A stretch of DNA of 64,000 nucleotides, from the IMG/VR virus record IMGVR_UViG_3300035670_000105, positions 26,163 through 90,162 of that record; one strand, 5' to 3'. Source of the DNA: a virus. The notes beneath the pieces were generated by a model. It was not told the DNA's origin, made no database searches, and was given only the letters and a program-made list of their open reading frames with translations. How positions within the stretch are numbered: the first letter of the stretch is position 1; every line of letters starts with the position of its first letter. Shown in pieces: positions 1-64,000 of the stretch. The translations under genes and the position numbers were made by a program.

Positions 1-1
1 C

Positions 2-136
2 GGCCTGCCGGCTGCCGGTGAATCCCAGATGTTCTACATCTCGGGCCCCGACCTGGAGCTGGAGACGGAGAACTTCAAACAGCTGGCGGCCGCCTTCTGG
101 GCCAAGCGCGCCAGCGCCCAACTGCTGGCGGCCTAG
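2..136 (+). CDS. C-terminal end of an unidentified protein, cut by the window edge
   Basis: An open frame enters from the left edge and stops at the TAG at 134-136. It gives 44 residues, including the stretch FYISGPDLELETENFKQL and an Ala/Leu-rich end. I do not recognise the family. Its last codons overlap the stop of the convergent HNH gene, the two stops sharing the bases CTAG. If the genome is circular this is the end of a phage gene that starts to the left; host origin cannot be excluded. Confidence 0.5.
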   Translation, partial: GLPAAGESQMFYISGPDLELETENFKQLAAAFWAKRASAQLLAA

Positions 137-681
137 GCCTCCTCAAGCCAAGCCCAACACCGCCCGCCCGGCAACACGCTGTAGATAGTCGACCTCGGTA
201 TCCGCAACTCCCTTGCGAGACACGAGATCGACTTTGAACCTCGTCTTGCGACAAGGCGCCTGATCTCCAGCACTTGCCCCTGATCAAGGCGAGTCCTTGG
301 ATTCCGCGCGCCGCGAGACGCCGTCCCGTCCCTCACGCGATCCAGCTGATTCTGCGAAGGACTCCCATAGGAGAGATTCACCAGTCGGTTGTCCGTCTTG
401 CCCCCAGGGCCATGCAGAACAACCATCCCGTCTGGCCTCTCGCCCAGAAACGCCTCAGCGACAAGGCTGTGAACCATACAGTTCTCGTGAACTCCACACT
501 TGCTCAATACAAGCTGCAAATATCCATAGGTTGTTGTGGAGAACTTCCTGATCCTTCCTTTCCTCTTCACCTGGCCGAATCGCCTATGAGGCACAACGCG
601 ATCAACGCTGCGCACGCGCCCACGATCTGAAACCTCGTAGAGGCCTTCGTAGCCACAAACCGCAACCCACCGTTCTCCCAT
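133..681 (-). CDS. HNH homing endonuclease with NUMOD4-type and HTH regions
   Basis: Predicted free-standing homing endonuclease of 182 residues. The N-terminus (WVAVCGYEGLYEVSDRGRV) matches the NUMOD4 DNA-binding motif. The middle (VHSLVAEAFLG, then a His-containing LHGPGGKTDNR and LVNLSYGS) matches the HNH nuclease core of the I-HmuI type. The C-terminus (LARELRIPRSTIYSVL) looks like a helix-turn-helix specificity segment. I chose the ATG at 681 because it follows GGAGTATCT and sits at the start of the NUMOD region; the frame is open further upstream. It lies just downstream of the repressor in the same direction, so the two are probably co-transcribed, and it looks like an insertion at the immunity locus. 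Activity is not proven. Confidence 0.85.
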   Translation of the reverse strand: MGERWVAVCGYEGLYEVSDRGRVRSVDRVVPHRRFGQVKRKGRIRKFSTTTYGYLQLVLSKCGVHENCMVHSLVAEAFLGERPDGMVVLHGPGGKTDNRLVNLSYGSPSQNQLDRVRDGTASRGARNPRTRLDQGQVLEIRRLVARRGSKSISCLARELRIPRSTIYSVLPGGRCWAWLEEA

Positions 682-703
682 AGATACTCCAGCTGCAGGC
701 GGC

Positions 704-1366
704 CTAAAGCAGGAACTGTTCCTGCAGGGTGGAGACGGGCCGGCCGAGCAGCTTCGCCAACCCGCCCCACTGGACCTCATTCAGCTCCTGCTCACCACCC
801 GCTTCGATCGCTTCCAGCACGGGGGTGAGCGTGAGGATGGCGGCCAGCTCATCGAACAGCTCCGGTGCCGGCTCCCGCTTCTGGCGGATGAACTCCATCA
901 AGGCCTGGCACTGCAGCTGTGGTGGTGGTGGTGGTGCCGTCGGTTCATCGAGGGCAGAGCCATAGCGCTCCAGCAAGCGGACCAGCTCCCGTGCCAACTC
1001 CAGAGCCGAGAAGGCGACGGGACGCTGACTGAGCAACCGCTGATGCTCCAGCGCAGCCTCGCGGCCGCTCTCCACCCAGATGTAGACGCTGGTGATGTCG
1101 AAGTCGATCACCTTGGCGAGCTGCGCAACCGTGCGTGCCTTGAGCGCGTCGAAGTCGGCGCCGCCGGTCTTGTAGCGATGCAGCATCGTTGAAGAGATAT
1201 GAAGCGACGCGGCCAGTTCGTTCTGGGCACCAAGGACAGCGCCGCGTTCTGCGCCCAGACGCCTGAGGGCGTAGTTGATCAGCTCGGCAAAGCGCTCATC
1301 CCGCAGGCGCCGCTGGGGATCCTGAGGATTCTCAGCCCGCCCGCCATCTGCATCCAAGGCTGCCAT
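704..1366 (-). CDS. Probable phage repressor (HTH, Cro/C1-like)
   Basis: A 220-residue protein. Residues about 30-85 form a helix-turn-helix region (NELAASLHISSTMLHRYKTG) followed by an Ala/Leu helix, as in XRE/C1-type regulators. A Pro-rich linker (TAPPPPPQ) separates this from an acidic helical C-terminus that may be an oligomerisation domain; I see no LexA-type protease motif. The ATG at 1366 is preceded by CAGGAG. It is transcribed divergently from the primase-helicase across about 200 bp that contain an inverted repeat at 1420-1450. That is the classic position of a lysogeny repressor controlling the early operon. The repressor role is inference from domain and position. Confidence 0.72.
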   Translation of the reverse strand: MAALDADGGRAENPQDPQRRLRDERFAELINYALRRLGAERGAVLGAQNELAASLHISSTMLHRYKTGGADFDALKARTVAQLAKVIDFDITSVYIWVESGREAALEHQRLLSQRPVAFSALELARELVRLLERYGSALDEPTAPPPPPQLQCQALMEFIRQKREPAPELFDELAAILTLTPVLEAIEAGGEQELNEVQWGGLAKLLGRPVSTLQEQFLL

Positions 1367-1419
1367 GGGGCCAGCGCTCCTGTCGAATCGAGTTCCACCG
1401 TTCTAATACAGGCAATTAG

Positions 1420-1450
1420 CGGTTGTCGCCTGCGGCTGGTGTAACAACCG
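1420..1450. promoter_or_regulatory. Candidate operator: inverted repeat CGGTTGT-N17-ACAACCG
   Basis: A perfect 7-bp inverted repeat (1420-1426 and 1444-1450) sits between the divergent repressor (start 1366) and primase-helicase (start 1567). The half-sites are 24 bp apart start to start, a little over two helical turns, which suits a dimeric HTH protein. The assignment as operator is inference. Confidence 0.45.
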
Positions 1451-1532
1451 GCACTGTTGCGGGAATTGCATCACAGGCCTTCACCTGCCGCGGCCCACCA
1501 CCCCATGCCCTGTGCAACTGGGGTTGACCCAT

Positions 1533-1543
1533 CACCTACCCTC
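1533..1543 (+). promoter_or_regulatory. Promoter-like element CACCTACCCTC before the primase-helicase
   Basis: A variant of the recurrent CCATACCCTC element in the same orientation as the gene it precedes. It leaves 23 nt before the GTG at 1567, the spacing seen throughout the window. It contains TACCCT, a TANNNT-type -10 hexamer. This copy shows the element also serves the early operon. Confidence 0.5.
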
Positions 1544-1566
1544 AAGCCGAACCCGGGTTCATCGGC

Positions 1567-4089
1567 GTGGGAGAGAGCGTTGGCAGCCAGCCTTTGCTGG
1601 CGTTGGTGTCCCTGCATCACGGCCATCACAACAAGTCCAAGGACTTCCGAACGGCCGATGCCAGTGACACCTGGACCGTCGCGGCCCTGGACTTCGCCGA
1701 TCTGATCGATCACATCAGCTGCGGCAAGGCGTTCCTCAACTGCCAGCTCGACGGCCCTCGCAAGACCGAGAGCTGCCGCGCCTCCAACCTGATCATCCTC
1801 GATGTCGATGGCGACATCACCCTTGAGGAGTTCTGGGCAATCCCCTTTGCCCAGCGCCACTGCGCCTTCACCTACACCAGCTGCTCCCATCTCGATGATG
1901 CCAAGCAGCAGAAGCGACAATCACCGACCAACCACAGCTTCCGCGCCCTTTTCCCGGCCGAGGCGATCGACATCGGTGAGCCGGGCGGGACTGAGCTGTA
2001 CGCCGAGCGCTACCACCTGCTGCTGGAGCGCCTCGGGCTGCAGCTGAAGGACACCTCCCCGGCCAAGCCAGCCCAACCCTGGTATGGCAATGACGCCACC
2101 CAGGTGCAGCTAGGCCAGGCCGTGCCCCTGGACTGGGAGTTCACAGCTGATGCGGTGGACCGGGTACGGGCCAAAGCGATGGGCCGCCAGCGATTGCAAG
2201 CCGCGGCCGCTGCCAGCTTTGACGATGACGGCCTGGATGAGCAGCGCGCCGTCTACCTGCTCGACAACCTGCTGCGGCCCAGCGTCGATGGCGAATTCTC
2301 CAGCTACTGGGTGCAGGTGTTCAACGCCTGCGCTGCCAGTGGCTCGGACGCCGTCCGTGATGCGTTCCTGGCCTGGCACGACCGCGGCCACCACAGCAAG
2401 ACGCAGAAAGGCGTAGCCCGCCGCTACGACAAGGCGGGTAGCCGCAGCGGCCTGGGCAAGCTGTTCGCTCTGGCCAAGGAGCAACACGGCAGCAACTGGT
2501 ACCAGCTGCTGCCCGTGGAGCTGCGGCGCAAGCGCAGCACCTCCACCCCCCCAATCACCCTGATGTCCTCCCGCAGTTGGGATGACATCGCCCCACAACA
2601 AGACTTCTCCTCCCCCATTCCTGATGCCGTCTCGCCGGCCCAGCTCCAACGCATCAGCTTCAATCTCAACTCGCAGGCGCTGGGCTCATCCGCTGCAGAC
2701 GCCCAGACCCGTGAGGCCGTCGATCTACACAATGATCTGCTCTGGCGCATCTACCGCCTGGAAGTCGAGCTGATCCACCAGAAGGATGGCAGCGAGGAGG
2801 CGGTGGATGAAGCAGAAGGCAGCGCCCTGCAAGTCGAATACCGCAACGAACTGGCCAACCTCCTACCGCTCTACGGCCGGGAGAGCTGGCGCATCGACCA
2901 GGCCCTGCTGGACATCTTCAAGCGCGAGCACAACCTGGGCGGTCGCACCAAGCGGGACATCAAACCCCAGAAGCTCAGCGATCACATCCTGGAAGAAGCG
3001 GAGTGGCTCCTGCCGGATCTGATGATGCCCGGCCGCAGCTACATGCTCTACGGCCTGACGGGCACAGGCAAGTCCACGATGGCGCTGATGCTCGCCCGCG
3101 TGATCACCGGCACCCCGGATCACGCCGCTTTCCTCGACTGCAATCCTGTCCCCGGTGAGATCTTCGGCACCCGTCGCGTGCTCTATGTCGCCAGTGATGG
3201 CGGTGATGGAGCCATCACGGATCTCAAGACTTACGCCAAGCGCCACAAGATGGATCAGGCGCAGTGGTGCGAGGACTACCTGCGCGTCATCGGGGAGAGC
3301 ACCTGCAATAACGCCACCCCATGGAAGATGAATCTCTATGAGATGCATCGCCTGGCCGAAATCCTAGAGGAAGCCGCGGCCGAAGGGGTGCCTTACGCCC
3401 TGGTGATCTTCGACTCACTAAAGGCAATCTGCCCGCGCAACGTGCGTGTTGGCGATCAGATCATCACGGACTACATCGAGATCCTGACCAAGATCTGCTC
3501 CTCCCGCGGGGCGGCGTCGCTGTTCATTCACCACCAGGCCAAGGACACCCCGACATTCCAGGGAGCATCAGGCATTGGCGAGATGATCAGTGGCATTTTC
3601 TCCATCAAGAAGAAGGATGAGCAACACCACTTTTGTATCGAGAAAACCCGTGTGAGTCTACGCGGAAATCGAGAGATCCCGTACACCATCAAGGACGGCA
3701 GGCTTGTACAGCTCAACCACTTTGAAGGTGATGATCACAGCACTGATGAAGGCAAGATTCTCGCCATCTTGCAAGAGCACTATGAGCGCCATCGTAGCCG
3801 CGTCGCCCACCTCGATGTCACCGATGAGCTACGCAACTACGCCGGCATCAGCCGCGATGACCTGCGCATCATGCTCAACCAGCGTGGCGGCAATGGCAAG
3901 AGGATCTTCACGAGGCCAGGGCGCAACGACCTTCTCAAGGAGATGGAGTTAACAGGCGCCATCCGCGAACTAACCCACAAGAAGTTCAAGAACTACGCCA
4001 TCGCCAGTGCCAAAGGTTTCTGCGCTGACACCACCGACCAGCTTCAGATGCCAGCTGACACCGTCGATATTTATCCCGGCTGGGATTGA
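1567..4089 (+). CDS. Primase-helicase fusion (prim-pol-like N-terminus, RecA-fold helicase C-terminus)
   Basis: An 840-residue replication protein. The N-terminal third carries acidic and His/Arg motifs typical of primase-polymerase domains: LIILDVDGD near residue 78, TYTSCSH near 104, and SFRALFP. A RepA/DnaB-like RecA-fold ATPase follows, with Walker A GLTGTGKST at about 496, Walker B ALVIFDSLKAI at about 611 and a histidine motif FIHHQAK at about 652. A winged-helix-like tail ends the protein. The linker near residues 328-343 contains ITLMSSRSWDDIAPQ, which recurs at the C-terminus of the next gene's product. The start is GTG, with a promoter-like element 23 nt upstream. It probably acts as the phage origin-unwinding and priming enzyme. 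No DNA polymerase gene is seen in the window, so host polymerase may be used. Confidence 0.8.
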   Translation: MGESVGSQPLLALVSLHHGHHNKSKDFRTADASDTWTVAALDFADLIDHISCGKAFLNCQLDGPRKTESCRASNLIILDVDGDITLEEFWAIPFAQRHCAFTYTSCSHLDDAKQQKRQSPTNHSFRALFPAEAIDIGEPGGTELYAERYHLLLERLGLQLKDTSPAKPAQPWYGNDATQVQLGQAVPLDWEFTADAVDRVRAKAMGRQRLQAAAAASFDDDGLDEQRAVYLLDNLLRPSVDGEFSSYWVQVFNACAASGSDAVRDAFLAWHDRGHHSKTQKGVARRYDKAGSRSGLGKLFALAKEQHGSNWYQLLPVELRRKRSTSTPPITLMSSRSWDDIAPQQDFSSPIPDAVSPAQLQRISFNLNSQALGSSAADAQTREAVDLHNDLLWRIYRLEVELIHQKDGSEEAVDEAEGSALQVEYRNELANLLPLYGRESWRIDQALLDIFKREHNLGGRTKRDIKPQKLSDHILEEAEWLLPDLMMPGRSYMLYGLTGTGKSTMALMLARVITGTPDHAAFLDCNPVPGEIFGTRRVLYVASDGGDGAITDLKTYAKRHKMDQAQWCEDYLRVIGESTCNNATPWKMNLYEMHRLAEILEEAAAEGVPYALVIFDSLKAICPRNVRVGDQIITDYIEILTKICSSRGAASLFIHHQAKDTPTFQGASGIGEMISGIFSIKKKDEQHHFCIEKTRVSLRGNREIPYTIKDGRLVQLNHFEGDDHSTDEGKILAILQEHYERHRSRVAHLDVTDELRNYAGISRDDLRIMLNQRGGNGKRIFTRPGRNDLLKEMELTGAIRELTHKKFKNYAIASAKGFCADTTDQLQMPADTVDIYPGWD

Positions 4090-4130
4090 TCACCCGCTTC
4101 ATTTCCTGCTTCTTCAATTCTTTCATTGGT

Positions 4131-4158
4131 GATCTATAGATCATTCGATCTATAGATA
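4131..4158. repeat. Tandem palindromes GATCTATAGATC and GATCTATAGATA
   Basis: Two near-identical palindromic 12-mers start at 4131 and 4147, 16 bp apart, just after the primase-helicase stop codon. The first is a perfect palindrome and the second differs in its last base. The spacing suits a dimeric DNA-binding protein such as a repressor or origin protein; the binder is unknown. Confidence 0.55.
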
Positions 4159-4490
4159 CACCTTCTTCCTTGCTACTTTGGAGACATTGCTCCGAGACAT
4201 AGCCATACGCCTCCGGCTGGATCTTAGGGCATGCCGCAACCGCTGTTTGACTGGCTCCAGTCTCAGGCAATGCCATAACGCAGGGGTTCAACAGCTCGGC
4301 GTCCCTGTGGCTGCAGGCCATTCCAATGTTCACTGCATCGGTATCAAGCTGAGACAACCCGGTGAGATCCCAGTCATTGCAATGGATCTCACGGTTCATT
4401 GCATCGAGCCTCGCTTTCCGTGTTTGCCTAGATTCCAGTGTTTGCAAGGGATCTGCAACGATGCTGCATCGCAGGGGGCCTCGTGATGTG

Positions 4491-4506
4491 CGCGCATGCA
4501 TGCGCG
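4491..4506. repeat. Perfect 16-bp palindrome CGCGCATGCATGCGCG
   Basis: A perfect 16-bp palindrome about 100 bp before the promoter-like element of the SSB-like gene. Alternating purine-pyrimidine content makes it able to form a cruciform or Z-DNA. It could equally be an avoided or modified restriction-type site. No protein can be assigned. Confidence 0.5.
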
Positions 4507-4604
4507 ATCTATCTATGCATTCAAAATCACGCCCCTGAATCACAGTTTGTGAAGCACTCGACAGGGACGCCCTGTTCACCCGGGTTGCACAAGCAGTCGA
4601 ATCC

Positions 4605-4614
4605 CCCTACGCTC
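4605..4614 (+). promoter_or_regulatory. Promoter-like element CCCTACGCTC before the SSB-like gene
   Basis: A variant of the recurrent element with TACGCT in place of TACCCT. It leaves 23 nt before the ATG at 4638. The kept TA and T positions of the hexamer, with a changed middle, support reading the element as a -10 box. Confidence 0.4.
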
Positions 4615-4637
4615 TGGACTGTCGTTGCCCCTGTCCC

Positions 4638-5282
4638 ATGCGCGAGGTGTTCGGTGACGCCCGACTCGTCACCACCGCCGATGGCTTTGCCCTGGAGGCT
4701 CTGGGGCTGCATCGCCCCGCCACGCTGATCGCCTCCACCGCTGGCCACGCAGTCCCCGACCTGACGGATTACCTCGGCCGCGTTGTCAGCTTCGTCGGCG
4801 CCCTGGAGGCTCCAGGCGAGAACCTGGAGATCCTGCGCGTCCACGCCAACGAACTGCATCTGGCCCCAGCCGCGGCGGAAGACCCCACCCCCTCGCCTCT
4901 GTGGGCCGTCACCTCTGGCAACCTCGGCCGTGATGGCGACACCGACAAAGCCGCGGCCTACAACCCCAAGGGTGATCGGGTGACGGCATCGCTGGCCTAC
5001 GCCAAGAACGACACCCGCACCTCCTGGCTGCGCATCAGCTGCTACGCCTACTACGCCGCCGCTCCCCTGCTGGCCGAGCTGGAGGCAGGCAGTGCCATCA
5101 CCACCTACGGCGCCCTGGAGAGCTACGACTACAACGGCAAGCCTCGCCTGCAGCTGGCCCTGCGCGGCTTCCAGCTCAGCCGCACCGGTGGCACCGCTCG
5201 CCCCACGCCAATCACCCTGATGTCCTCGCGCAGCCGGGATGACATCGCTCCGCAAACCGACGCTTTCACCTCAGCGGGATGA
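4638..5282 (+). CDS. Putative OB-fold single-stranded DNA-binding protein
   Basis: A 214-residue protein. The central part (WAVTSGNLGRDGD, then DRVTASLAYAKNDTRTSWLRISC and ITTYGALESYDYNGKPRLQL) has the strand pattern and aromatic content of an OB-fold SSB-like domain. The C-terminus carries PITLMSSRSRDDIAPQ, nearly identical to a segment in the linker of the primase-helicase. In bacterial SSBs a conserved C-terminal tail recruits partners, so this shared peptide may be a docking tag. The gene directly follows the origin-like region and starts a plus-strand operon. SSB identity is inferred from fold pattern and context. Confidence 0.5.
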   Translation: MREVFGDARLVTTADGFALEALGLHRPATLIASTAGHAVPDLTDYLGRVVSFVGALEAPGENLEILRVHANELHLAPAAAEDPTPSPLWAVTSGNLGRDGDTDKAAAYNPKGDRVTASLAYAKNDTRTSWLRISCYAYYAAAPLLAELEAGSAITTYGALESYDYNGKPRLQLALRGFQLSRTGGTARPTPITLMSSRSRDDIAPQTDAFTSAG

Positions 5283-5286
5283 ACAC

Positions 5287-5517
5287 ATGGATTGGACAGT
5301 CGACAACAACGGCAACGAATGCGGTAACTGCCTTTGGTTCCAGGAAACCGAGGCCAAAGAAGGCTTCTGCTACTACGAGCCGCCTCAAGTCTTTGCCGTT
5401 TACGACCGCAAAACCAAGCGGATTGAGCGCGTTACATGCCGGCCCGAAGCCTATGCCCGCTCCATCTGCAGCAAACACACGCCCATCCCAGGCGTGACCC
5501 CCACCCCTACCCCCTGA
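5287..5517 (+). CDS. Small cysteine-rich protein, probable zinc binding
   Basis: A 76-residue product. Cysteines occur as ECGNCLWF, GFCYYE, VTCRP and SICSKH, a pattern that could bind one zinc ion. The ATG at 5287 lies 4 nt after the SSB-like stop, so the two are probably translationally coupled; the frame is open further upstream inside the SSB gene. The tail is Pro/Thr rich. I do not recognise the family. The position suggests an early replication or regulatory role. Confidence 0.65.
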   Translation: MDWTVDNNGNECGNCLWFQETEAKEGFCYYEPPQVFAVYDRKTKRIERVTCRPEAYARSICSKHTPIPGVTPTPTP

Positions 5518-5522
5518 CTCCC

Positions 5523-5837
5523 GTGAAGACCGCTGAGTTTCAACTGGGCATGCGCGTTCGCCGCCGCACCGACGAGTCCGCTTTCGTCCGTGATCGCCGC
5601 GATCATCCCAAGCTCAAAGGGCGTCGCCCTGGCATCGTCGTCGGCATGCCCGAGCGACTCGGGGAGCGGCACACCTCTGTTGCCATCCAGTGGGAAGGCA
5701 GCACCCGCGTTGACCATGTCATCATCCACCGGCTGGAACCACTGCCCAAGAAAGACCAGCCCATCGCCCTCGGCGGCACCTGGCAGGCGGAGCCCGGCAC
5801 CATGCTCGCCAAGGCCAAGACCATACCCTCAGCCTGA
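5523..5837 (+). CDS. Hypothetical protein, SH3/KOW-like
   Basis: A 104-residue basic protein. GMRVRRR, RRPGIVVGMP, SVAIQWEGS and HVIIHRLEPL resemble the beta-strand pattern of small SH3-like barrels. The GTG at 5523 follows the preceding stop by 5 nt and no ATG gives a sensible alternative. The final codons contain the promoter-like element of the next gene (5821-5830). Function unknown. Confidence 0.6.
   Translation: MKTAEFQLGMRVRRRTDESAFVRDRRDHPKLKGRRPGIVVGMPERLGERHTSVAIQWEGSTRVDHVIIHRLEPLPKKDQPIALGGTWQAEPGTMLAKAKTIPSA
5821..5830 (+). promoter_or_regulatory. Exact consensus CCATACCCTC on the plus strand
   Basis: A perfect copy of the element, inside the last codons of the preceding gene and 24 nt before the ATG at 5855. 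It shows that the motif tracks gene direction and is not a strand-specific feature of the late region. Confidence 0.55.
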
Positions 5838-5854
5838 CTCGTCCACGGCCGGCC

Positions 5855-6310
5855 ATGGCATTTGATGCCTCCAGGATTCCCGCAGACCAGATCAAGAAGG
5901 CGCGGGAAGCCTATGGCGGAATGATTCAGGGGCGGCCCACTGCTAGTGGCATCACCGACGCCGGGGGCGCTGTTGATCCTTTTGACAAGCAACACGACGG
6001 CAGCTATGCGGTCAACCCCTGGACCCACAACTTCAACACAGACCCCAACCGAGGGAACGTGGCGATCACCAACTACAAGGGTGAAACCGAGTCCGTTCCG
6101 TTCTGGCAAGCTGATCGCCGGTTCTCCGCTGACCTCGGCCTCACCGGCTTTGAAGACATCACCAACCAGCTCAACGAACTGACAGCTCGCTTCTCGGACA
6201 GCCTATACCGGCAGACGAAATACGGCTACCAGAATCTCGCCGAACAGACCGACTCCAAGTTCATCCCGATGAAGCACGGCAAGAACGACCGCAAGCAACG
6301 CTGGGGCTGA
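5855..6310 (+). CDS. Hypothetical protein
   Basis: A 151-residue hydrophilic protein with no recognisable domain. It has an acidic and aromatic centre (PWTHNFNTDPNRGN, FWQADRRF), an Asn/Gln-rich helix and a Lys-rich tail (KHGKNDRKQRWG). It has no membrane segment or signal. The ATG is placed 24 nt after a perfect promoter-like element. It lies between small DNA-related genes in the early operon. Confidence 0.65.
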   Translation: MAFDASRIPADQIKKAREAYGGMIQGRPTASGITDAGGAVDPFDKQHDGSYAVNPWTHNFNTDPNRGNVAITNYKGETESVPFWQADRRFSADLGLTGFEDITNQLNELTARFSDSLYRQTKYGYQNLAEQTDSKFIPMKHGKNDRKQRWG

Positions 6311-6367
6311 ATCCAACGCGCATCGCCGCAGATTCTCCTTACCCCTGCTTCAGGTTGATGCACCTCC

Positions 6368-6802
6368 ATGTCCCGCGATCACCTGGCCGCTGCACTCTTC
6401 GGGCTGCCCCAATCCCCCAGTGAAAGCCAGAAGCGTTTCGCTGCTGCCGCGGCCACTCTGATCCTCAAGGATCTGATCACCCAATGCGCCAAGCATGCGT
6501 CCCGGGAGGGCCCCGGCGCCCTTGTCGTCGCCATCGCTGAGAACCGCAAGGAACGCAGCACCTGGGCCACCTCCCACACCCTGCACCACAACCTCGCCAT
6601 CGCCGAGGAGCTGAACGACACCGCCATGGCTGATGTCCATCGGCGGCTGCTGGAGCGCCTTGGCTGCATCGACACCAGCACCACGGCCCTGCTGCTGTTG
6701 CTGGAGCGCGATGGCGATGGCCACGGCACCGCTCGCGTCTACGAGCTGGACATCGACCGCGATCCCGCTGCCGCTGCTGCCGCCATTCGGGAGATCGGCT
6801 AA
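6368..6802 (+). CDS. Hypothetical alpha-helical protein
   Basis: A 144-residue protein, largely helical, with Ala-rich helices, several His residues (TSHTLHHNL) and an acidic segment LLLLERDGDGHG. Its TAA stop overlaps the ATG of the next gene, which implies translational coupling. A weak TTACCCCT variant of the promoter-like element precedes it by 21 nt. No family recognised. Confidence 0.6.
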   Translation: MSRDHLAAALFGLPQSPSESQKRFAAAAATLILKDLITQCAKHASREGPGALVVAIAENRKERSTWATSHTLHHNLAIAEELNDTAMADVHRRLLERLGCIDTSTTALLLLLERDGDGHGTARVYELDIDRDPAAAAAAIREIG

Positions 6803-7494
6803 TGGCTCTCCGCGTTCGCCCCGCCGGCCGCTGCCGCGGCCACCTGCCTGATCCCGATGGCACCGTCCTCATCCCGCCCGAGGACTACATCGCCGCTGTT
6901 CGCAAGACCCTCGGCTGGATCGATCTCGACCCCTGCTCCACCGCCATCGCCCAGCAGTCCATCGACGCGATGGGCTGGTATCGAGCCGAGGACGCAGAGG
7001 CCGCACTCGCCGAACCCTGGGCCGGCCGCGTCTTCCTCCACCCCCACCCTGACGGCATCATCGCCCGCTACCAGCTGCAGAAGCTGCTGCGGGACTACCT
7101 CGCGGATCGCGTCACCGCCGCTGTCCTCCTGCTTGGCAAGTCCGACTGGCTTCGCTCCGAGCCGCTGCTGCTCTCCTTCCCGTTCCTTTTTCACTACCGC
7201 CGCCTCACCCACTGGCGCTGGCTCACCGCAACCCAGGAGCTGGTGCGCATCAACCCCTCCTTCAACTCCGTCTCCCTCTACCTGCCGGCCAAGGCGAACG
7301 GCACCCATTTCGATGACGACGCCCTCGCCCGTTTCCTCGATGCCTTCTCACCCTTTGGCCGTGTCCTGCTGACAGAAGACCTCGGTGAGGACTGGGAGCA
7401 GCACGCCCTGATCGCCACGCGGCGCATGCCCGTGCATCCCGTCCTCACCACCTCGCGCATCGAGCGGCCCACCATCACCGGAGGCGAGCCATGA
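6802..7494 (+). CDS. Degenerate relative of phage DNA N6-adenine methyltransferase (Dam-like)
   Basis: A 230-residue protein. Residues about 38-90 read LGWIDLDPCS, IDAMGWYRAED, then EPWAGRVFLHPHPDGI. This follows the layout of phage Dam-type enzymes, in which the DPC motif is followed by an asparagine-proline catalytic motif (NPPY or similar). Here the catalytic position reads HPHP, so methyl transfer is doubtful. The later segment VTAAVLLLGKSDWLRSEPLL also fits the family. It may be a repurposed DNA- or SAM-binding protein. It overlaps both neighbours by 1 to 4 nt in a tight operon. Confidence 0.5.
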   Translation: MALRVRPAGRCRGHLPDPDGTVLIPPEDYIAAVRKTLGWIDLDPCSTAIAQQSIDAMGWYRAEDAEAALAEPWAGRVFLHPHPDGIIARYQLQKLLRDYLADRVTAAVLLLGKSDWLRSEPLLLSFPFLFHYRRLTHWRWLTATQELVRINPSFNSVSLYLPAKANGTHFDDDALARFLDAFSPFGRVLLTEDLGEDWEQHALIATRRMPVHPVLTTSRIERPTITGGEP

Positions 7495-7964
7495 CCGCTC
7501 GCGCCCCGTACTGCACCATCACCGGCCGCGTCATCAATGGCGGCTGCAGTGGCGTTGCCCTTCTCAATGGCCACCCCCGCTGCCGCATCCCTGTCCTGAC
7601 AGCCGGTGCACCATCGATTCAGACCGAAAGCGGCTGGCTCAGACCCGAACGCTCCCTCGTCTACGACAACCCCACCCTCCTACTCCATCACGCCGCAGCC
7701 ACCCACCCAACCGTCATCCTCACCAAGGCGCAGCTGGCTGGCTTCTCCAAGACCGCCACCCGCCTCATCGCCCTTCTGCGCCCCTACCCCTGGGCCATCC
7801 CCCAGCCCCTCGACTGGCCCGAACCTGAACTCCTCCTCTTCTCCACCATCAACAACCCCCTGCTCTTCGATCTCATCCTCCTCAAGCGGCAGCTGCAGCA
7901 AGTTGAAAAGCTCCAGCTCCATACCCTCAGCGGCAGCTCATTCCTCGCCTACCGGCGTTGCTGA
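7491..7964 (+). CDS. Hypothetical protein
   Basis: A 157-residue protein whose ATG overlaps the preceding stop. It is rich in Pro and Leu, with a hydrophobic helical end (FDLILLKRQLQQVEKL). Cysteines near the N-terminus (YCTITG, GGCSG, RCRI) might bind metal. No family recognised. Its last codons hold a perfect promoter-like element for the following gene. Confidence 0.55.
   Translation: MTARAPYCTITGRVINGGCSGVALLNGHPRCRIPVLTAGAPSIQTESGWLRPERSLVYDNPTLLLHHAAATHPTVILTKAQLAGFSKTATRLIALLRPYPWAIPQPLDWPEPELLLFSTINNPLLFDLILLKRQLQQVEKLQLHTLSGSSFLAYRRC
7919..7928 (+). promoter_or_regulatory. Exact consensus CCATACCCTC on the plus strand
   Basis: A perfect copy lying 41 nt before the ATG at 7970 and 29 nt before a TTG at 7958. 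The spacing is longer than usual, so either the gene starts at the TTG or this copy is a chance match inside coding DNA. Confidence 0.35.
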
Positions 7965-7969
7965 TCTCC

Positions 7970-8167
7970 ATGTCTGACTGGTCAGACCCCCTCTGGCATC
8001 AGCTCTACACCTCCCCCCATCAGCAGGCGATCCTCTCCGCACCCACCCCGCCCCAATCCCCCGACCCCGCCTACATCCAGATCCTCCAGCAGGCCGCCCA
8101 GCAGGCCGTCCCCCTGGAGGCCATCACCTTGACGGGGATCGATGAAACCGCTCGCGCCCTCGATTGA
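7970..8167 (+). CDS. Small hypothetical protein
   Basis: A 65-residue product (MSDWSDPLWHQLYTSP), Trp-rich at the start and Pro/Gln-rich later, with an acidic end. The ATG at 7970 is preferred to the in-frame TTG at 7958. The stop is 3 nt before the next ATG. No family recognised. Confidence 0.5.
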   Translation: MSDWSDPLWHQLYTSPHQQAILSAPTPPQSPDPAYIQILQQAAQQAVPLEAITLTGIDETARALD

Positions 8168-8170
8168 CCC

Positions 8171-8497
8171 ATGAGCTTTCGCGCTTCTGCCGGTGCCCGG
8201 CCCTTCGGCCGCGCTGCCCTCAGCGGCGGCAAGCGCGGACGCCCCACCGCCAATGCCACCTTCCAGTTCGCCGGCAGCGCTGAGCGCCTCAGCCCCCAGG
8301 CCCAGCGACTCATCGCCTCCCAGCGCTGGAATGAACAACGCGGACGGGAGAAACCGGAAACCGCTCCCCAGAACCGCTCCATCTCCTCCGGCGCAGAGAT
8401 CTCCGCCAGCCGCGGCACCTACCGCAGTGAACGCCGCTTCGCTGGTGAACAAACACCCTTCTCCACCGGCTCTGCCGCTGCCAATCCCTTCTCCTGA
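8171..8497 (+). CDS. Small basic hypothetical protein
   Basis: A 108-residue, Arg/Ser/Ala-rich and probably disordered protein. GGKRGRPTANATFQF resembles an AT-hook-like basic patch (GRP within KRGRPT), which may indicate DNA binding. It ends 4 nt before the dCTP deaminase start. Another frame is open across the same stretch, but it lacks a good start and merely extends the deaminase upstream. Confidence 0.5.
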   Translation: MSFRASAGARPFGRAALSGGKRGRPTANATFQFAGSAERLSPQAQRLIASQRWNEQRGREKPETAPQNRSISSGAEISASRGTYRSERRFAGEQTPFSTGSAAANPFS

Positions 8498-8501
8498 TTC
8501 C

Positions 8502-9083
8502 ATGCTCAAGAACGACACCTGGATCCGCGAGCAAGCTGAACGGGGCATGATCGCCCCCTTTACCCCTGAACTCATCCGCCGCGTCGACAATCACGCCGTC
8601 ATCTCCTACGGCCTGTCATCCTTCGGCTATGACCTCCGCCTCTCCTCTGATCAGTTCCTGATCTTCCGCCACATCCCCGGCACCGTCATCGACCCCAAGG
8701 CGTTCAACTCCGCCAACCTGGAGCGCGCCGTCTTGCATCACGACAGCAACGGCAGCTTCTTCATCCTTCCGGCCCACTCCTATGGCCTGGGCGTAGCACT
8801 GGAGCGACTGGAAATCCCCAACGACATCACCTGCCAATTCATCGGCAAGTCCACCTACGCCCGTTGCGGACTCATCGCTAATCTCACGCCCGGCGAAGCC
8901 GGCTGGCGCGGACATCTCACCCTGGAGTTTTCCAACTCCTCCAGTGCTGACTGCCGCATCTACGCCAACGAAGGCATCGTCCAGGCGCTGTTCCTGGAAG
9001 GCGAGGCCTGCGCTACCTCCTACGAGGACCGCCAGGGCAAGTACCAGGATCAACCTGCAGCCGTCACCCTCGCCCGCGTCTAG
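8502..9083 (+). CDS. dcd: dCTP deaminase
   Basis: Deaminates dCTP to dUTP, feeding thymidylate synthesis. The product is 193 residues, the normal length for Dcd. It starts MLKNDTWIREQAERGMI and carries the family core: YGLSSFGYDLRLS, IDPKAF, the STYARCGL loop and the catalytic-glutamate segment TLEFSNSS, then AQAL-like GIVQALFLEG. I chose the ATG at 8502 because homologues begin there; the frame is open upstream. It shares the early region with a dNMP kinase, which points to phage control of nucleotide pools. Confidence 0.93.
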   Translation: MLKNDTWIREQAERGMIAPFTPELIRRVDNHAVISYGLSSFGYDLRLSSDQFLIFRHIPGTVIDPKAFNSANLERAVLHHDSNGSFFILPAHSYGLGVALERLEIPNDITCQFIGKSTYARCGLIANLTPGEAGWRGHLTLEFSNSSSADCRIYANEGIVQALFLEGEACATSYEDRQGKYQDQPAAVTLARV

Positions 9084-9312
9084 GCAGCTTCCGCTCCTTC
9101 ACCTCCTCCAGCTCCTTCGCCATCCACGCCGCGCTGCGCAGAATGCTGCTTAACGGCTGGGCTTTCAAGTCCCGCTCGTGGCAGTAGCGCAGCGCAATGC
9201 GGATCCCCTCGGCAGCATTGCCATTGCCAATCACCCGCGCTGCTTCCATCTCCTGCTTCGTCATCCGCAGCGTGTACGACACGCCGCTGGGAATGGGTAC
9301 GCCTCTGGCCAT
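9064..9312 (-). CDS. Small hypothetical protein, possible ribbon-helix-helix/MobC-like
   Basis: An 82-residue product. VSYTLRMTKQEMEAARVIG followed by NAAEGIRIALRYC has the beta-strand plus two-helix pattern of ribbon-helix-helix DNA-binding proteins. The ATG at 9312 overlaps the stop of the preceding gene as ATGA. Its end overlaps the convergent dCTP deaminase by 20 bp. Confidence 0.5.
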   Translation of the reverse strand: MARGVPIPSGVSYTLRMTKQEMEAARVIGNGNAAEGIRIALRYCHERDLKAQPLSSILRSAAWMAKELEEVKERKLPRRGRG

Positions 9313-9551
9313 CACTCCGCCCTGCTGAACACCTTGCTGCTGGTGTGCAGCTGCGGCACTCGCCACACCACCCCATCGCCATCGATCAGATGCAGATGGG
9401 GGCAGCCCAGCCACAGCTCGCCGCCCACCACCTTCAACGGCTCGGCATGTCCCAGTGCATGCACGGTCCGGCCCAGCTGCCAGCGCCACGGATGAACCAC
9501 ATCATGGCCTGGTGTCTCCGCAATCCGCTGCCGCTTGCTGCGTTGTGCCAT
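9312..9551 (-). CDS. Small hypothetical protein
   Basis: A 79-residue product starting MAQRSKRQRIAETPGHDVVHPW, with predicted beta strands (LWLGCPHLHLIDGDGVVWRV). The ATG at 9551 lies inside the preceding gene, and the frames overlap by 50 bp. No family recognised. It belongs to a tight minus-strand run of overlapping genes. Confidence 0.5.
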   Translation of the reverse strand: MAQRSKRQRIAETPGHDVVHPWRWQLGRTVHALGHAEPLKVVGGELWLGCPHLHLIDGDGVVWRVPQLHTSSKVFSRAE

Positions 9552-9789
9552 GGCTCTCGTCCTCCAGAAGTGGTGATTGATCGGTGCATTCCGGCCGTGT
9601 CGCCGGTGGCCCGCGGAGGGCCTCCGCTGTGACGACCACCTGCTGGGCCTCCAGTTCATCCGCGACGGCACGCAACGCCGCGGCCATCCGCTCACTGCTC
9701 GACAACGGAAGGGCGCCATGCTGCAACCCCCAGTAGGCCTGTAGTGCTGCACTCAGCACCTCCTGGTGCCGCAGGTAGGCGGTGCTCAC
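9502..9789 (-). CDS. Small hypothetical protein
   Basis: A 95-residue protein with an Ala-rich helical first half (SSERMAAALRAVADELEAQQ). It starts with GTG, overlapping the preceding stop by 3-4 nt. The C-terminal 17 codons overlap the next gene. No family recognised. Confidence 0.5.
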   Translation of the reverse strand: MSTAYLRHQEVLSAALQAYWGLQHGALPLSSSERMAAALRAVADELEAQQVVVTAEALRGPPATRPECTDQSPLLEDESHGTTQQAAADCGDTRP

Positions 9790-10025
9790 AGCAACTCCTC
9801 CTTGAACGGCCCATCGGCCAGGTACACCTGCTCGATCCCGTCCGCGTCAAACCCGTAGCGCACCACCGCGTCAGGGCAGCACACCTCCTCCACTTGGGCC
9901 GTGTACCAGTGATGCAGGCAACGGCCGCAGCGGCGGCGGCGGATGATCACGCCTTCGCGACTGATCCGCCGCTTCAGCACCTTCCCCTTGCCGCCGCACT
10001 TCGGGCAGCTCACTTCTACGTTCAT
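9786..10025 (-). CDS. Zinc-ribbon protein, NrdR-like N-terminal fold
   Basis: A 79-residue product. CPKCGGKG, then RRRRCGRCLHHWYT, form a four-cysteine zinc ribbon. The Arg-rich strand between them resembles the zinc ribbon of the NrdR regulator, but the ATP-cone domain is absent. It may bind DNA or RNA. The ATG at 10025 overlaps the preceding gene by 4 nt. Regulation of nucleotide genes is a guess only. Confidence 0.6.
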   Translation of the reverse strand: MNVEVSCPKCGGKGKVLKRRISREGVIIRRRRCGRCLHHWYTAQVEEVCCPDAVVRYGFDADGIEQVYLADGPFKEELL

Positions 10026-10390
10026 GGCGTCAACTTCGGGCTGAATGGACCGACCTTGGAGCGCCACACCGCCACCGGCCGGCGATGGCAGGCGCGGCGA
10101 AAACTGCGGCGGTACATCCCCGTCCACTCGATCAATCCTTCCCGTGCCGCCTGGCGCACAATCGCCCCCATCGCCCGTGGCTCCGGTGTGCTCACGCCGA
10201 TCTCGCCGAGCCGAAACCAGATGTCATCAGTGGAGAACTCACTGCGCTGCAGTGCCAGGGAACGCAGCACGCCAGCAGCGGCGTCCTTCCATTGCGGATC
10301 AGCGCCGCGTTCGGCCGCGTCAATCGCAGACTGGACGGCTTCGTCCATCCCCTGTGTCGCCCGGGACTGGAGACTGATCGACGGTTCCAT
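10022..10390 (-). CDS. Winged-helix-like DNA-binding protein
   Basis: A 122-residue protein. Residues about 33-110 (QWKDAAAGVLRSLA, FSTDDIWFRLGEIG, RAMGAIVRQAAREGLIEWTG, then CHRRPVAVWRS) show the helix-helix-helix-wing pattern of a winged helix. Proteins of this type are common in phage replication modules. It starts directly after the dNMP kinase stop. DNA binding is inferred. Confidence 0.55.
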   Translation of the reverse strand: MEPSISLQSRATQGMDEAVQSAIDAAERGADPQWKDAAAGVLRSLALQRSEFSTDDIWFRLGEIGVSTPEPRAMGAIVRQAAREGLIEWTGMYRRSFRRACHRRPVAVWRSKVGPFSPKLTP

Positions 10391-10999
10391 TCAGCCCTCC
10401 AGCTGCCGCACCAGCTGCCGCGCCTGCAAGGCCAGATCGGCGATGCTCCCGCCATTCCAGATGTCGGCATCGAACCGCCACTGCGCCAGGCCGCCTTCAG
10501 AGGCGTGGGCCAGCACCGTGTCATCCGTCACGCCAGTCGGCCGGCGGATCTGCACCATCACCCCACCAGGCAGCGTCTCGATCAGCGCTGCTTCATTGGG
10601 GAAGCGAACGTCATCAGCGACGACGGATGTGCCTTCGCCCAGGAGGCGCTCCACCTGGCCTTGCCAGCAGCGCAGCCACAGCTCGGGATGCACCTGCTGC
10701 CTCCCCCATTCCGTGCCCAATGTCTGCAGCAGATGCCGCGGCGTGACGCCATCGAGCGCATCGAGCGGCACCTCCTTGCGCACGCTCAGCAGCTCATCGA
10801 TCAGCTCATCGGCGTAGCCCACCGCCTGCAGCAGCAGCCGTGCCATGGCCTTCAGGGTGCCGGCGAATGGCACCCGCACAAAGCCGTCCTCCACCAAAGC
10901 CTGGGCGAAGGTGCTCTTGCCGCTGCCGGGCACCGGCGAGTAGAGCCCGAGCACCAGTGGGCGGCTGCGCTCGGGATAGGGCGGGAGGGCCATCACCAT
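10391..10999 (-). CDS. Deoxynucleoside monophosphate kinase
   Basis: Phosphorylates dNMPs to dNDPs to supply DNA synthesis, as in the phage dNMP kinase family. The 202-residue product has a P-loop YSPVPGSGKST, a PFAGTLKAMARLLL helix, LLQTLGTEWGR, the acidic VVADDVRFPNEAALI motif and a basic IRRPT loop. These segments are in the family's order. The ATG at 10999 overlaps the preceding gene; an in-frame ATG at 10993 is equally possible. It pairs functionally with the dCTP deaminase. Confidence 0.85.
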   Translation of the reverse strand: MVMALPPYPERSRPLVLGLYSPVPGSGKSTFAQALVEDGFVRVPFAGTLKAMARLLLQAVGYADELIDELLSVRKEVPLDALDGVTPRHLLQTLGTEWGRQQVHPELWLRCWQGQVERLLGEGTSVVADDVRFPNEAALIETLPGGVMVQIRRPTGVTDDTVLAHASEGGLAQWRFDADIWNGGSIADLALQARQLVRQLEG

Positions 11000-11283
11000 G
11001 GCTCCCCCGCGCCCGCCAGGGCCTCCTCGATGGTGAGCTGCCGGCGCTGCTGCTGAACGGCCTGCTCCTCCTCCGCCAGTGCCTTGGCCTCTGCCTCAGT
11101 CTGCAGTTGGGTGATGGCCATCCGCTCGGCCGCGGCCACCACATCGCCAAGGAAATGCGGTGCCAATGCCAGCGCTGGACCGCTTCCCATCTCGATTTCC
11201 ATCACCGTGAATGCCGTCGAGTACATCCGCACGATCTCGGTTGCCGCGCTCTGGAACTGGCGCGCAAAAGCGTCATCCGTCAT
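10993..11283 (-). CDS. Hypothetical helical protein
   Basis: A 96-residue acidic, Ala/Glu/Gln-rich protein, probably one helical hairpin ending in a coiled coil (LQTEAEAKALAEEEQAVQQQRR). Both ends overlap neighbours by 4 to 7 nt, which suggests translational coupling. No family recognised. Confidence 0.55.
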   Translation of the reverse strand: MTDDAFARQFQSAATEIVRMYSTAFTVMEIEMGSGPALALAPHFLGDVVAAAERMAITQLQTEAEAKALAEEEQAVQQQRRQLTIEEALAGAGEPW

Positions 11284-11867
11284 TGGCCGCCAGGGGGTTG
11301 CTGGAACGCGCCGGCCATCGCTTGCCGCTGCCGCCGGGCGAACTCCTCCTGGGCGTTGCGCGCTGCGCTGAACAGCTCAGCCGGCGATGCAGATGCCGCC
11401 TGCTGCGGTGTCATCCCGAAAGCAGGTTGGGCAGTGGCCATCACCGGGTAGCCAACTGGCATCACCGGCGGCGTGGCCACCCGCTGCCGCAGCTCATTCA
11501 CCTCAGCCGCAGCGCGGGAGGCGAAGGTTTCCAGCTGCTCCAGCTGAGCCACCATCCTCTTGGCCGCCTCCGCCTGCCGGGCCTGGAGGTGGCCGAACTC
11601 CTTCAGCGCCGCCTCCTGCTCAGTCGATGCGCTGCGCAGCGCGTCGACATCAACGCAGAGTTGATCAAGTCGCCGGTCCTGGCTGTCGACCTGCTGCTTC
11701 AAGGCCGCATGCCCAGCCCCGAAGCGCTCCAGGGAGGCCTGGCCCACCACCGAATCCGTGGCGAGTTGCTGGCGCAGCTCGCTCACATCGCGGCGGCCGA
11801 TCATCACCCCACCACCGAGGGCGCCGCCGCCAAGGACAAGGCCTAATGCAAACGCAAGTGGATCCAC
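11280..11867 (-). CDS. Membrane-anchored coiled-coil protein
   Basis: A 195-residue product. Residues about 5-24 form a Gly-rich membrane segment (FALGLVLGGGALGGGVMIG). A long heptad-like coiled coil follows (to about residue 125), then a Pro/Gln/Ala-rich tail. This resembles spanin-like or membrane-tethering proteins, but no lipobox is seen. It stands in the same run as the M15-like peptidase, so a role in the envelope is possible. Confidence 0.5.
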   Translation of the reverse strand: MDPLAFALGLVLGGGALGGGVMIGRRDVSELRQQLATDSVVGQASLERFGAGHAALKQQVDSQDRRLDQLCVDVDALRSASTEQEAALKEFGHLQARQAEAAKRMVAQLEQLETFASRAAAEVNELRQRVATPPVMPVGYPVMATAQPAFGMTPQQAASASPAELFSAARNAQEEFARRQRQAMAGAFQQPPGGQ

Positions 11868-11920
11868 ACCGTCAGTTGAAGACTGCGTGAACTGTAGTCC
11901 GAACAGGCAAGCCTGCCAGC

Positions 11921-12100
11921 CTACACAGCAACTTCACTGCGAACCTTGGCCGATGGCGGCTGCTTCCAGGCCTCGGTTGACACCAGCCGCCGCAGATCCG
12001 GCCCCTCATCCGGGTTGCCGTCATGGCCGAACGCCTCACCGGCAAAGCGCGGCACATAGCGCCGGCGAGCCCCCCTGTTCGCGGACTGCTGCTGCTTCAT
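11921..12100 (-). CDS. Small basic hypothetical protein
   Basis: A 59-residue Arg/Gln-rich protein (MKQQQSANRGARRRYV). Its ATG overlaps the TGA of the peptidase gene as ATGA, which decides the start over an in-frame ATG at 12112. The gap from here to the next gene (11868-11920) holds nothing I can identify. Function unknown; probably disordered. Confidence 0.45.
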   Translation of the reverse strand: MKQQQSANRGARRRYVPRFAGEAFGHDGNPDEGPDLRRLVSTEAWKQPPSAKVRSEVAV

Positions 12101-12939
12101 CACGCGCTCCAATGACGAACCTGTGCATCACGCACCTGGGGCAAGGACACCCCATAGGCCCTTTGCCAGGACAGTGTTCCCGCCTTCGCCATCTCGGGAT
12201 CCACCTGCGGCAAAGGCCCCACCTGCACGCCACCCAGCGCGCCGCGGCTCACCGGCTTGAACGAGCCATCCGGCAGCGATGCAGCCGGTGGCGTCGGCGG
12301 CGGCAGGCTCGCCAGCGGTGCATTCACCCCCGCCGCCGCCAGCATCGGCGCCGCCAGCTTCGGGTTGGCCGCGGCCCATTGCTTCATGTCCTCCCGCTCC
12401 CAGTACGCCGCACTCATCGGATCCCGGCTCCGCCCCGGATCCCCCGCAGCCGCCCTCCAGTCCGCCGCCGCCGCCGCCAGGGGCGGACTCGATTCCTGGG
12501 TGGCTGTGGTGGGGGCAGCTCCCGGGGCGGGGGTGGCATTGCCCGGGTTGGGCAGTGCCATCGCGTAGCTGCCATCCGGCTGCTTCCACCGGCCCGTTCC
12601 CAGGTACTCCAGCTGCTGCGCGTTCAGGCCTGGGCGGTCCTTGCGTTTGGCCAGGTGCACATGCGTGCCATGGCCCGCATCGCCAGGACCAAGCACCTCA
12701 TCGAACGTGCCCAGCTCACGCGCCCTCTGCATCAGGCGCTTCGTGCGCTCCTGCCAATGCAGCGATGGCCCGCCTTCGTACTCGGGCCCTTCATCGGCGC
12801 GGTGATCGGTGACATCGATCGCCTCGTCGTGGTAGTGGTACGAGTTCTCGGCATGCTTGCCGACAGGGCCAAACGCCTTGTGCTGCCCGACGCGCAGGCC
12901 GTAACCCTGCAGCGCCTTCCCGATGTCAACGATCGGCAT
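12100..12939 (-). CDS. M15-like zinc peptidase domain protein, possible endolysin or virion hydrolase
   Basis: A 279-residue product. The first 98 residues hold the zinc and catalytic pattern of M15-type D,D-peptidases: YHYHDEAIDVTD (His35, His37, Asp42) and GHGTHVHLA (His93, His95). The rest is Pro/Ala-rich and probably disordered, ending in a short conserved-looking helix. It may cleave peptidoglycan cross-links during entry or lysis. It is separate from the GH73/C39 enzyme at 21.4-22.6 kb, so the phage has at least three candidate wall hydrolases. Confidence 0.65.
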   Translation of the reverse strand: MPIVDIGKALQGYGLRVGQHKAFGPVGKHAENSYHYHDEAIDVTDHRADEGPEYEGGPSLHWQERTKRLMQRARELGTFDEVLGPGDAGHGTHVHLAKRKDRPGLNAQQLEYLGTGRWKQPDGSYAMALPNPGNATPAPGAAPTTATQESSPPLAAAAADWRAAAGDPGRSRDPMSAAYWEREDMKQWAAANPKLAAPMLAAAGVNAPLASLPPPTPPAASLPDGSFKPVSRGALGGVQVGPLPQVDPEMAKAGTLSWQRAYGVSLPQVRDAQVRHWSA

Positions 12940-13255
12940 CGCTCTCCTCCTCTTCGCACTCGGCTGTGTCGATCAAGCCGTCGTTGAGGAGCACATCGAA
13001 GGGCAGAAACCCTTCTGGGTACGCCACTTCCAGCTGGATGTCCATCGCCTGCAGGTGCTGGCGCACCACCTCCCTCTCCACCAGCCAGCCCCGCCATGTC
13101 GCCACCAGCACATGGCGCAGCTCCTCCTCATCCAACTCGTCGATCTGCAGTTCGACGCTGCGCAGCAACAGCTGGGCTGTTGGTGGCAGCAGTTCATCCA
13201 ACCAGGGACCGACACCCGTGGCGTCATCACCAAAGGGAACCGATTGCAGCTCCAT
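12926..13255 (-). CDS. Hypothetical acidic protein
   Basis: A 109-residue acidic helical protein ending in a run of Glu and Asp (ECEEEESDADR). The ATG at 13255 is favoured over a long upstream extension because the promoter-like element sits exactly 20 nt before it. The 3' end overlaps the peptidase gene by 14 nt. It heads the 9-13 kb minus-strand operon and is divergent from the sigma factor. Confidence 0.6.
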   Translation of the reverse strand: MELQSVPFGDDATGVGPWLDELLPPTAQLLLRSVELQIDELDEEELRHVLVATWRGWLVEREVVRQHLQAMDIQLEVAYPEGFLPFDVLLNDGLIDTAECEEEESDADR

Positions 13256-13275
13256 GGACAGTGCGCTGTTGGCCT

Positions 13276-13285
13276 GAGGGTAGGG
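13276..13285 (-). promoter_or_regulatory. Promoter-like element CCCTACCCTC before the 9-13 kb minus-strand operon
   Basis: Sense strand CCCTACCCTC, 20 nt before the ATG at 13255 and back-to-back with the sigma-factor gene. It would drive the operon running from the acidic protein down to the gene beside the dCTP deaminase. Confidence 0.45.
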
Positions 13286-13362
13286 AAGGTGGCAACTGAA
13301 GTTGTTGCTTTTCACGCCTGTTCCATTCACCCTGTCGACTACAACGCCTTTGACACACACCG

Positions 13363-14253
13363 GTGTCCACCGACTTTCTCAGTCGCACCGCCGCCCGCTA
13401 CCCCCTGCTGCGCCCCGACGAGGAAATCGAGCTGGGGCGCCAGATTCGCGCCTGGCAGGATCATCCTGACGGCCCGGACCAAGCCCCTGCTGCAGTGCAA
13501 CGACGGGGCAGGCGAGCGCAGGATCGCTTCCTCCTCTGCAACCTTCGCCTCGCGCACTACATCGCCCGCCGCTTCAACAATCGCGGTGTGCCGATGGAGG
13601 ATCTCGTCCAGTCCGCCACCGAAGGGCTGCTGCAGGCCGTACGCCGCTTTGAGCCGGCCAATGGCTTTCGCTTCTCCAGCTATGCGGTGTGGTGGGCGCA
13701 GCAGAGCTGCCAGATCGCCGTCGCCACGCAGGGCGGCGCCCTCAGGCTTCCCACCACCGTCAGCGAGGGATTGCGGCGTGTCGCCCGCGCTGGCGCTCGC
13801 CTGCGCGCTGAACTGAACCGCCCACCAACCGACGCCGAGATTGAAGAAGCGGCCAACCTCAAGCCCGGCCAGCTGCGCAATCTCCGCGCTGCCGCCAGGG
13901 CGGCGGACACCCGCTCCCTGCATGACCACGCCAGGCAGGGGGGCGGCTCCGATCCCAGCAGTGGAGACGCCACCTGGCTCGATCTCCTCGCTGACGACGA
14001 CCAGCACGCCAAGGAGCTGGAGCAGCGCGATCTCAACCGCAGCCTGCGTCAGCTGATTGAAACCACGCCCACTCTCACTCCCCAGCAGCGGGAGGTGCTG
14101 CGATGCCGTTACCTGACCCCCACGCCACTGACCCATGTGCAGATCGCCTCGCGGCTGAACATCAACCGGGACACCTGCCGCAGGCTGGAGCGCAGCGCCC
14201 TGACCGTGCTCAAGGCGCGGGGGGTGCGGATCCGGGTCTTCCTGCCGAGCTGA
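13363..14253 (+). CDS. Phage-encoded sigma-70-family factor (cyanobacterial group 2-like)
   Basis: A 296-residue RNA polymerase sigma factor. Region 1.2 (YPLLRPDEEIELGRQIRAWQD, about 13-33) is followed by region 2 (FLLCNLRLAHYIARRF, VPMEDLVQSATEGLLQAV, FRFSSYAVWWAQQSCQIAV, 56-120). Region 3 follows (RLPTTVSEGLRRVARAGARL onward). Region 4 ends the protein (LTPQQREVLRCRYL, THVQIASRLNINRDTCRRLERSALTVLKA). All promoter-binding regions are present, so it should recognise both -10 and -35 elements or an extended -10. It is transcribed away from the late genes and heads the 13-19 kb plus operon. It is the best candidate for the protein that reads the CCATACCCTC elements. The start is a GTG with a weak ribosome site. 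Confidence 0.9.
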   Translation: MSTDFLSRTAARYPLLRPDEEIELGRQIRAWQDHPDGPDQAPAAVQRRGRRAQDRFLLCNLRLAHYIARRFNNRGVPMEDLVQSATEGLLQAVRRFEPANGFRFSSYAVWWAQQSCQIAVATQGGALRLPTTVSEGLRRVARAGARLRAELNRPPTDAEIEEAANLKPGQLRNLRAAARAADTRSLHDHARQGGGSDPSSGDATWLDLLADDDQHAKELEQRDLNRSLRQLIETTPTLTPQQREVLRCRYLTPTPLTHVQIASRLNINRDTCRRLERSALTVLKARGVRIRVFLPS

Positions 14254-14273
14254 TTCAACCCCTGGAACTGCTG

Positions 14274-14549
14274 TTGCTGGCTGCCCCGCATGGGCAATGG
14301 CAAGGCGCTGCGTGCAGCTACGGCCTGGTACTGGAAGTGCTCAGCCTCAGTGAGCGGGCCCTGCGTCAGAGCGGGCTGCACACCAGTGCCGGCCAGCTGG
14401 AGGCCCTGGCGCGGGAGTTTCGCCGCCAGCGGCGCAGCCCACTGCTGATGGGCGATCTACCGCCACAGCGGCAACGGCAGATCGATGCGCTTCCCGTCCG
14501 CGAGCCACGCCAGCGGCGGCGGCGGCTGCCGCGCATCAAACCGCAGTAG
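14274..14549 (+). CDS. Hypothetical protein
   Basis: A frame of about 91 residues following the sigma gene. It begins with a Leu/Ala-rich segment, continues with GLVLEVLSLSERALRQSGL and AGQLEALAREFRRQRR, and ends in an Arg/Gln/Pro-rich tail. There is no ATG in a sensible place, and the TTG at 14274 is only a guess at the start. Codon usage matches neighbouring genes. Function unknown. Confidence 0.4.
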   Translation: MLAAPHGQWQGAACSYGLVLEVLSLSERALRQSGLHTSAGQLEALAREFRRQRRSPLLMGDLPPQRQRQIDALPVREPRQRRRRLPRIKPQ

Positions 14550-14613
14550 CGCACGGGCGGTTGTGCCAATGACCGCTCCGCCTGTTAGCTTTGCGTGCAG
14601 TTGCCCTCCTGCC

Positions 14614-14835
14614 GTGCCCGCCCGCCGCGCCACCCGCAGCGCCACCTGGGCCACCACATCCCAGTTGGCGGAAGAGATCGGCGTCTCCACTCGCACCATC
14701 CAACGGCTGCTCAGCCGCGGCCTCTTTCAACCCCAGGTGCACTGGCGGCCCATCAATCCCCTGATGGAGCACAGCCCCCGGCTGTGGCATCGGCAGCGTG
14801 TGGCCCAACTGCTCTGGAGCACTCATGAATCCTGA
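14614..14835 (+). CDS. Small HTH protein, excisionase-like
   Basis: A 73-residue protein. TSQLAEEIGVSTRTIQRLLSRGLF is a MerR/excisionase-type winged helix-turn-helix. It is followed by aromatic and basic residues (PQVHWRPINPLM). I place the start at the GTG at 14614 just before the domain; an ATG at 14569 is also in frame. It may be the excisionase for the integrase 5 kb away or a regulator of this operon. The last codons overlap the next start. Confidence 0.55.
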   Translation: MPARRATRSATWATTSQLAEEIGVSTRTIQRLLSRGLFQPQVHWRPINPLMEHSPRLWHRQRVAQLLWSTHES

Positions 14836-15130
14836 TCCGGCGCTGCTCGCCGACGACCGGTCCCGCGTCCTGCAGCTCGCTGCGCTACCTGCGCCGGACG
14901 AGCTGGCCTTGATTGACGCAGCGCGGCTGCTGATGCGCTACAGCCTGGAGGGATTCGGCAGTGATCTCCACCATCAACTGCAGGCGGTGATCGAGCACTG
15001 GGGGCTGACACGCCTGCAACTGCACGAGCGCACCCGGGCGCTCTGGGCCTCTGGTTGGCGACCCCGTCAGGATCCCGCCCAGCAGCTGGATGGCGTCAGC
15101 ATCGGCTCTGGCGCTGATGTCGGAGGTTGA
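14825..15130 (+). CDS. Hypothetical protein
   Basis: A 101-residue Leu/Ala-rich helical protein (LIDAARLLMRYSLEGFGSDLHHQLQ). The ATG at 14825 overlaps the end of the HTH gene by 11 nt. The stop is 2 nt before the first gene of the mosaic paralogue cluster. No family recognised. Confidence 0.5.
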   Translation: MNPDPALLADDRSRVLQLAALPAPDELALIDAARLLMRYSLEGFGSDLHHQLQAVIEHWGLTRLQLHERTRALWASGWRPRQDPAQQLDGVSIGSGADVGG

Positions 15131-15132
15131 CG

Positions 15133-15552
15133 ATGACTGAACCGAACCTCCGTGCGCTGTGCGCTGAGCTGTTGAGCGCTATGGATAAGCTTTATAGGCA
15201 GTCCGTGACAACTCCGTATTCTCAGACGATTGAAATTGACGGCATTCGACACGCAATCCCTATCGGGAAAGATATTCTTGCTCAGGATGCTGTTTATGCG
15301 GACTTGATGGACCGCGCCCGCGCCATACTGGCCCAGCCCGAGCTGCAGGGGCCAAGTGATGAAGCAATCATGCGACTTGCATGTATTTCGCTTGGCTATG
15401 AGTACACTCCATCTCTGCTCTCCAGTCCAGAAAACGACATTGGAGCACTGGACGCATTGCCCTCGGAGTTGCTGGCCTTCGCCCGCGCCGTCCTGCAACG
15501 CTTTGGCCGCCCCGACATTGAGCCGGTGGCGCAGCAGCAGGAGGTGGAGTGA
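15133..15552 (+). CDS. Mosaic family A protein (short form)
   Basis: A 139-residue protein. It starts MTEPNLRALCAELLSAMD, continues with an ARAILAQPELQGPSDEA linker and ends FARAVLQRFGRPDIEPVAQQQEVE. The same start, linker and end recur in the next two genes. It lacks the long DUF551-like insert of its neighbours. The central part is more AT-rich (15.18-15.45 kb) than the conserved ends, consistent with exchange of the middle segment. Role unknown. Confidence 0.6.
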   Translation: MTEPNLRALCAELLSAMDKLYRQSVTTPYSQTIEIDGIRHAIPIGKDILAQDAVYADLMDRARAILAQPELQGPSDEAIMRLACISLGYEYTPSLLSSPENDIGALDALPSELLAFARAVLQRFGRPDIEPVAQQQEVE

Positions 15553-16304
15553 TGAGCACTGACTGGAAGGCGCTTTGCGCTGAGCTGGTACTACAGATGG
15601 ATGCGATGGATGACTCTCGCCATTGGGACGACTCTCTTTATGAACGCGCCTGCGCCGCCCTGGCCCAGCCCGAGCCGCAGGGGGCGACGGATGAGGAGTT
15701 GGATACCTTTTTTCAGCAATGGAGAGATGTCAATACAGATGCTGAAAGCTGGTTGACTGATGAACAAGAGCGTCGCCTTGCCCGCGACCTGTTCGCCCGC
15801 TACGGACTGGCCCAGTCCGAGCCGCAGGGAGTGAGGCAAGAAGCAGTCCTGGACTGGCTGCGTAACGACGAAGCCTGGGGAACGATTGTCGCGCCGAAAA
15901 GCTGGCGAGCCCAAGATGACAAACTTTTGAACCTTCTACTACGAGCCATCGCTCATTTTGGCCGCGCCGCCATCAAGCCGGTGCCTGTCGCTGAGCGGTT
16001 GCCAGAACCCCACACGAAAGTCATCGCCCACTATCTGAACGATCTCGGAAATTCTCGGACCATTCTTGCTGAGTGGGTGCCAGCAAAGTCACGGACCGAT
16101 GACTGCTTAGTGGATGACGACTTTGCCGAATACGACGAAGAAGCCGATGAATACTATTGGCCGGAAGGCTGGTATGAAAGCATTGAGAACTGGGATGATT
16201 ACGGGGCTGTGTTTGTTCACGAAGGCATGATTACGCACTGGCAGCCGCTTCCGCGTGGGCCCCACTACGCCCTGCCGGTGTCGCAGCAGCAGGAGGTGAA
16301 GTAA
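15552..16304 (+). CDS. Mosaic family A protein with DUF551-like C-terminus
   Basis: A 250-residue protein. It has the family start (MSTDWKALCAELVLQMDAMDD), two copies of the AQPEPQGAT or AQSEPQGVR linker, then PVPVAERLPEPHTKVIAHYLN, ILAEWVP and ITHWQPLP. This last part is the pattern of the DUF551 domain seen in phage accessory proteins. It ends ALPVSQQQEVK. Starts and stops of the three family genes overlap. No biochemical role is known. Confidence 0.6.
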   Translation: MSTDWKALCAELVLQMDAMDDSRHWDDSLYERACAALAQPEPQGATDEELDTFFQQWRDVNTDAESWLTDEQERRLARDLFARYGLAQSEPQGVRQEAVLDWLRNDEAWGTIVAPKSWRAQDDKLLNLLLRAIAHFGRAAIKPVPVAERLPEPHTKVIAHYLNDLGNSRTILAEWVPAKSRTDDCLVDDDFAEYDEEADEYYWPEGWYESIENWDDYGAVFVHEGMITHWQPLPRGPHYALPVSQQQEVK

Positions 16305-16822
16305 TGAGCACTGACTGGAAGACGTCTTGCCGCCCTGAGTGCTTCGATTTTGCCCTAGATGTTGTTGGCGATCCTGAGGCAACAGAGTTGCGGCTCTACG
16401 TTGAAGCGCTAGAGGCCCGTTGCACCGCCGTAGCCCAGCCTAAGCCGCAGGGGGCGACGCTTGATGACATTGTGGAGCTGTGCGCCGAACACGAATTCAT
16501 GCTTGGCGTTGACGGTGCCAATGAGGACGAGAGTGCCGAAGGGCTTTTGGAAATCGCCTGCGCCGTCCTCGCCCGCTGGGGGCGCCCCGTCATTGAGCCG
16601 GTGCCTGTCACTGAGCGGTTGCCGGGAGAGGGAGATAAAAACGAGGAGGGTGAAGTATGGGTTGAAGAACCGGGCTATTCGCATTCGCTTGCGGACACAG
16701 GTGACTACGACTGGGAGCCACACCGCTATGTCCTACGTGATATTCAAGACCGAGACCATCGCCGTAACCATCGCTGGGTTCCCCACTGGGCCCTGCCGGT
16801 GCCGCAGCAGGAGGTGGAGTGA
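16304..16822 (+). CDS. Mosaic family A protein with DUF551-like C-terminus
   Basis: A 172-residue protein. Its MSTDWKTSCRP start is followed by a variable part, the linker AQPKPQGATLDD, ARWGRPVIEPVPVTERLPGEGD and a terminal HWALPVPQQEVE. It differs from its neighbours mainly in the middle. The ATG overlaps the preceding stop. It is the third copy of family A in this operon. Confidence 0.58.
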   Translation: MSTDWKTSCRPECFDFALDVVGDPEATELRLYVEALEARCTAVAQPKPQGATLDDIVELCAEHEFMLGVDGANEDESAEGLLEIACAVLARWGRPVIEPVPVTERLPGEGDKNEEGEVWVEEPGYSHSLADTGDYDWEPHRYVLRDIQDRDHRRNHRWVPHWALPVPQQEVE

Positions 16823-16865
16823 TGACTGACACTTTCCGTGCGCTATGCGATGAGGAGGAGAACTA

Positions 16866-17405
16866 ATGGCTGAGGACATTGACCTGGTCCGCACGATGGA
16901 CTCACGGACGTGGGCCGCTGAGTTCATGCGAATTACGGGCGGCGCGATTGACGAGCAGACCATGATCTCTTGGTTTGCCAACGCAATCATGTGCGGCTGG
17001 GATCATCACTACTGGCAGTCCGACGAGTACAAGCAAGCGGTGGCGAGTGCGCTGCAGCCGGAGCTGGTGCAGGAGTGGCGAGCAGCAGTAGGAGGTGGAG
17101 TGATGACACCTCTCTCACCAGAAGCTCAGGCTGTGCTGGATGCGCTCACGCAAAAAGAATACGGCCTAGATCCTGCGGACATTCCAAATGAAGCTCGGCG
17201 CCTGGCCTGTATAGCCGCCGCCGTATTGCGTGAGGCTGCGGATCAGGTGGTGCCAGAGCTTGGCAGGCCCCGCACGGCAGACGAGCGCACTTTGTACCAC
17301 GAAGGACGGCTTGATGCGGTCATTCGACACAGGCAGCATCTCCTCACCATCGCCGCCGAGCTGGAGCAGGTGGCAAATATCAACACTACGGAGGCAGCAT
17401 CATGA
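16866..17405 (+). CDS. Mosaic protein joining an N-terminal helical module to a family C module
   Basis: A 179-residue protein. Residues 1-60 form an acidic and aromatic helical module (MDSRTWAAEFMRITGG, WFANAIMCGWDHHYWQS). A short QPELVQEWRAAVGGGV piece resembles family B, and then TPLSPEAQAVLDALTQ to the end matches family C. An internal ATG at 17103 would give the family C part alone. The layout suggests a fusion, or two genes joined by loss of a stop. Confidence 0.55.
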   Translation: MAEDIDLVRTMDSRTWAAEFMRITGGAIDEQTMISWFANAIMCGWDHHYWQSDEYKQAVASALQPELVQEWRAAVGGGVMTPLSPEAQAVLDALTQKEYGLDPADIPNEARRLACIAAAVLREAADQVVPELGRPRTADERTLYHEGRLDAVIRHRQHLLTIAAELEQVANINTTEAAS

Positions 17406-17740
17406 GCAACGAACACCTGATCACCCCGCCGCCAGAACTGAGGCGGGAATGGCGCGAAAAGGCCACTGAAGCCGGGCTCGTTGACGAGGAAATCTTCGCC
17501 GCTTTCTCTATCCAATGGGGAGCCGACCAGGAACTGAAGGCGTGCTGTGAGTGGCTCATCGCTTGGGACACCTGCGAAGGTGAGAAACTTGCTTCTCTTT
17601 TGCGCGAAGGACGCCGCCCGCAGCCGCCGAGTTTGAAGGAGCAGGCACTGGAAGCTCAGCAACGCATGGGGGACGGAGGTTGCACACATGAGGACTGGCA
17701 GCTTGTCCGCCGCGCACTGGAGGCTCTGCCCAATGACTGA
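17402..17740 (+). CDS. Mosaic family B protein
   Basis: A 112-residue protein. It has the family B start (NEHLITPPPELRREWREKA), then QWGADQELKACCEWL, PPSLKEQALEA and a terminal VRRALEALPND. A second copy with the same blocks lies at 18017-18415. The ATG overlaps the preceding stop, as throughout this run. Function unknown. Confidence 0.6.
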   Translation: MSNEHLITPPPELRREWREKATEAGLVDEEIFAAFSIQWGADQELKACCEWLIAWDTCEGEKLASLLREGRRPQPPSLKEQALEAQQRMGDGGCTHEDWQLVRRALEALPND

Positions 17741-18020
17741 CCTATCACCCGCTGCCCAGGCGATAAAGGATGCCGTGCTTGCGCTCTATGCCGATGAAAT
17801 GGTTCACAAGTTCGGATGGCAGCTTGACGCGCCCACTGTTGCTGCCGCCCTGCGAGCTGCTGCAGATCAGGTGGTGCCGGAGCAGGCGCTTGAAGACGTG
17901 CCTGGTCGCTTTGTCAAGGGCTGCTGCCACGCCCGACTGCAGGACACACGCGCCGAACTTCTCGCCATCGCCGCCGAGCTGGAGCAGGCGGCTTCCAACA
18001 ACATTACGGAGAAACCATGA
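17733..18020 (+). CDS. Mosaic family C protein
   Basis: A 95-residue protein. It begins MTDLSPAAQAIKDAVLALY, continues VAAALRAAADQVVPEQ and ends ELLAIAAELEQAASNN. It shares these blocks with the C-terminal half of the gene at 16866-17405. The ATG at 17733 overlaps the end of the family B gene. The Ala/Leu/Glu helices may form a coiled coil. Function unknown. Confidence 0.6.
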   Translation: MTDLSPAAQAIKDAVLALYADEMVHKFGWQLDAPTVAAALRAAADQVVPEQALEDVPGRFVKGCCHARLQDTRAELLAIAAELEQAASNNITEKP

Positions 18021-18415
18021 ACACTGAACACCCGATCACCCCGCCGCCGGAGCTGGTGCAGCAGTGGCGAGCAGCAGCCAGCAACGTGCCAGCAACGTAC
18101 TTCTGTGAGGGAGTTCGCTTTGACTACATCGACTACATCGCCACCCGCGCCGCCCAATGGGGTGCCGACCAAGAGCTGGAGGCGTGCCGCATGGAGATCA
18201 TAGATGGAGCAGGACGTGCCTACATCAATGAAACTTGCAATCGCGTTTGCTTGGCCGATGACATTTGGTCCGCCCGACGCCCCAAGCCGCCGAGCTTGAA
18301 GGAGCAGGCACTAGCCGTGCTACCAGAAAGGCTTGGTAGTGGATTCATGGCAACAATCAACGACAAGGAACTTGACATCCTCCGCCGTGCTATCGAGGCC
18401 CTGCCCAATGACTGA
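18017..18415 (+). CDS. Mosaic family B protein
   Basis: A 132-residue second copy of family B. It has TEHPITPPPELVQQWRAAA, AAQWGADQELEACRME, RRPKPPSLKEQALAVL and ILRRAIEALPND. The segments between these blocks differ from the other copy. Its ends overlap both neighbours by 4 to 8 nt. Function unknown. Confidence 0.6.
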   Translation: MNTEHPITPPPELVQQWRAAASNVPATYFCEGVRFDYIDYIATRAAQWGADQELEACRMEIIDGAGRAYINETCNRVCLADDIWSARRPKPPSLKEQALAVLPERLGSGFMATINDKELDILRRAIEALPND

Positions 18416-18842
18416 CTCAAAGCAACAACACCGCGCCACGCCTGAGCAGTGGGCGAGTATTGACGACCCAGAGAATCCATTTGCCTACGAGGTTTGCATC
18501 CTCGAATTGCGCGACCGCATCGCAGCGCTGGAAGCAGGGCAAACCTGCCCGCACATCGTCACCAGCGACGAAGGGACCAGCTACTGCGCGTTGGCCGAGC
18601 AGACGCATTCCAAGCCAACTCCTAATGATCGCCAAATTAGGAGTTCGCCTGACCATTTTGAGCAGGTCAACAAAATGGTCACCAGCTCGCTGGTGGAGCG
18701 GGTTCAGAGTGCGATAAGTGATGTGGAGTTTCCGCATGGCACCGACGAAGCCCGCGCCGCGATTCGTGAGGTGGCGGCTTGGATACGGGAGCGCGGTTGG
18801 GACTTGGGAGCCCGAGCGCTGGAGCGGGAGGCCGAGGGATGA
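18408..18842 (+). CDS. Hypothetical accessory protein with a coiled-coil start
   Basis: A 144-residue protein. ATPEQWASIDDP, then VCILELRDRIAALEAG, resembles a block common in phage accessory proteins. The rest holds Cys residues (TCPHIV, SYCALA) and an amphipathic end (AIREVAAWIRERGWDLGARAL). The ATG at 18408 overlaps the family B stop. It ends 4 nt into the next gene. Confidence 0.55.
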   Translation: MTDSKQQHRATPEQWASIDDPENPFAYEVCILELRDRIAALEAGQTCPHIVTSDEGTSYCALAEQTHSKPTPNDRQIRSSPDHFEQVNKMVTSSLVERVQSAISDVEFPHGTDEARAAIREVAAWIRERGWDLGARALEREAEG

Positions 18843-19588
18843 TCACTGACGCCGACTTCCAGGTTCTCGCCGCCAACAATCGCGTTCCAGCGCTTGACCT
18901 CGCTCAGGTCTTCAGTGCTGGCGAACGCCAGAAACGAATTGACAGCTGGATGACTCAGCTGGAGCAACTCGGCGTCCTGACCGGCTACGACCGCAACGTG
19001 CTTCAGCAGTGGCAAGATGCCGGCTATCCAGGTGCACGCCCCCAGCTGTCGATCGAGATCAACGCTCCCTACAGAGAACAGGACGAAGAAAAGCAACAGA
19101 CCGCTGCTCAGCGACTAATTCGACAAGAGCAGCGCATGCTTGACGAATGGCTTAGACATGGGCAATTACGCACCGAAGTAGAACAAGAACAGCGCCTGCT
19201 GCGGCACTACCCCATCTCTTATCCCGCTTTCATCCGGCGTCAACAGGAACTGGAGCAAGCTCGCAAGGAAGCACTTCGCGCCCAACTCATCGCCGACCGC
19301 GAACGTCAAAAAGCTGAACAACTGGAAAGAGAAGCGCTTGAGTCCCTCAAGCGGCAAATGGAAGAAGATCGCAGGCAGCTCACCGCAAGGGTCGAGGCTT
19401 ACGTCGAAGACCCGCTGGGCAGCACCTTCGACCTGACCGAAGGCGAGTTCACCCACTGGTGCGACGAGATCGCCACCCCTGAGCAACTGGATGCGCTCAC
19501 CAATGCCTTGGCAGCCCGTGGCCGCTACAACGCGCTGCCACCCTGGCAGCGCTGGTTGCTCACGCGCCTTGCTCCCTTACTCGCCTAG
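18839..19588 (+). CDS. Coiled-coil protein, last gene of the plus-strand operon
   Basis: A 249-residue protein. The N-terminal 80 residues look globular (ITDADFQVLAANNRVPALDLAQVF). Residues about 85-195 form a long charged coiled coil with many Gln, Glu and Arg. The end (WQRWLLTRLAPLLA) is amphipathic. The ATG at 18839 overlaps the preceding stop. Its stop overlaps the integrase stop, so the two operons converge. Function unknown. Confidence 0.55.
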   Translation: MITDADFQVLAANNRVPALDLAQVFSAGERQKRIDSWMTQLEQLGVLTGYDRNVLQQWQDAGYPGARPQLSIEINAPYREQDEEKQQTAAQRLIRQEQRMLDEWLRHGQLRTEVEQEQRLLRHYPISYPAFIRRQQELEQARKEALRAQLIADRERQKAEQLEREALESLKRQMEEDRRQLTARVEAYVEDPLGSTFDLTEGEFTHWCDEIATPEQLDALTNALAARGRYNALPPWQRWLLTRLAPLLA

Positions 19589-20934
19589 TCGCTGCTCCCG
19601 CCCGAACCCAGCAGCTGCTGCAGTGCTGCCATCTGCAACCGCAACTGCTCCAGCTCCTGCCTCTCCCCATCAGCCAACACATCACGCCGCGCTGCGTCAA
19701 ACTGCTGCTGCTGGTGGCGGCGCATTCGACCTGGCGGCAGCCATCGCAGGTAGATGCGCTGATGCACCTCCCAGCTGTGCCCAAGCCATGCCGCTTGCTG
19801 CTCTGGATCCACGCCGGCCGTCTCAGCACTGGTGGCGCAGCGGATCGCATAGCTGTGCCGCAAGTCATACGGCCGCAGCCAATCCACACCCTCTCCCTCC
19901 GCCACTGGCGCCACCAATCGCTGCACGCCGCGCAGGGTGAACTGCTTGCGCAGGTACTGACCCAACTCAGCATTGTTCACCGGAATCATCACTCCGCCGC
20001 GCTGCTCCCATCTGATCGGCCAACGCTCCAGCAACTGGCCGCGGCGCCAGGGCCATTGCTCCGCCAGTCGGTAGCGCTGCAGCCAGCGGCCTGGCACCGG
20101 CGGCGCAAAGTGCGCCCTGGCGGATTTGGTGCGCATCTCACCCGGGATCGTCACCCATCCCCTCGCATCCACCCCCTCGATGTGCCACAGCTCATGCGGG
20201 CGGATGCCATAGGTGGCTGCCACGGCGAACACCCACTGGTTGAAGCCGTCCAACCCATCCAGCCATGCCTCGATCGCGCTGTCGCTGGGCACCAGCCGCA
20301 CCCGTAGCCCCTGGGCTGCAGCCAGTCGCACCGCCGCACCTCGCGGCCGGCGATTGCGCAGCTCGGCCAGCACTGGCGGCAGAGCCAGCTCAGGCGCAAC
20401 CCGATCGATCCAGCTGAGCACTTCCAGCCTGCGGTTGTAACTGCGCCGCTGCTCCAACGGATCCACCTGCCGGGCCCATTCACCCAGGGCCTGCGCCGAT
20501 GGCACGCCCTGGAGCTGGGCGATCCGCAGCCGCAGATCGTTGAGCAGATGCACCCGGCTGCCCTGCTTCGGGATCGCCTTGATCACCTCCGCACTCACCT
20601 GCTCCGCCAGCACCTGCCAGCTGCTGCCGCCACTGGAGCGCTGCTGAGGCCGTGGCTGCGGCCAGCCCTTCTGCTTCACCGCCAGCAGGCACAGCTCCGC
20701 CGCGGCCGTGATGTCCTCGCTGCGATCACAGCGCAGGGGGGCCAACGAGAACCGCTCCACCGTCATCCCCACCTCCATCCGCCGCACCCAGAGATGGGGC
20801 GAATCGCGGCGGCGCCACAACCGCCAGGGGCTGCCGGCCGCCTGTAACCGGCGCAGCGCCAGTAACCAGTGCGCCTCCACCTCCCCATCACCCCATCCCG
20901 CCTGTCTTGCCTGTGATGACGGATGAGACGACAT
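19585..20934 (-). CDS. int: Tyrosine-family integrase
   Basis: Site-specific recombinase for lysogenic integration, 449 residues from the ATG at 20934. Catalytic positions are visible: Arg245 in YGIRPHELWH, box II YDLRHSYA (Arg359, His360), His386 in LGHSW and the nucleophile Tyr395 in HQRIYLRW. An N-terminal SAM-like region (about 100-200) should bind core sites. The C-terminal tail beyond 400 is Gln-rich and helical. The frame is open upstream into the tRNA remnant, but that extension translates non-coding DNA. The tRNA-Met fragment 140 bp upstream marks the attachment site. Confidence 0.92.
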   Translation of the reverse strand: MSSHPSSQARQAGWGDGEVEAHWLLALRRLQAAGSPWRLWRRRDSPHLWVRRMEVGMTVERFSLAPLRCDRSEDITAAAELCLLAVKQKGWPQPRPQQRSSGGSSWQVLAEQVSAEVIKAIPKQGSRVHLLNDLRLRIAQLQGVPSAQALGEWARQVDPLEQRRSYNRRLEVLSWIDRVAPELALPPVLAELRNRRPRGAAVRLAAAQGLRVRLVPSDSAIEAWLDGLDGFNQWVFAVAATYGIRPHELWHIEGVDARGWVTIPGEMRTKSARAHFAPPVPGRWLQRYRLAEQWPWRRGQLLERWPIRWEQRGGVMIPVNNAELGQYLRKQFTLRGVQRLVAPVAEGEGVDWLRPYDLRHSYAIRCATSAETAGVDPEQQAAWLGHSWEVHQRIYLRWLPPGRMRRHQQQQFDAARRDVLADGERQELEQLRLQMAALQQLLGSGGSSD

Positions 20935-21046
20935 TCCATGCACGCTGGCGTGCACGAATCCTGCCGCATCCGGTCCATCTCTGTCCCTGTCTGTCACCCG
21001 TTGGACAGGCGGGAAGATCGGTGAGACGCCAGTGCTGGCCAATAAA

Positions 21047-21068
21047 AAACCCCGCCGGAGCGGGGTTT
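21047..21068 (-). terminator. Rho-independent terminator after the tRNA-Met remnant
   Basis: A 9-bp stem (AAACCCCGC / GCGGGGTTT) with a CGGA loop on the plus strand, followed on the minus strand by six T residues (21044-21049). It lies directly after the tRNA 3' end, as in an intact tRNA gene. It has probably been carried with the tRNA fragment so that the host tRNA still terminates after integration. Confidence 0.8.
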
Positions 21069-21075
21069 GTGAGAA

Positions 21076-21120
21076 TGGCTCGGGGGAGACTTGAACTCCC
21101 GACCTTGGGGTTATGAACCC
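21076..21120 (-). other. attP core: 3' portion of a tRNA-Met (CAT) gene
   Basis: The minus strand reads GGGTTCATAACCCC (anticodon loop with CAT and its 3' stem), the variable loop, a T-arm GGGAG-TTCAAGT-CTCCC, and the acceptor end CCGAGCC plus A, with no encoded CCA. The 5' half of the tRNA is missing, and the sequence beyond the anticodon loop does not pair. Such a 3' tRNA fragment beside an integrase is the standard form of a phage attP in a tRNA gene. Crossover would occur near the anticodon loop and restore a complete host tRNA. Confidence 0.82.
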
Positions 21121-21198
21121 ATCGACAAACCCCTGAGAAACCCCTGCTATCACAGGCTTCTCCATGCACGCCCCGCAGGCTGCCGTGCACGCCGGCTC

Positions 21199-21408
21199 TC
21201 AGTTCTCCTCCAACAGCAACCGGAACACCGTCAGCAGGCAGCTCTCCAGCAGTGCCTGCTGCAGGGCAGCCAGGCTGCACTCACCGCGGCGGTAGCGGCC
21301 CAGCGCGCCCTGCACATCGAGCAGCAACACCTCAGCCACCTCAGCCCCCTGAAACCCCTGCCGCTTCACCTGCTGCCGCCAGCGCAGTGGAATGATCCGC
21401 TTCCACAT
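21199..21408 (-). CDS. Small hypothetical protein next to attP
   Basis: A 69-residue basic helical protein (MWKRIIPLRWRQQVKRQ). Its Leu-rich second half (LLESCLLTVFRLLLEEN) could be amphipathic or membrane-associated. The ATG at 21408 follows the endolysin stop by 5 nt, which places it at the end of the late operon and perhaps in lysis. No family recognised. Confidence 0.5.
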   Translation of the reverse strand: MWKRIIPLRWRQQVKRQGFQGAEVAEVLLLDVQGALGRYRRGECSLAALQQALLESCLLTVFRLLLEEN

Positions 21409-21413
21409 CGTCC

Positions 21414-22616
21414 TCAGCCCCCATCCACCAAGAAGCGATGCACCCACATCCCGCCGCGGTTCAGATCCAGCGTGTTGCTCAGGTACACCCGGGCCGCGTC
21501 CGCAGCGCTGCTGCCTGCCACGCACGCGGCGTAGATGCACTGATCGCTGTAGAACCCATCGAAGAACTTCTCTGGACCGCGATACCGCCAGCTCTGCGCG
21601 TAGAACTCCCCCCAGGGATCCTTGACATCGAAGTCGTGACGCTTGCCGCCATCACGGCTCTTCAGTCCATCCAGCGCAATCACGTGGCCGCTCACCGTGA
21701 ACCAACCATGGGTGATCAGGAACTCACCAGCCTTCAGCCATTCACAGCACATGGCCAGCGATGCGCTGGCCTCGTAGCGGTAGGGCCTCCTGTAGCTGCG
21801 GATCACCGCGGCCATCACGCCAGGGCTGCCGGCTGAGCTGCCCTGCCGCTTAGCCTCCGCATCCAGCTTGCGGCGAATGCCCAGCACATCGGGATCGCCC
21901 ACCGCCATGCCGATCGCCGCGGCCTGACAGGTGCGGCTGTCGGGCTGGCTGATGTTCAAGGCCTTGATCGCCGTCACCCACTGCGTTCGCTCTGCCGGCT
22001 TCACCGCTGGCAAAGGTGGTGGCAGGGGGGCGTGTTGATCCATCAACGCCACGAGCTTGCTCGCGTAGGCCGGATCGGTGGCATACCCCTCCAGCACCAG
22101 CAATCGCGCCGCCTCCTTGCGATCCGCAGCGCGGTTCACCCCATGCCAGCGCTTGCCTTCGCTGCTGGTGTAATCGCGGTACCAGCGATCCACCAGATAC
22201 TTCACTGCCGCGTCCAGGCTCTCAAAGTCCTTGAACTCAGCGCGGATGGCCACCGGCTTGCCGTTCAGCACCTCTGTCGTGTTCTTCCAGGTGCCAGTGC
22301 CCTTCAGCCCGAACGGATTGTTCCTCCCTGAGAAGCTCTGGCCATGCCCGCTCTCCAGTGCCCACTGCGCTGCCACCAGCTCAGGGAACGCCGCCCCATG
22401 CCGCTGCGCCGCATGTGCGATCCCGCCCCAGCTATTACCCGCCACTTGGCTGCCACCCATCTCACCTTTGACCGGTGGCTCGGCGCGGAACATCTCCAGG
22501 AACTCCTCCTGCTGCTGCTTGCTCAGCAGTGTCCACGCCCAGTTCCACGCCGCATCCTGATGCGGCAACCGCTTCTCCCGATCTGTGTACCGCGCTGCAC
22601 TGAGAAAATCGGGCAC
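21414..22616 (-). CDS. Endolysin-like protein: GH73 glucosaminidase plus C39-type peptidase
   Basis: A 400-residue two-domain wall hydrolase. The N-terminal half has the FlgJ/GH73 pattern: IAHAAQRHGAAFPELVAAQWALESGHG with the likely catalytic Glu88, then NNPFGLKG and a terminal block VLEGYATDPAYASKLV. The C-terminal half looks like a papain-like C39_2 peptidase: SRTCQAAAIGMA with the likely nucleophile Cys, GHVIALDG with His, and DPWGEF with Asp. The GTG at 22616 is chosen because the promoter-like element lies 20 nt before it. It is the best candidate for host lysis. Confidence 0.78.
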   Translation of the reverse strand: MPDFLSAARYTDREKRLPHQDAAWNWAWTLLSKQQQEEFLEMFRAEPPVKGEMGGSQVAGNSWGGIAHAAQRHGAAFPELVAAQWALESGHGQSFSGRNNPFGLKGTGTWKNTTEVLNGKPVAIRAEFKDFESLDAAVKYLVDRWYRDYTSSEGKRWHGVNRAADRKEAARLLVLEGYATDPAYASKLVALMDQHAPLPPPLPAVKPAERTQWVTAIKALNISQPDSRTCQAAAIGMAVGDPDVLGIRRKLDAEAKRQGSSAGSPGVMAAVIRSYRRPYRYEASASLAMCCEWLKAGEFLITHGWFTVSGHVIALDGLKSRDGGKRHDFDVKDPWGEFYAQSWRYRGPEKFFDGFYSDQCIYAACVAGSSAADAARVYLSNTLDLNRGGMWVHRFLVDGG

Positions 22617-22636
22617 AGCATCGCCGCCAGTCCCCG

Positions 22637-22646
22637 GAGGGTATGA
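22637..22646 (-). promoter_or_regulatory. Promoter-like element before the endolysin
   Basis: Sense TCATACCCTC, 20 nt before the GTG at 22616. A longer open frame runs through it, so this copy decides the endolysin start. Confidence 0.5.
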
Positions 22647-22693
22647 GGGTGCCAGGGGCACCTCATGCACACTTGAGTGCTTGGGTGGTGGCG

Positions 22694-22996
22694 TCAGGGA
22701 CGGGCGTGACGCTCAGCTGTCACCCGTGGATCAAAGCGCTGCCACAAGGGGTCAAGATTCACGTTGCTCCAGTCCTCGCCAGTCAGCTCCTCCGCCAGTT
22801 GCCGCACACGGTTCTCCAACTCTGCACCACTGCATTCCCCCACCCATTGCGGGAAGTTCTGATCCAGATGCTGCAGCAGAAGTGGCGCAGCTCTCAAGAC
22901 CTGCCGCTGGACAAGCTGCTTGACCACTGGCTTGATCAGCGCTTCCACAACACCCAGCGCTGCAAGAAACCAAATCGCATCAAGAATCAAACGCAT
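22694..22996 (-). CDS. Small membrane protein, possible holin
   Basis: A 100-residue product with one N-terminal membrane segment (LILDAIWFLAALGVVEALI) and a hydrophilic amphipathic remainder. Its size, single membrane span and place directly before the endolysin fit a holin-like or spanin-like role, but there is no family match I can name. Confidence 0.5.
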   Translation of the reverse strand: MRLILDAIWFLAALGVVEALIKPVVKQLVQRQVLRAAPLLLQHLDQNFPQWVGECSGAELENRVRQLAEELTGEDWSNVNLDPLWQRFDPRVTAERHARP

Positions 22997-23006
22997 TGCA
23001 GTGCAC

Positions 23007-23444
23007 CTACCAGATCGACTCCAGCGCCCGCCAGTCCTTCTTGGTGAAGTCGTAGATGCCGTTCATTTGCGGCTGCATCAGGCTGTTGGCGCCAAGTGGC
23101 GCATGACCCAGGCCGAGCACGTGGCCCAACTCATGGCGGAACACCGTGGTGGAGAAGCTGCCGGTGCCGGGCATGCGAATCTCCCAGCCTTGCGAATCCC
23201 ACACTGCACTACCGGAAGTGCCAGGTGCCAGCTCACCATGATTGATGATCAGGTCGGCATCTTTGGGTTTGACGCGCTCGAACTTGATGCCCGTCAGGCG
23301 GTCGTCCACTTCGGCAATGATTTCGCGCATGAGATCGCGGTAGAGCGGCGTGTAGCTGCCCTTGGCGAAGCCATAGGTGAGCGTGTCGTTCTTGCCGAGA
23401 AACGACTGGGTGTGGTCTACCAGTTCGCGTTCAATGAGGCTCAT
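23007..23444 (-). CDS. Metzincin-type zinc metalloprotease (M10-like)
   Basis: A 145-residue single-domain protease. HELGHVLGLGH (residues 104-114) is the complete zinc-binding HExxHxxGxxH motif, and SLMQP (121-125) supplies the Met-turn. An upstream DADLIINHG segment fits the matrixin edge strand. There is no signal peptide or propeptide. The gene lies between fibre and lysis genes, so the enzyme may ride on the tail or act on host surface proteins. The ATG overlaps the stop of a 42-residue gene. Confidence 0.78.
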   Translation of the reverse strand: MSLIERELVDHTQSFLGKNDTLTYGFAKGSYTPLYRDLMREIIAEVDDRLTGIKFERVKPKDADLIINHGELAPGTSGSAVWDSQGWEIRMPGTGSFSTTVFRHELGHVLGLGHAPLGANSLMQPQMNGIYDFTKKDWRALESIW

Positions 23445-23569
23445 GGTTTGGCCTTGCGTTTGGGAGGTTTGACCGGCGGCTCAGGTTTGCCGGGTCGTTT
23501 GCTCATGCGCTCAGCAGCCTGCTGCTTGACCTTCGGATGTTTCTTGGCAGCTCTGATGTAAGGATTCAT
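23441..23569 (-). CDS. Very small basic protein (42 residues)
   Basis: An ATG at 23569 opens 42 codons giving MNPYIRAAKKHPKVKQQAAE and a Lys/Pro-rich end. The frame ends in TGA overlapping the metalloprotease ATG. Gene order and overlaps on both sides (the preceding stop is at 23566) support a real gene. The high charge suggests nucleic-acid binding or an accessory virion peptide. Confidence 0.55.
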   Translation of the reverse strand: MNPYIRAAKKHPKVKQQAAERMSKRPGKPEPPVKPPKRKAKP

Positions 23570-23895
23570 GCGAGCATCTCCTGCAGGGTTGCATCATCAG
23601 GTGCCTGAGTAGCACCACCAGCGAAGATCCGACTGGGAGAGTTCACCACCACCAGGTATTGATCCCAGGCCTCAGGTGCCAGATTCAGGGTATTGACGTG
23701 CCAACCGGTCAGAGCAGTCGGCGCGGTGATGACTTCACCATCAGGGCCATACTCGCCGCCTTGGTAGATTGTGCCGATCTCGTCGATGGCATGCGTGTGG
23801 CTGCTGGTGATCAGGTTGCCGTCAGCGTCGATGAGGCCCTGCGCTGCCGCAAGAGTGCGGAACTGTTGGCGGGTGGGAAAGCGGAAACAGTACAT
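23566..23895 (-). CDS. Hypothetical virion protein
   Basis: A 109-residue product starting MYCFRFPTRQQFRTLAAAQG, with several Thr/Ala-rich strands. The ATG at 23895 directly follows the stop of the large fibre gene, 2 nt apart. Position suggests a small fibre accessory or chaperone. No family recognised. Confidence 0.55.
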   Translation of the reverse strand: MYCFRFPTRQQFRTLAAAQGLIDADGNLITSSHTHAIDEIGTIYQGGEYGPDGEVITAPTALTGWHVNTLNLAPEAWDQYLVVVNSPSRIFAGGATQAPDDATLQEMLA

Positions 23896-23897
23896 GG

Positions 23898-25772
23898 CTA
23901 TTGGGTTATGGATTGCAGCGTGGAGTTGGGGAGGCGTTGAGGCCAATATGTCAAGCGGCGGATGGGGCCGTTGGTGAACGTGGCTATACCCAAGTAAGAC
24001 CCAATCCGCAGCGTGGTGATTCCAGCTGTCATAGTTGAACCGCCGGTATCGCTTCCAAAACTGCCGCCCGCAACATTGCTCGCAATGGCGGCATTATTGG
24101 ACTGGTTGGCGGCGGCGAGCTTTAGGTTTATGGCTGGGTTTAATGGTACGCCTGCTGAAGCTGCTCCATCTTGAACGCCAGCCTTCCAAGAACTAAATCC
24201 TACGCCGCTACTAAAACGCGCCTCCCATCTGTCGTTCGGCACGCCATCGTCAAACATGAAGATGCGGCCACCGTTAACGACTGACGCAACATCAGCAAAC
24301 ACCGTCCCCTCATCCTGCCGATACCACGAACTGAAATTCGCTCCAGTAATCGACACCACATCAGCCGTGCGCGTCGCGGCGGTGCCGGTGGTGGGGATGT
24401 AACTGGACGGTGGACCGGAGCCGGCTTCTAGTTGGGCGCCCCAGAGGAACAGGCCGCTGGTGCCATCACCCAGATACGCAGTGACAGAATTGACTGAGGG
24501 AAATACGGATACGCGGATTGACGTAACACTGCCCCCCACGCTGCCGGTAATGGAAGCTCTGTACCATCCATTAGATAGTGCAATAACTGCGCCTGACGAA
24601 TAAGTGCCGGTGCCAAACGCTGCTGAACCGGACACACCAGAGGCAGAGGCATATGCAGCAAATCCACTAACTCCGTCAAAGGAGTCAACGTACAACTGCA
24701 CCTGCGAACGCTCGGCAGGCTTGAAGAAGATAGAGAATGTTACAGTTGCGGCTGCAGTAATTGTTAGACTACCTTGCACTAGCCGATGCGTGTTGTTAGA
24801 TGTGTCTTCAACTAACTTGTCTGCAGTTGTTACACCATCTGGTGACACTCCAGCATTAGCTGTAGCAGAGCATCTGGTTTTCGTCCAACTCGCATTATCA
24901 AACTCCTCACTCCTGAGCAGCAAATTCGTCCGCTGCTCCTCGGGCAGCAACCCCAGGCACTCGCCCGTGAGCGGGTTGTGGTCAAACCGTGGCGCTGAGT
25001 TGATGGTGCTGGTGGTGGGGATGTATGGCCCGACTGTGCTGGCTTGCTCTAGTTGGGCGCCCCAGAGCAGCAGGCCGCTGGTCCCGTCTCCTGTGTAGTT
25101 ATTTGACACCGCATTGCGCACCATAATAAGTAACGATGCGGTGCCCGTTGTACTTGTTGCGCCGCTTTCGGTGACTACTATTCTCCACCATCCATTACCA
25201 GCGCTGAATACAGTGATAGACTGCCCGGCGACCGATCCCGCAGCTGAGCCAGTAAGTAGATCCACAGTCCATGAACCTTTTGCCGCAGCAGACCTGAACT
25301 CGATTCCTACTGTTGAACGCTCTCCTGCTTTTGCGTAGAAAGAGCCTGTATATGCTAGGCCTGCTGTGCAAGGCACCCCAGAGTTAAATACGCGATGCAG
25401 TCCCGTAGATGTATCTTCAACAATTTTGTCTGCTGTCTGCGTTCCGTTTGGCGCGGTCACTGCATCAGCTGTGGATCCACTGCCAAACGCTAGTATTCCA
25501 TTTTTTGTCCAGTACGCATTATCAAACTCCTCACTTCTGAGCAGCAGATTCGTCGTCGCGCTGCGGATCACCCCATCGGAATCCACAAACGTCCCTGTAG
25601 ACGCCCTGCTGAACGTGATCAGGTTCTGACCACTGACAGAATCGACGAGGGACTTGGATTCGGCAAAGCGCAGATCCAGCGACGGCACTGCACGCGCACG
25701 ACGCCACAGCTCATTGCGAGCCCAGGCGCCCGGTAGCAATGCACCTCGACGGCTGCTTAACGCCAGGCTCAC
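23898..25772 (-). CDS. Receptor-binding tail fibre with duplicated carbohydrate-binding-like domain
   Basis: A 624-residue beta-rich protein. Two domains repeat with a period of about 207 residues: each begins NLLLRSEEFDNAxWTK and ends LLLWGAQLE or LFLWGAQLE, then YIPTT. This is the layout of carbohydrate-binding jelly-roll modules often found in phage fibres. The C-terminal 130 residues form a further lectin-like domain (FADVASVVNGGRIFMFDDG). The DNA in the middle is more AT-rich than its neighbours, suggesting acquisition. Its start overlaps the preceding stop. Confidence 0.7.
   Translation of the reverse strand: MSLALSSRRGALLPGAWARNELWRRARAVPSLDLRFAESKSLVDSVSGQNLITFSRASTGTFVDSDGVIRSATTNLLLRSEEFDNAYWTKNGILAFGSGSTADAVTAPNGTQTADKIVEDTSTGLHRVFNSGVPCTAGLAYTGSFYAKAGERSTVGIEFRSAAAKGSWTVDLLTGSAAGSVAGQSITVFSAGNGWWRIVVTESGATSTTGTASLLIMVRNAVSNNYTGDGTSGLLLWGAQLEQASTVGPYIPTTSTINSAPRFDHNPLTGECLGLLPEEQRTNLLLRSEEFDNASWTKTRCSATANAGVSPDGVTTADKLVEDTSNNTHRLVQGSLTITAAATVTFSIFFKPAERSQVQLYVDSFDGVSGFAAYASASGVSGSAAFGTGTYSSGAVIALSNGWYRASITGSVGGSVTSIRVSVFPSVNSVTAYLGDGTSGLFLWGAQLEAGSGPPSSYIPTTGTAATRTADVVSITGANFSSWYRQDEGTVFADVASVVNGGRIFMFDDGVPNDRWEARFSSGVGFSSWKAGVQDGAASAGVPLNPAINLKLAAANQSNNAAIASNVAGGSFGSDTGGSTMTAGITTLRIGSYLGIATFTNGPIRRLTYWPQRLPNSTLQSITQ
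24428..25554 (-). repeat. Direct repeats bounding the duplicated fibre domain
   Basis: Two near-identical segments recur inside the fibre gene: 24891-24930 matches 25515-25554 (40 bp, two differences), and the 19 bp at 24428 match those at 25049. The offsets are 624 and 621 bp, so a whole domain was duplicated and then diverged in the centre. The conserved edges could serve domain exchange by recombination. Confidence 0.7.
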
Positions 25773-26380
25773 AGTCCAGCCTCCAGCGCCAACACCCGCA
25801 GATCAAGCACCGTGCCGCTGGTGGGTGTGTATGCACCGCGAGTTTCCAGCTCGGCAAACAGTGACGTACTGTTCGCTGCCAACTTAACCAACGTGCCGCA
25901 GTAATCACACTGCGTCACCAGCGTGCTACCCAGATCCTGCGGTGTTGGCAGATCAATGAATCCGGCGTAGTTCGCCACTTCGCCACTCGTCAGATCAAAG
26001 GCCGCGTTATCCAGGATGGCCGTAGGGCTGGCGGTATAGAGATGCAAGCGGAAGCCCGCCATCCCGGCTGTTACGGCGCTCAGACCGATCATCAGCCGCA
26101 CGCTTTGCACCAGCGCATAGCCGCCACTGGGGCCGATATTGGGCAGCGTAATAACGGCTGAACCAGCGTTAGCTGGCGTGCCCGAGTCAGCGACGCCGAT
26201 CACATCACCAGCGGTGTAGGCCGTGGTGTTACTCGGGCGGGTGATCGCCACCGCCGCCCGGTACGCCTTGCTGTCAACCGTCAGCGACTCGCCGTCATCG
26301 CCAATCGGAATCGCCGTGCTCTGATCACCTCGCAGGGCGACAACGGCATAGCGTGTGTTGCCCCTGGTCTGCACCGCCAT
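25769..26380 (-). CDS. Hypothetical structural protein
   Basis: A 203-residue beta-rich protein (STAIPIGDDGESLTVDSKAY, then VRLMIGLSAVTAGMAGFRLHLY). It resembles small virion decoration or fibre-base proteins in composition, and loosely resembles the protein at 39764-40261. It overlaps the fibre gene by 4 nt, so the pair is probably co-expressed. Function inferred from context. Confidence 0.55.
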   Translation of the reverse strand: MAVQTRGNTRYAVVALRGDQSTAIPIGDDGESLTVDSKAYRAAVAITRPSNTTAYTAGDVIGVADSGTPANAGSAVITLPNIGPSGGYALVQSVRLMIGLSAVTAGMAGFRLHLYTASPTAILDNAAFDLTSGEVANYAGFIDLPTPQDLGSTLVTQCDYCGTLVKLAANSTSLFAELETRGAYTPTSGTVLDLRVLALEAGL

Positions 26381-26405
26381 ACCACTTGCTCACGCTCACT
26401 GCCCA

Positions 26406-26415
26406 GAGGGTATGG
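26406..26415 (-). promoter_or_regulatory. Promoter-like element before the 25.8 kb structural gene
   Basis: Exact CCATACCCTC on the sense strand, 25 nt before the ATG at 26380 and 4 nt after the preceding gene's last codon (stop at 26420). Confidence 0.55.
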
Positions 26416-26419
26416 ATGC

Positions 26420-27115
26420 TCAGCTCTCCTCCACCCAGGCCTCATTCACCTCCGCCGTGGCTGGGTTGTCGCCGTGATACGTGCCATCGGCGTGGCGGGC
26501 CCGCTTGCGTGTCTTCACCGCAGGGCTGACCACAGGGCGGGAAGCACTGTCTTCCACAGCGGTAGCCACGGTGTCGGGATCCAGAGGCTCAGCCACCAGA
26601 CCATCAGCAGCCACCGGCTGCTCAATCGCAGTGGGCTGTGTGTCATCGGCCGGACCCTCCACCGGGGCAGTGGGGCGCACCTCGCGGGCCTCGATCCGCA
26701 GCCGGCTCACTGCCACCTGCCGCTCACCCGCCGGCACCAGCAGCTGCACCGTCAATGGACCGCCATCCAGTGGGAGTGCTGGGATTCCAAAGCGATCCTC
26801 CCGCCAGCTGCCGCCTGGCGTGATGGTTTCCGCCAGCAGTTGGTGTTCGCCCTGGTGCACCACCACATTCAGCGGCGCCGGAGTGCCGGTGCCACTGACG
26901 CGCCCCTGGCACATCCGCTGACTGCGCACCACCAGCTCGCTCGCGCTCACCGGCAGTTGATCCTCCATCGCCAGCGCCAGGCTGGCGCCACCTTCATCCC
27001 GCAGCTCCGAGCACAGGTAGGTGGCGTCATCCAACATGCCGATGTCCTGGACATCGGCCACCTCGCCGCACCATCCATCTCGATGGATCACGGCCGCTGC
27101 CTGGATGATCAGCAT
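26420..27115 (-). CDS. Hypothetical structural protein
   Basis: A 231-residue protein. The first 150 residues are beta-rich (TVQLLVPAGERQVAVSRLRIEA). The rest is an acidic, Pro/Ala-rich and probably disordered tail ending with the small motif ADGTYHGDNPATAEVNEAW, a layout common for virion accessory proteins. It has its own promoter-like element. No family recognised. Confidence 0.5.
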   Translation of the reverse strand: MLIIQAAAVIHRDGWCGEVADVQDIGMLDDATYLCSELRDEGGASLALAMEDQLPVSASELVVRSQRMCQGRVSGTGTPAPLNVVVHQGEHQLLAETITPGGSWREDRFGIPALPLDGGPLTVQLLVPAGERQVAVSRLRIEAREVRPTAPVEGPADDTQPTAIEQPVAADGLVAEPLDPDTVATAVEDSASRPVVSPAVKTRKRARHADGTYHGDNPATAEVNEAWVEES

Positions 27116-27138
27116 CGCCTGCCTGTCTGCACTGGGGC

Positions 27139-27148
27139 GAGGGTATGG
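27139..27148 (-). promoter_or_regulatory. Promoter-like element before the 26.4 kb gene
   Basis: Exact CCATACCCTC, 23 nt before the ATG at 27115; the preceding stop TGA ends a few bases upstream (27152). Confidence 0.55.
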
Positions 27149-27151
27149 ACC

Positions 27152-27457
27152 TCAGCCCCGCTCCCGCTTTGTGAAGCGGCCATGCTCATCGCGGCCAGTG
27201 GCTGGCTCGTCCTCCTTGCGCAGCGCGGGGTTGTAGGTGTTGTACCCCAGCGCATAGGCGCCGCGGCCCGTCACGCCCAACCCCATCAAGGGCATCGCCG
27301 TGAAGTAGCAGGAATCCACAGCCTCACGGCTTTGCGTCTTGCTGGAGAAGCGGCAGTCCGCCAGGTACACCACGCCGAGAATGATGGCCAGGTTGCTGGC
27401 GACGGTGAGCAGCTTGCCTGCGCCGCCCATCGCCGCCAAGGCCGTGGTCAGTTTCAC
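27152..27457 (-). CDS. Small membrane protein
   Basis: A 101-residue product. Two hydrophobic stretches occur, ALAAMGGAGKLLTVASNLAIILGVVYLA and a weaker MPLMGLGVTGRG, followed by a charged tail (EDEPATGRDEHGRFTKRERG). The GTG at 27457 follows GGAGATGGC. It is also placed by the promoter-like element, which lies inside a longer open frame 22 nt upstream. It could be a holin or a virion membrane protein. Confidence 0.55.
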   Translation of the reverse strand: MKLTTALAAMGGAGKLLTVASNLAIILGVVYLADCRFSSKTQSREAVDSCYFTAMPLMGLGVTGRGAYALGYNTYNPALRKEDEPATGRDEHGRFTKRERG

Positions 27458-27479
27458 GCCATCTCCAGCAGTTGCCTGT

Positions 27480-27489
27480 GAGGGTATGA
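27480..27489 (-). promoter_or_regulatory. Promoter-like element before the small membrane protein
   Basis: Sense TCATACCCTC, 22 nt before the GTG at 27457. It lies just downstream of the stop at 27496 of the GAF-like gene. Confidence 0.5.
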
Positions 27490-27495
27490 ACGGCG

Positions 27496-28236
27496 TCAGC
27501 GGGCGTTCTGCGATCCGACGCCGCCACCCCTGAGCTTCATCCACAGCCGGCGCAGCGGGCCTGGATGGATGATCCTCCGGCGCATGATCACGGCGATCTC
27601 CTCGTAGAGATCCTCCAGGAGCTTGCAGTGGGGCTCGGCGCTCACCGGCGGCTGCCGCCGTTCGCCCTGGTCGTATTGCAGCGAGAGGATACCGATCGGC
27701 AGGTTGCCCACCCGCACCAGGCGGTTATACATCCGGCCGATGTTGTTCTTGTTGAGGTGGTCCCGGCAGGGCGCCGGCAGGCTCTCCCGGTACTCCGTGA
27801 CGCTCCAGCACTCACCAGCTGGATCCAGCATCGTCTCCAGCTCCACCATGATCCGCCCGACGGGCAGATCGCGGATCGGCACTGTCATCGGCAGTCGCCC
27901 CGGGGCCGTGTAGCTGTTGATCGTCGAGAGCTTGGTGAGGTGATAGCCGCAGCTGTCGATGGCGCCGTTGTGAAAGGCCGCCAGCACCACCCGGCTGGCA
28001 TTGGTGATCACGCCAACCTGTGCCAGCAGGTTGTTGAGCATCCGCTCTTCCTCGATCGGGGCGAACACGCCATCAAGCCGTGACACCACCTTGCTCTTGA
28101 ACAGCCGATCCCATGCCAGCCAGCTCAAGGCCAGCAAGGCGATCAGCCCATCACCTGTCAGTGTCACGCTTAACCCGCCTTGCTCCTTGGCGGGTTGCGG
28201 CGGCGGCGCAACCTGCGCCTGCGTCGGACCCACCAT
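27496..28236 (-). CDS. Membrane-anchored protein with GAF-like domain
   Basis: A 246-residue protein. A membrane segment at about 30-45 (GLIALLALSWLAWDRLF) is followed by MLNNLLAQVGVITNASRVVLAAFHNGAIDSCGYHLTKLS. That has the helix, strand and N-terminal sensor pattern of GAF domains, and NLPIGILSLQYD fits the closing strand. GAF domains bind small ligands or cyclic nucleotides. Its place among fibre genes is unusual. It may report on host state or be a tail component. The GAF call is by pattern only. Confidence 0.5.
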   Translation of the reverse strand: MVGPTQAQVAPPPQPAKEQGGLSVTLTGDGLIALLALSWLAWDRLFKSKVVSRLDGVFAPIEEERMLNNLLAQVGVITNASRVVLAAFHNGAIDSCGYHLTKLSTINSYTAPGRLPMTVPIRDLPVGRIMVELETMLDPAGECWSVTEYRESLPAPCRDHLNKNNIGRMYNRLVRVGNLPIGILSLQYDQGERRQPPVSAEPHCKLLEDLYEEIAVIMRRRIIHPGPLRRLWMKLRGGGVGSQNAR

Positions 28237-28264
28237 GGCTACTCAGGTTCCCAGCTCTACGGCA

Positions 28265-28274
28265 GAGGGTATGG
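28265..28274 (-). promoter_or_regulatory. Promoter-like element before the GAF-like gene
   Basis: Sense GCGCTCCATACCCTC, 28 nt before the ATG at 28236. The GCGCT extension also occurs at 36291 and nearly so at 33227. Confidence 0.5.
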
Positions 28275-28306
28275 AGCGCTTCGACTGGACCGACTGCCTG
28301 CGGCCC

Positions 28307-28489
28307 TTACCCCACCTCGGCTTCCACGGTCTCGGCGGGCAACTCCTCGGCACTGGCTTCAGGCTTGATCAGCTCCACCTGCTGCAGGAATTGGCTGAGC
28401 TGGGAGGTGGCAAATTGCTGAAGCAGTCCATTGCCAGAGGCACGGGCGGCGGCGTAGCTCTCGATCAGCGCGGCGAGTTGCTCCTTCAT
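28307..28489 (-). CDS. Small helical protein
   Basis: A 60-residue, Gln/Glu/Ala-rich product (LQQFATSQLSQFLQQVELIK) with an acidic end. The ATG at 28489 overlaps the stop of the next upstream gene. Small helical proteins like this commonly follow fibre genes as chaperones or caps; that is a guess. Confidence 0.5.
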   Translation of the reverse strand: MKEQLAALIESYAAARASGNGLLQQFATSQLSQFLQQVELIKPEASAEELPAETVEAEVG

Positions 28490-28911
28490 ACCTGAGGAGG
28501 GGTGAGAGTGTAGATCGAATCCAGATTACTGAGTTCAAGGACAGTTTGAAGTTCAGTCAGTTGCTCAGCGCTGAAAGTGCCGGCCTGCAGGATGGCCAGC
28601 ATTGACTGTTGGATCGCTGCTTCATACGGCCGCCCGGCTTTGGCGTCACCCAACAAGGCAATGAACTCGGTGCCGAGGGTGTTCATCGGCAGGCTGACCA
28701 TCGATTGCTCGCGGATGGCGGCATAGAGGCTGCTGGCCATCAGGCCCTCCCAGAAGGCGAAGTAGTCGGGCGCCGGGGGTGGATCGCTGGCAGGGATGCC
28801 AGGGTTCTCCGCCTCAGCCCGTTCGGCATCGGTGAGCGGGAAGTCATCGGGATGCCCGATCTGGCCGTCGTATTCGATGGTGCCGTTCGGGAAGATGTTC
28901 TGGAGGGTCAT
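28486..28911 (-). CDS. Fibre-associated hypothetical protein
   Basis: A 141-residue protein starting MTLQNIFPNGTIEYDGQIGH. An N-terminal Asp/Pro/Glu region is followed by helices (ADYFAFW-like, IQQSMLAILQAG, LTELQTVLELSNLD). The ATG at 28911 directly follows the giant fibre stop. Its place resembles fibre-assembly chaperones, but no family is recognised. Confidence 0.55.
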   Translation of the reverse strand: MTLQNIFPNGTIEYDGQIGHPDDFPLTDAERAEAENPGIPASDPPPAPDYFAFWEGLMASSLYAAIREQSMVSLPMNTLGTEFIALLGDAKAGRPYEAAIQQSMLAILQAGTFSAEQLTELQTVLELSNLDSIYTLTPPQV

Positions 28912-28913
28912 GA

Positions 28914-31900
28914 TCAGGCGATGCGATAGGTGATGAAGGTGTTGGCGGCAGTCTTGCGGGTCAGGAAGCGACCGCTGCTGTTGGCAGCAACGACCATGTT
29001 GCCGACGACTGTGTGCCCGGTGTTCTGCACCACCGTGATGGCGTGAGTGGCAGCTGCGAGGTTGACGACACTCCATTCAAACGACTGTTCTGTCTGCAGC
29101 TCCTGGAAGGCCGCATCCATGTTGGTGCCAGTGGGCAGGGTGTAGTTAATGGCTGCCGCTGGTGTACCGGTGCGCAGTCCATCCAGCATGGATGCTGCGG
29201 TGATCGTGACACTGGTGTTTGATGCGGCAGCAGCAGTGTTGTATGTGACGGTAGTGCCGCTGCGAACATCCCCGGCGAAGTAATTCGGGGCGGTGCCAGC
29301 GGCGTAGAAGTTCCAGCGGCCTGTGGTTGAACTGAGATTGCCGTAGAAGCCGTAGTTGTCGGTTGCTTGCGTGAGGTTGGCGTTCGCATGAAAGCCGATC
29401 TGAGTCGTGATTGTCGATCCGGCGCCCTTGGTTTGACCGGTTGCATGGAAGTGCTGGAGGCTTGGAAGTGTGAATGTTGCAGCGGCGGTAGTTAGTTGGG
29501 TGACGTAGCCATAGGCGGCGGCTGTTACATCGCTTTGAACCGTAGATACAGTGAAATTGGCATAAGAAGTAGTGCCACCCGTGATTGCCCCTTGGTTGTA
29601 AAGCGTGACAGTTGCAGCGCCCCCACCTCCAATCGCAACATTGCCATCCCCACGGACGCGAATCCGCTCGGTGCCGGCAGTGCTGATTCCGATGGTGTCC
29701 CCCGCAGGGCGGAAGAACCCAGTGTTCTCATCGCCGTCCCAGGTAAAGCCAGGAGCGCCAGCCGTGTCGGCGCCGATGCCTTGGATTTGGCCATTGAACC
29801 GAGCGCTTCCGGCGACATACAGAAGATCGCCGGTATCACTGGTGCTGCCAATTCCCACGCGCCCAGCAAAGTAGTTGGGGGCATCGCCATCCATGTAGGT
29901 GTTCCAGCAACCCGCATTCGCCGGCAAGGTCGCCCTGAAGGCGTAGTTGCTGACGCCACCAACCATCGTGGAGTCAACCCTGAAGCCATGCTGGCCAGTA
30001 ACTACTGAGCCAGCTCCAAACGTTGTTTGCGACGCTCGGTAGTGGTCGAGGTTGACCACCGTAAAAGCTGCTGCCGCCGTGCCGAGCAATGTTCGGTAGC
30101 CATAAGCCGTGGCTGTTACATCGCTCTGAACTGTTGCAGTGGTGTAGTTGGCGTAAGCTGTTGTTGCGCCTGTAATTGGCCCCTGATTGCGGAAGGTTGA
30201 ATCGGCGCCGCCACTGCCCCCAATCGCAACATTCCCATCACTGCGGATCCGCATCCGCTCAACAGCGGTGCCGCTGCCTGCAGGGGTGGTGCTGAAGATC
30301 AGGCGACCGGGCATGACACCCGCACTCGGGGTGCCATCCACTTGACAGGTAATCTCGCCGGCCTTGATGAAGTTTGTGCCATCAGAGCCGACCCAATCGT
30401 GGACACCCAAACCAAAACCATTGGTGACAATCAAATGGGTGCCGATTGTCGTGCTTGCGCTTGCGGCTTGGCGCCAGACAGGTGTTGTACCGAAATGAGC
30501 CTGCGTGCTGATCCTGCCGTTATTGGCACCACCAGCTTGTATTTGGAATATCCCAACGGAGCCAGCCCCATCATTCAGTATGGTGCTACCACCAACAATC
30601 AGGCGTGCATTCGTGAAAATACCTCCGCTGCTTAGCGTGAGTCTCTCCGTGCCACCCGTCGCAATTCCAACCGTGTTCGCCGCTGGCAGGTAGAGCCCGT
30701 TAGCCGGAACCGTGGCACTGGTGGGGATGAAGCTGCCGGATGTAAATGTTCCTCCTGCCGTGATGTTGCCATCACTACCAATCCGCATCCGCTCCGTGAG
30801 CGTGTTCCCCGCACCACTCCCCGTCGTCCAGAAGGTCAGCGCCTGATCGGCACCAGTGGTATCCGCCACGGTGTTGGCGATCTTGGAGCGCACCATTGCT
30901 CCAGGGCCGTTGGCATCAGCGGAGAAGAACTCCAGCGCCGAGCTGTCGGTGTTGGCGGTGAAGGCGCCGCTGTAAGTGTCTCGCAGGCGGATGACGGGGC
31001 CTACGGTTGTTGAGGTCCCGGCCTTGGCAACTTCAAGGCTGACGCCTGGCGTCGTGATGCCGATGCCGACATTGCCGGCGAAGTAGTTATCGGCTGTACC
31101 ATTGGCGTAGAAGTTCCAACGACCAGCGGCTGAGGCCAGGTTGCTGTAGAAGCCGAAGTTGTTGGTGGCGTCTGTCAGGGTAGAAGCCGCTACAAAACCA
31201 TACTGATTAGTTATGGTTGAGCCGGCGCCTTTTGTAGTTGCGTTTGCAGAGAAGTGATGAATGTTTACAACGGTAAAAGCTGCTGCTGCAGTCGTGAGGC
31301 TAGTCGAGTAACCAAGCGCGGTTCCGGTTACATCGCTCTGCACGGAGCTGGCTGTCAGATTTGCGTATGCACTCGTCCCCCCTGAGATAGTTGTTTGGTT
31401 GTAAAGCCCCACGATGGCAGATCCCGTGCCTCCAATCCCGATATTCCCGTCACTGCGGATCCGCATCCGCTCCAATGGGCCATTGGCACCTTCCGGGGTA
31501 GTCCTGAAGCGAAGATCACCCGGCATTGCTGTGCCGGAAACCGTGCCAGCACAGAACCCTTGAATATCAGCAGCGCGAGTGAAGATCGTCCCGTTGGAGC
31601 CCTGGAACTGAAAAGAGCCAAGCAGGGTGCCGCTTATGACAGCCGTGTGTGCGCCAATCGTATCAGAATTGCTTTTTGCAACGACGAATGCCGGAGCAAC
31701 GGTTGTCAGGAATCCGTTGTAGAAACCGATTGCAGTGTTATGTGTAAAACCGCCAAAAGTTCCCGCCATTGTCCATCCGGCGGCTATATTGCCAAGATCA
31801 TTATCCGACCTGCTGATATTAATTACTGACGCCGAGTTGAGCCTTGCTGTGCCAATTGAATCAACAAACAGTCGGCCCACGCCACCCGTCGCAATCCCAA

Positions 31901-33203
31901 CCGTGTTCGCCGCCGGCAGGTAGAGCCCGTTGGTCGGAACCGTGGCGCTGGTAGGGATCAGGCTGGCGCCTGTGATCGTCCCCGTGGTGCTGACCGCCTG
32001 GCTGCCGAAATCAGGGCTGATCTTGGTGCCAGCGATGGCAGCCGTATCGCTGACATCGGCATTGACGATGGAGCCAGCAGCAATCGCAGTGGCGAAGCTG
32101 ATGTTGCCGCTGCCGGTCCAGCTACCGGATACACCAGTCACGTCCCCGGTGAGTGTGATCGTGCGGCCGGTGGCCCAGGCTGATGCCGTGGCGGCGTTGC
32201 CCGTGACAGAGATGCCCCAGGTGCCGGAGGCGTTCGTTCCCGTCGTGCTCGGGGCGCCCACCGTGTTGTAGCTGACGGTCAGAGCCGAGCCGCCATTGAA
32301 GGTGGAGCCGGAGGCGCCGCCAGAGCCAGCGCTGTTAAAGGTGAGGCCGTTGCCGGTGTTGGCGGTGATCGTGATATTGGCGCTGCCGTTGAAGCTGACG
32401 CCATTGATGTTGCGGGGCGTTTGCAGAGTGGTCGCTGTGCTCGCGTTACCGCTCAATGCGGCGGTGATTGTACCGGCCGAAAAATTGCCCGAGGCGTCGC
32501 GGGCCACGATTGCTGATGCCGTGTTGCTGCTGGCAGCGGTGGTGGCGCTGTTGGCCACCTTGCCGGCGGTGCTGATCGTCGCCAGCTTGCTGTCGGTAAT
32601 CCCCGCAGTGGCATTGATGTCGTCGTTGACGATGGCGCCGGGGGCGATCATCGCCGATGTCACCGTGCCGCTGTCAGCACTGGTGATGATGGTGCCGCTG
32701 CGGTCAGGGGCGATGAGCTGGCGGTTGCCGCTCAGCGCATCCGGCCGCAGCGTCACCCGATAGCTGCTGCTCCCACCAGCGCGGCCGGCGATGATGATTC
32801 CATCCTCAGCAGCGGTGTCGGTGCCAAAGATCTGACCGCTGCTATCCAGGAAGCTGTTGGCGCCTGTGAAGACGTTGTTGGCGCCGCTGCTGACATCGCC
32901 GAGGGTGGTGATGCTGTCAAGCTTGGTCTTGTCCGCTGCGCTCATCACCCCCGCCAGGGATGTCGTGGCGACAGGAAGCACCGCGTCATTCCCTGTGGCA
33001 CCGACCGTGACCGTGGTGCCATTGCGGCTGACGGTCAGATCAACACGCTTGTAGGGCAGGTCGCTCCATGCCGTGACACCATCGCCAACCTTCTGCAGCG
33101 TGGTGTCGCTTTCTGTTCCGATTTCACCGGCGCCCAGGATGGGATTGACGCTGCTCCAGTTGGCAGCGGTGTCAGTGCGCGGCAGGATCTGCCTGACTTC
33201 CAC
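28914..33203 (-). CDS. Giant tail fibre (1429 residues) with internal repeats
   Basis: The longest gene in the window. An N-terminal anchoring region (RQILPRTDTAANWSSVNPIL, then AADKTKLDSI) leads into Thr/Ala/Ser/Gly-rich repeats typical of trimeric fibres. Module ends recur, such as GLYLPAANTVGIATGG and RMRIRSDGNIGIGG. A longer unit (SYANFTVSTVQSDVT, then AGSTITTQIGF and GRWNFYAAGTAPNYFAG) appears at least three times with variation. The base composition of the middle is less GC-rich than the ends. It probably forms the main host-contacting fibre. The start is a GTG, 23 nt after a promoter-like element. Confidence 0.75.
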   Translation of the reverse strand: MEVRQILPRTDTAANWSSVNPILGAGEIGTESDTTLQKVGDGVTAWSDLPYKRVDLTVSRNGTTVTVGATGNDAVLPVATTSLAGVMSAADKTKLDSITTLGDVSSGANNVFTGANSFLDSSGQIFGTDTAAEDGIIIAGRAGGSSSYRVTLRPDALSGNRQLIAPDRSGTIITSADSGTVTSAMIAPGAIVNDDINATAGITDSKLATISTAGKVANSATTAASSNTASAIVARDASGNFSAGTITAALSGNASTATTLQTPRNINGVSFNGSANITITANTGNGLTFNSAGSGGASGSTFNGGSALTVSYNTVGAPSTTGTNASGTWGISVTGNAATASAWATGRTITLTGDVTGVSGSWTGSGNISFATAIAAGSIVNADVSDTAAIAGTKISPDFGSQAVSTTGTITGASLIPTSATVPTNGLYLPAANTVGIATGGVGRLFVDSIGTARLNSASVINISRSDNDLGNIAAGWTMAGTFGGFTHNTAIGFYNGFLTTVAPAFVVAKSNSDTIGAHTAVISGTLLGSFQFQGSNGTIFTRAADIQGFCAGTVSGTAMPGDLRFRTTPEGANGPLERMRIRSDGNIGIGGTGSAIVGLYNQTTISGGTSAYANLTASSVQSDVTGTALGYSTSLTTAAAAFTVVNIHHFSANATTKGAGSTITNQYGFVAASTLTDATNNFGFYSNLASAAGRWNFYANGTADNYFAGNVGIGITTPGVSLEVAKAGTSTTVGPVIRLRDTYSGAFTANTDSSALEFFSADANGPGAMVRSKIANTVADTTGADQALTFWTTGSGAGNTLTERMRIGSDGNITAGGTFTSGSFIPTSATVPANGLYLPAANTVGIATGGTERLTLSSGGIFTNARLIVGGSTILNDGAGSVGIFQIQAGGANNGRISTQAHFGTTPVWRQAASASTTIGTHLIVTNGFGLGVHDWVGSDGTNFIKAGEITCQVDGTPSAGVMPGRLIFSTTPAGSGTAVERMRIRSDGNVAIGGSGGADSTFRNQGPITGATTAYANYTTATVQSDVTATAYGYRTLLGTAAAAFTVVNLDHYRASQTTFGAGSVVTGQHGFRVDSTMVGGVSNYAFRATLPANAGCWNTYMDGDAPNYFAGRVGIGSTSDTGDLLYVAGSARFNGQIQGIGADTAGAPGFTWDGDENTGFFRPAGDTIGISTAGTERIRVRGDGNVAIGGGGAATVTLYNQGAITGGTTSYANFTVSTVQSDVTAAAYGYVTQLTTAAATFTLPSLQHFHATGQTKGAGSTITTQIGFHANANLTQATDNYGFYGNLSSTTGRWNFYAAGTAPNYFAGDVRSGTTVTYNTAAAASNTSVTITAASMLDGLRTGTPAAAINYTLPTGTNMDAAFQELQTEQSFEWSVVNLAAATHAITVVQNTGHTVVGNMVVAANSSGRFLTRKTAANTFITYRIA

Positions 33204-33226
33204 TTCGGCGCGTCTTCGTCTGAAGG

Positions 33227-33236
33227 GAGGGTATGG
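33227..33236 (-). promoter_or_regulatory. Promoter-like element before the giant fibre gene
   Basis: Exact CCATACCCTC, 23 nt before the GTG at 33203 and just after the preceding stop at 33243. Confidence 0.55.
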
Positions 33237-33242
33237 AGCGGC

Positions 33243-33710
33243 TCAGGCCACCAAAGTGGCAATGCCGCGCAACAGCACCATCCGCTTCTCCGATGGATTG
33301 ATCTGCAGCAGATCCCAGTGGGTGACATCCGGCAGCAAGCCGATCCAGGCGGCGCCGCCACTGAGCGGTTCACTGGAGAACACCGTGGCTGCGCTGCCGC
33401 CGCTCAGTGGCGGCGGATCGCCGGTTTCGTCCGCGTTCCCGCCACTGATGGGCTCATCACTGGTGAGGATGCCGCGAGCAACGGCCGATGTGAGCTGCAG
33501 CGTCAACCCACCATTGCCGCCATCCACCACCGGCACCTCCAGATCGAGGTAGTGGGTGGAGCGATCCAGCGCCCACAGCTGGGCCAGGTAGCGATACCCC
33601 TGCAGCATGACCGCTGCTGAGCCACCATGACAGCGCAGCTGGATGTCCTGCAGGAAGCCGCTGTCCCTGGAGATCGGCAGGTCAAAGGTGGCTGGCGATG
33701 GTGTCGTCAT
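33243..33710 (-). CDS. Fibre-region hypothetical protein
   Basis: A 155-residue protein. Its start (FDLPISRDSGFLQDIQLRCHGG) is followed by a beta-rich centre and a repeated SGG motif (PISGGNADE, PLSGGSAA, PLSGGAAW). The ATG overlaps the preceding fibre stop. It probably caps or accompanies the glycine-rich fibre. No family recognised. Confidence 0.5.
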   Translation of the reverse strand: MTTPSPATFDLPISRDSGFLQDIQLRCHGGSAAVMLQGYRYLAQLWALDRSTHYLDLEVPVVDGGNGGLTLQLTSAVARGILTSDEPISGGNADETGDPPPLSGGSAATVFSSEPLSGGAAWIGLLPDVTHWDLLQINPSEKRMVLLRGIATLVA

Positions 33711-35845
33711 CAGGCCTGGAAGCGATAGATCCTGACCTCGCCCCGTGCGCCGGCACCGGAGCTGCTGCCGGTCTGCGTGCCGCCACCGCCACCGCCGGGA
33801 ATCTGTCCGCCCTGGCCGGACGATGTGGTGCCGCCAGCGCCGCCGGTGCCAGCGAGCAGGGAGCTGCCGCCACCACTGCCGCTGCCGGTGCTGCGCCCGC
33901 CGCCACCGCCGCCGAACATCGAGGGCCCGCCATTGCCGCCACCACCGCCGTACACCGACGGCTGACCGCTGGCGCCGCCGATAAATCCGCCCTCTGCAAA
34001 GCCGGACAGGCTGATCGCGTCGGGGTCGAACACCCCGCCACCCGCTCCGCCATTGCCAGTGGAGATGCCGCCGCGGCCTCCGAAGACGCCGAGGTGCAGG
34101 CCAAATGCGCTGGTGCCGCCGGCATTGCCGTTGGCGCCGCCCAGGGCCGTCACTGCGCCACCGCCGGCGCCAACCGTGACGGCTTCGGTGCTGGCGATCG
34201 CCGATGCGGCCATGAAGCGACTGACCATACCACCACCACCGCCGCCGCCGGCCGGATCACTGGTGGCACTGCGGGCGCCACTGCCGCCGCCGCCGATCAC
34301 CTCGATCCAGTAGGCGATGTCCTTGGGATCCTTGGCGAAGGTGCCATTGGCGGTGAACACCTCCAGCACCACGCTGGTGGAGGGCCCCAGGGCGCTGATC
34401 GCCTGCGCCACCCGCTCCGGTGTCATCAGCTTGGTGCTGATCACGCCGGCTTCCGCTTCCGCCTGACTGGCGATCGTGGGTGAGATGACGGGGTTGGCGG
34501 AGACGCCATCACCGTTGGCCACGGTGATGCCATTGCCGCCGGTGATGCTGCGAGCCGTCACCGTGCCGTTGCCGGTGCGGGTGATCAGGCCGTTGCTGGC
34601 CAGCTGATGCAGGGCGAGGGCCTGCCCGGTCAACGCCAGGTTGCGATCGGCGCCGAGGTTGCCGCCGCCACTGAGGCCCGTGCCTGCTGCGGTGTTGATC
34701 GCCCGGGTGGTGTCCACCTTGCCGGCAACCGCCTGCGCCGTCCGCAGGGGGGACATCACCACATCCGTTGCGCTGCCGGCCTCGGCCTGCACCTGCGACG
34801 CGAAGGACACCGTCAAGGTGCGGGAGGCCGAGAGATCCCCGCCGCCGGTGAGGCCCGTGCCGGCAATCACCTGCCGGCTGTTCGGCACCTTGTTGTCGTT
34901 CAGCGCCTTCCCCTGCGCTGCCGACAGCGGGCTGTCGGTGCTGCTGGACGACAGATCGTTGACGGTGCGGGCGCTGATCGCCTGATGCACCCGCAGGGGG
35001 CTGCAGCTGGTGCTCGCATCCACGCCGGCCTGCGCCTGCGCCTGGGAGGAGAAGGCAACCGCGAAACTCCGGTCCGCCGAGAGATCACCGCCGCCGCTGA
35101 GCCCCGTGCCGGCAGTGATGCTGCGGCTGGTGTTCACCTTGCCGGCAACGGCCTGCGCTGTCCGCAGGGGAGACATCACCACATCTGTTGCACTGCCGGC
35201 CTCGGCCTGCACCTGGGAGGCGAACTCCACCGACAGGGTGATATTGCCGCTGAGGGCGCCGCCGCCATCGAGGCCTGTGCCGGCTGTCACCGTGCGGGAA
35301 GCTGGGACCGGGCCGGAGGCCAGCAGCTGCGCCGCATCCACCACGCGGCCGGCGGTGCCGGCTGCAATGGCAGCACTGTCCGCCAGCTGCACCACGCCAA
35401 CGGCGGAGGTGGTGGCCGCGGCCACAGCGATCAGGGGTGTGGTGCTTCCGTTGGTGACGCTGACTGGCGCGGTGCCGGACACCAGCGACACCGAGCCCGG
35501 GGTGCTGGCTGCACCGAGGGCGTGGAGGGTGCCGTCAGGATCGATCTGGCAGCTGGTGCCATCGGCCTTGATGCCGCCCAGCACCGTTGTCGTCGCCGGC
35601 GGCAGGCTGTAGTTGTTGGCGCCGGCCTCGATGCCGTCGAGCTTGGCCTGATCACTGATCGAGAGGCCGCCGGCAGGGGAGAAGATCAGATCGCCGTTGT
35701 CGTCGGTGACGATGAACGGCTGCGCCAGATCCCGCGCCCAGACCAGCTCGCCTTCCAGCAGATCGCCAGCGGCGAGTGCAATGTCAAGATCTGCCTTGTC
35801 GCCGCGGCCGGGCCGTATGGGTGTGCGCTGCTCCGGTGTTGCCAT
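33710..35845 (-). CDS. Tail fibre with polyglycine-rich C-terminal adhesin-like domain
   Basis: A 711-residue fibre. The N-terminus (LAAGDLLEGELVWARDLAQPF) looks like a virion anchor. Four to five repeats of the type GTGLxGGGxLSxxRxLxVxFASQVQAEAG, SPLRTAQAVAGKV form the shaft. The last 200 residues are strings of glycine punctuated by aromatic residues. Such polyglycine adhesins occur at the tips of other phage fibres (for example the gp38 class) and bind receptors. The module SQAEAEAGV...MTP.R.AQAIS is also found alone in the gene at 36903-37112. Confidence 0.72.
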   Translation of the reverse strand: MATPEQRTPIRPGRGDKADLDIALAAGDLLEGELVWARDLAQPFIVTDDNGDLIFSPAGGLSISDQAKLDGIEAGANNYSLPPATTTVLGGIKADGTSCQIDPDGTLHALGAASTPGSVSLVSGTAPVSVTNGSTTPLIAVAAATTSAVGVVQLADSAAIAAGTAGRVVDAAQLLASGPVPASRTVTAGTGLDGGGALSGNITLSVEFASQVQAEAGSATDVVMSPLRTAQAVAGKVNTSRSITAGTGLSGGGDLSADRSFAVAFSSQAQAQAGVDASTSCSPLRVHQAISARTVNDLSSSSTDSPLSAAQGKALNDNKVPNSRQVIAGTGLTGGGDLSASRTLTVSFASQVQAEAGSATDVVMSPLRTAQAVAGKVDTTRAINTAAGTGLSGGGNLGADRNLALTGQALALHQLASNGLITRTGNGTVTARSITGGNGITVANGDGVSANPVISPTIASQAEAEAGVISTKLMTPERVAQAISALGPSTSVVLEVFTANGTFAKDPKDIAYWIEVIGGGGSGARSATSDPAGGGGGGGMVSRFMAASAIASTEAVTVGAGGGAVTALGGANGNAGGTSAFGLHLGVFGGRGGISTGNGGAGGGVFDPDAISLSGFAEGGFIGGASGQPSVYGGGGGNGGPSMFGGGGGGRSTGSGSGGGSSLLAGTGGAGGTTSSGQGGQIPGGGGGGTQTGSSSGAGARGEVRIYRFQA

Positions 35846-35858
35846 GCCAGCGCCTCCT

Positions 35859-36266
35859 TCAGCTCATGCGCAGGGAGAGATCGCCCTGCAGGAAGATCGC
35901 CGGATCACCTTCCAGCACTTCTGCTGCTGGATCGACGGTGCCGTAGAGGAGGCGATTGCCGCCGCTGCTGGCATCCCAGATCGCAAACGATCGGACCTCA
36001 ACAGTTGCCGTCGCCAGATCGGAGATGAAGGCCTGAATGTTCACCACCTGGCGGGTGCCTTCGCTCAGGCCATCGAGGAACCGCGTAGTGGAGAGCAGGG
36101 ATTGATCGATGGCGATGCGACCGCCCAGCACCGATGTGACATCGGCGCCGCTGCTGGCGATCGTGTCACTGTGCAGAGAGAGATAGAGCGCGGCAGGTGG
36201 CGACGGAAAAGCATTGCCTCGCAACCAATCGAGCACGCCATCCTGCAGAGTTCGATCGAGCGCCAC
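35859..36266 (-). CDS. Fibre-region protein
   Basis: A 135-residue protein. LDWLRGNAFPSPPAALYLSLHS matches a block frequent in phage tail-fibre accessory proteins. The remainder is beta-rich and ends ILQGDLSLRMS-like. The GTG at 36266 follows AGAGGATTGCG, a usable ribosome site. It stands alone between fibre genes behind its own promoter-like element. Confidence 0.55.
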   Translation of the reverse strand: MALDRTLQDGVLDWLRGNAFPSPPAALYLSLHSDTIASSGADVTSVLGGRIAIDQSLLSTTRFLDGLSEGTRQVVNIQAFISDLATATVEVRSFAIWDASSGGNRLLYGTVDPAAEVLEGDPAIFLQGDLSLRMS

Positions 36267-36290
36267 CGCAATCCTCTGATCCTCAGTGGC

Positions 36291-36300
36291 GAGGGTATGG
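36291..36300 (-). promoter_or_regulatory. Promoter-like element before the 35.9 kb gene
   Basis: Sense GCGCTCCATACCCTC, 24 nt before the GTG at 36266. Its downstream ribosome site (GAGG) could pair with CCTC of the element. Confidence 0.55.
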
Positions 36301-36311
36301 AGCGCAGTGAA

Positions 36312-36542
36312 TCAGTCCGAGAAGATGCCACCGTCGGCGATCTGCGCCATCGGCAACAGCACCATGGCGCCAGTGCCGAAATCTCCGCCATCAGCGGGGC
36401 GATCCGGGTGGCCGCTGGACAGCCCCGTGCGCCAGTCACCACCATCCAGCCCAAGCAGTTGCCGGGCTGCCGCCAGTGCCGATGGCGGCTGGCTGGCGCT
36501 GTAGCGCACCACGCCATTGCGCAGCTCCGCCGGCCTGACCAT
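36312..36542 (-). CDS. Small hypothetical protein
   Basis: A 76-residue Gly/Asp/Ala-rich product (VRYSASQPPSALAAARQLLG). Its ATG overlaps the preceding stop. It resembles short fibre-adaptor proteins by position only. Confidence 0.45.
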   Translation of the reverse strand: MVRPAELRNGVVRYSASQPPSALAAARQLLGLDGGDWRTGLSSGHPDRPADGGDFGTGAMVLLPMAQIADGGIFSD

Positions 36543-36883
36543 CAGCTGCTCACCACCAGGGATGCGGTGATCTCAAACGCATTGCCGATCGACGCCGTGC
36601 CCCGCAGTCGCTCGCCGGCCTTGAGCACCAACTTGCCATTGCCTTCGATCAGCTCCTGGCGGCTGTCGGCCAGCAGTGCCTCCTTGTGGGCGTAGCGACT
36701 GATGGTGGCGCCGCCGCTGTTGACGATCGAGATGATCACATCGGCAGTGTTGCTGCTGACGTTGCAGACATTGAGGCCGATCACCAGGGCTCGCTCATTG
36801 CCCGTCACATTCGGCACTGCATAGATGTCAGTGGCATTGGTGTTGGTGAGAACGGCGCTGGCGCGCTCCAGGACATCGGCCAT
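36542..36883 (-). CDS. Hypothetical virion protein
   Basis: A 113-residue beta-rich protein (IYAVPNVTGNERALVIGLNVCNV, ISIVNSGGATISRYAHKEALL, VLKAGERLRGTASIGN). It looks like a small jelly-roll decoration or fibre-base protein. It overlaps the next gene by one base. No specific family recognised. Confidence 0.55.
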   Translation of the reverse strand: MADVLERASAVLTNTNATDIYAVPNVTGNERALVIGLNVCNVSSNTADVIISIVNSGGATISRYAHKEALLADSRQELIEGNGKLVLKAGERLRGTASIGNAFEITASLVVSS

Positions 36884-36902
36884 GGCATTGCGGCAAGTGG
36901 AT

Positions 36903-37112
36903 TCAGCTGTAGGCCATCGTCAAGGCAATGCCGCGCTGCTGGGCGCTGATCGCCTGAGCCGTGCGCAGCGGTGTCATCAGCCCGGTGTTCAACACGCCGG
37001 CCTCCGCTTCCGCCTGACTGACTGCTGCCGGTGTGTCACCAGCTTCCCCCTGGGGCCCCGGAATCAGCACCTCCAGGGTGGTGTTGTTGGTGACGGTGGT
37101 GATCGCCGGCAT
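36903..37112 (-). CDS. Small protein carrying an orphan fibre module
   Basis: A 69-residue protein. A short strand (TTLEVLIPGPQGEAGD, collagen-like in part) is followed by SQAEAEAGVLNTGLMTPLRT, which matches repeats in the 711-residue fibre. The ATG follows a strong GGAGG. It may be a detached fibre segment used in exchange, or a small connector. Confidence 0.55.
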   Translation of the reverse strand: MPAITTVTNNTTLEVLIPGPQGEAGDTPAAVSQAEAEAGVLNTGLMTPLRTAQAISAQQRGIALTMAYS

Positions 37113-37132
37113 GGAGGTGCCTCCTACCAGTC

Positions 37133-37142
37133 GAGGGTATGG
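37133..37142 (-). promoter_or_regulatory. Promoter-like element before the orphan fibre module
   Basis: Exact CCATACCCTC, 20 nt before the ATG at 37112. The leader holds TAGGAGG. Confidence 0.55.
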
Positions 37143-37145
37143 CGA

Positions 37146-38192
37146 TCAGGGATCTGGCGTGCTCACGCCCCAGCGCACGGTGACATCACCAGTGAGCAGG
37201 TAGGCCAGGGCGCCGGTGCCATCCACCGCGCTCAGATCAAACACCACCACCTCACCGTCGTAGAGCCCCACCGCCGCACTCTGCTCCGGCGTGAGCGCAC
37301 TGATCACTGGCCCGCCGGCAGTGGGGGACGTGATGGTGATGGAGCACAGGGCGTAGCGCTGGCTGCGGTCCTGGTTCCAGATCGCTCCAGTGAACGTCAG
37401 ATCACTGAGATCACGCAGAGCGCCGGTGCCTTGATCGACCAACCGGACGATCACAGCCCAGTCCGTTCCAGTCACCAGTTCGGGGGCATCCAGCGCCGCG
37501 GGGACGATGAAGATCCCGGCGCCCATCTCGCGGCCCTGATCATCCACCCAGGTCATCGGCGCCAGCTGGGCAGTGGCTGAACCACTGCCGGCGGCAATCG
37601 AGCGGCAGCGGGCAGTGGAGCCCTGCACTGCCAGGATCTGCCCCTGTCCGCCGCCGCCGCCGCCACCCTGCCCCTGCAGTGCCGGTTGCTCCAGCCTGAG
37701 CTGATGGGGACTGGCGCCGCTGGCGATGAGCGGAATGCCGCGGCCCAGCCGTCCACTGCCGCCGCCCTGGCCAGCGGCGATGGCATTGGCGAGGCGAACC
37801 CGATGCGGCCTGGCCTCGATCGTCAGCCCAAGCTCCACCTGCTCGGGAATCAACAGGGCGGCGATGATGCGGTAGTCGCCGGCCGGCAGCTGCTGCCACT
37901 CCAGTTGGCCGCAGGCGCTGGTGACAGCCGCCACCGCTTGACCAGTGCTGTCGATCAGGGTGATCTGGATGTGAACGGCGTAGCGATCACTGCCATCCCG
38001 CGCCAGCCGCAATTCAAAGCGGCGGGGGCTGCTGATCCCATACACCGCCGTGGATGGCAGTGCTTCATATCCCAGCTGCTGCCGCCGCTCGATCGGCGCT
38101 GGATTGACGCGGGAGAGATCGATGGCAACCGGGATGGGCCGGCCGATGGTGCCGCCGCTGGCCGCGCCCTCCCGCCTGACCGTCAACGCCAC
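37146..38192 (-). CDS. Hypothetical structural protein
   Basis: A 348-residue protein, mostly beta strand. A Gly-rich linker (GQGGGGGGGQGQ) separates an N-terminal domain (FELRLARDGSDRYAVHIQITLI, LPAGDYRIIAALL) from a C-terminal one (GTDWAVIVRLVDQGTG, VTVRWGVSTPDP). The two-domain form and location suggest a baseplate or fibre-attachment protein. The start is a GTG with a G-rich ribosome site. Confidence 0.5.
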   Translation of the reverse strand: MALTVRREGAASGGTIGRPIPVAIDLSRVNPAPIERRQQLGYEALPSTAVYGISSPRRFELRLARDGSDRYAVHIQITLIDSTGQAVAAVTSACGQLEWQQLPAGDYRIIAALLIPEQVELGLTIEARPHRVRLANAIAAGQGGGSGRLGRGIPLIASGASPHQLRLEQPALQGQGGGGGGGQGQILAVQGSTARCRSIAAGSGSATAQLAPMTWVDDQGREMGAGIFIVPAALDAPELVTGTDWAVIVRLVDQGTGALRDLSDLTFTGAIWNQDRSQRYALCSITITSPTAGGPVISALTPEQSAAVGLYDGEVVVFDLSAVDGTGALAYLLTGDVTVRWGVSTPDP

Positions 38193-38216
38193 GCTGTCCC
38201 CCCCCGCCTGCGGCTT

Positions 38217-38226
38217 GAGGGTATTC
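38217..38226 (-). promoter_or_regulatory. Promoter-like element (variant) before the 37.1 kb gene
   Basis: Sense GAATACCCTC, differing from consensus at the first two bases, 24 nt before the GTG at 38192. Confidence 0.45.
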
Positions 38227-38228
38227 AG

Positions 38229-39752
38229 CTATGGCGCCAGCAACGGGGGTTCAGTTGATGGCAGATAGAAGGGCTGATCCAGCAGCTCACCAGGGCCCAG
38301 GTAGGGAAAGCTGTGCGCCTGGGTGAGCCGGCCGGCCCAGACATCGCCCAGCAGGGAGTCTTCCGCGGCCTGGGGTTCCGCTGTCAGCTGCTGCTGGTTG
38401 AACCGCGGTGCGCAGTTCCCCGGGAAGGTGCCATCGATCTGATTGGGCGGCAGGCCGATCCGCTCCACCGTCACCGTCCAGGCATCGCCGACAGCACCAG
38501 TGGTGATGGTGCTGGCCAGCCCCTTCCAGGCCTCGGCATCAAAGGCCTGACGGTTGAGGCGCTCAATGAAACCTGCCGATGCCAGCGGTGCGTTGAACTC
38601 CTCCAGCGGCAGCACTTCACCGGCCTCCATCGACGTGTCGCTGCCGATCACCACCAACACATCGCTCGGCTCAGCGGTGGGGGCGCCGAGGGCGAACCGT
38701 GCGGCGTGGCAATGCTTGCAAGCCTCCTCCGGCAACCGCCGCCAATCCAGCAGTGCAAACCGCCGCGCTGCACCCTCCATTGCGTCGACCGGCCGCTTCT
38801 CCGGTTCCTGCCGCAGGATGGCATCGAGGACATCGCGCAGGGGCAGCTGCAGGTCCGAGGCACCGCCGGGGCCGCGCTGGGGGAACAGCCCCTGGCTGCC
38901 CAGTGGCGTGTCCGGCCGCAGGCGGCCATAGGCCACGCCCAGATGCGCGGGACAGTTGCAGCTCACCACCGTGGACTGGGTGAGATGGCGGCCAGCCCGA
39001 AACCGCAGGGGTGGATCCTCCGGCCGCCGCTGGATGCGCCGCAGCAGCAGTGAGCCATCCCGCTGCCGCTGCCGCTGCCAGAACTGCGATCCATCGAAGA
39101 CCATCAGCCCGTCGTCCTGGTAGACGGCGACGCAGAGCAGGGCGATGCCGTCGGCGGGATCAGGATCCAGAGCTGTTGCGCTGATCGCCGAGTCCTCGAT
39201 CAGCTCACCGATCAAGCCGCTGCCGGCGGCGAGCGCGCCGGGCTGCCAGCAACCGGGCAGCTGTACAACCAGCAGTGGCGTCACCTGGCCGTCATCGGTG
39301 CTGGCGGTGACATCGAACTGGGCGTTGGCGCCGATCGCCACCGGCGCAATCTCCGTACCCCGCGGCTTGATCACTGTCGTCCAGCGGCCTTCAGGGCTGA
39401 GGCGAGAGGTGAAGCCGATCGCCAGGGATCGCCGGCTGATGAACCCATCCTGCGGACTGAACTCCGGTAGGGAGAGCACTTCGATCGGCTGATACTGACT
39501 GGTGTTGCGGTTCAGCTGCGTGAACGCCAGCTCCATCCCCCGCCGCCAGCTCGCCCATGACCCCCGCTGGTTCCAGTGGCGGAAGAGATCGGGAAAGGCC
39601 GCCTCCCCGATCTGCCCGTGGCCGCGGCCCTTGCGCGGGTAGACGCCCGACGGCTGCGCGCTGCCGACATCCAGGCGATCAGGGCGATTGAAACCAGAGA
39701 GCCCTTGATCAAAGCGCCCGCCGCCGCCAAAGCCATCACCACGCCGGCCCAC
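38229..39752 (-). CDS. Large hypothetical tail protein
   Basis: About 507 residues. The segment PRKGRGHGQIGEAAFPDLFRHW and the following ELAFTQLNRN mark the start of confident coding. Later parts are beta-rich (VVQLPGCWQPGALAAGSGLIG, LIVVIGSDTSMEAGEVLPLEEFN-like). The TGDVWAGRLTQAHSFPYLGPG end looks structural. The start is uncertain: the GTG at 39752 comes soon after the preceding stop, but an ATG at 39536 is also possible. Function inferred from position. Confidence 0.5.
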   Translation of the reverse strand: MGRRGDGFGGGGRFDQGLSGFNRPDRLDVGSAQPSGVYPRKGRGHGQIGEAAFPDLFRHWNQRGSWASWRRGMELAFTQLNRNTSQYQPIEVLSLPEFSPQDGFISRRSLAIGFTSRLSPEGRWTTVIKPRGTEIAPVAIGANAQFDVTASTDDGQVTPLLVVQLPGCWQPGALAAGSGLIGELIEDSAISATALDPDPADGIALLCVAVYQDDGLMVFDGSQFWQRQRQRDGSLLLRRIQRRPEDPPLRFRAGRHLTQSTVVSCNCPAHLGVAYGRLRPDTPLGSQGLFPQRGPGGASDLQLPLRDVLDAILRQEPEKRPVDAMEGAARRFALLDWRRLPEEACKHCHAARFALGAPTAEPSDVLVVIGSDTSMEAGEVLPLEEFNAPLASAGFIERLNRQAFDAEAWKGLASTITTGAVGDAWTVTVERIGLPPNQIDGTFPGNCAPRFNQQQLTAEPQAAEDSLLGDVWAGRLTQAHSFPYLGPGELLDQPFYLPSTEPPLLAP

Positions 39753-39763
39753 TGCGCTGGGCC

Positions 39764-40261
39764 TCAGAAGTAGCCGCCCTGCACCAGGATGTTGGGTGCG
39801 GTGGCCACCGGCGTGCTGCTGTTGCACGCGGCCCACAGCGCCCAGCCCTTGGCCAGCCTGAGCCCACTGAACTGGGGAATGGCGTCAGTGGCTGCGTCAT
39901 TGCCGCCGCTGTGCGGCACCGGTGCCAGCAGGGATGGCAGGGGGAAGACGGCGGTGGCGCCGGGATCACCGCCGCCGGAGAGATTGAACTGGGCCAGGAA
40001 GAACGCATCGGCGCCCAGTAGTCCGGCATTGGTGGAGAGGTAGAGGTTCACCGATGTGGTGTTGCCCGCCACCCGCTGTACCAGCTGCACCACCTCGATC
40101 AGTGCGCCGTCATTGGCGGTGCAGTCGACCAGCAGGGCAGCGTTGGTGCCGGATGCTGGATCGACCGAGCCGGCCGGCGTGCTGGTGCCGTCGAGACGCT
40201 TGATCTCCAGCAGTGGCCGATCAATCAGCAGCGGCGCCTTGTTGGTGCTGGTGCTCGCCAT
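39764..40261 (-). CDS. Hypothetical structural protein
   Basis: A 165-residue beta-rich protein (APLLIDRPLLEIKRLDGTSTPAG, VNLYLSTNAGLLGADAFF, LAKGWALWAACNSSTPV). It resembles small decoration or tail-completion proteins of jelly-roll type. It heads a two-gene unit behind its own promoter-like element. Confidence 0.55.
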   Translation of the reverse strand: MASTSTNKAPLLIDRPLLEIKRLDGTSTPAGSVDPASGTNAALLVDCTANDGALIEVVQLVQRVAGNTTSVNLYLSTNAGLLGADAFFLAQFNLSGGGDPGATAVFPLPSLLAPVPHSGGNDAATDAIPQFSGLRLAKGWALWAACNSSTPVATAPNILVQGGYF

Positions 40262-40286
40262 CTCAGATCACGGGACTGCTTGCGCC

Positions 40287-40296
40287 GAGGGTATGG
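40287..40296 (-). promoter_or_regulatory. Promoter-like element before the 39.8 kb gene
   Basis: Exact CCATACCCTC, 25 nt before the ATG at 40261. The TGA of the preceding gene ends 4 nt upstream (40301). Confidence 0.55.
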
Positions 40297-40300
40297 CGGT

Positions 40301-41170
40301 TCAGGCCATCACCATCGCGTTCAGCCGATCACGGAAGGCAGCGGATGCAGCGAAGGTGCGCGACAGCTCGGCGTTGTCCTCTGGGGTTCCGCCGGGGCTG
40401 ATGTTCCAGCTCTCGCTGCCATCGGTGCGCGGCGGTGTCCAGTCGCTGGAGCTGGGGTAGCCGTCACGGATGGGGCCAAGGGAGGTGTTGGACTGCATGA
40501 TCGGCGCATCGCGGTCGATGCCGTCACTGCCCGTCGCCCGGCTGGTGTAATCCCGCAGAAACTCCTCCCCCCAGGTGGGGCGAGCGGGGACATCGAACAG
40601 CCCGCTGTTGATGGCCTCATTGGCGGCATCGCTGCCGCCGAATTCGCCGCCACCAGGCGATGAATCCCGCGCCGGCTCAGGACGCTTCCGCTTGCCATCC
40701 CGCTCCCGTTCCCGTTCGCGCTCGGGCCGGGCGCCGTAGATCGGCACGAACTCCTTGCCGCCCGGCAGTTCGCCATCTCCTATTGCACCGCCCCTTGCCC
40801 ACATCCAGGGTGCACCGCCCGTCCTGGTGGGCTCCAGGTGCACCTCCTTGTAATCCACGATCGGTGCGCCCTTGCCGCCTCGCAAGCTGTTGCCGCTGCG
40901 CTCCAGATAGCGGTTCAGCTTGTCAGCGGAATGGGCGGTGGCCTGGCGGTTGTAGCGCCAGCCCATGCCGTCATCCGTGTCCATCCAGTCCGTGTTGATG
41001 TCGCTGTCACGCCCTGCGACACCGCCATCCTTGTTCAGCCAGAGCCGGTGGCCGGAGGTGCCTGGCAGCTTGGTGGAATGCTGCTTCCACGCCTTCTGCT
41101 CGCGCTCATCCCTGCCGTCTGCGCCACCACCGCCGCGGTTGCGATCGTCTTCCCGTCGATCCCGGCTCAT
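40301..41170 (-). CDS. Charged hypothetical virion protein
   Basis: A 289-residue, strongly charged and Gly-rich protein (RREDDRNRGGGGADGRDERE; ERERERERDGKRKR). It also has Trp-rich spots (WMDTDDGMGWRYNRQ, GGAPWMWARG) and is probably largely disordered. Proteins of this kind occur as internal or tail-neck proteins in podoviruses. No family recognised. Confidence 0.5.
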   Translation of the reverse strand: MSRDRREDDRNRGGGGADGRDEREQKAWKQHSTKLPGTSGHRLWLNKDGGVAGRDSDINTDWMDTDDGMGWRYNRQATAHSADKLNRYLERSGNSLRGGKGAPIVDYKEVHLEPTRTGGAPWMWARGGAIGDGELPGGKEFVPIYGARPERERERERDGKRKRPEPARDSSPGGGEFGGSDAANEAINSGLFDVPARPTWGEEFLRDYTSRATGSDGIDRDAPIMQSNTSLGPIRDGYPSSSDWTPPRTDGSESWNISPGGTPEDNAELSRTFAASAAFRDRLNAMVMA

Positions 41171-41190
41171 AACAGCAACTGCGCTGGGGT

Positions 41191-41200
41191 GAGGGTATGG
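41191..41200 (-). promoter_or_regulatory. Promoter-like element before the 40.3 kb gene
   Basis: Exact CCATACCCTC, 20 nt before the ATG at 41170. Confidence 0.55.
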
Positions 41201-41207
41201 ATCGCCA

Positions 41208-42089
41208 CTACAACCCGAGGCTCACGCCATAGCGCTTCTGCTCGTCTTCTTCCAGCAAAGATCGCGGCTGAAGGCTGCTGGGGCTGACCGATGGGCTGCT
41301 GCTTCCCCAGCTACTGCGGGTGCTGTCGATGAACTGGTTGGCTTCGCTCACCGCGTCGCGCAGTTGACTGGACAGCGCAGTCGGCCGGTAGTTGTTGAAC
41401 ACCTTCGCTTCCAGATCCGGCTCATAGGTGTCGATCGCATTCAGCTCGGCGTTGAGCCAGCCGTCCCGATCCGCCGTGCCGTAACTCTGCCCGGTGGCCG
41501 GCGGTGGCGTGGCCGGCTCGCTGCTCCCTGTCCCGGTGCTGCCCAGCAGCTCCCCGATCGCCTGGGCGCCGCTGCTGTGATGCACGGCCGCGGCCTTCTC
41601 CTTGGCCGCCGCGGCCTTGTCCTGCCAGCGGTTGATCTTCCGCTCTGCCCCGGGCTTCACCGCCTTGACCTGATCGGCGACTTTCCCGATCTGCTTGAGG
41701 CTGTAGCCGTCCTGCTTGAGATCCTTCGCTTCTCCCTTGCTTAGCTTCTTGCCGACCGCGTCCAGGCCTGCTGCAACCGTCGGCCGGGCGTCATTGCCAC
41801 CTCGGCCGCTGCCCATTCGATCCAGCAGGGGCTGGGCGCTCTGGCCTACTTGATCCACCCGGCCAGCCACCTTCTGAATCTGGCTGCCGCTGTAACCCTG
41901 CTGCTTGAGATCCTTGACATCTTTCCTGTTCAAGGTGTTGCCCACCTGTGCTGCAGCCTGCTTGACCGAGCCGCCCTGGCTGGAAGATTGCGACTGCCGG
42001 GCTTTCTGCTGGGCAGCCTCAGCTCTCTGCTTGGCCTCCTGTGCCTTGCGGCGTGCTTCGTCTGAGCTGCCGCCTTTCTTCTTGCTCAT
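41208..42089 (-). CDS. Helical repeat virion protein
   Basis: A 293-residue protein. A charged coiled-coil start (EARRKAQEAKQRAEAAQQKA) precedes two copies of a helical unit: DVKDLKQQGYSGSQIQKVAGRV and EAKDLKQDGYSLKQIGKVADQV. A Ser/Pro-rich tail follows. The repeats may bind DNA or another virion protein. The ATG overlaps the stop of the small gene upstream. Confidence 0.55.
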   Translation of the reverse strand: MSKKKGGSSDEARRKAQEAKQRAEAAQQKARQSQSSSQGGSVKQAAAQVGNTLNRKDVKDLKQQGYSGSQIQKVAGRVDQVGQSAQPLLDRMGSGRGGNDARPTVAAGLDAVGKKLSKGEAKDLKQDGYSLKQIGKVADQVKAVKPGAERKINRWQDKAAAAKEKAAAVHHSSGAQAIGELLGSTGTGSSEPATPPPATGQSYGTADRDGWLNAELNAIDTYEPDLEAKVFNNYRPTALSSQLRDAVSEANQFIDSTRSSWGSSSPSVSPSSLQPRSLLEEDEQKRYGVSLGL

Positions 42090-42241
42090 CAGCGCTGGCC
42101 CTCGCTGCTCACCGGCAGGGTATTGCCGCTCAAGGCCTGCACCTGTCCATAGGCCTCAGCTCGCGCTGCCGTGTGCTGCGGCAGTGACTGGTTGATGAAG
42201 TCCACCAGGAAAGCCTGGCCGGGATGAACCTGCTGCGTCAT
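42089..42241 (-). CDS. Very small protein (50 residues)
   Basis: An ATG at 42241 opens 50 codons (MTQQVHPGQAFLVDFINQSL, then AEAYGQVQALSGNTLPVSS). The TGA shares its last base with the next ATG. It lies between two clearly coding genes and has matching codon usage. A short amphipathic helix is likely. The frame is below usual size cut-offs and easily missed. Confidence 0.55.
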   Translation of the reverse strand: MTQQVHPGQAFLVDFINQSLPQHTAARAEAYGQVQALSGNTLPVSSEGQR

Positions 42242-42249
42242 CGAAATCC

Positions 42250-42930
42250 TCAAGCGGTGGGTGGCATGGTGGGCGGCTTGCCCTTGCCCTTCATCTCCCC
42301 CTTGATCGAGGGGAACTGGGCCATGGCCGGATCGCCGATCACCGTCTGCGGAGCAAAGCGAGGATCGAGATCCATCGATGCCGGCATCGGCGCCTGCCCC
42401 ATCTGCACCGGTGCGGCCAGATCACTGAAGTCCTGCAACGGCTGAGACGGCAGCGGGGCGCCCTGGTAGCCATAGGGCCCCGGCATCGAGGGCGGCTGGT
42501 TGCTCAGCACCCACTCATTGGGCGGCTGCTGGACAGGGGAGAAGCCGGTGCGCGCCTGCATCTGCGGCAGCTTGAGGCCCTCCTGCATTGCCAGCGCCTC
42601 GTTCTGCTGCCACGGCTGGGTGATCAGCTTCGCGGCGGGTGGTGTCGGCGGCCTCTCCATCGCGGCGGTGCCAGGCTGCAGCTGCTGCCAGTCGCCATAG
42701 AGGTTGCTGCGCACCACCGGGTTGGCAGCATCGCTGTGGCTATCGAAGTTGCGCGGGTTGTTGGGCACGCTGCGCTGCTCCGCTGGTGACGCCAGCCCCA
42801 GCTGCTTGTAGAAGGTGTCGGCGCGGCCCTGCTCCCGCTTGTTCAACACCCCGCTGCCTTCTGGATCACTGCCCTTGCTGAGGTAGGCCCCGGGATCCAT
42901 CCGGCGTGCCGCCCGTGCTGTTGGATTCAT
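42250..42930 (-). CDS. Hypothetical virion protein, Pro/Gln-rich
   Basis: A 226-residue protein. The N-terminal 60 residues are charged (YLSKGSDPEGSGVLNKREQGRADTF); the remainder is Pro, Gln and Met-rich (GPYGYQGAPLPSQPLQDF) and probably disordered. It continues the same operon as the next larger protein, 10 nt after its stop. No family recognised. Confidence 0.5.
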   Translation of the reverse strand: MNPTARAARRMDPGAYLSKGSDPEGSGVLNKREQGRADTFYKQLGLASPAEQRSVPNNPRNFDSHSDAANPVVRSNLYGDWQQLQPGTAAMERPPTPPAAKLITQPWQQNEALAMQEGLKLPQMQARTGFSPVQQPPNEWVLSNQPPSMPGPYGYQGAPLPSQPLQDFSDLAAPVQMGQAPMPASMDLDPRFAPQTVIGDPAMAQFPSIKGEMKGKGKPPTMPPTA

Positions 42931-42940
42931 CGATGCCTCC

Positions 42941-44416
42941 TCAGCGGTTGTAGAAGTTGAAGCCCGCCGGCGGCGTCACAAACGACGGCCCCCGCTGCAT
43001 CCGCCGCGCTTCTTCCACCTGCTCAGGCGTGAGCATCGGCAGCTTGGTGGTGGCGCCAGCCTTGGGTGCGCCCAGCCCCAGCGCCAGTGCATTGGTGGCG
43101 CCATACATCGACGCCATCTCCGGCGGAGTGAGTGCCTTGGCATCCACCCCGGCATTCGCCAGTGCTGAAAGAGCGGTGGGGTTCATCTCGCCGCCGACAC
43201 CAGGCACTGCCTGGGCATTCACCTGATACGGCAGGGTGCCGGTGCCCGCCACCTTGAAAGCCTCCTGGCCCCGGGCCCGCAAGGCCTCGTCGGCCGCGGC
43301 CGTCATCGAGAACGCCGGGGCTGCGGCAGCAGCCGCCGCCCCTGGCACCTGCGCGTTGAAAGCGACCGCCGGATCGATCCCGCTGCTCTGCAGATCAGCG
43401 CTGGAGAGCGAGAAGTTCTGCGGCATGGGCGAATTGCCTTTGGCCGCGGCTGATGGTGCCTGGCCGCCCTTGACCTGGGCCAGGTAGCCCTCCAGCTGCT
43501 TCATCGACATCGGCCGCATCTGATTGCTGTCGGCGGCGAACGTCTGTAGATCCCCGCCTTGGGCGGCAATCTCATCAGCCATCACCAGCCGCGCACGGCG
43601 CATGCCCTCCATGGAGTCGGGTGCATCGAGAAAGGCGCGGCGGCGGCGGCTCTCCAAATCACCACCAGCAGTGGGCTCTGCAGCCGCCGGGTTGAAGTTG
43701 GTGGCCGCGGCAGTGCCACCGCCCAGGTTCAACTGCGGTGCATTGGCCCCGAACGCCACGGCCGGATCGATGGTGCCCTCGCCGCTCATCGCACCGGGCT
43801 GTGGCTGCCAACCGCCCATCATCTTGCCGCCATCAACAGCGGGTGCAGCGGTTGTCATGGCGCTACTCCAATCCATCCCGCCGCCGGCGCTGCCGCGGCC
43901 CAGGCCCAGGGCCTGCAGCTGCGCGGAGGCATTGGCCAGATCACTGGCGCCCGGCGCGATCGGACTGGCCATCGTCTTGCTGGCACTGACTGCCGGCGCA
44001 CTGCCGCTCCCGACTGAAGCTGGAGCCGTGGCGGCCACCCGGGCCATCGTGCGCTGCGCAGGGGGGACGCTGCCACCACCGGGCGGCGGAGGCGCAGCGG
44101 GAGGGGCAGCGCCAGGCACAGGAGGCTGGCGGTTGCCAGACGGTGGGGGGCCCACCTGAATACCCGCCCGCGCCATCTGGCTGTATTCCGCCTGACGGTT
44201 GGCAAAGCGGGAGGGAGGACGCCCTGCAGGGACGCCGCCAGCAGGGGGGACTGCTGCATTGGCCGGGTTGGGGGCGCTGGGTCGCGGTGCCATCCCGTAC
44301 CGGGCCCGCTCGTCATCCGCCATCGACCGAATGCCAGAACCGAAGAAGTTCTGAATGCCCTGCCAGGCACCCGCATTCAAATTGCTGTTTTGCCCCGAGC
44401 GGGTGGTGGGTGGCAT
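42941..44416 (-). CDS. Large Ala/Pro-rich virion protein
   Basis: A 491-residue, Ala/Pro/Gly/Met-rich protein. DPAVAFGANAPQLNLGG and DPAVAFNAQVPGAAAAA are related internal pieces, and several short Ala-rich helices recur. The composition resembles the scaffold-like protein at 53.3 kb. Long antisense frames in this GC-rich stretch are shadows. It is probably an internal or tail protein. The start is an ATG, 21 nt after a promoter-like element. Confidence 0.5.
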   Translation of the reverse strand: MPPTTRSGQNSNLNAGAWQGIQNFFGSGIRSMADDERARYGMAPRPSAPNPANAAVPPAGGVPAGRPPSRFANRQAEYSQMARAGIQVGPPPSGNRQPPVPGAAPPAAPPPPGGGSVPPAQRTMARVAATAPASVGSGSAPAVSASKTMASPIAPGASDLANASAQLQALGLGRGSAGGGMDWSSAMTTAAPAVDGGKMMGGWQPQPGAMSGEGTIDPAVAFGANAPQLNLGGGTAAATNFNPAAAEPTAGGDLESRRRRAFLDAPDSMEGMRRARLVMADEIAAQGGDLQTFAADSNQMRPMSMKQLEGYLAQVKGGQAPSAAAKGNSPMPQNFSLSSADLQSSGIDPAVAFNAQVPGAAAAAAAPAFSMTAAADEALRARGQEAFKVAGTGTLPYQVNAQAVPGVGGEMNPTALSALANAGVDAKALTPPEMASMYGATNALALGLGAPKAGATTKLPMLTPEQVEEARRMQRGPSFVTPPAGFNFYNR

Positions 44417-44437
44417 AACAACCTGACGATCTCAGGC

Positions 44438-44447
44438 GAGGGTATGA
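44438..44447 (-). promoter_or_regulatory. Promoter-like element before the 42.9 kb gene
   Basis: Sense TCATACCCTC, 21 nt before the ATG at 44416, followed by a small hairpin CCTGA-GATCG-TCAGG in the leader. Confidence 0.5.
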
Positions 44448-44452
44448 AGCGC

Positions 44453-44947
44453 TCAGGCCCAGGCCATTCCGCCGGAGGCCTCCAGCAAGCGTGTACCCAC
44501 CGATGTATCCGCAGGGCCTGGCACCGCCAGAATGAACTCACCGCCGCTGCGCTCAAACGCATACCGCCGCACTTCCTCGCGGCGGTAGTTCGCCAGATAG
44601 AGCGTCTCCGCCAGCCGATCGACTTCCCTGAGGTAGATCTCCCGGTACTGGGTATCCGCTGAGAGGGGATCGGCGATGCTGATCGCCCGGTTGGCATCCC
44701 CGAAGATTGTCTGGGTGCGGCTGGGAGCGATCTGTCCGGTGGTGGACACCGCCCGCAGCACCTCGGAGGCATCCCAGGCTCGATCACAGCGATCCAGCTG
44801 GTTGATGATCCGCTCGTACCAGTGGCTGTTCGGAACGCGATTGACCGCCTCGTGGAAGCGCGCCATGTCCCCAGCAGGGACTGTCGCGCCTTCATTCATG
44901 CCGAGGTGAAAGGCGGCCCTGTCAATGTCGTGCTGATTGAGCCGCAT
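44453..44947 (-). CDS. Hypothetical head-tail or neck protein
   Basis: A 164-residue, mainly helical protein (NQHDIDRAAFHLGMNEGA, DMARFHEAVNRVPNSHWYERI, LREVDRLAETLYLANYRREEV). The helical character, size and position downstream of the capsid genes fit a head-completion or adaptor protein. No sequence family recognised. Confidence 0.5.
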   Translation of the reverse strand: MRLNQHDIDRAAFHLGMNEGATVPAGDMARFHEAVNRVPNSHWYERIINQLDRCDRAWDASEVLRAVSTTGQIAPSRTQTIFGDANRAISIADPLSADTQYREIYLREVDRLAETLYLANYRREEVRRYAFERSGGEFILAVPGPADTSVGTRLLEASGGMAWA

Positions 44948-44969
44948 CGGCCACTCGCCCCCTGCTCAG

Positions 44970-44979
44970 CAGGGTATGG
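44970..44979 (-). promoter_or_regulatory. Promoter-like element with compensating hairpin
   Basis: Sense CCATACCCTG, 22 nt before the ATG at 44947. CCCTGCT of this copy can pair with AGCAGGG, which is the ribosome site of the gene. The last base differs from consensus. Confidence 0.5.
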
Positions 44980-44987
44980 CCGCGGCC

Positions 44988-45431
44988 TCAGCTCACGTAG
45001 AGCGTGTTGCTGGAGAAGACGGTGTCCCAGTTCACGCGGGTGCTGGCAGAGCGCAGCTGATCGAGCGTGCGGTACACCTCGCCGGGCTGGGAGAGCTGGT
45101 TGGCCTTGATCGTCTTGGCCACCCGGTAGCCCACGCCTGGCACGCGCTTGGCGATCTCCTCCGCTGTCGCGGTGTTGACGTTGAGCCGCGTCTCGGCGAT
45201 GTCGATGATCGGATCAGGGATCGGCTCATCAGGCTCCTCACCCACCCGGCCGGCAGCGGTGGTGGAGTAATCGGGCGTTCCCTGCTCGTCGCAGGGCAGC
45301 AGGTTGGAGAGCAGGGCGTAGTAGGGGACGTTGTCCTGGCCCTTGACCAGGACGAACTCCTCCTTGCCTCCCTCGGCGCCGACGCGCTTCACCCGCTTGC
45401 CTGTGCGCTTGTCCTGATAGATGGTGGACAC
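44988..45431 (-). CDS. Helix-hairpin-helix (ComEA-like) DNA-binding protein
   Basis: A 147-residue protein. The C-terminal 60 residues (RLNVNTATAEEIAKRVPGVG, then RVAKTIKANQ) are a tandem helix-hairpin-helix as in ComEA, which binds double-stranded DNA without sequence preference. The N-terminal part (YQDKRTGKRVKRVGAEGGKEE) is basic. The GTG at 45431 is set by the terminator and promoter-like element just upstream; a longer open frame runs back through the terminator. In a late operon such a protein may handle packaged DNA at the portal or during entry. Confidence 0.65.
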   Translation of the reverse strand: MSTIYQDKRTGKRVKRVGAEGGKEEFVLVKGQDNVPYYALLSNLLPCDEQGTPDYSTTAAGRVGEEPDEPIPDPIIDIAETRLNVNTATAEEIAKRVPGVGYRVAKTIKANQLSQPGEVYRTLDQLRSASTRVNWDTVFSSNTLYVS

Positions 45432-45455
45432 GACTGTGGCTGGCTGGACTGGTGT

Positions 45456-45465
45456 GAGGGTAGAT
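45456..45465 (-). promoter_or_regulatory. Promoter-like element (variant) before the helix-hairpin-helix gene
   Basis: Sense ATCTACCCTC, 24 nt before the GTG at 45431. It immediately follows a strong terminator, so a new promoter is needed here. Confidence 0.55.
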
Positions 45466-45509
45466 GCAACTGCGGTTGTTGCACAGGGGATTGCCGGTGA
45501 CGACTGGGC

Positions 45510-45539
45510 AAAAAAAAGCCCGGCCACAAGGACCGGGCT
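45510..45539 (-). terminator. Rho-independent terminator after the capsid operon
   Basis: Stem AGCCCGG (45517-45523) with CCGGGCT (45533-45539), a 9-nt loop, and eight T residues on the minus strand (45510-45517). It sits about 60 bp after the decoration-like gene. It separates the capsid unit from the next one. Confidence 0.85.
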
Positions 45540-45601
45540 CTCGCTCGGAGTCAAGCCTCCCCGAAGCGAAGTACAACCTACACCGAAGTCAGACTACCAG
45601 C

Positions 45602-46372
45602 TCAACCGGCGTAGCCGGAATACTGGGCCCCGGGCAGGGAGACGGAATCCATGCCGGCCACCCCTTCGGGGACCAGATAGACCACCTCGCCCACCACGTA
45701 GCAGCCGCCGGTGAGGGCGGAACTGATGGCACTGCCGGCGGTGTTGCCGGCGGTGGCGATGGAGTAGAGCTTGAGGGTCAGATCGGTGTTGGTGACAACG
45801 GGCGACCCGAAGGCGGTCTGCACCAGCTCAAAGCCGGTGGGCACCTGACCGGCTGCATCGACCACGATCTTGGCAGTGCCGTCCGACGCGGTGCGGACGG
45901 CACCAGCGGCGATCGAGCCAGTGGCGGATGCGGAGATCGCAGCCGTGGAGATGGCGAGCAGATCGGTGGCCGTACCGACCAGGCCGCTGCCCAGATCATC
46001 AGCCTCCTGACGACTGCCGGAGCTGTAGTAGCCAGGCTGGGCATTGACCGCAGGAACGCGGAAGCCAGCGCGGATGACGACAGAACCGGAGGGAATGAAC
46101 AGCCCGGTGATGTCAGCACGGGGCTTGTCATCAGGGCGCAGATCCGGCGAGAGGATTTTGAAATCCCAGCTGGTAGCGCCGGCCGTGATGTGAGCGACAC
46201 CCACCTTCCGCACGGCCAGCCAGCCGGGGCAGAACATCAGGGCCTGCTGCTTGCGATCACGGGGATCACCAGAAGCACGGCCATTGGCGGAGAAGTCGTC
46301 GTTGGGCGATGCGTAGGCGTTCAGGTGAGCGACGGCATTGCCGGGATAGATCTTCTTGTAAGACTCAGCCAT
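45602..46372 (-). CDS. Probable capsid decoration or head protein
   Basis: A 256-residue protein. The N-terminal half is mixed (GNAVAHLNAYASPNDDFS, WLAVRKVGVAHITAGATSWDF); the C-terminal half is Ala/Thr/Ser/Gly-rich beta (AAISASATGSIAAGAVRTAS). It is the gene after the major capsid gene and ends at a terminator, the usual place for a decoration protein. No specific family recognised. Confidence 0.6.
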   Translation of the reverse strand: MAESYKKIYPGNAVAHLNAYASPNDDFSANGRASGDPRDRKQQALMFCPGWLAVRKVGVAHITAGATSWDFKILSPDLRPDDKPRADITGLFIPSGSVVIRAGFRVPAVNAQPGYYSSGSRQEADDLGSGLVGTATDLLAISTAAISASATGSIAAGAVRTASDGTAKIVVDAAGQVPTGFELVQTAFGSPVVTNTDLTLKLYSIATAGNTAGSAISSALTGGCYVVGEVVYLVPEGVAGMDSVSLPGAQYSGYAG

Positions 46373-46413
46373 GGAAAGTTACCTCTTGGATGGGTGAAAT
46401 GTCCTCCTTAGAT

Positions 46414-47168
46414 TCAGACGGAGTAGATGAAGCTGTGGGCGATGGTGACGAAATCGAGATTCAGATTTTCGAAGCCCGCGAACAGGCTCCAGATGAGAAT
46501 CACATAACGCGAAAAGTCATCATTGCTGTTGATGAGGACTTGCGCATTGTTCCCGCCGACACCAATGCCGATTGCCTGCGGCCCGAAGAACATCGCTGTA
46601 GCAGCTCGGGTGCTCTTCGCGGTGTTGGCCGAGAAGCCCGACGCACCATCAATCGACACCGAATAGTTATATTCGGGGACGTTAGTCGACTCGAAGAAGC
46701 GACACCCCTCAAACAGAAATCCCTGCGGCATCGTTGGCGCTCCGGCTACAAAGCCGGCTTGGCCATAGGCGGGGCCCATTCCCAGGAAATTCGATGCGTT
46801 AGGCGCCATGAATGGCTGCATCGGATTCACCATCCCGTTGCCAGGATAGCGTGCGATCTCCCTGAAATCTTCGTCCTGCCTGAGGTGCATGAGGAAGGCA
46901 GGATCGACCAGTGCTCGATAGTAACCATCCGCAAACGTCGGGACGTTGCGAGCACGCATATCGGTGACGACCTTGAGTAGATCGTTCTTCACCGAGAACT
47001 TGGCCTGGTTCTCATCACCAGCACCGGAGACATCATAGCCAGGTGTTGCCAGACCGGCTTCACTCAGGCCGCCAGGGAAGTAGTAACCACCCTGCTCTTC
47101 ATTGGCTTGACCGCGAGAGTAAGCCTTGTAGAGTTCGTTGATGAACACACGATCGCGCCAGCGGCGGT
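46414..47168 (-). CDS. Major capsid protein, exon 3 (C-terminal part)
   Basis: The last 251 codons of an N4 gp56-type major capsid protein. It includes YYFPGGL, ADGYYRALVDPAFLMHL and GFLFEGCRFFESTNVPE. Next come FFGPQAIGIGVGGNNAQVL and DDFSRYVILIWSLFAGFE. An open frame extends to 47232, but those 21 codons belong to the intron. After splicing, GCC-T from exon 2 joins AC-CGC here to give VVAYRRWRDRVF, keeping the frame. The spliced protein is about 401 residues. It is the shell protein of the head and is followed by a decoration-like gene. Confidence 0.82.
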
Positions 47169-48349
47169 CTACCGAACCCGCTTTGGGAAGCGAGCCGCGG
47201 GGCTCTTTATCCCCGCGTCTACCCTTTGTCATCGAGTAGAGTCAGACTATATCTTCATCCGCTTTCAAGTGCTCGTCCCACTACGCGACCTCGGTATTGA
47301 GGCCATGGAAAGACTCACGGATACGATGAGCGACGCTGAAATCAGCGCTCTCTACGGCCTCACGAGAACCGCTGCTACCCACGCCAGGAAGCAGCTAGGT
47401 GTGAAGTCGTATGCGGAGAAGCACGGCAAGCGTCGCTACCGCGACAGCTACGAGCCAAAGCCCGGTGCCAAGCGTGTCTTCTCCCATCGCCTTTCCGGTG
47501 TTGACGAGCACTACTTCAGTTCCATTGGAACTGAAGACAGGGCCTACTGGCTTGGCTTCTTTCTTGCAGATGGCTGGATCGTCACGGAGAAAGGGACCCC
47601 CACTGGCTTTGCCATCGCCCTGCACGAGCGAGACAAAGAGGCCCTGCAGGACTTACAGAACCGCCTTGGTGGAAGCAACATGCTCCGAAGAACCAGGCCA
47701 GGCAGCAACCTACTGCAACTCAAATTGACCTCAGGCGTAGCTGCGAGACAGCTCATCCTTCACGGGGTCGTCCCCCGAAAGTCAAGAGTCGCCACTCTTC
47801 CCAAGCTATCCGACGAACTGATGCCCCACTTAATCCGGGGCTACTTCGACGGTGACGGGTCTATCAGCGTAAGAGGCGTCACGCTAACTATGGATTTCAC
47901 CTCTGGTAGCAAGGTTTTACTTGACCAGATAAGAGTCCATCTTGAGCGTGTGGCTGGCGTCAAACCAAACCTTACACCTGACCGCGCCTCTTGGAAGTTG
48001 CGTTTTTACGCAGAGAACGCTGTTCGCCTCGGCTGCTATATATATGGGCGTCCAGCCCATAACCTGTTCTGCCTTAGTAGAAAGAAGCAGAAATTCCTGT
48101 CTTATCTTGAAACGGATGCGGGGCACTCGTGGGAGCAATTACTGCCCGTTCTGGGCTCGGCTCCTAGTCGTTGAACCTTCCGTCCTGTTCCCAGGAGGGC
48201 TTGGCTGCTGATTACCCATGCGGCGTGGATCTTTTCAAGCCGTCGCGTCTGCCCTCTCAGGCTCCGCTGTGGCGACCCAGCTTTTTCCCTTGCTGAAGGG
48301 GGAAGGGCTTCCAGCAATTCACCCCGTATTGCCCTGACAGTTACCTGTC
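47169..48349 (-). ncRNA. Group I intron B in the major capsid gene (1181 nt)
   Basis: All core elements are readable on the minus strand. P1 pairs exon GCCT with GGGC, with the splice after T at 48350. P is AATTGCTGGAAGCC (about 48306-48325) and Q is AATCAGCAGCCAAGCC (48199-48218). R is GGTTCAACGACTAGG (about 48160-48180) and S is AAGATATAGTCTGAC (47240-47258). The intron ends in G at 47169. TTGCTG of P pairs with CAGCAG of Q. The region between R and S holds a homing endonuclease gene on the opposite strand. Splicing exactly restores the capsid reading frame. Confidence 0.88.
47305..48174 (+). CDS. LAGLIDADG homing endonuclease, antisense within intron B
   Basis: About 289 residues with two LAGLIDADG motifs: WLGFFLADGW and LIRGYFDGDGSI, each with its acidic residue. 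The N-terminal part (DAEISALYGLTRTAATHARKQLG) is a helix-turn-helix-like DNA-binding addition. The gene lies in the R-S (P8) loop but on the strand opposite to the intron and the capsid gene. Its stop codon falls within the R element at 48172-48174. The ATG at 47305 is one of several possible starts; the frame is open back to 47107. It probably cuts intron-less capsid alleles to spread the intron. Confidence 0.85.
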   Translation: MERLTDTMSDAEISALYGLTRTAATHARKQLGVKSYAEKHGKRRYRDSYEPKPGAKRVFSHRLSGVDEHYFSSIGTEDRAYWLGFFLADGWIVTEKGTPTGFAIALHERDKEALQDLQNRLGGSNMLRRTRPGSNLLQLKLTSGVAARQLILHGVVPRKSRVATLPKLSDELMPHLIRGYFDGDGSISVRGVTLTMDFTSGSKVLLDQIRVHLERVAGVKPNLTPDRASWKLRFYAENAVRLGCYIYGRPAHNLFCLSRKKQKFLSYLETDAGHSWEQLLPVLGSAPSR

Positions 48350-48775
48350 AGGCGACCACCAGCCTTTCGGCCGAGTCATCGAGCAGAGTGAGTGAACCAA
48401 TGCTCTGGTGGAAGACGCCGATGTTGCCAGTATCCAGCAACAGGCGCTGAGCGGTGAGCAGGTTTTCCCGGCTCACCTTGAAGGTGCTGGGCTGATCGGG
48501 CTCCACCGGATCTGCGGGGCCCGTATATTCATGAAGCGTCACCAAGACCTTCTGCTTGGTGATGTTCCGGCTGCTGGCAGTGCCGATGGTTTGATCAGGA
48601 TTCCGCTGACGGGTTTCCTTAGAACCAGGCGCTCCCCAGTAGCTATAACGATCAAGCTGAACTGTCTGTCCTGGCATCTTGCTAAAGTCGTGAACTACGA
48701 CCGGCTCGATTGCCATCTCGGCCACATAAGTGGGGTGCGGCCTATAAAGCTCAGCCCCAAGAATCTTGGGGAAAT
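48350..48775 (-). CDS. Major capsid protein, exon 2 (N-terminal part)
   Basis: Encodes FPKILGAELYRPHPTYVAEM, TVQLDRYSYWGAPGSKE, VLVTLHEYTGPADP and HQSIGSLTLLDDSAERLVVA. Read without splicing it starts with an unconvincing TTG at 48782 and stops right at the intron boundary with TGA. Both oddities are explained by introns on each side. The 5' boundary is placed at 48775, which gives TAT across the junction; an alternative boundary at 48777 with a different exon 1 frame is possible. Confidence 0.78.
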
Positions 48776-49102
48776 CACTCAAGGGATCCCTGGTTTCCCA
48801 GGGGCTTGGACCATCTCATCATCCTCCACCGTTGAGGATGTCGGGCGCTCGTGCTGGTTATTAAGGGGGCTGAACCCCTCCAGTGGCCTCTGCACCTTCC
48901 GGCGGTGTACCGCCGGCTTGGCTCAGGATTACCCGTGCCTGCGCTTCTGAGACGCAAGCACTTTCAGGCACACCAGCGGCAGTGGATGCTGCAGCTGTCG
49001 CTGGTGCTCAGTTGTCAAGGTTCCCAGCTGCTGCTGGTCTGCTCAGAAGTGATGCCGATGGGGCTTCCCTGAATTCACCCGATGCTCACTCGACCGTTGC
49101 CG
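48776..49102 (-). ncRNA. Group I intron A in the major capsid gene (about 327 nt, no ORF)
   Basis: Minus-strand core elements: P1 CTCGAT|C-GGCAAC-GGTCGAG with a U-G pair at the splice site. P is GAATTCAGGGAAGCC (49061-49080) and Q is AATCCTGAGCCAAGC (48916-48935). R is AAGGTGCAGAGGCCACTGG (48880-48900) and S is GATGAGATGGTCCAAG (48806-48822), with a P9 hairpin CCTGG-GAAA-CCAGG. TTCAGG in P pairs with CCTGAG in Q, a covariation relative to intron B. The 3' end is placed after the G at 48776, with 48778 as alternative. Confidence 0.75.
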
Positions 49103-49127
49103 ATCGAGGGGACAGTGTGAGGTTCAC
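49103..49127 (-). CDS. Major capsid protein, exon 1 (start codon exon, tentative)
   Basis: Twenty-five nucleotides from a GTG at 49127 to the predicted 5' splice site of intron A. They encode MNLTLSPR plus one base, which then joins exon 2. The ribosome site is weak (GGA 7 nt upstream), and AGGAGG occurs about 25 nt before. A TTG in another frame (49136) is an alternative start if the intron ends 2 nt earlier. The 5' splice site is better supported than the start codon. Confidence 0.45.
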
Positions 49128-49216
49128 CTATCAATCCACAAAACGGAAAGCGCCTCCTGCGCGAATTCGGTGTGGAGGCAACCGGGGTTGTTCCCGTGTG
49201 CCTTACGGCGGATGGT

Positions 49217-50104
49217 ATGTACCCTTATGCCTGTGTAAGAGCAACTGCAATGGCTGGCACGCCACGGACAATCCTCAACCCCTATGAATCGGCGGCCTTG
49301 ACGCGACTGGTGATGTCCTTCTGTTTGGGCAAGGGCTCGCTCTGCCTGTACAGCCGTTGCTATGTCCTGCAGATCGCCCAACCCAATCGCGCTGGCGACT
49401 ACGCCCACTACCAGTGGCGGCGCATCTGCCAGTTCATTCCGACCGCCAAGGCACCGCGCTTCCATCCCCTCGGGCCCGATGGCGAGGGGGAGGGAGATGA
49501 TCGCGGCCAGTGGCGGCTGCGCATCACCAGCCGCTGGTTTGAGACGGCCTACAACATGCTCTATCCGCTGAGCGGTGCGGATCCCGAGAGTGGCTTTCGG
49601 CCGTTCCGCATCGAGCAGCCGGCGCTGGAGTTGCTCGGCGCAGAGGCCATCGCGTCACTGTGGGCGGATCGCGGCCGCGTCCTGCGCGGCACTGGAGCAC
49701 TCAAGGGCCAGCTGAACCTCAGCCGCATCTCCTTTGAAGAAGCGGATCTACTGGCTGCCTGGATCAGCCGGCTGACGGGTGCCAGCGGTGAAGTGGACCG
49801 CAGCCCCCGCAACGCCAATGCCCCGATGCTTTTCCTGGATCAGGACGATCTGCTGGCGATGCTGCAGGCCTTGCGCCCCACCTGGATGGCGCAGGCTCCC
49901 TGCCTGCTGAGCAAGTTCCAGCCGGAGCTGCCGCCGCCATCGAAGGCAATCCCGCGTCGCTCGCGCCGCCGTCGCCTGGCACTGTCGGCTGCGATCGAAT
50001 CAGGCCCTGCCGGTGTGGCGCCGGTGCCAGCGGAGCGGAAGCGCAACCGGCGCATCCCGGTACAACGGCCGATGCTGCCGCCGCTGCTCAACCAAGCAAG
50101 TTGA
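49217..50104 (+). CDS. LAGLIDADG_2-like putative homing endonuclease, possibly degenerate
   Basis: About 295 residues. LTRLVMSFCLGKGSL, then WRRICQFIP, and in the second half LEQP-type IASLWADRGRVL, LNLSRISFEEADLLAAWIS and LLAMLQALRPTWM, follow the order of LAGLIDADG_2 enzymes. The first motif has Lys where the acidic catalytic residue is expected (GKGSL for GDGSL), so it may be inactive. A basic Pro/Arg tail follows. It is antisense to the late genes, wedged between lysozyme and capsid exon 1, about 90 bp from intron A. The start is uncertain (49217 or 49250). Confidence 0.55.
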   Translation: MYPYACVRATAMAGTPRTILNPYESAALTRLVMSFCLGKGSLCLYSRCYVLQIAQPNRAGDYAHYQWRRICQFIPTAKAPRFHPLGPDGEGEGDDRGQWRLRITSRWFETAYNMLYPLSGADPESGFRPFRIEQPALELLGAEAIASLWADRGRVLRGTGALKGQLNLSRISFEEADLLAAWISRLTGASGEVDRSPRNANAPMLFLDQDDLLAMLQALRPTWMAQAPCLLSKFQPELPPPSKAIPRRSRRRRLALSAAIESGPAGVAPVPAERKRNRRIPVQRPMLPPLLNQAS

Positions 50105-50918
50105 GTGCTTCCAGGAAGTAGGGGGACTGGGCGAAGCGCCTCTGGCCCGTCCCCTCCAGATCAGCGCTGACGGCCTGGGCGGCTGGCCTGGACTTGAGGC
50201 TGCTGCCCAGATCGGCGATCAAGGTGTTGAGGTTCTGGCTGCTGCTGATCGCCGCGGCCGTCAATGGCGACACGTTGCTGCTGGTGCCGGCGAGCAGGGG
50301 GGTGAGATCAGCGCCGCTGCCGCCGTTGCGTGCTGCCAGGACCGCCAGCAGGGCGCCTGCATCGCCGTTGCCATCGGATGACACGGCTCCGCCGCCGGGA
50401 GCGGCTACCGCAGGCGCTGGAGCGCTGCTGGCGGGGACTGGTGTACCGCTGTTGCCCGGGTTGGGCGCAGCTCCCAGTCGTCGGTTGTAGAAGTCGAGGA
50501 GCCCCTGGCGGTCTTTCACCGGCTGGCCGTAGAAGCTCTTGCCGGCGCTGGTGGGCAGGGACGCCCACTCCGGTGCCAGGCGATTGAGCGCAGCGCCGTC
50601 GAGCGGCTTGGTGGGATCGACGCCGCGGCGACGCACCAACTCCAGGGCGGCCCTGTCCTGGTTTTCCGGCGTCATCGCCAGGTTCTGGCCGCTGTTGGCG
50701 CCCTTCCAGGTGGGGGAGAGGAACTGATAGGCGCCGGTGGCATCCGAGGCGTAGCCGCCGCTGCTCACCACCCGCCCCGGGTGGGGCTTGGATGGATCCA
50801 CCTTCTGATACCCGAAGGTGATGTCATAGCGAGGGCGACTGGCCTTGCTGTCCCAGGTGCCCTCGGCGTAGCTGATGGTGTCCAGCAGGGCGCGTTGTTG
50901 CGCCGTGATGCCACTCAC
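50088..50918 (-). CDS. Virion lysozyme, GH104 / lambda-R-like
   Basis: A 276-residue protein. Residues 1-140 follow the lambda-type transglycosylase fold: ALLDTISYAEGTWD with the likely catalytic Glu, RYDITFGYQ, SDATGAYQFLSPTW and AALELVRRRGVDP. A Pro/Ala/Gly linker leads to a helical end that may bind another virion protein. It is placed with the head genes and not with lysis genes, so a role in cell-wall opening during DNA entry is likely. Its stop overlaps the antisense endonuclease gene. Confidence 0.75.
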   Translation of the reverse strand: MSGITAQQRALLDTISYAEGTWDSKASRPRYDITFGYQKVDPSKPHPGRVVSSGGYASDATGAYQFLSPTWKGANSGQNLAMTPENQDRAALELVRRRGVDPTKPLDGAALNRLAPEWASLPTSAGKSFYGQPVKDRQGLLDFYNRRLGAAPNPGNSGTPVPASSAPAPAVAAPGGGAVSSDGNGDAGALLAVLAARNGGSGADLTPLLAGTSSNVSPLTAAAISSSQNLNTLIADLGSSLKSRPAAQAVSADLEGTGQRRFAQSPYFLEALNLLG

Positions 50919-51244
50919 CGCCGTGCTCCGCTGAGCATCTGGTAACGGCGTGAGGGAGCAGGGCGCTCGCCGGTCTGCTGAGCGCGTTCGGCTTCCTGCG
51001 CTGCGGCGTCATCGCTGAGGCCCTTGGAGCGGAGGTTGGCGTGATCTTCGCGGAACTGCTCGATGCGCCGCTCGCGCTCCAGCTTGCTTTCACCGCCGCG
51101 GCCGATGTTGCGTTCACCGGCAAAGCGAGGGCGTGGGCCGGCCTTGGCCTCAGGGCGGCCTTCGCCCGGTTGCGCCGCGGTGGGCGACTGGGTGTGGCGT
51201 GCTGCAGCAGCAGCCACCTCATTCGATCCCGCGAAGCGTCTCAA
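50915..51244 (-). CDS. Small charged virion protein
   Basis: A 109-residue, Arg/Glu/Ala-rich and probably disordered protein with a helical stretch (KLERERRIEQFREDHANLRS). The start TTG at 51244 is supported by the promoter-like element 20 nt upstream. It overlaps the lysozyme start by 4 nt, so the two are coupled. Function unknown. Confidence 0.5.
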   Translation of the reverse strand: MRRFAGSNEVAAAAARHTQSPTAAQPGEGRPEAKAGPRPRFAGERNIGRGGESKLERERRIEQFREDHANLRSKGLSDDAAAQEAERAQQTGERPAPSRRYQMLSGARR

Positions 51245-51264
51245 GGTTTCGCCGTAGCTGCGGA

Positions 51265-51274
51265 GAGGGTATGG
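51265..51274 (-). promoter_or_regulatory. Promoter-like element before the charged protein and lysozyme
   Basis: Exact CCATACCCTC, 20 nt before the TTG at 51244. It starts at the foot of a long hairpin. Confidence 0.55.
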
Positions 51275-51303
51275 AACCCAGCCAACTTGCGCCGACTGGG
51301 TTC
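51274..51303 (-). terminator. Strong 13-bp hairpin without a U-run
   Basis: GAACCCAGCCAAC and GCCGACTGGGTTC pair through 13 positions (with G-U pairs in the RNA) around a 4-nt loop. It lies between the stop at 51311 and the promoter-like element. It could be a terminator with an atypical tail, or an RNA processing or stability element. Confidence 0.5.
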
Positions 51304-51310
51304 TACCGCG

Positions 51311-51811
51311 TCAGACCATTGGCATGGTGCCGGGTGTCTGACTGTCGCCGTTGAGCGCATCAATGGCACTGAGCAGACCCCAGGAGCCGACGCCAGTGGC
51401 CAGGACGCCGGCGGCAACCTGCTCGGCGGTTTGCCCGCCGCGATGGTTGATCCAATCCTGGCCCTGCTGCGCCGCCCAGTTGCGGACATGGCCACCCAGG
51501 GGCGCCTGGATGAAGTTGCCCTTGGCCGCCATCAGCCGCTGCTCAGGGGTGAGATCGTTCCACCCCAGGGCCTGTTGATAGCCGCCGAAGCCTTCAAAGC
51601 GCCCATCGGCCGCCACCGCCGTAGCAGTGGCACCACGAACCGGAGCTGCTTCGCCCCGTTCATAGGCGGCGCGTTCGGCGACTTTCCCAGCCCGGCGACC
51701 AGGGGTATCCCGGAAGCGAACAGCATTGGGCCAAGCATCAGCCGCGGCCTGGTTACGCAACTGCTGAGCGCCCTGCGCCACCGGTGGGAGCAGGTGAAGC
51801 GAGGGGTTCAT
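51311..51811 (-). CDS. Hypothetical virion protein
   Basis: A 166-residue, Ala/Gly-rich protein. It has a helical start, a central RFEGFGGYQQALGWNDLTPEQR segment and a hydrophobic C-terminal helix (VAAGVLATGVGSWGLLSAI) that could insert in membrane. It resembles other virion proteins of this operon with a C-terminal hydrophobic end. The ATG shares a base with the preceding stop. Confidence 0.5.
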   Translation of the reverse strand: MNPSLHLLPPVAQGAQQLRNQAAADAWPNAVRFRDTPGRRAGKVAERAAYERGEAAPVRGATATAVAADGRFEGFGGYQQALGWNDLTPEQRLMAAKGNFIQAPLGGHVRNWAAQQGQDWINHRGGQTAEQVAAGVLATGVGSWGLLSAIDALNGDSQTPGTMPMV

Positions 51812-52368
51812 CAGCCCACCCTCTGCGAGAGGCGAAGCATGGTGTTGTCCACCACCTGCCGGCCCTGGGCTGGCATCACATCCCAGATCGCCTGGTTGGC
51901 GAACTCCTGCGCCTTGACGAACGCATCAGTGGTGTCGGGCTGTTGATAGCCCGCACTCGCGCCGCGCAGAGCGTCCAGCTGGCGCTGAGTGGCCTGGGCC
52001 GGAGCGACCGTCTCTGCCAGTCGCATGGCGTTCTCGCCATCGATCTGTGCGTTCTGCAGTTGGCGGTTGCTGCTGAAGTGCAGCTCCCGGGCCATCGCCT
52101 GCTGAGGGGTGTCCGCCGCAATCGTCCGCGTCTGCGGCGATGCCGGAGCACCGGGGGAGAACACCTCACCGCTGAGCTGGCGGTTGGCCTCCATGTCCAT
52201 GTCGAGCTGCCGCTGCAGTGGTTGCATCGGCGGCGCCTGGGGTGCGGCGGGAGTGCCAGCCAGGCGGAAATCGCCGCCCTGGTACTCCATCAGGGCGGCA
52301 GCATCCTGCTGTCCCTTCATCCCCGGGGCCATCATCTCCCCGAGGTTCTTCCGAAATTGAATCGCCAT
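51811..52368 (-). CDS. Hypothetical virion protein
   Basis: A 185-residue, Gln/Ala/Met-rich helical protein (MAIQFRKNLGEMMAPGMKGQ, QPLQRQLDMDMEANRQLSG, HFSSNRQLQNAQIDGENAM). Its composition resembles ejection or internal core proteins. It lies in a run of four overlapping genes downstream of the portal. No family recognised. Confidence 0.5.
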   Translation of the reverse strand: MAIQFRKNLGEMMAPGMKGQQDAAALMEYQGGDFRLAGTPAAPQAPPMQPLQRQLDMDMEANRQLSGEVFSPGAPASPQTRTIAADTPQQAMARELHFSSNRQLQNAQIDGENAMRLAETVAPAQATQRQLDALRGASAGYQQPDTTDAFVKAQEFANQAIWDVMPAQGRQVVDNTMLRLSQRVG

Positions 52369-52382
52369 CAGATCCTCCTGGG

Positions 52383-53249
52383 TTAGGCGTAGGCGTTGAG
52401 GGCCTGCATTGCTGCGGCGTACTCCACCGGGTTGGCCTGCTGCTGACCCTGGGCGATCAGGTGATTGGCCAGGGCCAGTCCTGCAGCACCGGTGCCAGCG
52501 GCGAGAGCGCCGTAGGCCATGCCGGTTTGCACGGGGGAAAGGTTGTTCATCCGCGGCATCCAGCTGGGCATGCCGATGTCCGCGGGAGGCCTGACAGAGG
52601 TGGTGGCGCCAAAGCGCGAGGCAAGGGCGTCCTTCTCCAGGCCAAGGATTTTCATGGCCAGCAGCTGTTGCTCCTCGCTTTCGCCCATCAGATCGACACC
52701 CAGCTGCTGCGCTGCGCGGCCGGCGCCGTGGGCCATGCCCATCAGATGGCTGCTTGTCAGCTCCTGGTTTGCCCGCATCTTGCCCGCCGTGATCTCACGG
52801 GCCTGGGCCATTACATCGGGAGTGGCATTGGCCAGCGGGATTTCGCTCACCTCCTCGATGATCTCAAGCGGTGTGCGGCCGCTGTTTTCAGATGCCTTCT
52901 TCAAGGCCGTATCCAGCGGCTCCTCCACCCACTGGCCATTCACCTTGTACTTGTGAAGGACGGGTGCATAGGGGATGGTGCGACCATTCTTCTCGTAATT
53001 GAAGATGGCAAACCCACCCTGATCCTGGCCAGCCCTGGCCTTCCCGATGATGGTGCGCTCCTCCCGCCAGGTCTTGCCGTTTTCCTTAACGGCCTGCGCG
53101 AGATACTCTTCAACCGCTGGATCTTCAGGGGGGTAATCCCCACCCCCACCGGAGGTGCGGCGAGGGGCGGCGCCAGGCGCTGCGGCAGCGCCCTCCTCAT
53201 AGGTGGGGGTGTCACTGACGACACCTCGGCCTTTCAGTGAGCGAGGCAT
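52383..53249 (-). CDS. Virion protein with C-terminal hydrophobic helix
   Basis: A 288-residue protein. It has a disordered start, a charged centre (VEEYLAQAVKENGKTWREER) and helical segments (MAQAREITAGKMRANQEL). The hydrophobic end (MAYGALAAGTGAAGLALANHL) looks like a Gly-zipper membrane segment. With neighbours of the same type it may form the internal channel used for DNA ejection in short-tailed phages. That role is inference. Confidence 0.5.
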   Translation of the reverse strand: MPRSLKGRGVVSDTPTYEEGAAAAPGAAPRRTSGGGGDYPPEDPAVEEYLAQAVKENGKTWREERTIIGKARAGQDQGGFAIFNYEKNGRTIPYAPVLHKYKVNGQWVEEPLDTALKKASENSGRTPLEIIEEVSEIPLANATPDVMAQAREITAGKMRANQELTSSHLMGMAHGAGRAAQQLGVDLMGESEEQQLLAMKILGLEKDALASRFGATTSVRPPADIGMPSWMPRMNNLSPVQTGMAYGALAAGTGAAGLALANHLIAQGQQQANPVEYAAAMQALNAYA

Positions 53250-53252
53250 GGC

Positions 53253-54380
53253 TCAACCCTCCATGAAGAGCACCTTGCGGCGCACGGCGTCAGCCGGGGC
53301 GGTGGCCAGCACCTTCCAGGCGTCCTGAGGATTGGTGTCCATCAGCTGCGAGAACTGGGACCAGGGATCACCAATCTGGCCACTGGAGGCCGCGGCGGGG
53401 TTGGGCATCGGGGGCATCTGCGGACGCTGGAACGCCTGGGCCTGGGCCTGCTGTTGAGCCAGCGCTTCGCCGTAGGGATCCATCCGGGGGTTCTCGGCGC
53501 GGGGCATCAGCGGTTCACCGCTCTGCACCATCCCCTGCTCCAGCGCGGCCTGGGCAGCTTCCGCCGGGGTTTGCACCGGATAGGGGCCGTCCTCCGAGAA
53601 GAACTTGAGGGTGTAATCGCTGAGGGTGGCGGGATCGGTGAGGATCGTCATCATCGCCTCACGATCTGCGGAAGCAGCCTGCAGGACAGCCTGCACGCGC
53701 TCGATGTAGTCGCGCTGCTCGGCGATCACCTGGGACTGCTGCTGCTGGTGGCCCAGGGACTCCAGCAGGGCGTCTTCCACCTGGATGGAATAGGCGTTCA
53801 GCTTGGCGGGGGTTTCCGCGCCGAAGTGGCTGAGGACTTCCAGCGACTCATCGGAGATGGCGCTGAGGTAGCCGTCAGCGGCGGGAGCGGCGGGTTGCTG
53901 CTGGACGATCTGCGCCGCCGCGGCCTGCTGCGCCCACTGGGCCACTTCCACCGGGCTGGGGGAGTACGCCTGAGTTGCTGGGGGCGAGTAGGTCTGGGCT
54001 GCCATAGGCGAGGGCATTGCCTGCGGCATTTGCGGGACTGCCCAGTTGCCCGTCTGCGCTGCCGTCAACCCTTGTGGGGTCATAGCTGAGGGTGCCGCCC
54101 ATGCCATAGATGGCTGCTGCGGCATCGGGGCGCCGATCAGCTGGTTGAACGCCGCCTGCCAGGGCTGAGCCTGGGGCTGCGCTGCCGAATCCCAGCTGGG
54201 CTGTGTAGGCACCACCGCCTGCGGTTGCATCTGAGGCATGACCCCAGGTGGCATCGAGGCGCTGGGCGGCATTGGCGCGGCGGTCGGCGCGGCCGCGTTC
54301 CAGCTCGGTTGGCTCGCCGCGGGTGGCGCGTAGGCGATCGGCGTCGCTGAGGGTTGGGGGGATACTTGCGAAGTCGACAT
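53253..54380 (-). CDS. Scaffold-like protein overlapping the portal gene
   Basis: About 375 residues. The first 160 are Pro/Gln/Ala/Met-rich (QPSWNAAAPTAAPMPPSASM) and the rest is helical (QSQVIAEQRDYIERVQAVLQ). The order (portal, then this) and the composition suit a scaffolding protein. Its first 506 bp lie inside the portal gene in another frame. The ATG at 54380 is chosen over a TTG at 54425. If only one product uses the overlap, an internal ATG such as that within PMPQQPSMAW could be the start. Confidence 0.55.
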   Translation of the reverse strand: MSTSQVSPQPSATPIAYAPPAASQPSWNAAAPTAAPMPPSASMPPGVMPQMQPQAVVPTQPSWDSAAQPQAQPWQAAFNQLIGAPMPQQPSMAWAAPSAMTPQGLTAAQTGNWAVPQMPQAMPSPMAAQTYSPPATQAYSPSPVEVAQWAQQAAAAQIVQQQPAAPAADGYLSAISDESLEVLSHFGAETPAKLNAYSIQVEDALLESLGHQQQQSQVIAEQRDYIERVQAVLQAASADREAMMTILTDPATLSDYTLKFFSEDGPYPVQTPAEAAQAALEQGMVQSGEPLMPRAENPRMDPYGEALAQQQAQAQAFQRPQMPPMPNPAAASSGQIGDPWSQFSQLMDTNPQDAWKVLATAPADAVRRKVLFMEG

Positions 54381-56163
54381 CGGAATACTGACCGGAATAG
54401 GAGAGTTCTCGCCTGAGGTGATCAAGTGTCCTGTAGATGTACGGGACGAGATCGAGCTGTGGATCAGCGGCGAGTGGCAGATCCGGCTCTTGTGGATGCG
54501 GCACTTGGAAGCCGCTTCTGATCAAGTCGATGAAAATTCCAGCTGAGCGTTGTGTCGCTTCAACCATGCGGAACGGATAGCCGCTCAACATGGCAGCGCG
54601 CTCTTCTGGTGTTTTCTGCGGGAACAGGTACTGGAGTCCCTCGATCGAGGAGACACCAAGTTCCTGCAGGTTCCGGCAGACGATGGAGTTGTTGAGGATG
54701 TCCTGTGGCGAGTCTTCAAAAACCTGACCCGTCCAGCGCCAGTCTACCCGTGCATCACCATCAGGGATCAAGCCGACAACATCCGACGGGATGTCGCCGG
54801 TCTGCTTGACCTCTTCAATGGCTTCTGCCACCTGCTGCTGCCAGCTGGTGAACGCCTTGTCGTACTTGGCGCGGGCTGCATCCACCTCCTCCGGCGGCAA
54901 CTGCTCTGGCAGCACTGGTTCTGGTTTGACCAGGCCCAATGCCTGCGCCAATGACTCACGGAAGATCGTCTCTTCGTGATGAATCATCAGCGCGAAGATC
55001 CGGCAGAAGCCGTATTCCATCAGATCCCGGTTCTTGCGGGTGGCCGTTGTTGCGACGCGGCCATAGAGCGTGCGCACCTCAAAGGCGGTGGCACCGGAAG
55101 AGATGGAGAGATCATCAACGCCGCCGAGGGCAGCGCGGATCATCTCTTGGTACGCCTGGGCGTAGGCGGTGAGATCACCGCTGACCGGATCCGGCGTGAT
55201 GTAGCCGACGCGATCGGCGGCCTCGACATTGGCGATGATCCGCGGCACCCGCAGGCCCTCGGAGTAGCCGCCACCGGTGGGCTGGGAGACACGGGTGGAA
55301 GCCCGGTTCAGGCCGACGAAGCCACTGGAGGAGGAGATGGTGGCGCGTTGAGCGGTGCTCGACTCGCTGTCAGGCTCAACCAGATCGTGGCGCGGGCGGC
55401 TGGAGACGAGGGTGGGTGTCCCGAAGAAGCGCAGGTTGCCCTTGATCGCCTTCACCATCCGATCGTGCTGAAGGATGTAGCCACCCACCCAGTCGAACTC
55501 GCCGTGGCCGCTGCCGGCCTGCAGACCGCGGTTGTTGAAGACCTCGGTGGCGGGGATGAAGCCAAGGGAGTTGACCAGGGTTTCGCCGGGCCGGCCGGCG
55601 ACCAGCTCTTCCCCGAACTGGGGACGCTCGGGGGAGATTGCCTGCTCGATGCGATCAGCGAAGACGCGCAGCCGAATCCAGCGCAGCTCGCCATTGCTGG
55701 CACCAGCGAAGAACCGCTCCTCTGCGCCGCCGAGCTGACTGGTGCCAAGGGCGCTGCCGAAGCCCCGGGGCGGACGCACCTTGAAGGAGTAGATGATCTG
55801 GACTTCTTCCAGGAAGCCGTCCTCGTCGTAGTAGGTGCGGTACTGATCCTGGGAGAAGTAGTGGATGCGGTAGAGATCGCGGGCGGGGCGGAAGTAGAGC
55901 AGCCCTTTGCCATCGATCAGGAACGAGTCGATGATCGACTCAAAGCGGGAGGACAGCTCGTTGAAGTCCACCACGCGGCGAAGGAACTCGCGGCGCTGGT
56001 TGAAGGAATCCTGCCGTGCGAAGAACTCGATGCCCTGGCGGAGCATGAACAGCCGCATCTGGCTGAGATGGGCCGCCACGACCATCGTGTCGACGCCATC
56101 GCCCACGGTGCGGTTGCGGGCCGCCTCAAGGATGGACTGAAAGCGTGTGGCGTCGAAGCTCAC
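53875..56163 (-). CDS. Portal protein
   Basis: A 762-residue portal, the dodecameric ring for DNA packaging. The first 600 residues have the portal layout: a helical N-terminus (MRLFMLRQGIEFFARQDSF), LIDGKGLLYFRPARD, the wing strands, VGGYILQHDRMVKAIKGNLRF, and long stem helices (RKNRDLMEYGFCRIFALMIHHEE). The last 160 residues are Gly/Ala/Pro-rich and overlap the scaffold-like gene in another frame. The GTG at 56163 has a good GAGGG site. It is a long portal compared with T7-type ones. Confidence 0.82.
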   Translation of the reverse strand: MSFDATRFQSILEAARNRTVGDGVDTMVVAAHLSQMRLFMLRQGIEFFARQDSFNQRREFLRRVVDFNELSSRFESIIDSFLIDGKGLLYFRPARDLYRIHYFSQDQYRTYYDEDGFLEEVQIIYSFKVRPPRGFGSALGTSQLGGAEERFFAGASNGELRWIRLRVFADRIEQAISPERPQFGEELVAGRPGETLVNSLGFIPATEVFNNRGLQAGSGHGEFDWVGGYILQHDRMVKAIKGNLRFFGTPTLVSSRPRHDLVEPDSESSTAQRATISSSSGFVGLNRASTRVSQPTGGGYSEGLRVPRIIANVEAADRVGYITPDPVSGDLTAYAQAYQEMIRAALGGVDDLSISSGATAFEVRTLYGRVATTATRKNRDLMEYGFCRIFALMIHHEETIFRESLAQALGLVKPEPVLPEQLPPEEVDAARAKYDKAFTSWQQQVAEAIEEVKQTGDIPSDVVGLIPDGDARVDWRWTGQVFEDSPQDILNNSIVCRNLQELGVSSIEGLQYLFPQKTPEERAAMLSGYPFRMVEATQRSAGIFIDLIRSGFQVPHPQEPDLPLAADPQLDLVPYIYRTLDHLRRELSYSGQYSDVDFASIPPTLSDADRLRATRGEPTELERGRADRRANAAQRLDATWGHASDATAGGGAYTAQLGFGSAAPGSALAGGVQPADRRPDAAAAIYGMGGTLSYDPTRVDGSADGQLGSPANAAGNALAYGSPDLLAPSNSGVLPQPGGSGPVGAAGRGGADRPAATRRSRR

Positions 56164-56175
56164 GGGGAACCCTCG

Positions 56176-57564
56176 CTACGCCGGAGGGTATGGCGGTTGC
56201 TCGGGGCTGCTGGATTGCAGCTGCATCGCCGCGGCCACCAGCGCAGCGCTGCCACCGAGGCCCGCCATCCACGGCCAGGCCTGACCGGCGAAACGGCGGG
56301 CATCATCGAAAAAACTGAGCTGCTCCGCCACTGGCACCTTCGCCGTTGCAGAGGTGGTGGCCTGGGGGCGCTCCTGCTGGATCCAATCGCTCAGGGCGTT
56401 GAGGTGGATGAACTCCTCCTCGGGCTTGTAGTAGCCAATCCGCTTGCCCTCTAGCCCCAACAGGGCTGCGCGCCACTGGGGATCGGCAGCCTTCTCGCGG
56501 ATCAGCTCACCGAATTTCTCCGTGGCCTGCTGACGGGTGTAGCGCCCGCCAGCATCATCGGCGACATAGGGGTTGCCCAGCCAGCCCGGCTCGCCTGGCG
56601 CCTTGACGGTGGCCATCGTCTGGCCGTTCTGGCGCATGCCCAGAACATCGAACTTGCCGCGATTGGAGACGACCTGAAACGCCCGCTGAGCGCCAGGTAG
56701 CACTGTTGCGTCGGCCGCAGGCGAGGCCTGGCGTGCCGTCAGCAGCTCGGTGAGAACCACGGCCGGGTTCTGCGTTGTCCTGGCCCGGGGATGCACCAGC
56801 CTGGCGCCAGCGGATGCCTGCGCCAGCTCATCCATCAGGGCGGGATTCTCCTGGGCGAAACGGCTGTAGAGATCCCGATAGACCCCCTCGTAGTCGAAGC
56901 CCTGAACCTTCGCCGGCCGCCCCTTGCCCTGCTTCCAGGAGGGGTAGCCCTTGGCCTGCTGGTAGGCCTCTTCAATGGTGCGGCCATCACTGAGCCGGGC
57001 CACCAGTGGGCTGAACTGCCGCCCAATGGGATGGGATGCCGTCGAGTCGATGAGAAAGGTGGCATCACCAGCGGCCGCGGCCTTCTGCGCCGCCAGTAGC
57101 TGGATGGCATCGAGGCTGCCGCCACGCGCATCCCACACCGGCAGCCCCTGCTCCTGGGCCACCTTGACCATGTGATCGGTGCCGCGTCCGCCGGGCATCA
57201 CCAGCACGGCATCGGCGTTCTGCGCCATCAGCGCATTGCGAGCAAAGCCGGCATTGGCGTTGTAGGGCCGTCCCTGGCGGTTCGTGCGAACGACCGCACC
57301 GGGGGCGCCGATGTCGTCCCAGGCGGCGGGATAGCGCTGGATGGGCACGCCGGCAGCTTTCGCCCATTGTTCCCCGAGGGCATCGGCGCCGCGGGCACCG
57401 CCGCTGACGATCTGCAGCGGCCCGTAAGGGTGGGCCTCATCGAGCTGCTGCAGTAGCTCAGCCGGGCCGTAGTCCTGCAGGGAGCGCTGCAGGGCCTGAT
57501 CCAGGAAAGCCGGATCCTGGAAGTCCCGGCCGCCGGCAACGACCAAGCGAAAGGGCCGGCTCAT
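56176..57564 (-). CDS. SLOG-family (YspA/DUF2493-like) protein with DUF4326-like domain and membrane end
   Basis: A 462-residue fusion. Residues 1-145 have the SLOG nucleotide-binding fold: LVVAGGRDFQD, VSGGARGADALGEQWAKAAG and ADAVLVMPGGRGTDHMV. A middle block (SDGRTIEEAYQQAKGYPSWK) resembles a segment seen with such proteins in phages. Residues about 330-400 (WLGNPYVADDAGGRYTRQQA, then GKRIGYYKPEEEFIHL) look like DUF4326, but its usual Cys and His are replaced. The C-terminus has a membrane segment. It stands between structural genes, which is unusual. SLOG proteins elsewhere sense nucleotides in defence systems. Confidence 0.68.
   Translation of the reverse strand: MSRPFRLVVAGGRDFQDPAFLDQALQRSLQDYGPAELLQQLDEAHPYGPLQIVSGGARGADALGEQWAKAAGVPIQRYPAAWDDIGAPGAVVRTNRQGRPYNANAGFARNALMAQNADAVLVMPGGRGTDHMVKVAQEQGLPVWDARGGSLDAIQLLAAQKAAAAGDATFLIDSTASHPIGRQFSPLVARLSDGRTIEEAYQQAKGYPSWKQGKGRPAKVQGFDYEGVYRDLYSRFAQENPALMDELAQASAGARLVHPRARTTQNPAVVLTELLTARQASPAADATVLPGAQRAFQVVSNRGKFDVLGMRQNGQTMATVKAPGEPGWLGNPYVADDAGGRYTRQQATEKFGELIREKAADPQWRAALLGLEGKRIGYYKPEEEFIHLNALSDWIQQERPQATTSATAKVPVAEQLSFFDDARRFAGQAWPWMAGLGGSAALVAAAMQLQSSSPEQPPYPPA
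56184..56193 (-). promoter_or_regulatory. Promoter-like element before the portal gene
   Basis: Exact CCATACCCTC, 20 nt before the GTG at 56163. It overlaps the last codons of the SLOG gene. ACCCTC can pair with GAGGGT, the portal ribosome site. Confidence 0.55.
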
Positions 57565-58496
57565 CAGGACCGCCCCGCCAGCTGCGCTTCCAGTTCACGG
57601 ATCTTGCGATCCTTGGGCGTCTCCAGCCCCAGCTGGTTGGCGGCGAGCATGCCGACACCCACGCCACCGATGATGCCCACCTCGTCACCGATGAAGCGCC
57701 CCACGGCCCGACCTACGTGCTCACCGGTGATGGGTGCGGCGTCGTTGTCGGCAACGGCACGCAGCAGTTCTGGCGTCACCAGCGGCATCTTCTGCACGGC
57801 TGTGGTGTCGCCAAGGCGATCCGCCAGGCGATGCAAGCCCTCGGGCATCGACGCATTGGCGCGGTTGACCAGATCTGCTTCCAGGCCCGCCAAGGCATCG
57901 AGATCAATCCCTGACTGCTGCAACAACTGCTGGCGCAGGGCGGGGTTGTTGATGGCCTGGCGCAGGGTGGCGCTGTCGGCCGCCAGGGCAGCGTCAAGCT
58001 GCTTGCGGATTGCTGGTGGTGCGTTGCTGATGGCATCGGCAAAGCCATTGGCCTGGCGCAACCCCATCAGCTGATCCATCACGGCCTGAGGCACTTCGCC
58101 ATCGCGCACCATCTGAGTGGCCTGGCGGTTCACCAGATAGTCCGCCACCTGGGAACGCAGCATCTTGCCGCTCTCCTCCAGCGCCTTGCCGATCGTCTCC
58201 TGACCGCCGATGCGACCGATGGTGGCCGCCAGCCCAGCCTGATCCTCCAGTGGTGCGCCCTTTCGATACCGCCCGCCAAGCCAGGCACCGACGCGCCGGC
58301 CCGCCATCCCCATGCCGATACCACCCAGGATGGCGCTGGCTGTTGTCAGGGCAGCGGCGCCGGGATGGGCGTCACCCTGCATGGCGATGGGCACACCTGC
58401 CATCAAGCCGCCGAGGGTGCCCTCCAGCACTTCTTCTCCGAAGGGGGTTTGCGCCCAGGCAATGAGCCGATCCGCCGCAAACGGTGATCCAGCCAT
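57564..58496 (-). CDS. Virion membrane-like protein, paralogue 1
   Basis: About 310 residues. It has repeated Gly-zipper hydrophobic segments (EGTLGGLMAGVPIAM, ILGGIGMGMAGRRVGAWLGG, GIIGGVGVGMLAANQLGL) and a charged helical centre. It is homologous to the next upstream protein. Proteins of this type form the ejection channel in short-tailed phages; that use here is inference. The ATG at 58496 is set by the usual promoter spacing, with an in-frame GTG at 58505. Its stop overlaps the SLOG start. Confidence 0.6.
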   Translation of the reverse strand: MAGSPFAADRLIAWAQTPFGEEVLEGTLGGLMAGVPIAMQGDAHPGAAALTTASAILGGIGMGMAGRRVGAWLGGRYRKGAPLEDQAGLAATIGRIGGQETIGKALEESGKMLRSQVADYLVNRQATQMVRDGEVPQAVMDQLMGLRQANGFADAISNAPPAIRKQLDAALAADSATLRQAINNPALRQQLLQQSGIDLDALAGLEADLVNRANASMPEGLHRLADRLGDTTAVQKMPLVTPELLRAVADNDAAPITGEHVGRAVGRFIGDEVGIIGGVGVGMLAANQLGLETPKDRKIRELEAQLAGRS

Positions 58497-58518
58497 CCAT
58501 CCCACCCGCCGTCACCGG

Positions 58519-58528
58519 GAGGGTATGG
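58519..58528 (-). promoter_or_regulatory. Promoter-like element before paralogue 1
   Basis: Exact CCATACCCTC, 22 nt before the ATG at 58496. The whole leader is nearly identical to that at 59570. Confidence 0.55.
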
Positions 58529-58530
58529 CC

Positions 58531-59547
58531 TCAGCCCTTGCCATAGCGCTTGCGGATCCCCTTAACGCCTTCCTCCCCGAGCACTGTGTATTTCGCCAGC
58601 AATTCACTGCTGTCATTGCCAAGGGTGCCATCCTCGGCGGCGCGGATCACTCCTACCGAGTCCATCAGTCCGCCGCCCAGGCCAGAGCTGACCAAGCCGA
58701 ACGCCGCCCCGGGAATCACACCAAGGGCTACCTCGCCCATGGTGGGCTGGGGCGCTGGATCGGGTGTTGCATCCATGGCCTGCGCCAGGGCGAGAGCACC
58801 AATGGCGCCGCCAACACCAAACACCTCGTCGCCCACGGCACGGCCCAAGGCGCGGCCGTACTCCCGTCCGGTGATCACCGGCGCAGGGGTTGTGCCCATC
58901 ATGTCGCTGATGGGATCCATCAAGTCCTCGCGGCCCATCACCCGGCCCAGGTTGCTACCGAAGCTGCCCTCCTTGAGCTGAGCGGGATGCAGTCTGCCGC
59001 CAATCTCGGCGCCAATCCGCCGCGCTGCAGCACCGCCCAGGGTGGCTGCGGCGATACCCCCCAGGAGGGCGGCGGCGCGTTCGTTGCCATCCTGATTCGG
59101 CATCAGAGCCACTGGTAAGGCGATGCCGCCGCCAACCAGCAGGCCTTCCAGGACATCTTCACGGACGAACTCAGGAATCTGCTTGTAGCGCTCCATTAGC
59201 TCCTCCATGAAGGGGCGCGAGCCGGCAAACACCATGCCCTTGACGGATGGGGCCGGCAGATCAGCAACGGTGGCAGCGTCATTGGCGGCGAGCACCGCCG
59301 CGGGGAGGGCCTCATTGGCGGTGGGAGCAGGGGCGGCGTCAGCAACGGTGTCAGCGCCGTACTCATCGGCGTACATCCGCCGCAATGATTCCACCTGTTC
59401 GCGGGCGAAATCCTCCGCCGTGGGCAGCGCATCCGACGCCAGCTCACCGGATTGAACCCGGGCCCGCATCTCCTCGTACTTTGCGGGAGCGTCCTGCAGG
59501 ATTTTCGCCTTGCCGGCCTCAAACCGCGCCCGCGCTGCAGCGTTCAT
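58531..59547 (-). CDS. Virion membrane-like protein, paralogue 2
   Basis: About 338 residues. It has an N-terminal charged helix and Ala/Thr-rich linker, then the hydrophobic segments shared with paralogue 1: EDVLEGLLVGGGIALPVAL, LLGGIAAATLGGAAARRIGAEIGG and YGRALGRAVGDEVFGVGGAIG. The shared order shows a gene duplication. The ATG at 59547 is chosen over a GTG at 59556 by spacing. The internal virion or ejection role is inferred. Confidence 0.6.
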   Translation of the reverse strand: MNAAARARFEAGKAKILQDAPAKYEEMRARVQSGELASDALPTAEDFAREQVESLRRMYADEYGADTVADAAPAPTANEALPAAVLAANDAATVADLPAPSVKGMVFAGSRPFMEELMERYKQIPEFVREDVLEGLLVGGGIALPVALMPNQDGNERAAALLGGIAAATLGGAAARRIGAEIGGRLHPAQLKEGSFGSNLGRVMGREDLMDPISDMMGTTPAPVITGREYGRALGRAVGDEVFGVGGAIGALALAQAMDATPDPAPQPTMGEVALGVIPGAAFGLVSSGLGGGLMDSVGVIRAAEDGTLGNDSSELLAKYTVLGEEGVKGIRKRYGKG

Positions 59548-59569
59548 CCAACCCACCTGCCGTCACCGG

Positions 59570-59579
59570 GAGGGTATGG
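59570..59579 (-). promoter_or_regulatory. Promoter-like element before paralogue 2
   Basis: Exact CCATACCCTC, 22 nt before the ATG at 59547. About 34 bp of leader match 58494-58528 with few differences, so the gene and its leader duplicated together. Confidence 0.55.
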
Positions 59580-59588
59580 CCGCAACAT

Positions 59589-59870
59589 CTACCGCACCCA
59601 TCCCATCTGCCGGGCGTGATCCAGGGTGCCATCACCCACGGGCCTTGCGTTGACGGTACGGGTGAAGATGCCGACTTTCGGGATGGCCTTCAGACCCAGA
59701 TCCACGGCACCCATCCAGGCCGGCCGCGGCGGTAACTGAGGCTTGCTGATCGAGCCACCGATCGAGCCGCCAATCACCCCGGGTTGCTGCATCAAATCAC
59801 GGAGACTCGATCCACCCTGGCCAAAGCGGCGAACCATCTCCTGATCGATCATCCCCTGGAGTGGATCCAT
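59589..59870 (-). CDS. Small hypothetical virion protein
   Basis: A 93-residue protein, Gly/Ile/Ser-rich in the centre (VIGGSIGGSISKPQLPPRP). The first ATG at 59870 has AGGG directly before it; a second in-frame ATG at 59852 follows AGGGG. It follows TerL and precedes the membrane-like paralogues. No family recognised. Confidence 0.5.
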   Translation of the reverse strand: MDPLQGMIDQEMVRRFGQGGSSLRDLMQQPGVIGGSIGGSISKPQLPPRPAWMGAVDLGLKAIPKVGIFTRTVNARPVGDGTLDHARQMGWVR

Positions 59871-59893
59871 CCCTGTGCGCTGGCGCTGAAAGC

Positions 59894-59903
59894 GAGGGTA
59901 TGA
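59894..59903 (-). promoter_or_regulatory. Promoter-like element after TerL
   Basis: Sense TCATACCCTC, 23 nt before the ATG at 59870 and 2 nt beyond the TerL stop (TGA ends at 59906). Confidence 0.5.
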
Positions 59904-59905
59904 CC

Positions 59906-61453
59906 TCAGCCGTCTTCATCCCGCCATTCACCCCAGCTGGGCTGGAGCCGGCCCACACCAACCAGGGCCCGCACCATCAGCACAAAGGCATCGACGCAGT
60001 CGTCGTGCTCGCCGGCGCCGAAGTTCATCATCTCCTGCCAGAACGGCTCCCAGTTGAGGAAGCGATTCCAGAGCACGCGGCCGGTCTGGAACAACCCGAA
60101 GGTGCCGCGGAAGCGGGTGAGCTTGTCACCGCGGTAGCCGGTGACGGCCTTGAGGACGATGTTGTGCAGGCCGCGTTCATCCAGCAGGATCTTGCGGGCA
60201 TCGGCCTGCATCGACTGCTGGTAACTGATCGCTTCAATGTTGATCGTGACGGGGACATCGGTGGGGAACCACTGATCAGCGTGCTCGCCATCGCCCTCGA
60301 CGATCACGCCCCAGTCAGCCAGGAGCGCGCAGAGTTCATCGAGCTTCTCCAGGTTGCCCATCGAGCGGATGCGGCGATAGTCGATCACCTCAACGCGATC
60401 GCCGATGATTCCGCCCAGCACCATCACGGTGAAGTCGTTGCGCTCCTTGAGGCCGGAGGAGAGATCGATGCCGACCGCCAGGGCGTCATAGGACTCGATC
60501 AGCTCACCGCTCTTGAGCCAATCAGCCGGGAAGTCCACCTCGCTGCGGGAGACGGGCAGGTTCTGGAACTGGAAGGAGAAGCTGATGGCATCCTCCGAGC
60601 GCAACCGGCGGAGGTGTTCCAGGGAGTAGAAGTCCGGCCAGTAGCTCTCCTCCAGGCCGTCGTCCCGGGTGACGATGGCCTGCTGGGTGACGACGCGCCA
60701 GCCGTTCTTCTCGTTGAAGGTGGTGGCGAAGATGTCCACCGTGGAGAAGCGTGTGCCCAGGGCGATGGTGCGCCCGCCTTCTAACAACGTGGGCTGCACC
60801 ACCTCCTGCCAGTTCGTGATCAACTTGCGGCGGATCTCCGGGTTCTGGATCGACTCGGAGGATTTGACCACGTCGTCAAGCACGATCAGCTGCGAGCGGC
60901 GGGAGGTGATGGAACCCGAGAGGCCTTGAGCGCAAACCGAGAACGGATCCTCACCGCTGTAGTCCACCTCGGCAAAGTCGTAGTCGATGCTCCACAACTC
61001 ATCCGACTGCCTGGTCTTGGACAGGCGCACCATCGGGAAGACCTCCTGGAACTCCTTGCCATTGATGATGGCCTTGATCGTGTGAGAGCGAGAACGAGCG
61101 ATGTCCAGGGAGTAACCCAAGTAGAGCACCCGCAGCATCTTCCCGGCCTGGGCGTGGATGCCGATCAACCAGGCAACCAGCAGGCCAAGAGTGGTGCTCT
61201 TACTGGAGCCCCTGGGAGCGAGGATGGCGGTGTTCGGGCCACCACAGCGCAGGAGCTGGCTGCTGTCGTTGTCTGTGATGAACTCGCGGTGCCAAACCCG
61301 GTGGTGCTCAGCCGGTGGCTTGCCGAGGTGGCAACAGAACGCCGAGAAGTCACTGCGAGCACAGCGCACTTCGACTGGCACCTCAAACTCGACGCGCTCT
61401 ACCCCGGACGCCAACGCCTTGGCGCGATGCAGGTGGGCCAGCGCCAGCTCCAT
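59906..61453 (-). CDS. terL: Terminase large subunit
   Basis: The DNA-packaging motor, 515 residues. The ATPase has Walker A ILAPRGSSKST (77-87) and Walker B LIVLDDV (189-195). Motif III-like segments include ITNWQEVVQPTL and ALGTRFS. The RNase H-like nuclease has AVGIDLSSG, NIEAISYQQ and the terminal acidic GEHDDCVDAF. All are in the order usual for phage TerL. The ATG overlaps the stop of the HNH gene (TGATG), so its translation is coupled to that gene. Confidence 0.95.
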   Translation of the reverse strand: MELALAHLHRAKALASGVERVEFEVPVEVRCARSDFSAFCCHLGKPPAEHHRVWHREFITDNDSSQLLRCGGPNTAILAPRGSSKSTTLGLLVAWLIGIHAQAGKMLRVLYLGYSLDIARSRSHTIKAIINGKEFQEVFPMVRLSKTRQSDELWSIDYDFAEVDYSGEDPFSVCAQGLSGSITSRRSQLIVLDDVVKSSESIQNPEIRRKLITNWQEVVQPTLLEGGRTIALGTRFSTVDIFATTFNEKNGWRVVTQQAIVTRDDGLEESYWPDFYSLEHLRRLRSEDAISFSFQFQNLPVSRSEVDFPADWLKSGELIESYDALAVGIDLSSGLKERNDFTVMVLGGIIGDRVEVIDYRRIRSMGNLEKLDELCALLADWGVIVEGDGEHADQWFPTDVPVTINIEAISYQQSMQADARKILLDERGLHNIVLKAVTGYRGDKLTRFRGTFGLFQTGRVLWNRFLNWEPFWQEMMNFGAGEHDDCVDAFVLMVRALVGVGRLQPSWGEWRDEDG

Positions 61454-62163
61454 CAGCCCTGCCCCTCGGGCGACACGGGTGGGAACTTCTTGGCCTTGTG
61501 CAGCTCCCAGGCCCGCTTGTAGGGAATGTCCGCCCGCTCAGCCGCCTCGGCCAGGGACATCGTCTCTCCCCCGTGGAAGACCCAGAGCGTGGTGCGACGG
61601 TTGCGCGCTTGCGTCTTGGGAAGCACCCAGGCCACATTGCCGGGCTCGTAATTCCCGTTGTTGTCCAGTCGCTCCAGGGTGTGACGAGGACTGGGGCGTG
61701 GGCCGACATCTTCAATGAAGGCCCCGAAGTCATCACGCCAGACCCGCCACACCTCGATCCCCCTGCCGCCGTACTCGGGGTAGTCCTTGCACGACTTCAG
61801 GTAGCAGCGGCGGCGCATCGCCAGCCAAACGCGATGCTCCGGGGTTCCGCTCCTGCCGTGCTCCACCTGACGCTTTCCCGTCTCCGCCGCGGCCTCGCGC
61901 TGCAGGCAGCCACAGCTCTTACTCCTCCCCGCCTTCAACTCAGACAGCAACTTGACCCGCCGCGTCTTGGCTGGGCAGTCGCACTCCACCAGAACAGCAC
62001 TGTGGAGCGACCAACCACGGCGCATCTTCCGATCCGTCACGCGAACGGGCTCGGCTTGCTCCACAACTACCCAGCGTCCGAACCGCGCTCCCACTTCAAC
62101 CGAGCTGCGCGACCTGGCGACAGGCTTCTCGGGTAGCTCGACAAAAATGGAACGGCTCAACAC
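61453..62163 (-). CDS. HNH homing endonuclease at the terminase locus
   Basis: A 236-residue protein. A zinc-type segment (CDCPAKTRRVKLL, SCGCLQREAA) lies in the N-terminal half. RVWLAMRRRCY and YGGRGIEVWRVW then lead to the nuclease core HTLERLDNNGNYEPGNVAWV, followed by QARNRRTT. This is the pattern of phage HNH endonucleases of the AP2/HNH type. A C-terminal helix-turn-helix (SLAEAAERADIPYKRAWEL) follows. It sits between the probable small and large terminase genes. The start is a GTG at 62163 or the TTG beside it. Confidence 0.88.
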   Translation of the reverse strand: MLSRSIFVELPEKPVARSRSSVEVGARFGRWVVVEQAEPVRVTDRKMRRGWSLHSAVLVECDCPAKTRRVKLLSELKAGRSKSCGCLQREAAAETGKRQVEHGRSGTPEHRVWLAMRRRCYLKSCKDYPEYGGRGIEVWRVWRDDFGAFIEDVGPRPSPRHTLERLDNNGNYEPGNVAWVLPKTQARNRRTTLWVFHGGETMSLAEAAERADIPYKRAWELHKAKKFPPVSPEGQG

Positions 62164-62188
62164 TTTTTGTCTGGCGGCGTTGTGGCCG

Positions 62189-62198
62189 GAGGGTAGGG
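62189..62198 (-). promoter_or_regulatory. Promoter-like element (variant) before the HNH-TerL pair
   Basis: Sense CCCTACCCTC, 25 nt before the GTG at 62163. Confidence 0.45.
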
Positions 62199-62249
62199 GT
62201 GAAGGGCCTCGCCTGCGCGAGGGAATTTCATCAGAAAAATTTCCAGGGC

Positions 62250-62777
62250 CTACTTGCCCTGATGCTTGGACTCGATGTCCGCCCAGGCTGATTCCAACGT
62301 CGCTTCAATGGCCGGCCAGACCTGCGCATCGCGGCCGAAGACCTTGCGCAGCAGCTTGCTGGCGATCTCCACACCGGCCAGCAGAAGACTGCGGCGATCG
62401 TGGGTGCCGACATCCTTGCCGACCTGCTCGATGTGCCCGCGCAGTTCCTTGGAGAGGTAGGAGATCTTGGTGGCCGCATCACCAGCACGGAGGCGGCCTT
62501 CTTCCACCTGGCGGCGCAGCTCGGCGATGTCCCCGTGCAGGGCCATGATCTCCGTCTCCAGCAGGGCGCGGTGATCGAGCTTCTTCCAACGGGAGAGGAC
62601 AAATGCTTCCCATTCATCCACCGAGGCATCACAGCCCAGGAGTGCGGCGTAGAGGTAGGAGAGGACGGCGGAGCGCTCAGCAGCGGCGTACTGGAGGACA
62701 GCTGAGCGGCGGCGCTCATCGACACGCATCAGCCAGGCTTCCACCGGCTGTTCATGTTGAACGAGCAATTCACTCAT
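62250..62777 (-). CDS. Probable terminase small subunit
   Basis: A 175-residue, wholly helical protein. The N-terminal part (AWLMRVDERRRSAVLQYAAA) and a central coiled coil (LLETEIMALHGDIAELRRQV) precede LLLAGVEIASKLLRKVFG. Small terminase subunits are typically of this size, helical and placed just before TerL. No clear HTH is visible, so the call rests mainly on position. It starts with an ATG. Confidence 0.5.
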   Translation of the reverse strand: MSELLVQHEQPVEAWLMRVDERRRSAVLQYAAAERSAVLSYLYAALLGCDASVDEWEAFVLSRWKKLDHRALLETEIMALHGDIAELRRQVEEGRLRAGDAATKISYLSKELRGHIEQVGKDVGTHDRRSLLLAGVEIASKLLRKVFGRDAQVWPAIEATLESAWADIESKHQGK

Positions 62778-62797
62778 CAGGCAACAGCTGTTGCACT

Positions 62798-62806
62798 GAG
62801 ATTAGG
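62798..62806 (-). promoter_or_regulatory. Divergent -10-like element CCTAATCTC before the terminase genes
   Basis: Sense CCTAATCTC, 20 nt before the ATG at 62777. It keeps the CC-TA...CT-C frame of the recurrent element but has AAT-type bases in the middle, closer to a standard -10 box. It overlaps the stop of the preceding gene. Confidence 0.35.
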
Positions 62807-64000
62807 CCCGGCGTGACATCCGTGTCGCCAAACCTGCAGCGTGTTCGCGTTCATCACGCACGGAATAGCGCCCCTCCTCCGCCTGGGTGCGGATGTTGCG
62901 GCGCGACTGCTCACCTTCTGTCTCAATCGTTCGGCGGGATTCTTCGCCCTGCTTGCCGATGTTGAGACGCGCCTCGCTGCCCGTCAGGCCAATCTGCCGC
63001 TCCTGGCTGGCAAGGTTCATGCCAGTGCGCGTGGTTTCGCCGGCATCCTGCAGCCGCACGCCAGAGAGTCCCCAGCTGCCGCTGATGTTGGCGACATCGC
63101 GGGCCGTATTGCCCTCGGTTTCTGCAATCCCCAGCTGAGTGCGGCCCTGAATACCAGCCACATCCCGTGCGGTGCTGCCTTCTTCGCGGGCGACATCCCG
63201 AGCCGCGCCGGCTTGCGTGGTGGCGACATTTTCAGCACCGGCACGCTGTTGCTCGCTGACGTACTGCTCAGCAAAGGCCTGGGCGCGGGCTGCATCCAGG
63301 CCGCGATCTGCGCCATACCGCTGAGCGCCGGCTTGCGTGGAGGCGACATCTCGCGCCGCCCCAGCTTCTGTTGTGGCGACGCCCAGTGCTGCGAGACGCT
63401 GCTGATCTGCGCCATACCGCTGCGCGCCAGCCTGGGTGGAGGCGACATCCCGAGCAGCGCCAGCCTGGGTGGAGGCGACATCCCGAGCAGCGCCGGCTTC
63501 TGTTGTGGCGACGCCCAGCGCTGCAAGACGCTGCTGATCTGCGCCATACCGCTGAGCACCGGCCTGGGTGGAGGCGACATTTTCAGCGCCGGCCCGCTGC
63601 TGCTGGGCGCCATACATGTCGGCACCGGCCTGAGTGCCAGCGACGTTTTCCGCCGCGGCCCGCTGCTGCTTGGCGACATCAATCGCGCCGGTGTTCTGCA
63701 GGTACTGGAGGCTGCGATCCTGTTCGCCTTGGGCGGCGATGTTGGCGCGGGACTGGGCGCCCTCAGCGGAGAGGTAGTCCTTGGAGAGAGCGTTGGCTGT
63801 CTGCAGGCCTTCGATTTTGAACTTCTGCTCGCCGGCCATCAGATCCAGCGTGTTGCGCCGATCGAGATCAGCGCTGAGCTGCATCAGGCCTTTCTCGTCA
63901 TTGGTGGCCGCGGCCGAGAGGGCGCGGGTGAGTTCGTAGTTGAGGCCCTTCTCGGCGGTGGACATCATGAAGGCGTCCTTCATGGCGCCCCAGTCCTGGT
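62802..64000 (-). CDS. Repeat-rich helical virion protein, cut by the window edge
   Basis: At least 393 residues. The first ATG seen is at 63983, but the frame is open to the edge, so the true start may lie outside. The protein is Ala/Gln/Thr/Gly-rich and built of helical repeats of about 11-22 residues, such as VASTQAGAQRYGADQQRLAA and VATTEAGAARD. The C-terminal third is charged (GEESRRTIETEGEQSRRNIR). Long Ala/Gln coiled coils occur in tail-needle and internal core proteins. Placed before the terminase genes, its role is unknown. Confidence 0.6.
   Translation of the reverse strand, partial: QDWGAMKDAFMMSTAEKGLNYELTRALSAAATNDEKGLMQLSADLDRRNTLDLMAGEQKFKIEGLQTANALSKDYLSAEGAQSRANIAAQGEQDRSLQYLQNTGAIDVAKQQRAAAENVAGTQAGADMYGAQQQRAGAENVASTQAGAQRYGADQQRLAALGVATTEAGAARDVASTQAGAARDVASTQAGAQRYGADQQRLAALGVATTEAGAARDVASTQAGAQRYGADRGLDAARAQAFAEQYVSEQQRAGAENVATTQAGAARDVAREEGSTARDVAGIQGRTQLGIAETEGNTARDVANISGSWGLSGVRLQDAGETTRTGMNLASQERQIGLTGSEARLNIGKQGEESRRTIETEGEQSRRNIRTQAEEGRYSVRDEREHAAGLATRMSRRA
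63180..63650 (-). repeat. Coding tandem repeats in the helical virion protein
   Basis: Units encoding AGAxxVASTQAGAQRYGADQ and LAALGVATTEAGAARDVAST recur, in part nearly identical at the DNA level: the block around 63300-63420 repeats around 63420-63560. The array is periodic in multiples of three and stays in frame. This points to expansion by recombination or replication slippage. Confidence 0.7.

Follow-up and report, generated by a model that had tools for sequence, protein, structure and literature searches.

An antisense LAGLIDADG_3 gene in the P8 loop of a group I intron within a cyanophage capsid gene

In the window analysed here, a stretch of 64,000 nucleotides from a virus record of 90,162 bases, the major capsid gene is interrupted by a group I intron (intron B), and the P8 loop of this intron is filled by a LAGLIDADG_3 gene read from the strand opposite to both the ribozyme and the capsid gene. 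To judge from the sequences, the occurrence of relatives in a dozen further metagenomic phage contigs marks this backward layout as a lasting, selected design and not a one-off. Very likely, intron B is a mobile group I intron of an S-EIV1-type capsid gene, whose antisense gene has a plus-strand transcript of its own, which homes by break repair, and whose cassette has spread together with its introns. The features are listed in Table 1.

The source phage is a freshwater-type cyanophage of the S-EIV1 type. Its capsid gene (46.4–49.2 kb, minus strand) matches the major head protein family PHROG 1357, and the phage collection contains a single named relative for it, Synechococcus phage S-EIVl (KJ410740), with 54% protein identity. 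In the record, the structural genes form a block on the minus strand, and most of the other genes are found further left on the plus strand. The capsid ORF of S-EIVl (L019, KJ410740.1, 4581–5732) is intronless and encodes 383 aa. Its annotation looks wrong: a minus-strand ORF, AHV82227.1, is placed over the first part of the capsid ORF, and only the C-terminal piece is annotated (AHV82228.1).

The intron, its boundaries and its orientation can be read from the sequence. The Rfam model RF00028 matches positions 48391–47219 on the minus strand with 47.3 bits (E 1.6e-10), slightly below the gathering score of 50 bits, probably because of the 0.9-kb insert; no RF00028 match is found at intron B on the plus strand. 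When 48374 is joined to 47168, the capsid frame reads LLDD-Y-RRWRDR without a break, as in the intronless S-EIVl and L003, and the intron is therefore assigned to 47169–48373. The preliminary description had given 47169–48349; the lower end stands, and the upper end was 24 nt short. The end of exon 2, GACU, pairs with the intron guide GGUC (P1), with U48374 preceding the 5' splice site, and the intron closes with a terminal G, G47169. The P, Q, R and S elements follow in order on the minus strand, with the P3, P4, P6 and P7 pairings.

Eleven introns of this capsid gene family were aligned with the endonuclease genes excised. The alignment supports P3, P4/P5, P6, P6a, P7, P7.1, P7.2, P8 and P9, and the P7 pairing is 5/5 in every intron aligned. 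Among 51 pairs, 94.6% of the cells are paired and 31 pairs have changes on both sides, a result reached in 0 of 500 shuffles. The covariation score is 0.517; shuffles give 0.167, and slid versions of the structure reach no more than 0.129. The tested structure was derived from the same alignment and is thus favoured over its slid versions, but compensatory changes are numerous nonetheless. The core is group IA-like, with P7.1 and P7.2. Since folding energy alone is not decisive on the strand for single sequences, the strand was assigned by covariation, Rfam and splice junctions. All of these place the core on the minus strand with the capsid gene, as first described, including when a better fold on the plus strand is considered as the contrary outcome.

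Table 1. Features of the capsid locus in the window and insertion sites of antisense genes in related capsid genes.
Feature	Position	Strand	Evidence or remark
LAGLIDADG_3 homing endonuclease gene (predicted), antisense to intron B and capsid gene	47269..48174	+	Pfam PF14528, PHROG 4645, AlphaFold, Foldseek
Endonuclease C-terminal codons	48113..48171	+	read antisense through P8 5' arm, P3', P7.2, P7.1, P7
Group I intron B in major capsid gene	47169..48373 (1205 nt)	-	RF00028; junction vs S-EIVl and L003; covarying core
Core element P	48309..48320	-	GAATTGCTGGAA
Core element Q	48203..48216	-	GGTAATCAGCAGCC
Core element R, 5' strand of P7	48165..48176	-	GTTCAACGACTA
Core element S, 3' strand of P7	47245..47255	-	AAGATATAGTC
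P8 5' arm	48113..48118	-	CATCCG; P8 covaries
P8 3' arm	47256..47261	-	CGGATG; P8 covaries
Capsid exon 2 (5' exon of intron B)	48374..48782	-	PHROG 1357 major head protein E 0.0013; tblastn 77% to S-EIVl
Capsid exon 3 (3' exon of intron B)	46414..47168	-	PHROG 1357 E 8e-13; spliced translation
Intron A, ORF-less group I, near capsid gene start	48787..49173 (Rfam match span, ends inexact)	-	RF00028 70.6 bits
Promoter-like match, candidate, upstream of endonuclease	47226..47255	+	TTGTCA-18-TATCTT, sigma-70-like, 9/12 consensus positions
Insertion site	capsid residue 28		antisense genes in L006, L047, L261
Insertion site	capsid residue 136/137		antisense genes in window, L002/L021, L020
Insertion site	capsid residue 141		antisense genes in L010, L011, L264, L265, L266, L022
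Insertion site	capsid residue 284		second antisense gene of L047
Insertion site	capsid residue 292		antisense gene in L268

The two P8 arms flank the plus-strand gene, which agrees with its earlier placement between R and S, antisense to the intron and the capsid gene. The ORF matches LAGLIDADG_3 (E 9e-15) and PHROG 4645 (E 1.6e-33). Its AlphaFold model (mean pLDDT 84.5) combines two LAGLIDADG units with a helical domain at the N-terminus, and the best fold matches of the model in the PDB by Foldseek are I-Tsp061I, I-AabMI and I-OnuI-type meganucleases. Both acidic motifs, DG and DGDG, are invariant in all 11 intact homologues. The gene product is predicted to be a two-motif LAGLIDADG homing endonuclease. 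The gene had been delimited as 47305–48174; strand and stop hold, while the start is ambiguous between ATG 47305 and GTG 47269, the latter fitting the homologous N-termini better. The stop codon, TGA at 48172–48174, is indeed inside R as noted before. This is a quirk of the window and was rejected as a general rule, the genes of relatives ending about 47–69 nt before R. The end of the encoded protein is predicted to be disordered (residues 291–301, pLDDT 32–47).

When the capsid and endonuclease proteins were used as queries, antisense LAGLIDADG_3 genes turned up in capsid introns of 13 contigs, one of them the window; the 14 copies are distributed over five insertion points in one capsid gene (Table 1). 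L010/L011 and L264/L265 are near-identical pairs from different metagenomes. Wherever the core can be resolved, the gene occupies the same R-S gap: R precedes and S follows it on the capsid strand in the window, L002/L021, L020, L006, L047, L010, L264, L266 and L022. In L268, the core was not resolved by motif and the antisense orientation is judged from that of the capsid gene. L261 has the same core with a broken reading frame, so an antisense gene can decay. Endonuclease homologues at 45% and about 30% identity keep both the orientation and the R-S gap.

Selection on the antisense frame is apparent as well. dN/dS is 0.15 between L020 and L021 and 0.10 between L266 and L022, and the frame is under purifying selection. 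A chance ORF is ruled out by these values together with the homologues of the same orientation and position. In a tree of 175 relatives (quick method, midpoint root), 10 of the 11 intact antisense genes form one clade with SH-aLRT 98. The second antisense gene of L047 falls outside this clade on a long branch, and may share its origin.

The unusual character of the antisense placement, pointed out in the preliminary description, is evident both within this capsid gene and elsewhere. Three LAGLIDADG_2 genes carried by introns of this capsid gene (in L004, L017 and L022) have the sense orientation. Among other LAGLIDADG_3 relatives with an intron located by R and S (36 tree rows), gene and intron are on the same strand and the core is nearly always 3' of the gene, as called by a motif scan that covers only cores of this R/S type and whose calls were not individually hand-checked. 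For L029, L039 and L093, same-strand introns adjoining the gene are found independently by Rfam. The sense LAGLIDADG_2 genes of L004 (2603–3550) and L017 (2936–3784) lie directly 3' of R, and their frames continue from the intron's 5' portion. The antisense LAGLIDADG_3 genes, in contrast, mostly spare P7.1, P7.2 and P3'.

Empty alleles and a co-conversion-like divergence of exons are also seen. In L003, the exon 3 protein is 99% identical to that of the window and the intron B site is empty. Upstream (2165 bp) and downstream (1543 bp), the DNA identity of the two is 98.3% and 98.25%, respectively, whereas the 371-bp exon that separates introns A and B has an identity of only 87.9% (Fisher p 3e-20), and this value drops to 70% in an 80-bp stretch just short of the intron B site. 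Over the aligned stretch of exon 2, the proteins are 100% identical. This divergence would fit the prediction of homing with exon co-conversion, for a tract that is not creditable to intron B alone because the divergent exon sits between two introns. Homing appears to be supported by the empty sites and the putatively co-converted exon tract.

The favoured mechanism can be outlined as follows. The ribozyme would excise itself from the late capsid transcript, and the endonuclease would be made from a separate plus-strand transcript, by a route and with a timing that we infer. In co-infections, the enzyme would cut capsid genes that lack the intron, and through repair of the double-strand break these genes would acquire a copy of the intron along with adjoining exon sequence. 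For the antisense cassette, one or very few origins in this phage lineage are probable; together with its introns, it would then have reached at least five positions within the capsid gene.

As the preliminary description proposed, the antisense placement might free the expression of the enzyme from late transcription, and it might also disturb splicing. Most plus-strand genes of the phage are found at the left of the record, over 25 kb from the endonuclease, and a separate promoter in or near intron B would therefore be needed. No convincing promoter or ribosome-binding site was found for the endonuclease gene. A sigma-70-like match lies just upstream of it: in the window and L020/L021 it reads TTGTCA, 16–18 nucleotides and then TATATC or TATCTT, whereas L010 has TTGCCA at a similar spacing. 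This match is the complement of the P9 loop and P7, whose bases are constrained in ORF-less introns too, and it is weak evidence for that reason. An antisense promoter as a selected feature was rejected, since the RATGGNAAA-type loop and the P7 strand also occur in introns that are ORF-less or carry sense genes and structure alone explains the bases. It can still be speculated, although it is quite unlikely, that the antisense placement is an adaptation of timing, in which a promoter made up of the sequence complementary to the conserved P9 loop and P7 strand drives early transcription of the gene, until a flood of complementary late capsid pre-mRNA shuts it off. If so, timing would be the answer of this lineage to the conflict between an embedded frame and the splicing of an essential late gene.

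The lack of clear expression signals, like the broken frame of L261, would also be expected if the antisense gene were a passenger that is rarely or never expressed, in an intron that is neutral in splicing and spread by ordinary recombination between co-infecting phages. This is improbable given the low dN/dS of the antisense frame, the catalytic motifs invariant in every intact gene and the frames intact in nearly all copies at five sites. It could alternatively be considered that the endonuclease gene is of a free-standing type, invaded the intron and drives its own spread, the intron being a neutral harbour and not part of one moving unit. ORF-less introns occur at sites where other loci have the antisense gene (L022 compared with L006 and L047 at residue 28; L017 compared with L047 at residue 284), so gene and intron are separable, and their opposite strands leave them no common transcript. 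This view is nevertheless unlikely: closely related genes are found at the same site with related intron cores, and the window, L020 and L021 have both site B and the intron B sequence in common. That the strand or boundaries of the intron are mis-assigned and the endonuclease is actually sense is hardly conceivable, as the Rfam match and the covariation are on the minus strand, removal of the intron leaves the capsid codon exactly intact and no point speaks in favour of such an error.

Antisense homing genes are known from group I introns of nuclear rDNA, which carry His-Cys genes such as I-DirII (Didymium S956-2) and I-DsqI (D. squamulosum L2066) (PMC9548176, PMC3679873, PMC3073962). As in intron B, the homing gene is in a peripheral loop on the strand opposite to the ribozyme and needs its own transcript. 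Those systems combine eukaryotic nuclear rDNA, a His-Cys box enzyme, RNA polymerase II, polyadenylation and a spliceosomal intron, whereas intron B combines a phage capsid gene, a LAGLIDADG_3 enzyme, the P8 loop and bacterial transcription. Intron B seems to work like this class and is not a member of it, having neither a His-Cys box enzyme nor a nuclear rDNA location.

Phage T4 offers other likenesses. Its td, nrdB and nrdD introns (I-TevI, I-TevII and I-TevIII) are, like intron B, group I introns of protein-coding phage genes with homing endonuclease genes, but these genes are sense and of the GIY-YIG or HNH type (PMC2988022). Embedded promoters and RNA hairpins determine when they are expressed (PMC2988022). 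The T4 gene segD, by capsid gene 23, resembles the gene of intron B in being antisense to the surrounding capsid genes and in having no identified promoter; unlike it, segD is free-standing between genes, encodes a GIY-YIG enzyme and is outside any intron (PMC2988022). The I-PfoP3I intron of the freshwater cyanophage Pf-WMP3 also encodes a homing endonuclease, in this case an HNH nickase in a DNA polymerase gene, and an antisense gene is not described in the parts of that source consulted here (PMC3428280). LAGLIDADG_3 genes of Firmicutes and their phages (for example L101, L120, L150 and L161) have the same endonuclease family beside a group I core as the window, but on the same strand as the intron and 5' of R, not between R and S. 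The word 'antisense' is absent from the text of a review of bacterial group I introns. No homing gene antisense to its host intron was found described for a phage, or for anything outside eukaryotic nuclear ribosomal DNA, in the open-access literature searched, an absence that is not proof.

Antisense homing genes in group I introns have hitherto been debated as a puzzle of eukaryotic nuclear rDNA, where differences of polymerase and compartment offer a way out of antisense interference. Their layout, kept at five sites of one essential late phage gene, suggests that it works also where transcription and translation share a compartment. Relatives of Synechococcus phage S-EIV1 provide a tractable system for the question of how the embedded gene and the host ribozyme avoid each other. 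The same system poses the question of why two endonuclease types in one capsid gene differ so consistently, the one being antisense in every case and the other sense.

The capsid gene of the S-EIV1-type cyanophage lineage is an intron hotspot (L022, L017, L047 and L010). About five capsid introns, three of them by Rfam, are present in L022 (0.1–3.9 kb), one with a sense LAGLIDADG_2 gene and one with an antisense LAGLIDADG_3 gene. L017 contains three capsid introns, and L047 has two with antisense genes. A scan of 80 capsid loci is not a basis for intron frequency, as its ranking favours uninterrupted copies. In the window, intron A interrupts the capsid gene after only about four codons and is without an ORF; L004 carries a copy that is 98.5% identical. 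Divergent from the capsid start is a conserved plus-strand ORF (49172–50104). It has no Pfam hit and its first motif is degenerate (LGKGS), but homologous ORFs at several loci give matches to LAGLIDADG_2 proteins of introns (E about 1e-9). This ORF is possibly a free-standing, decayed endonuclease fixed next to the capsid gene.
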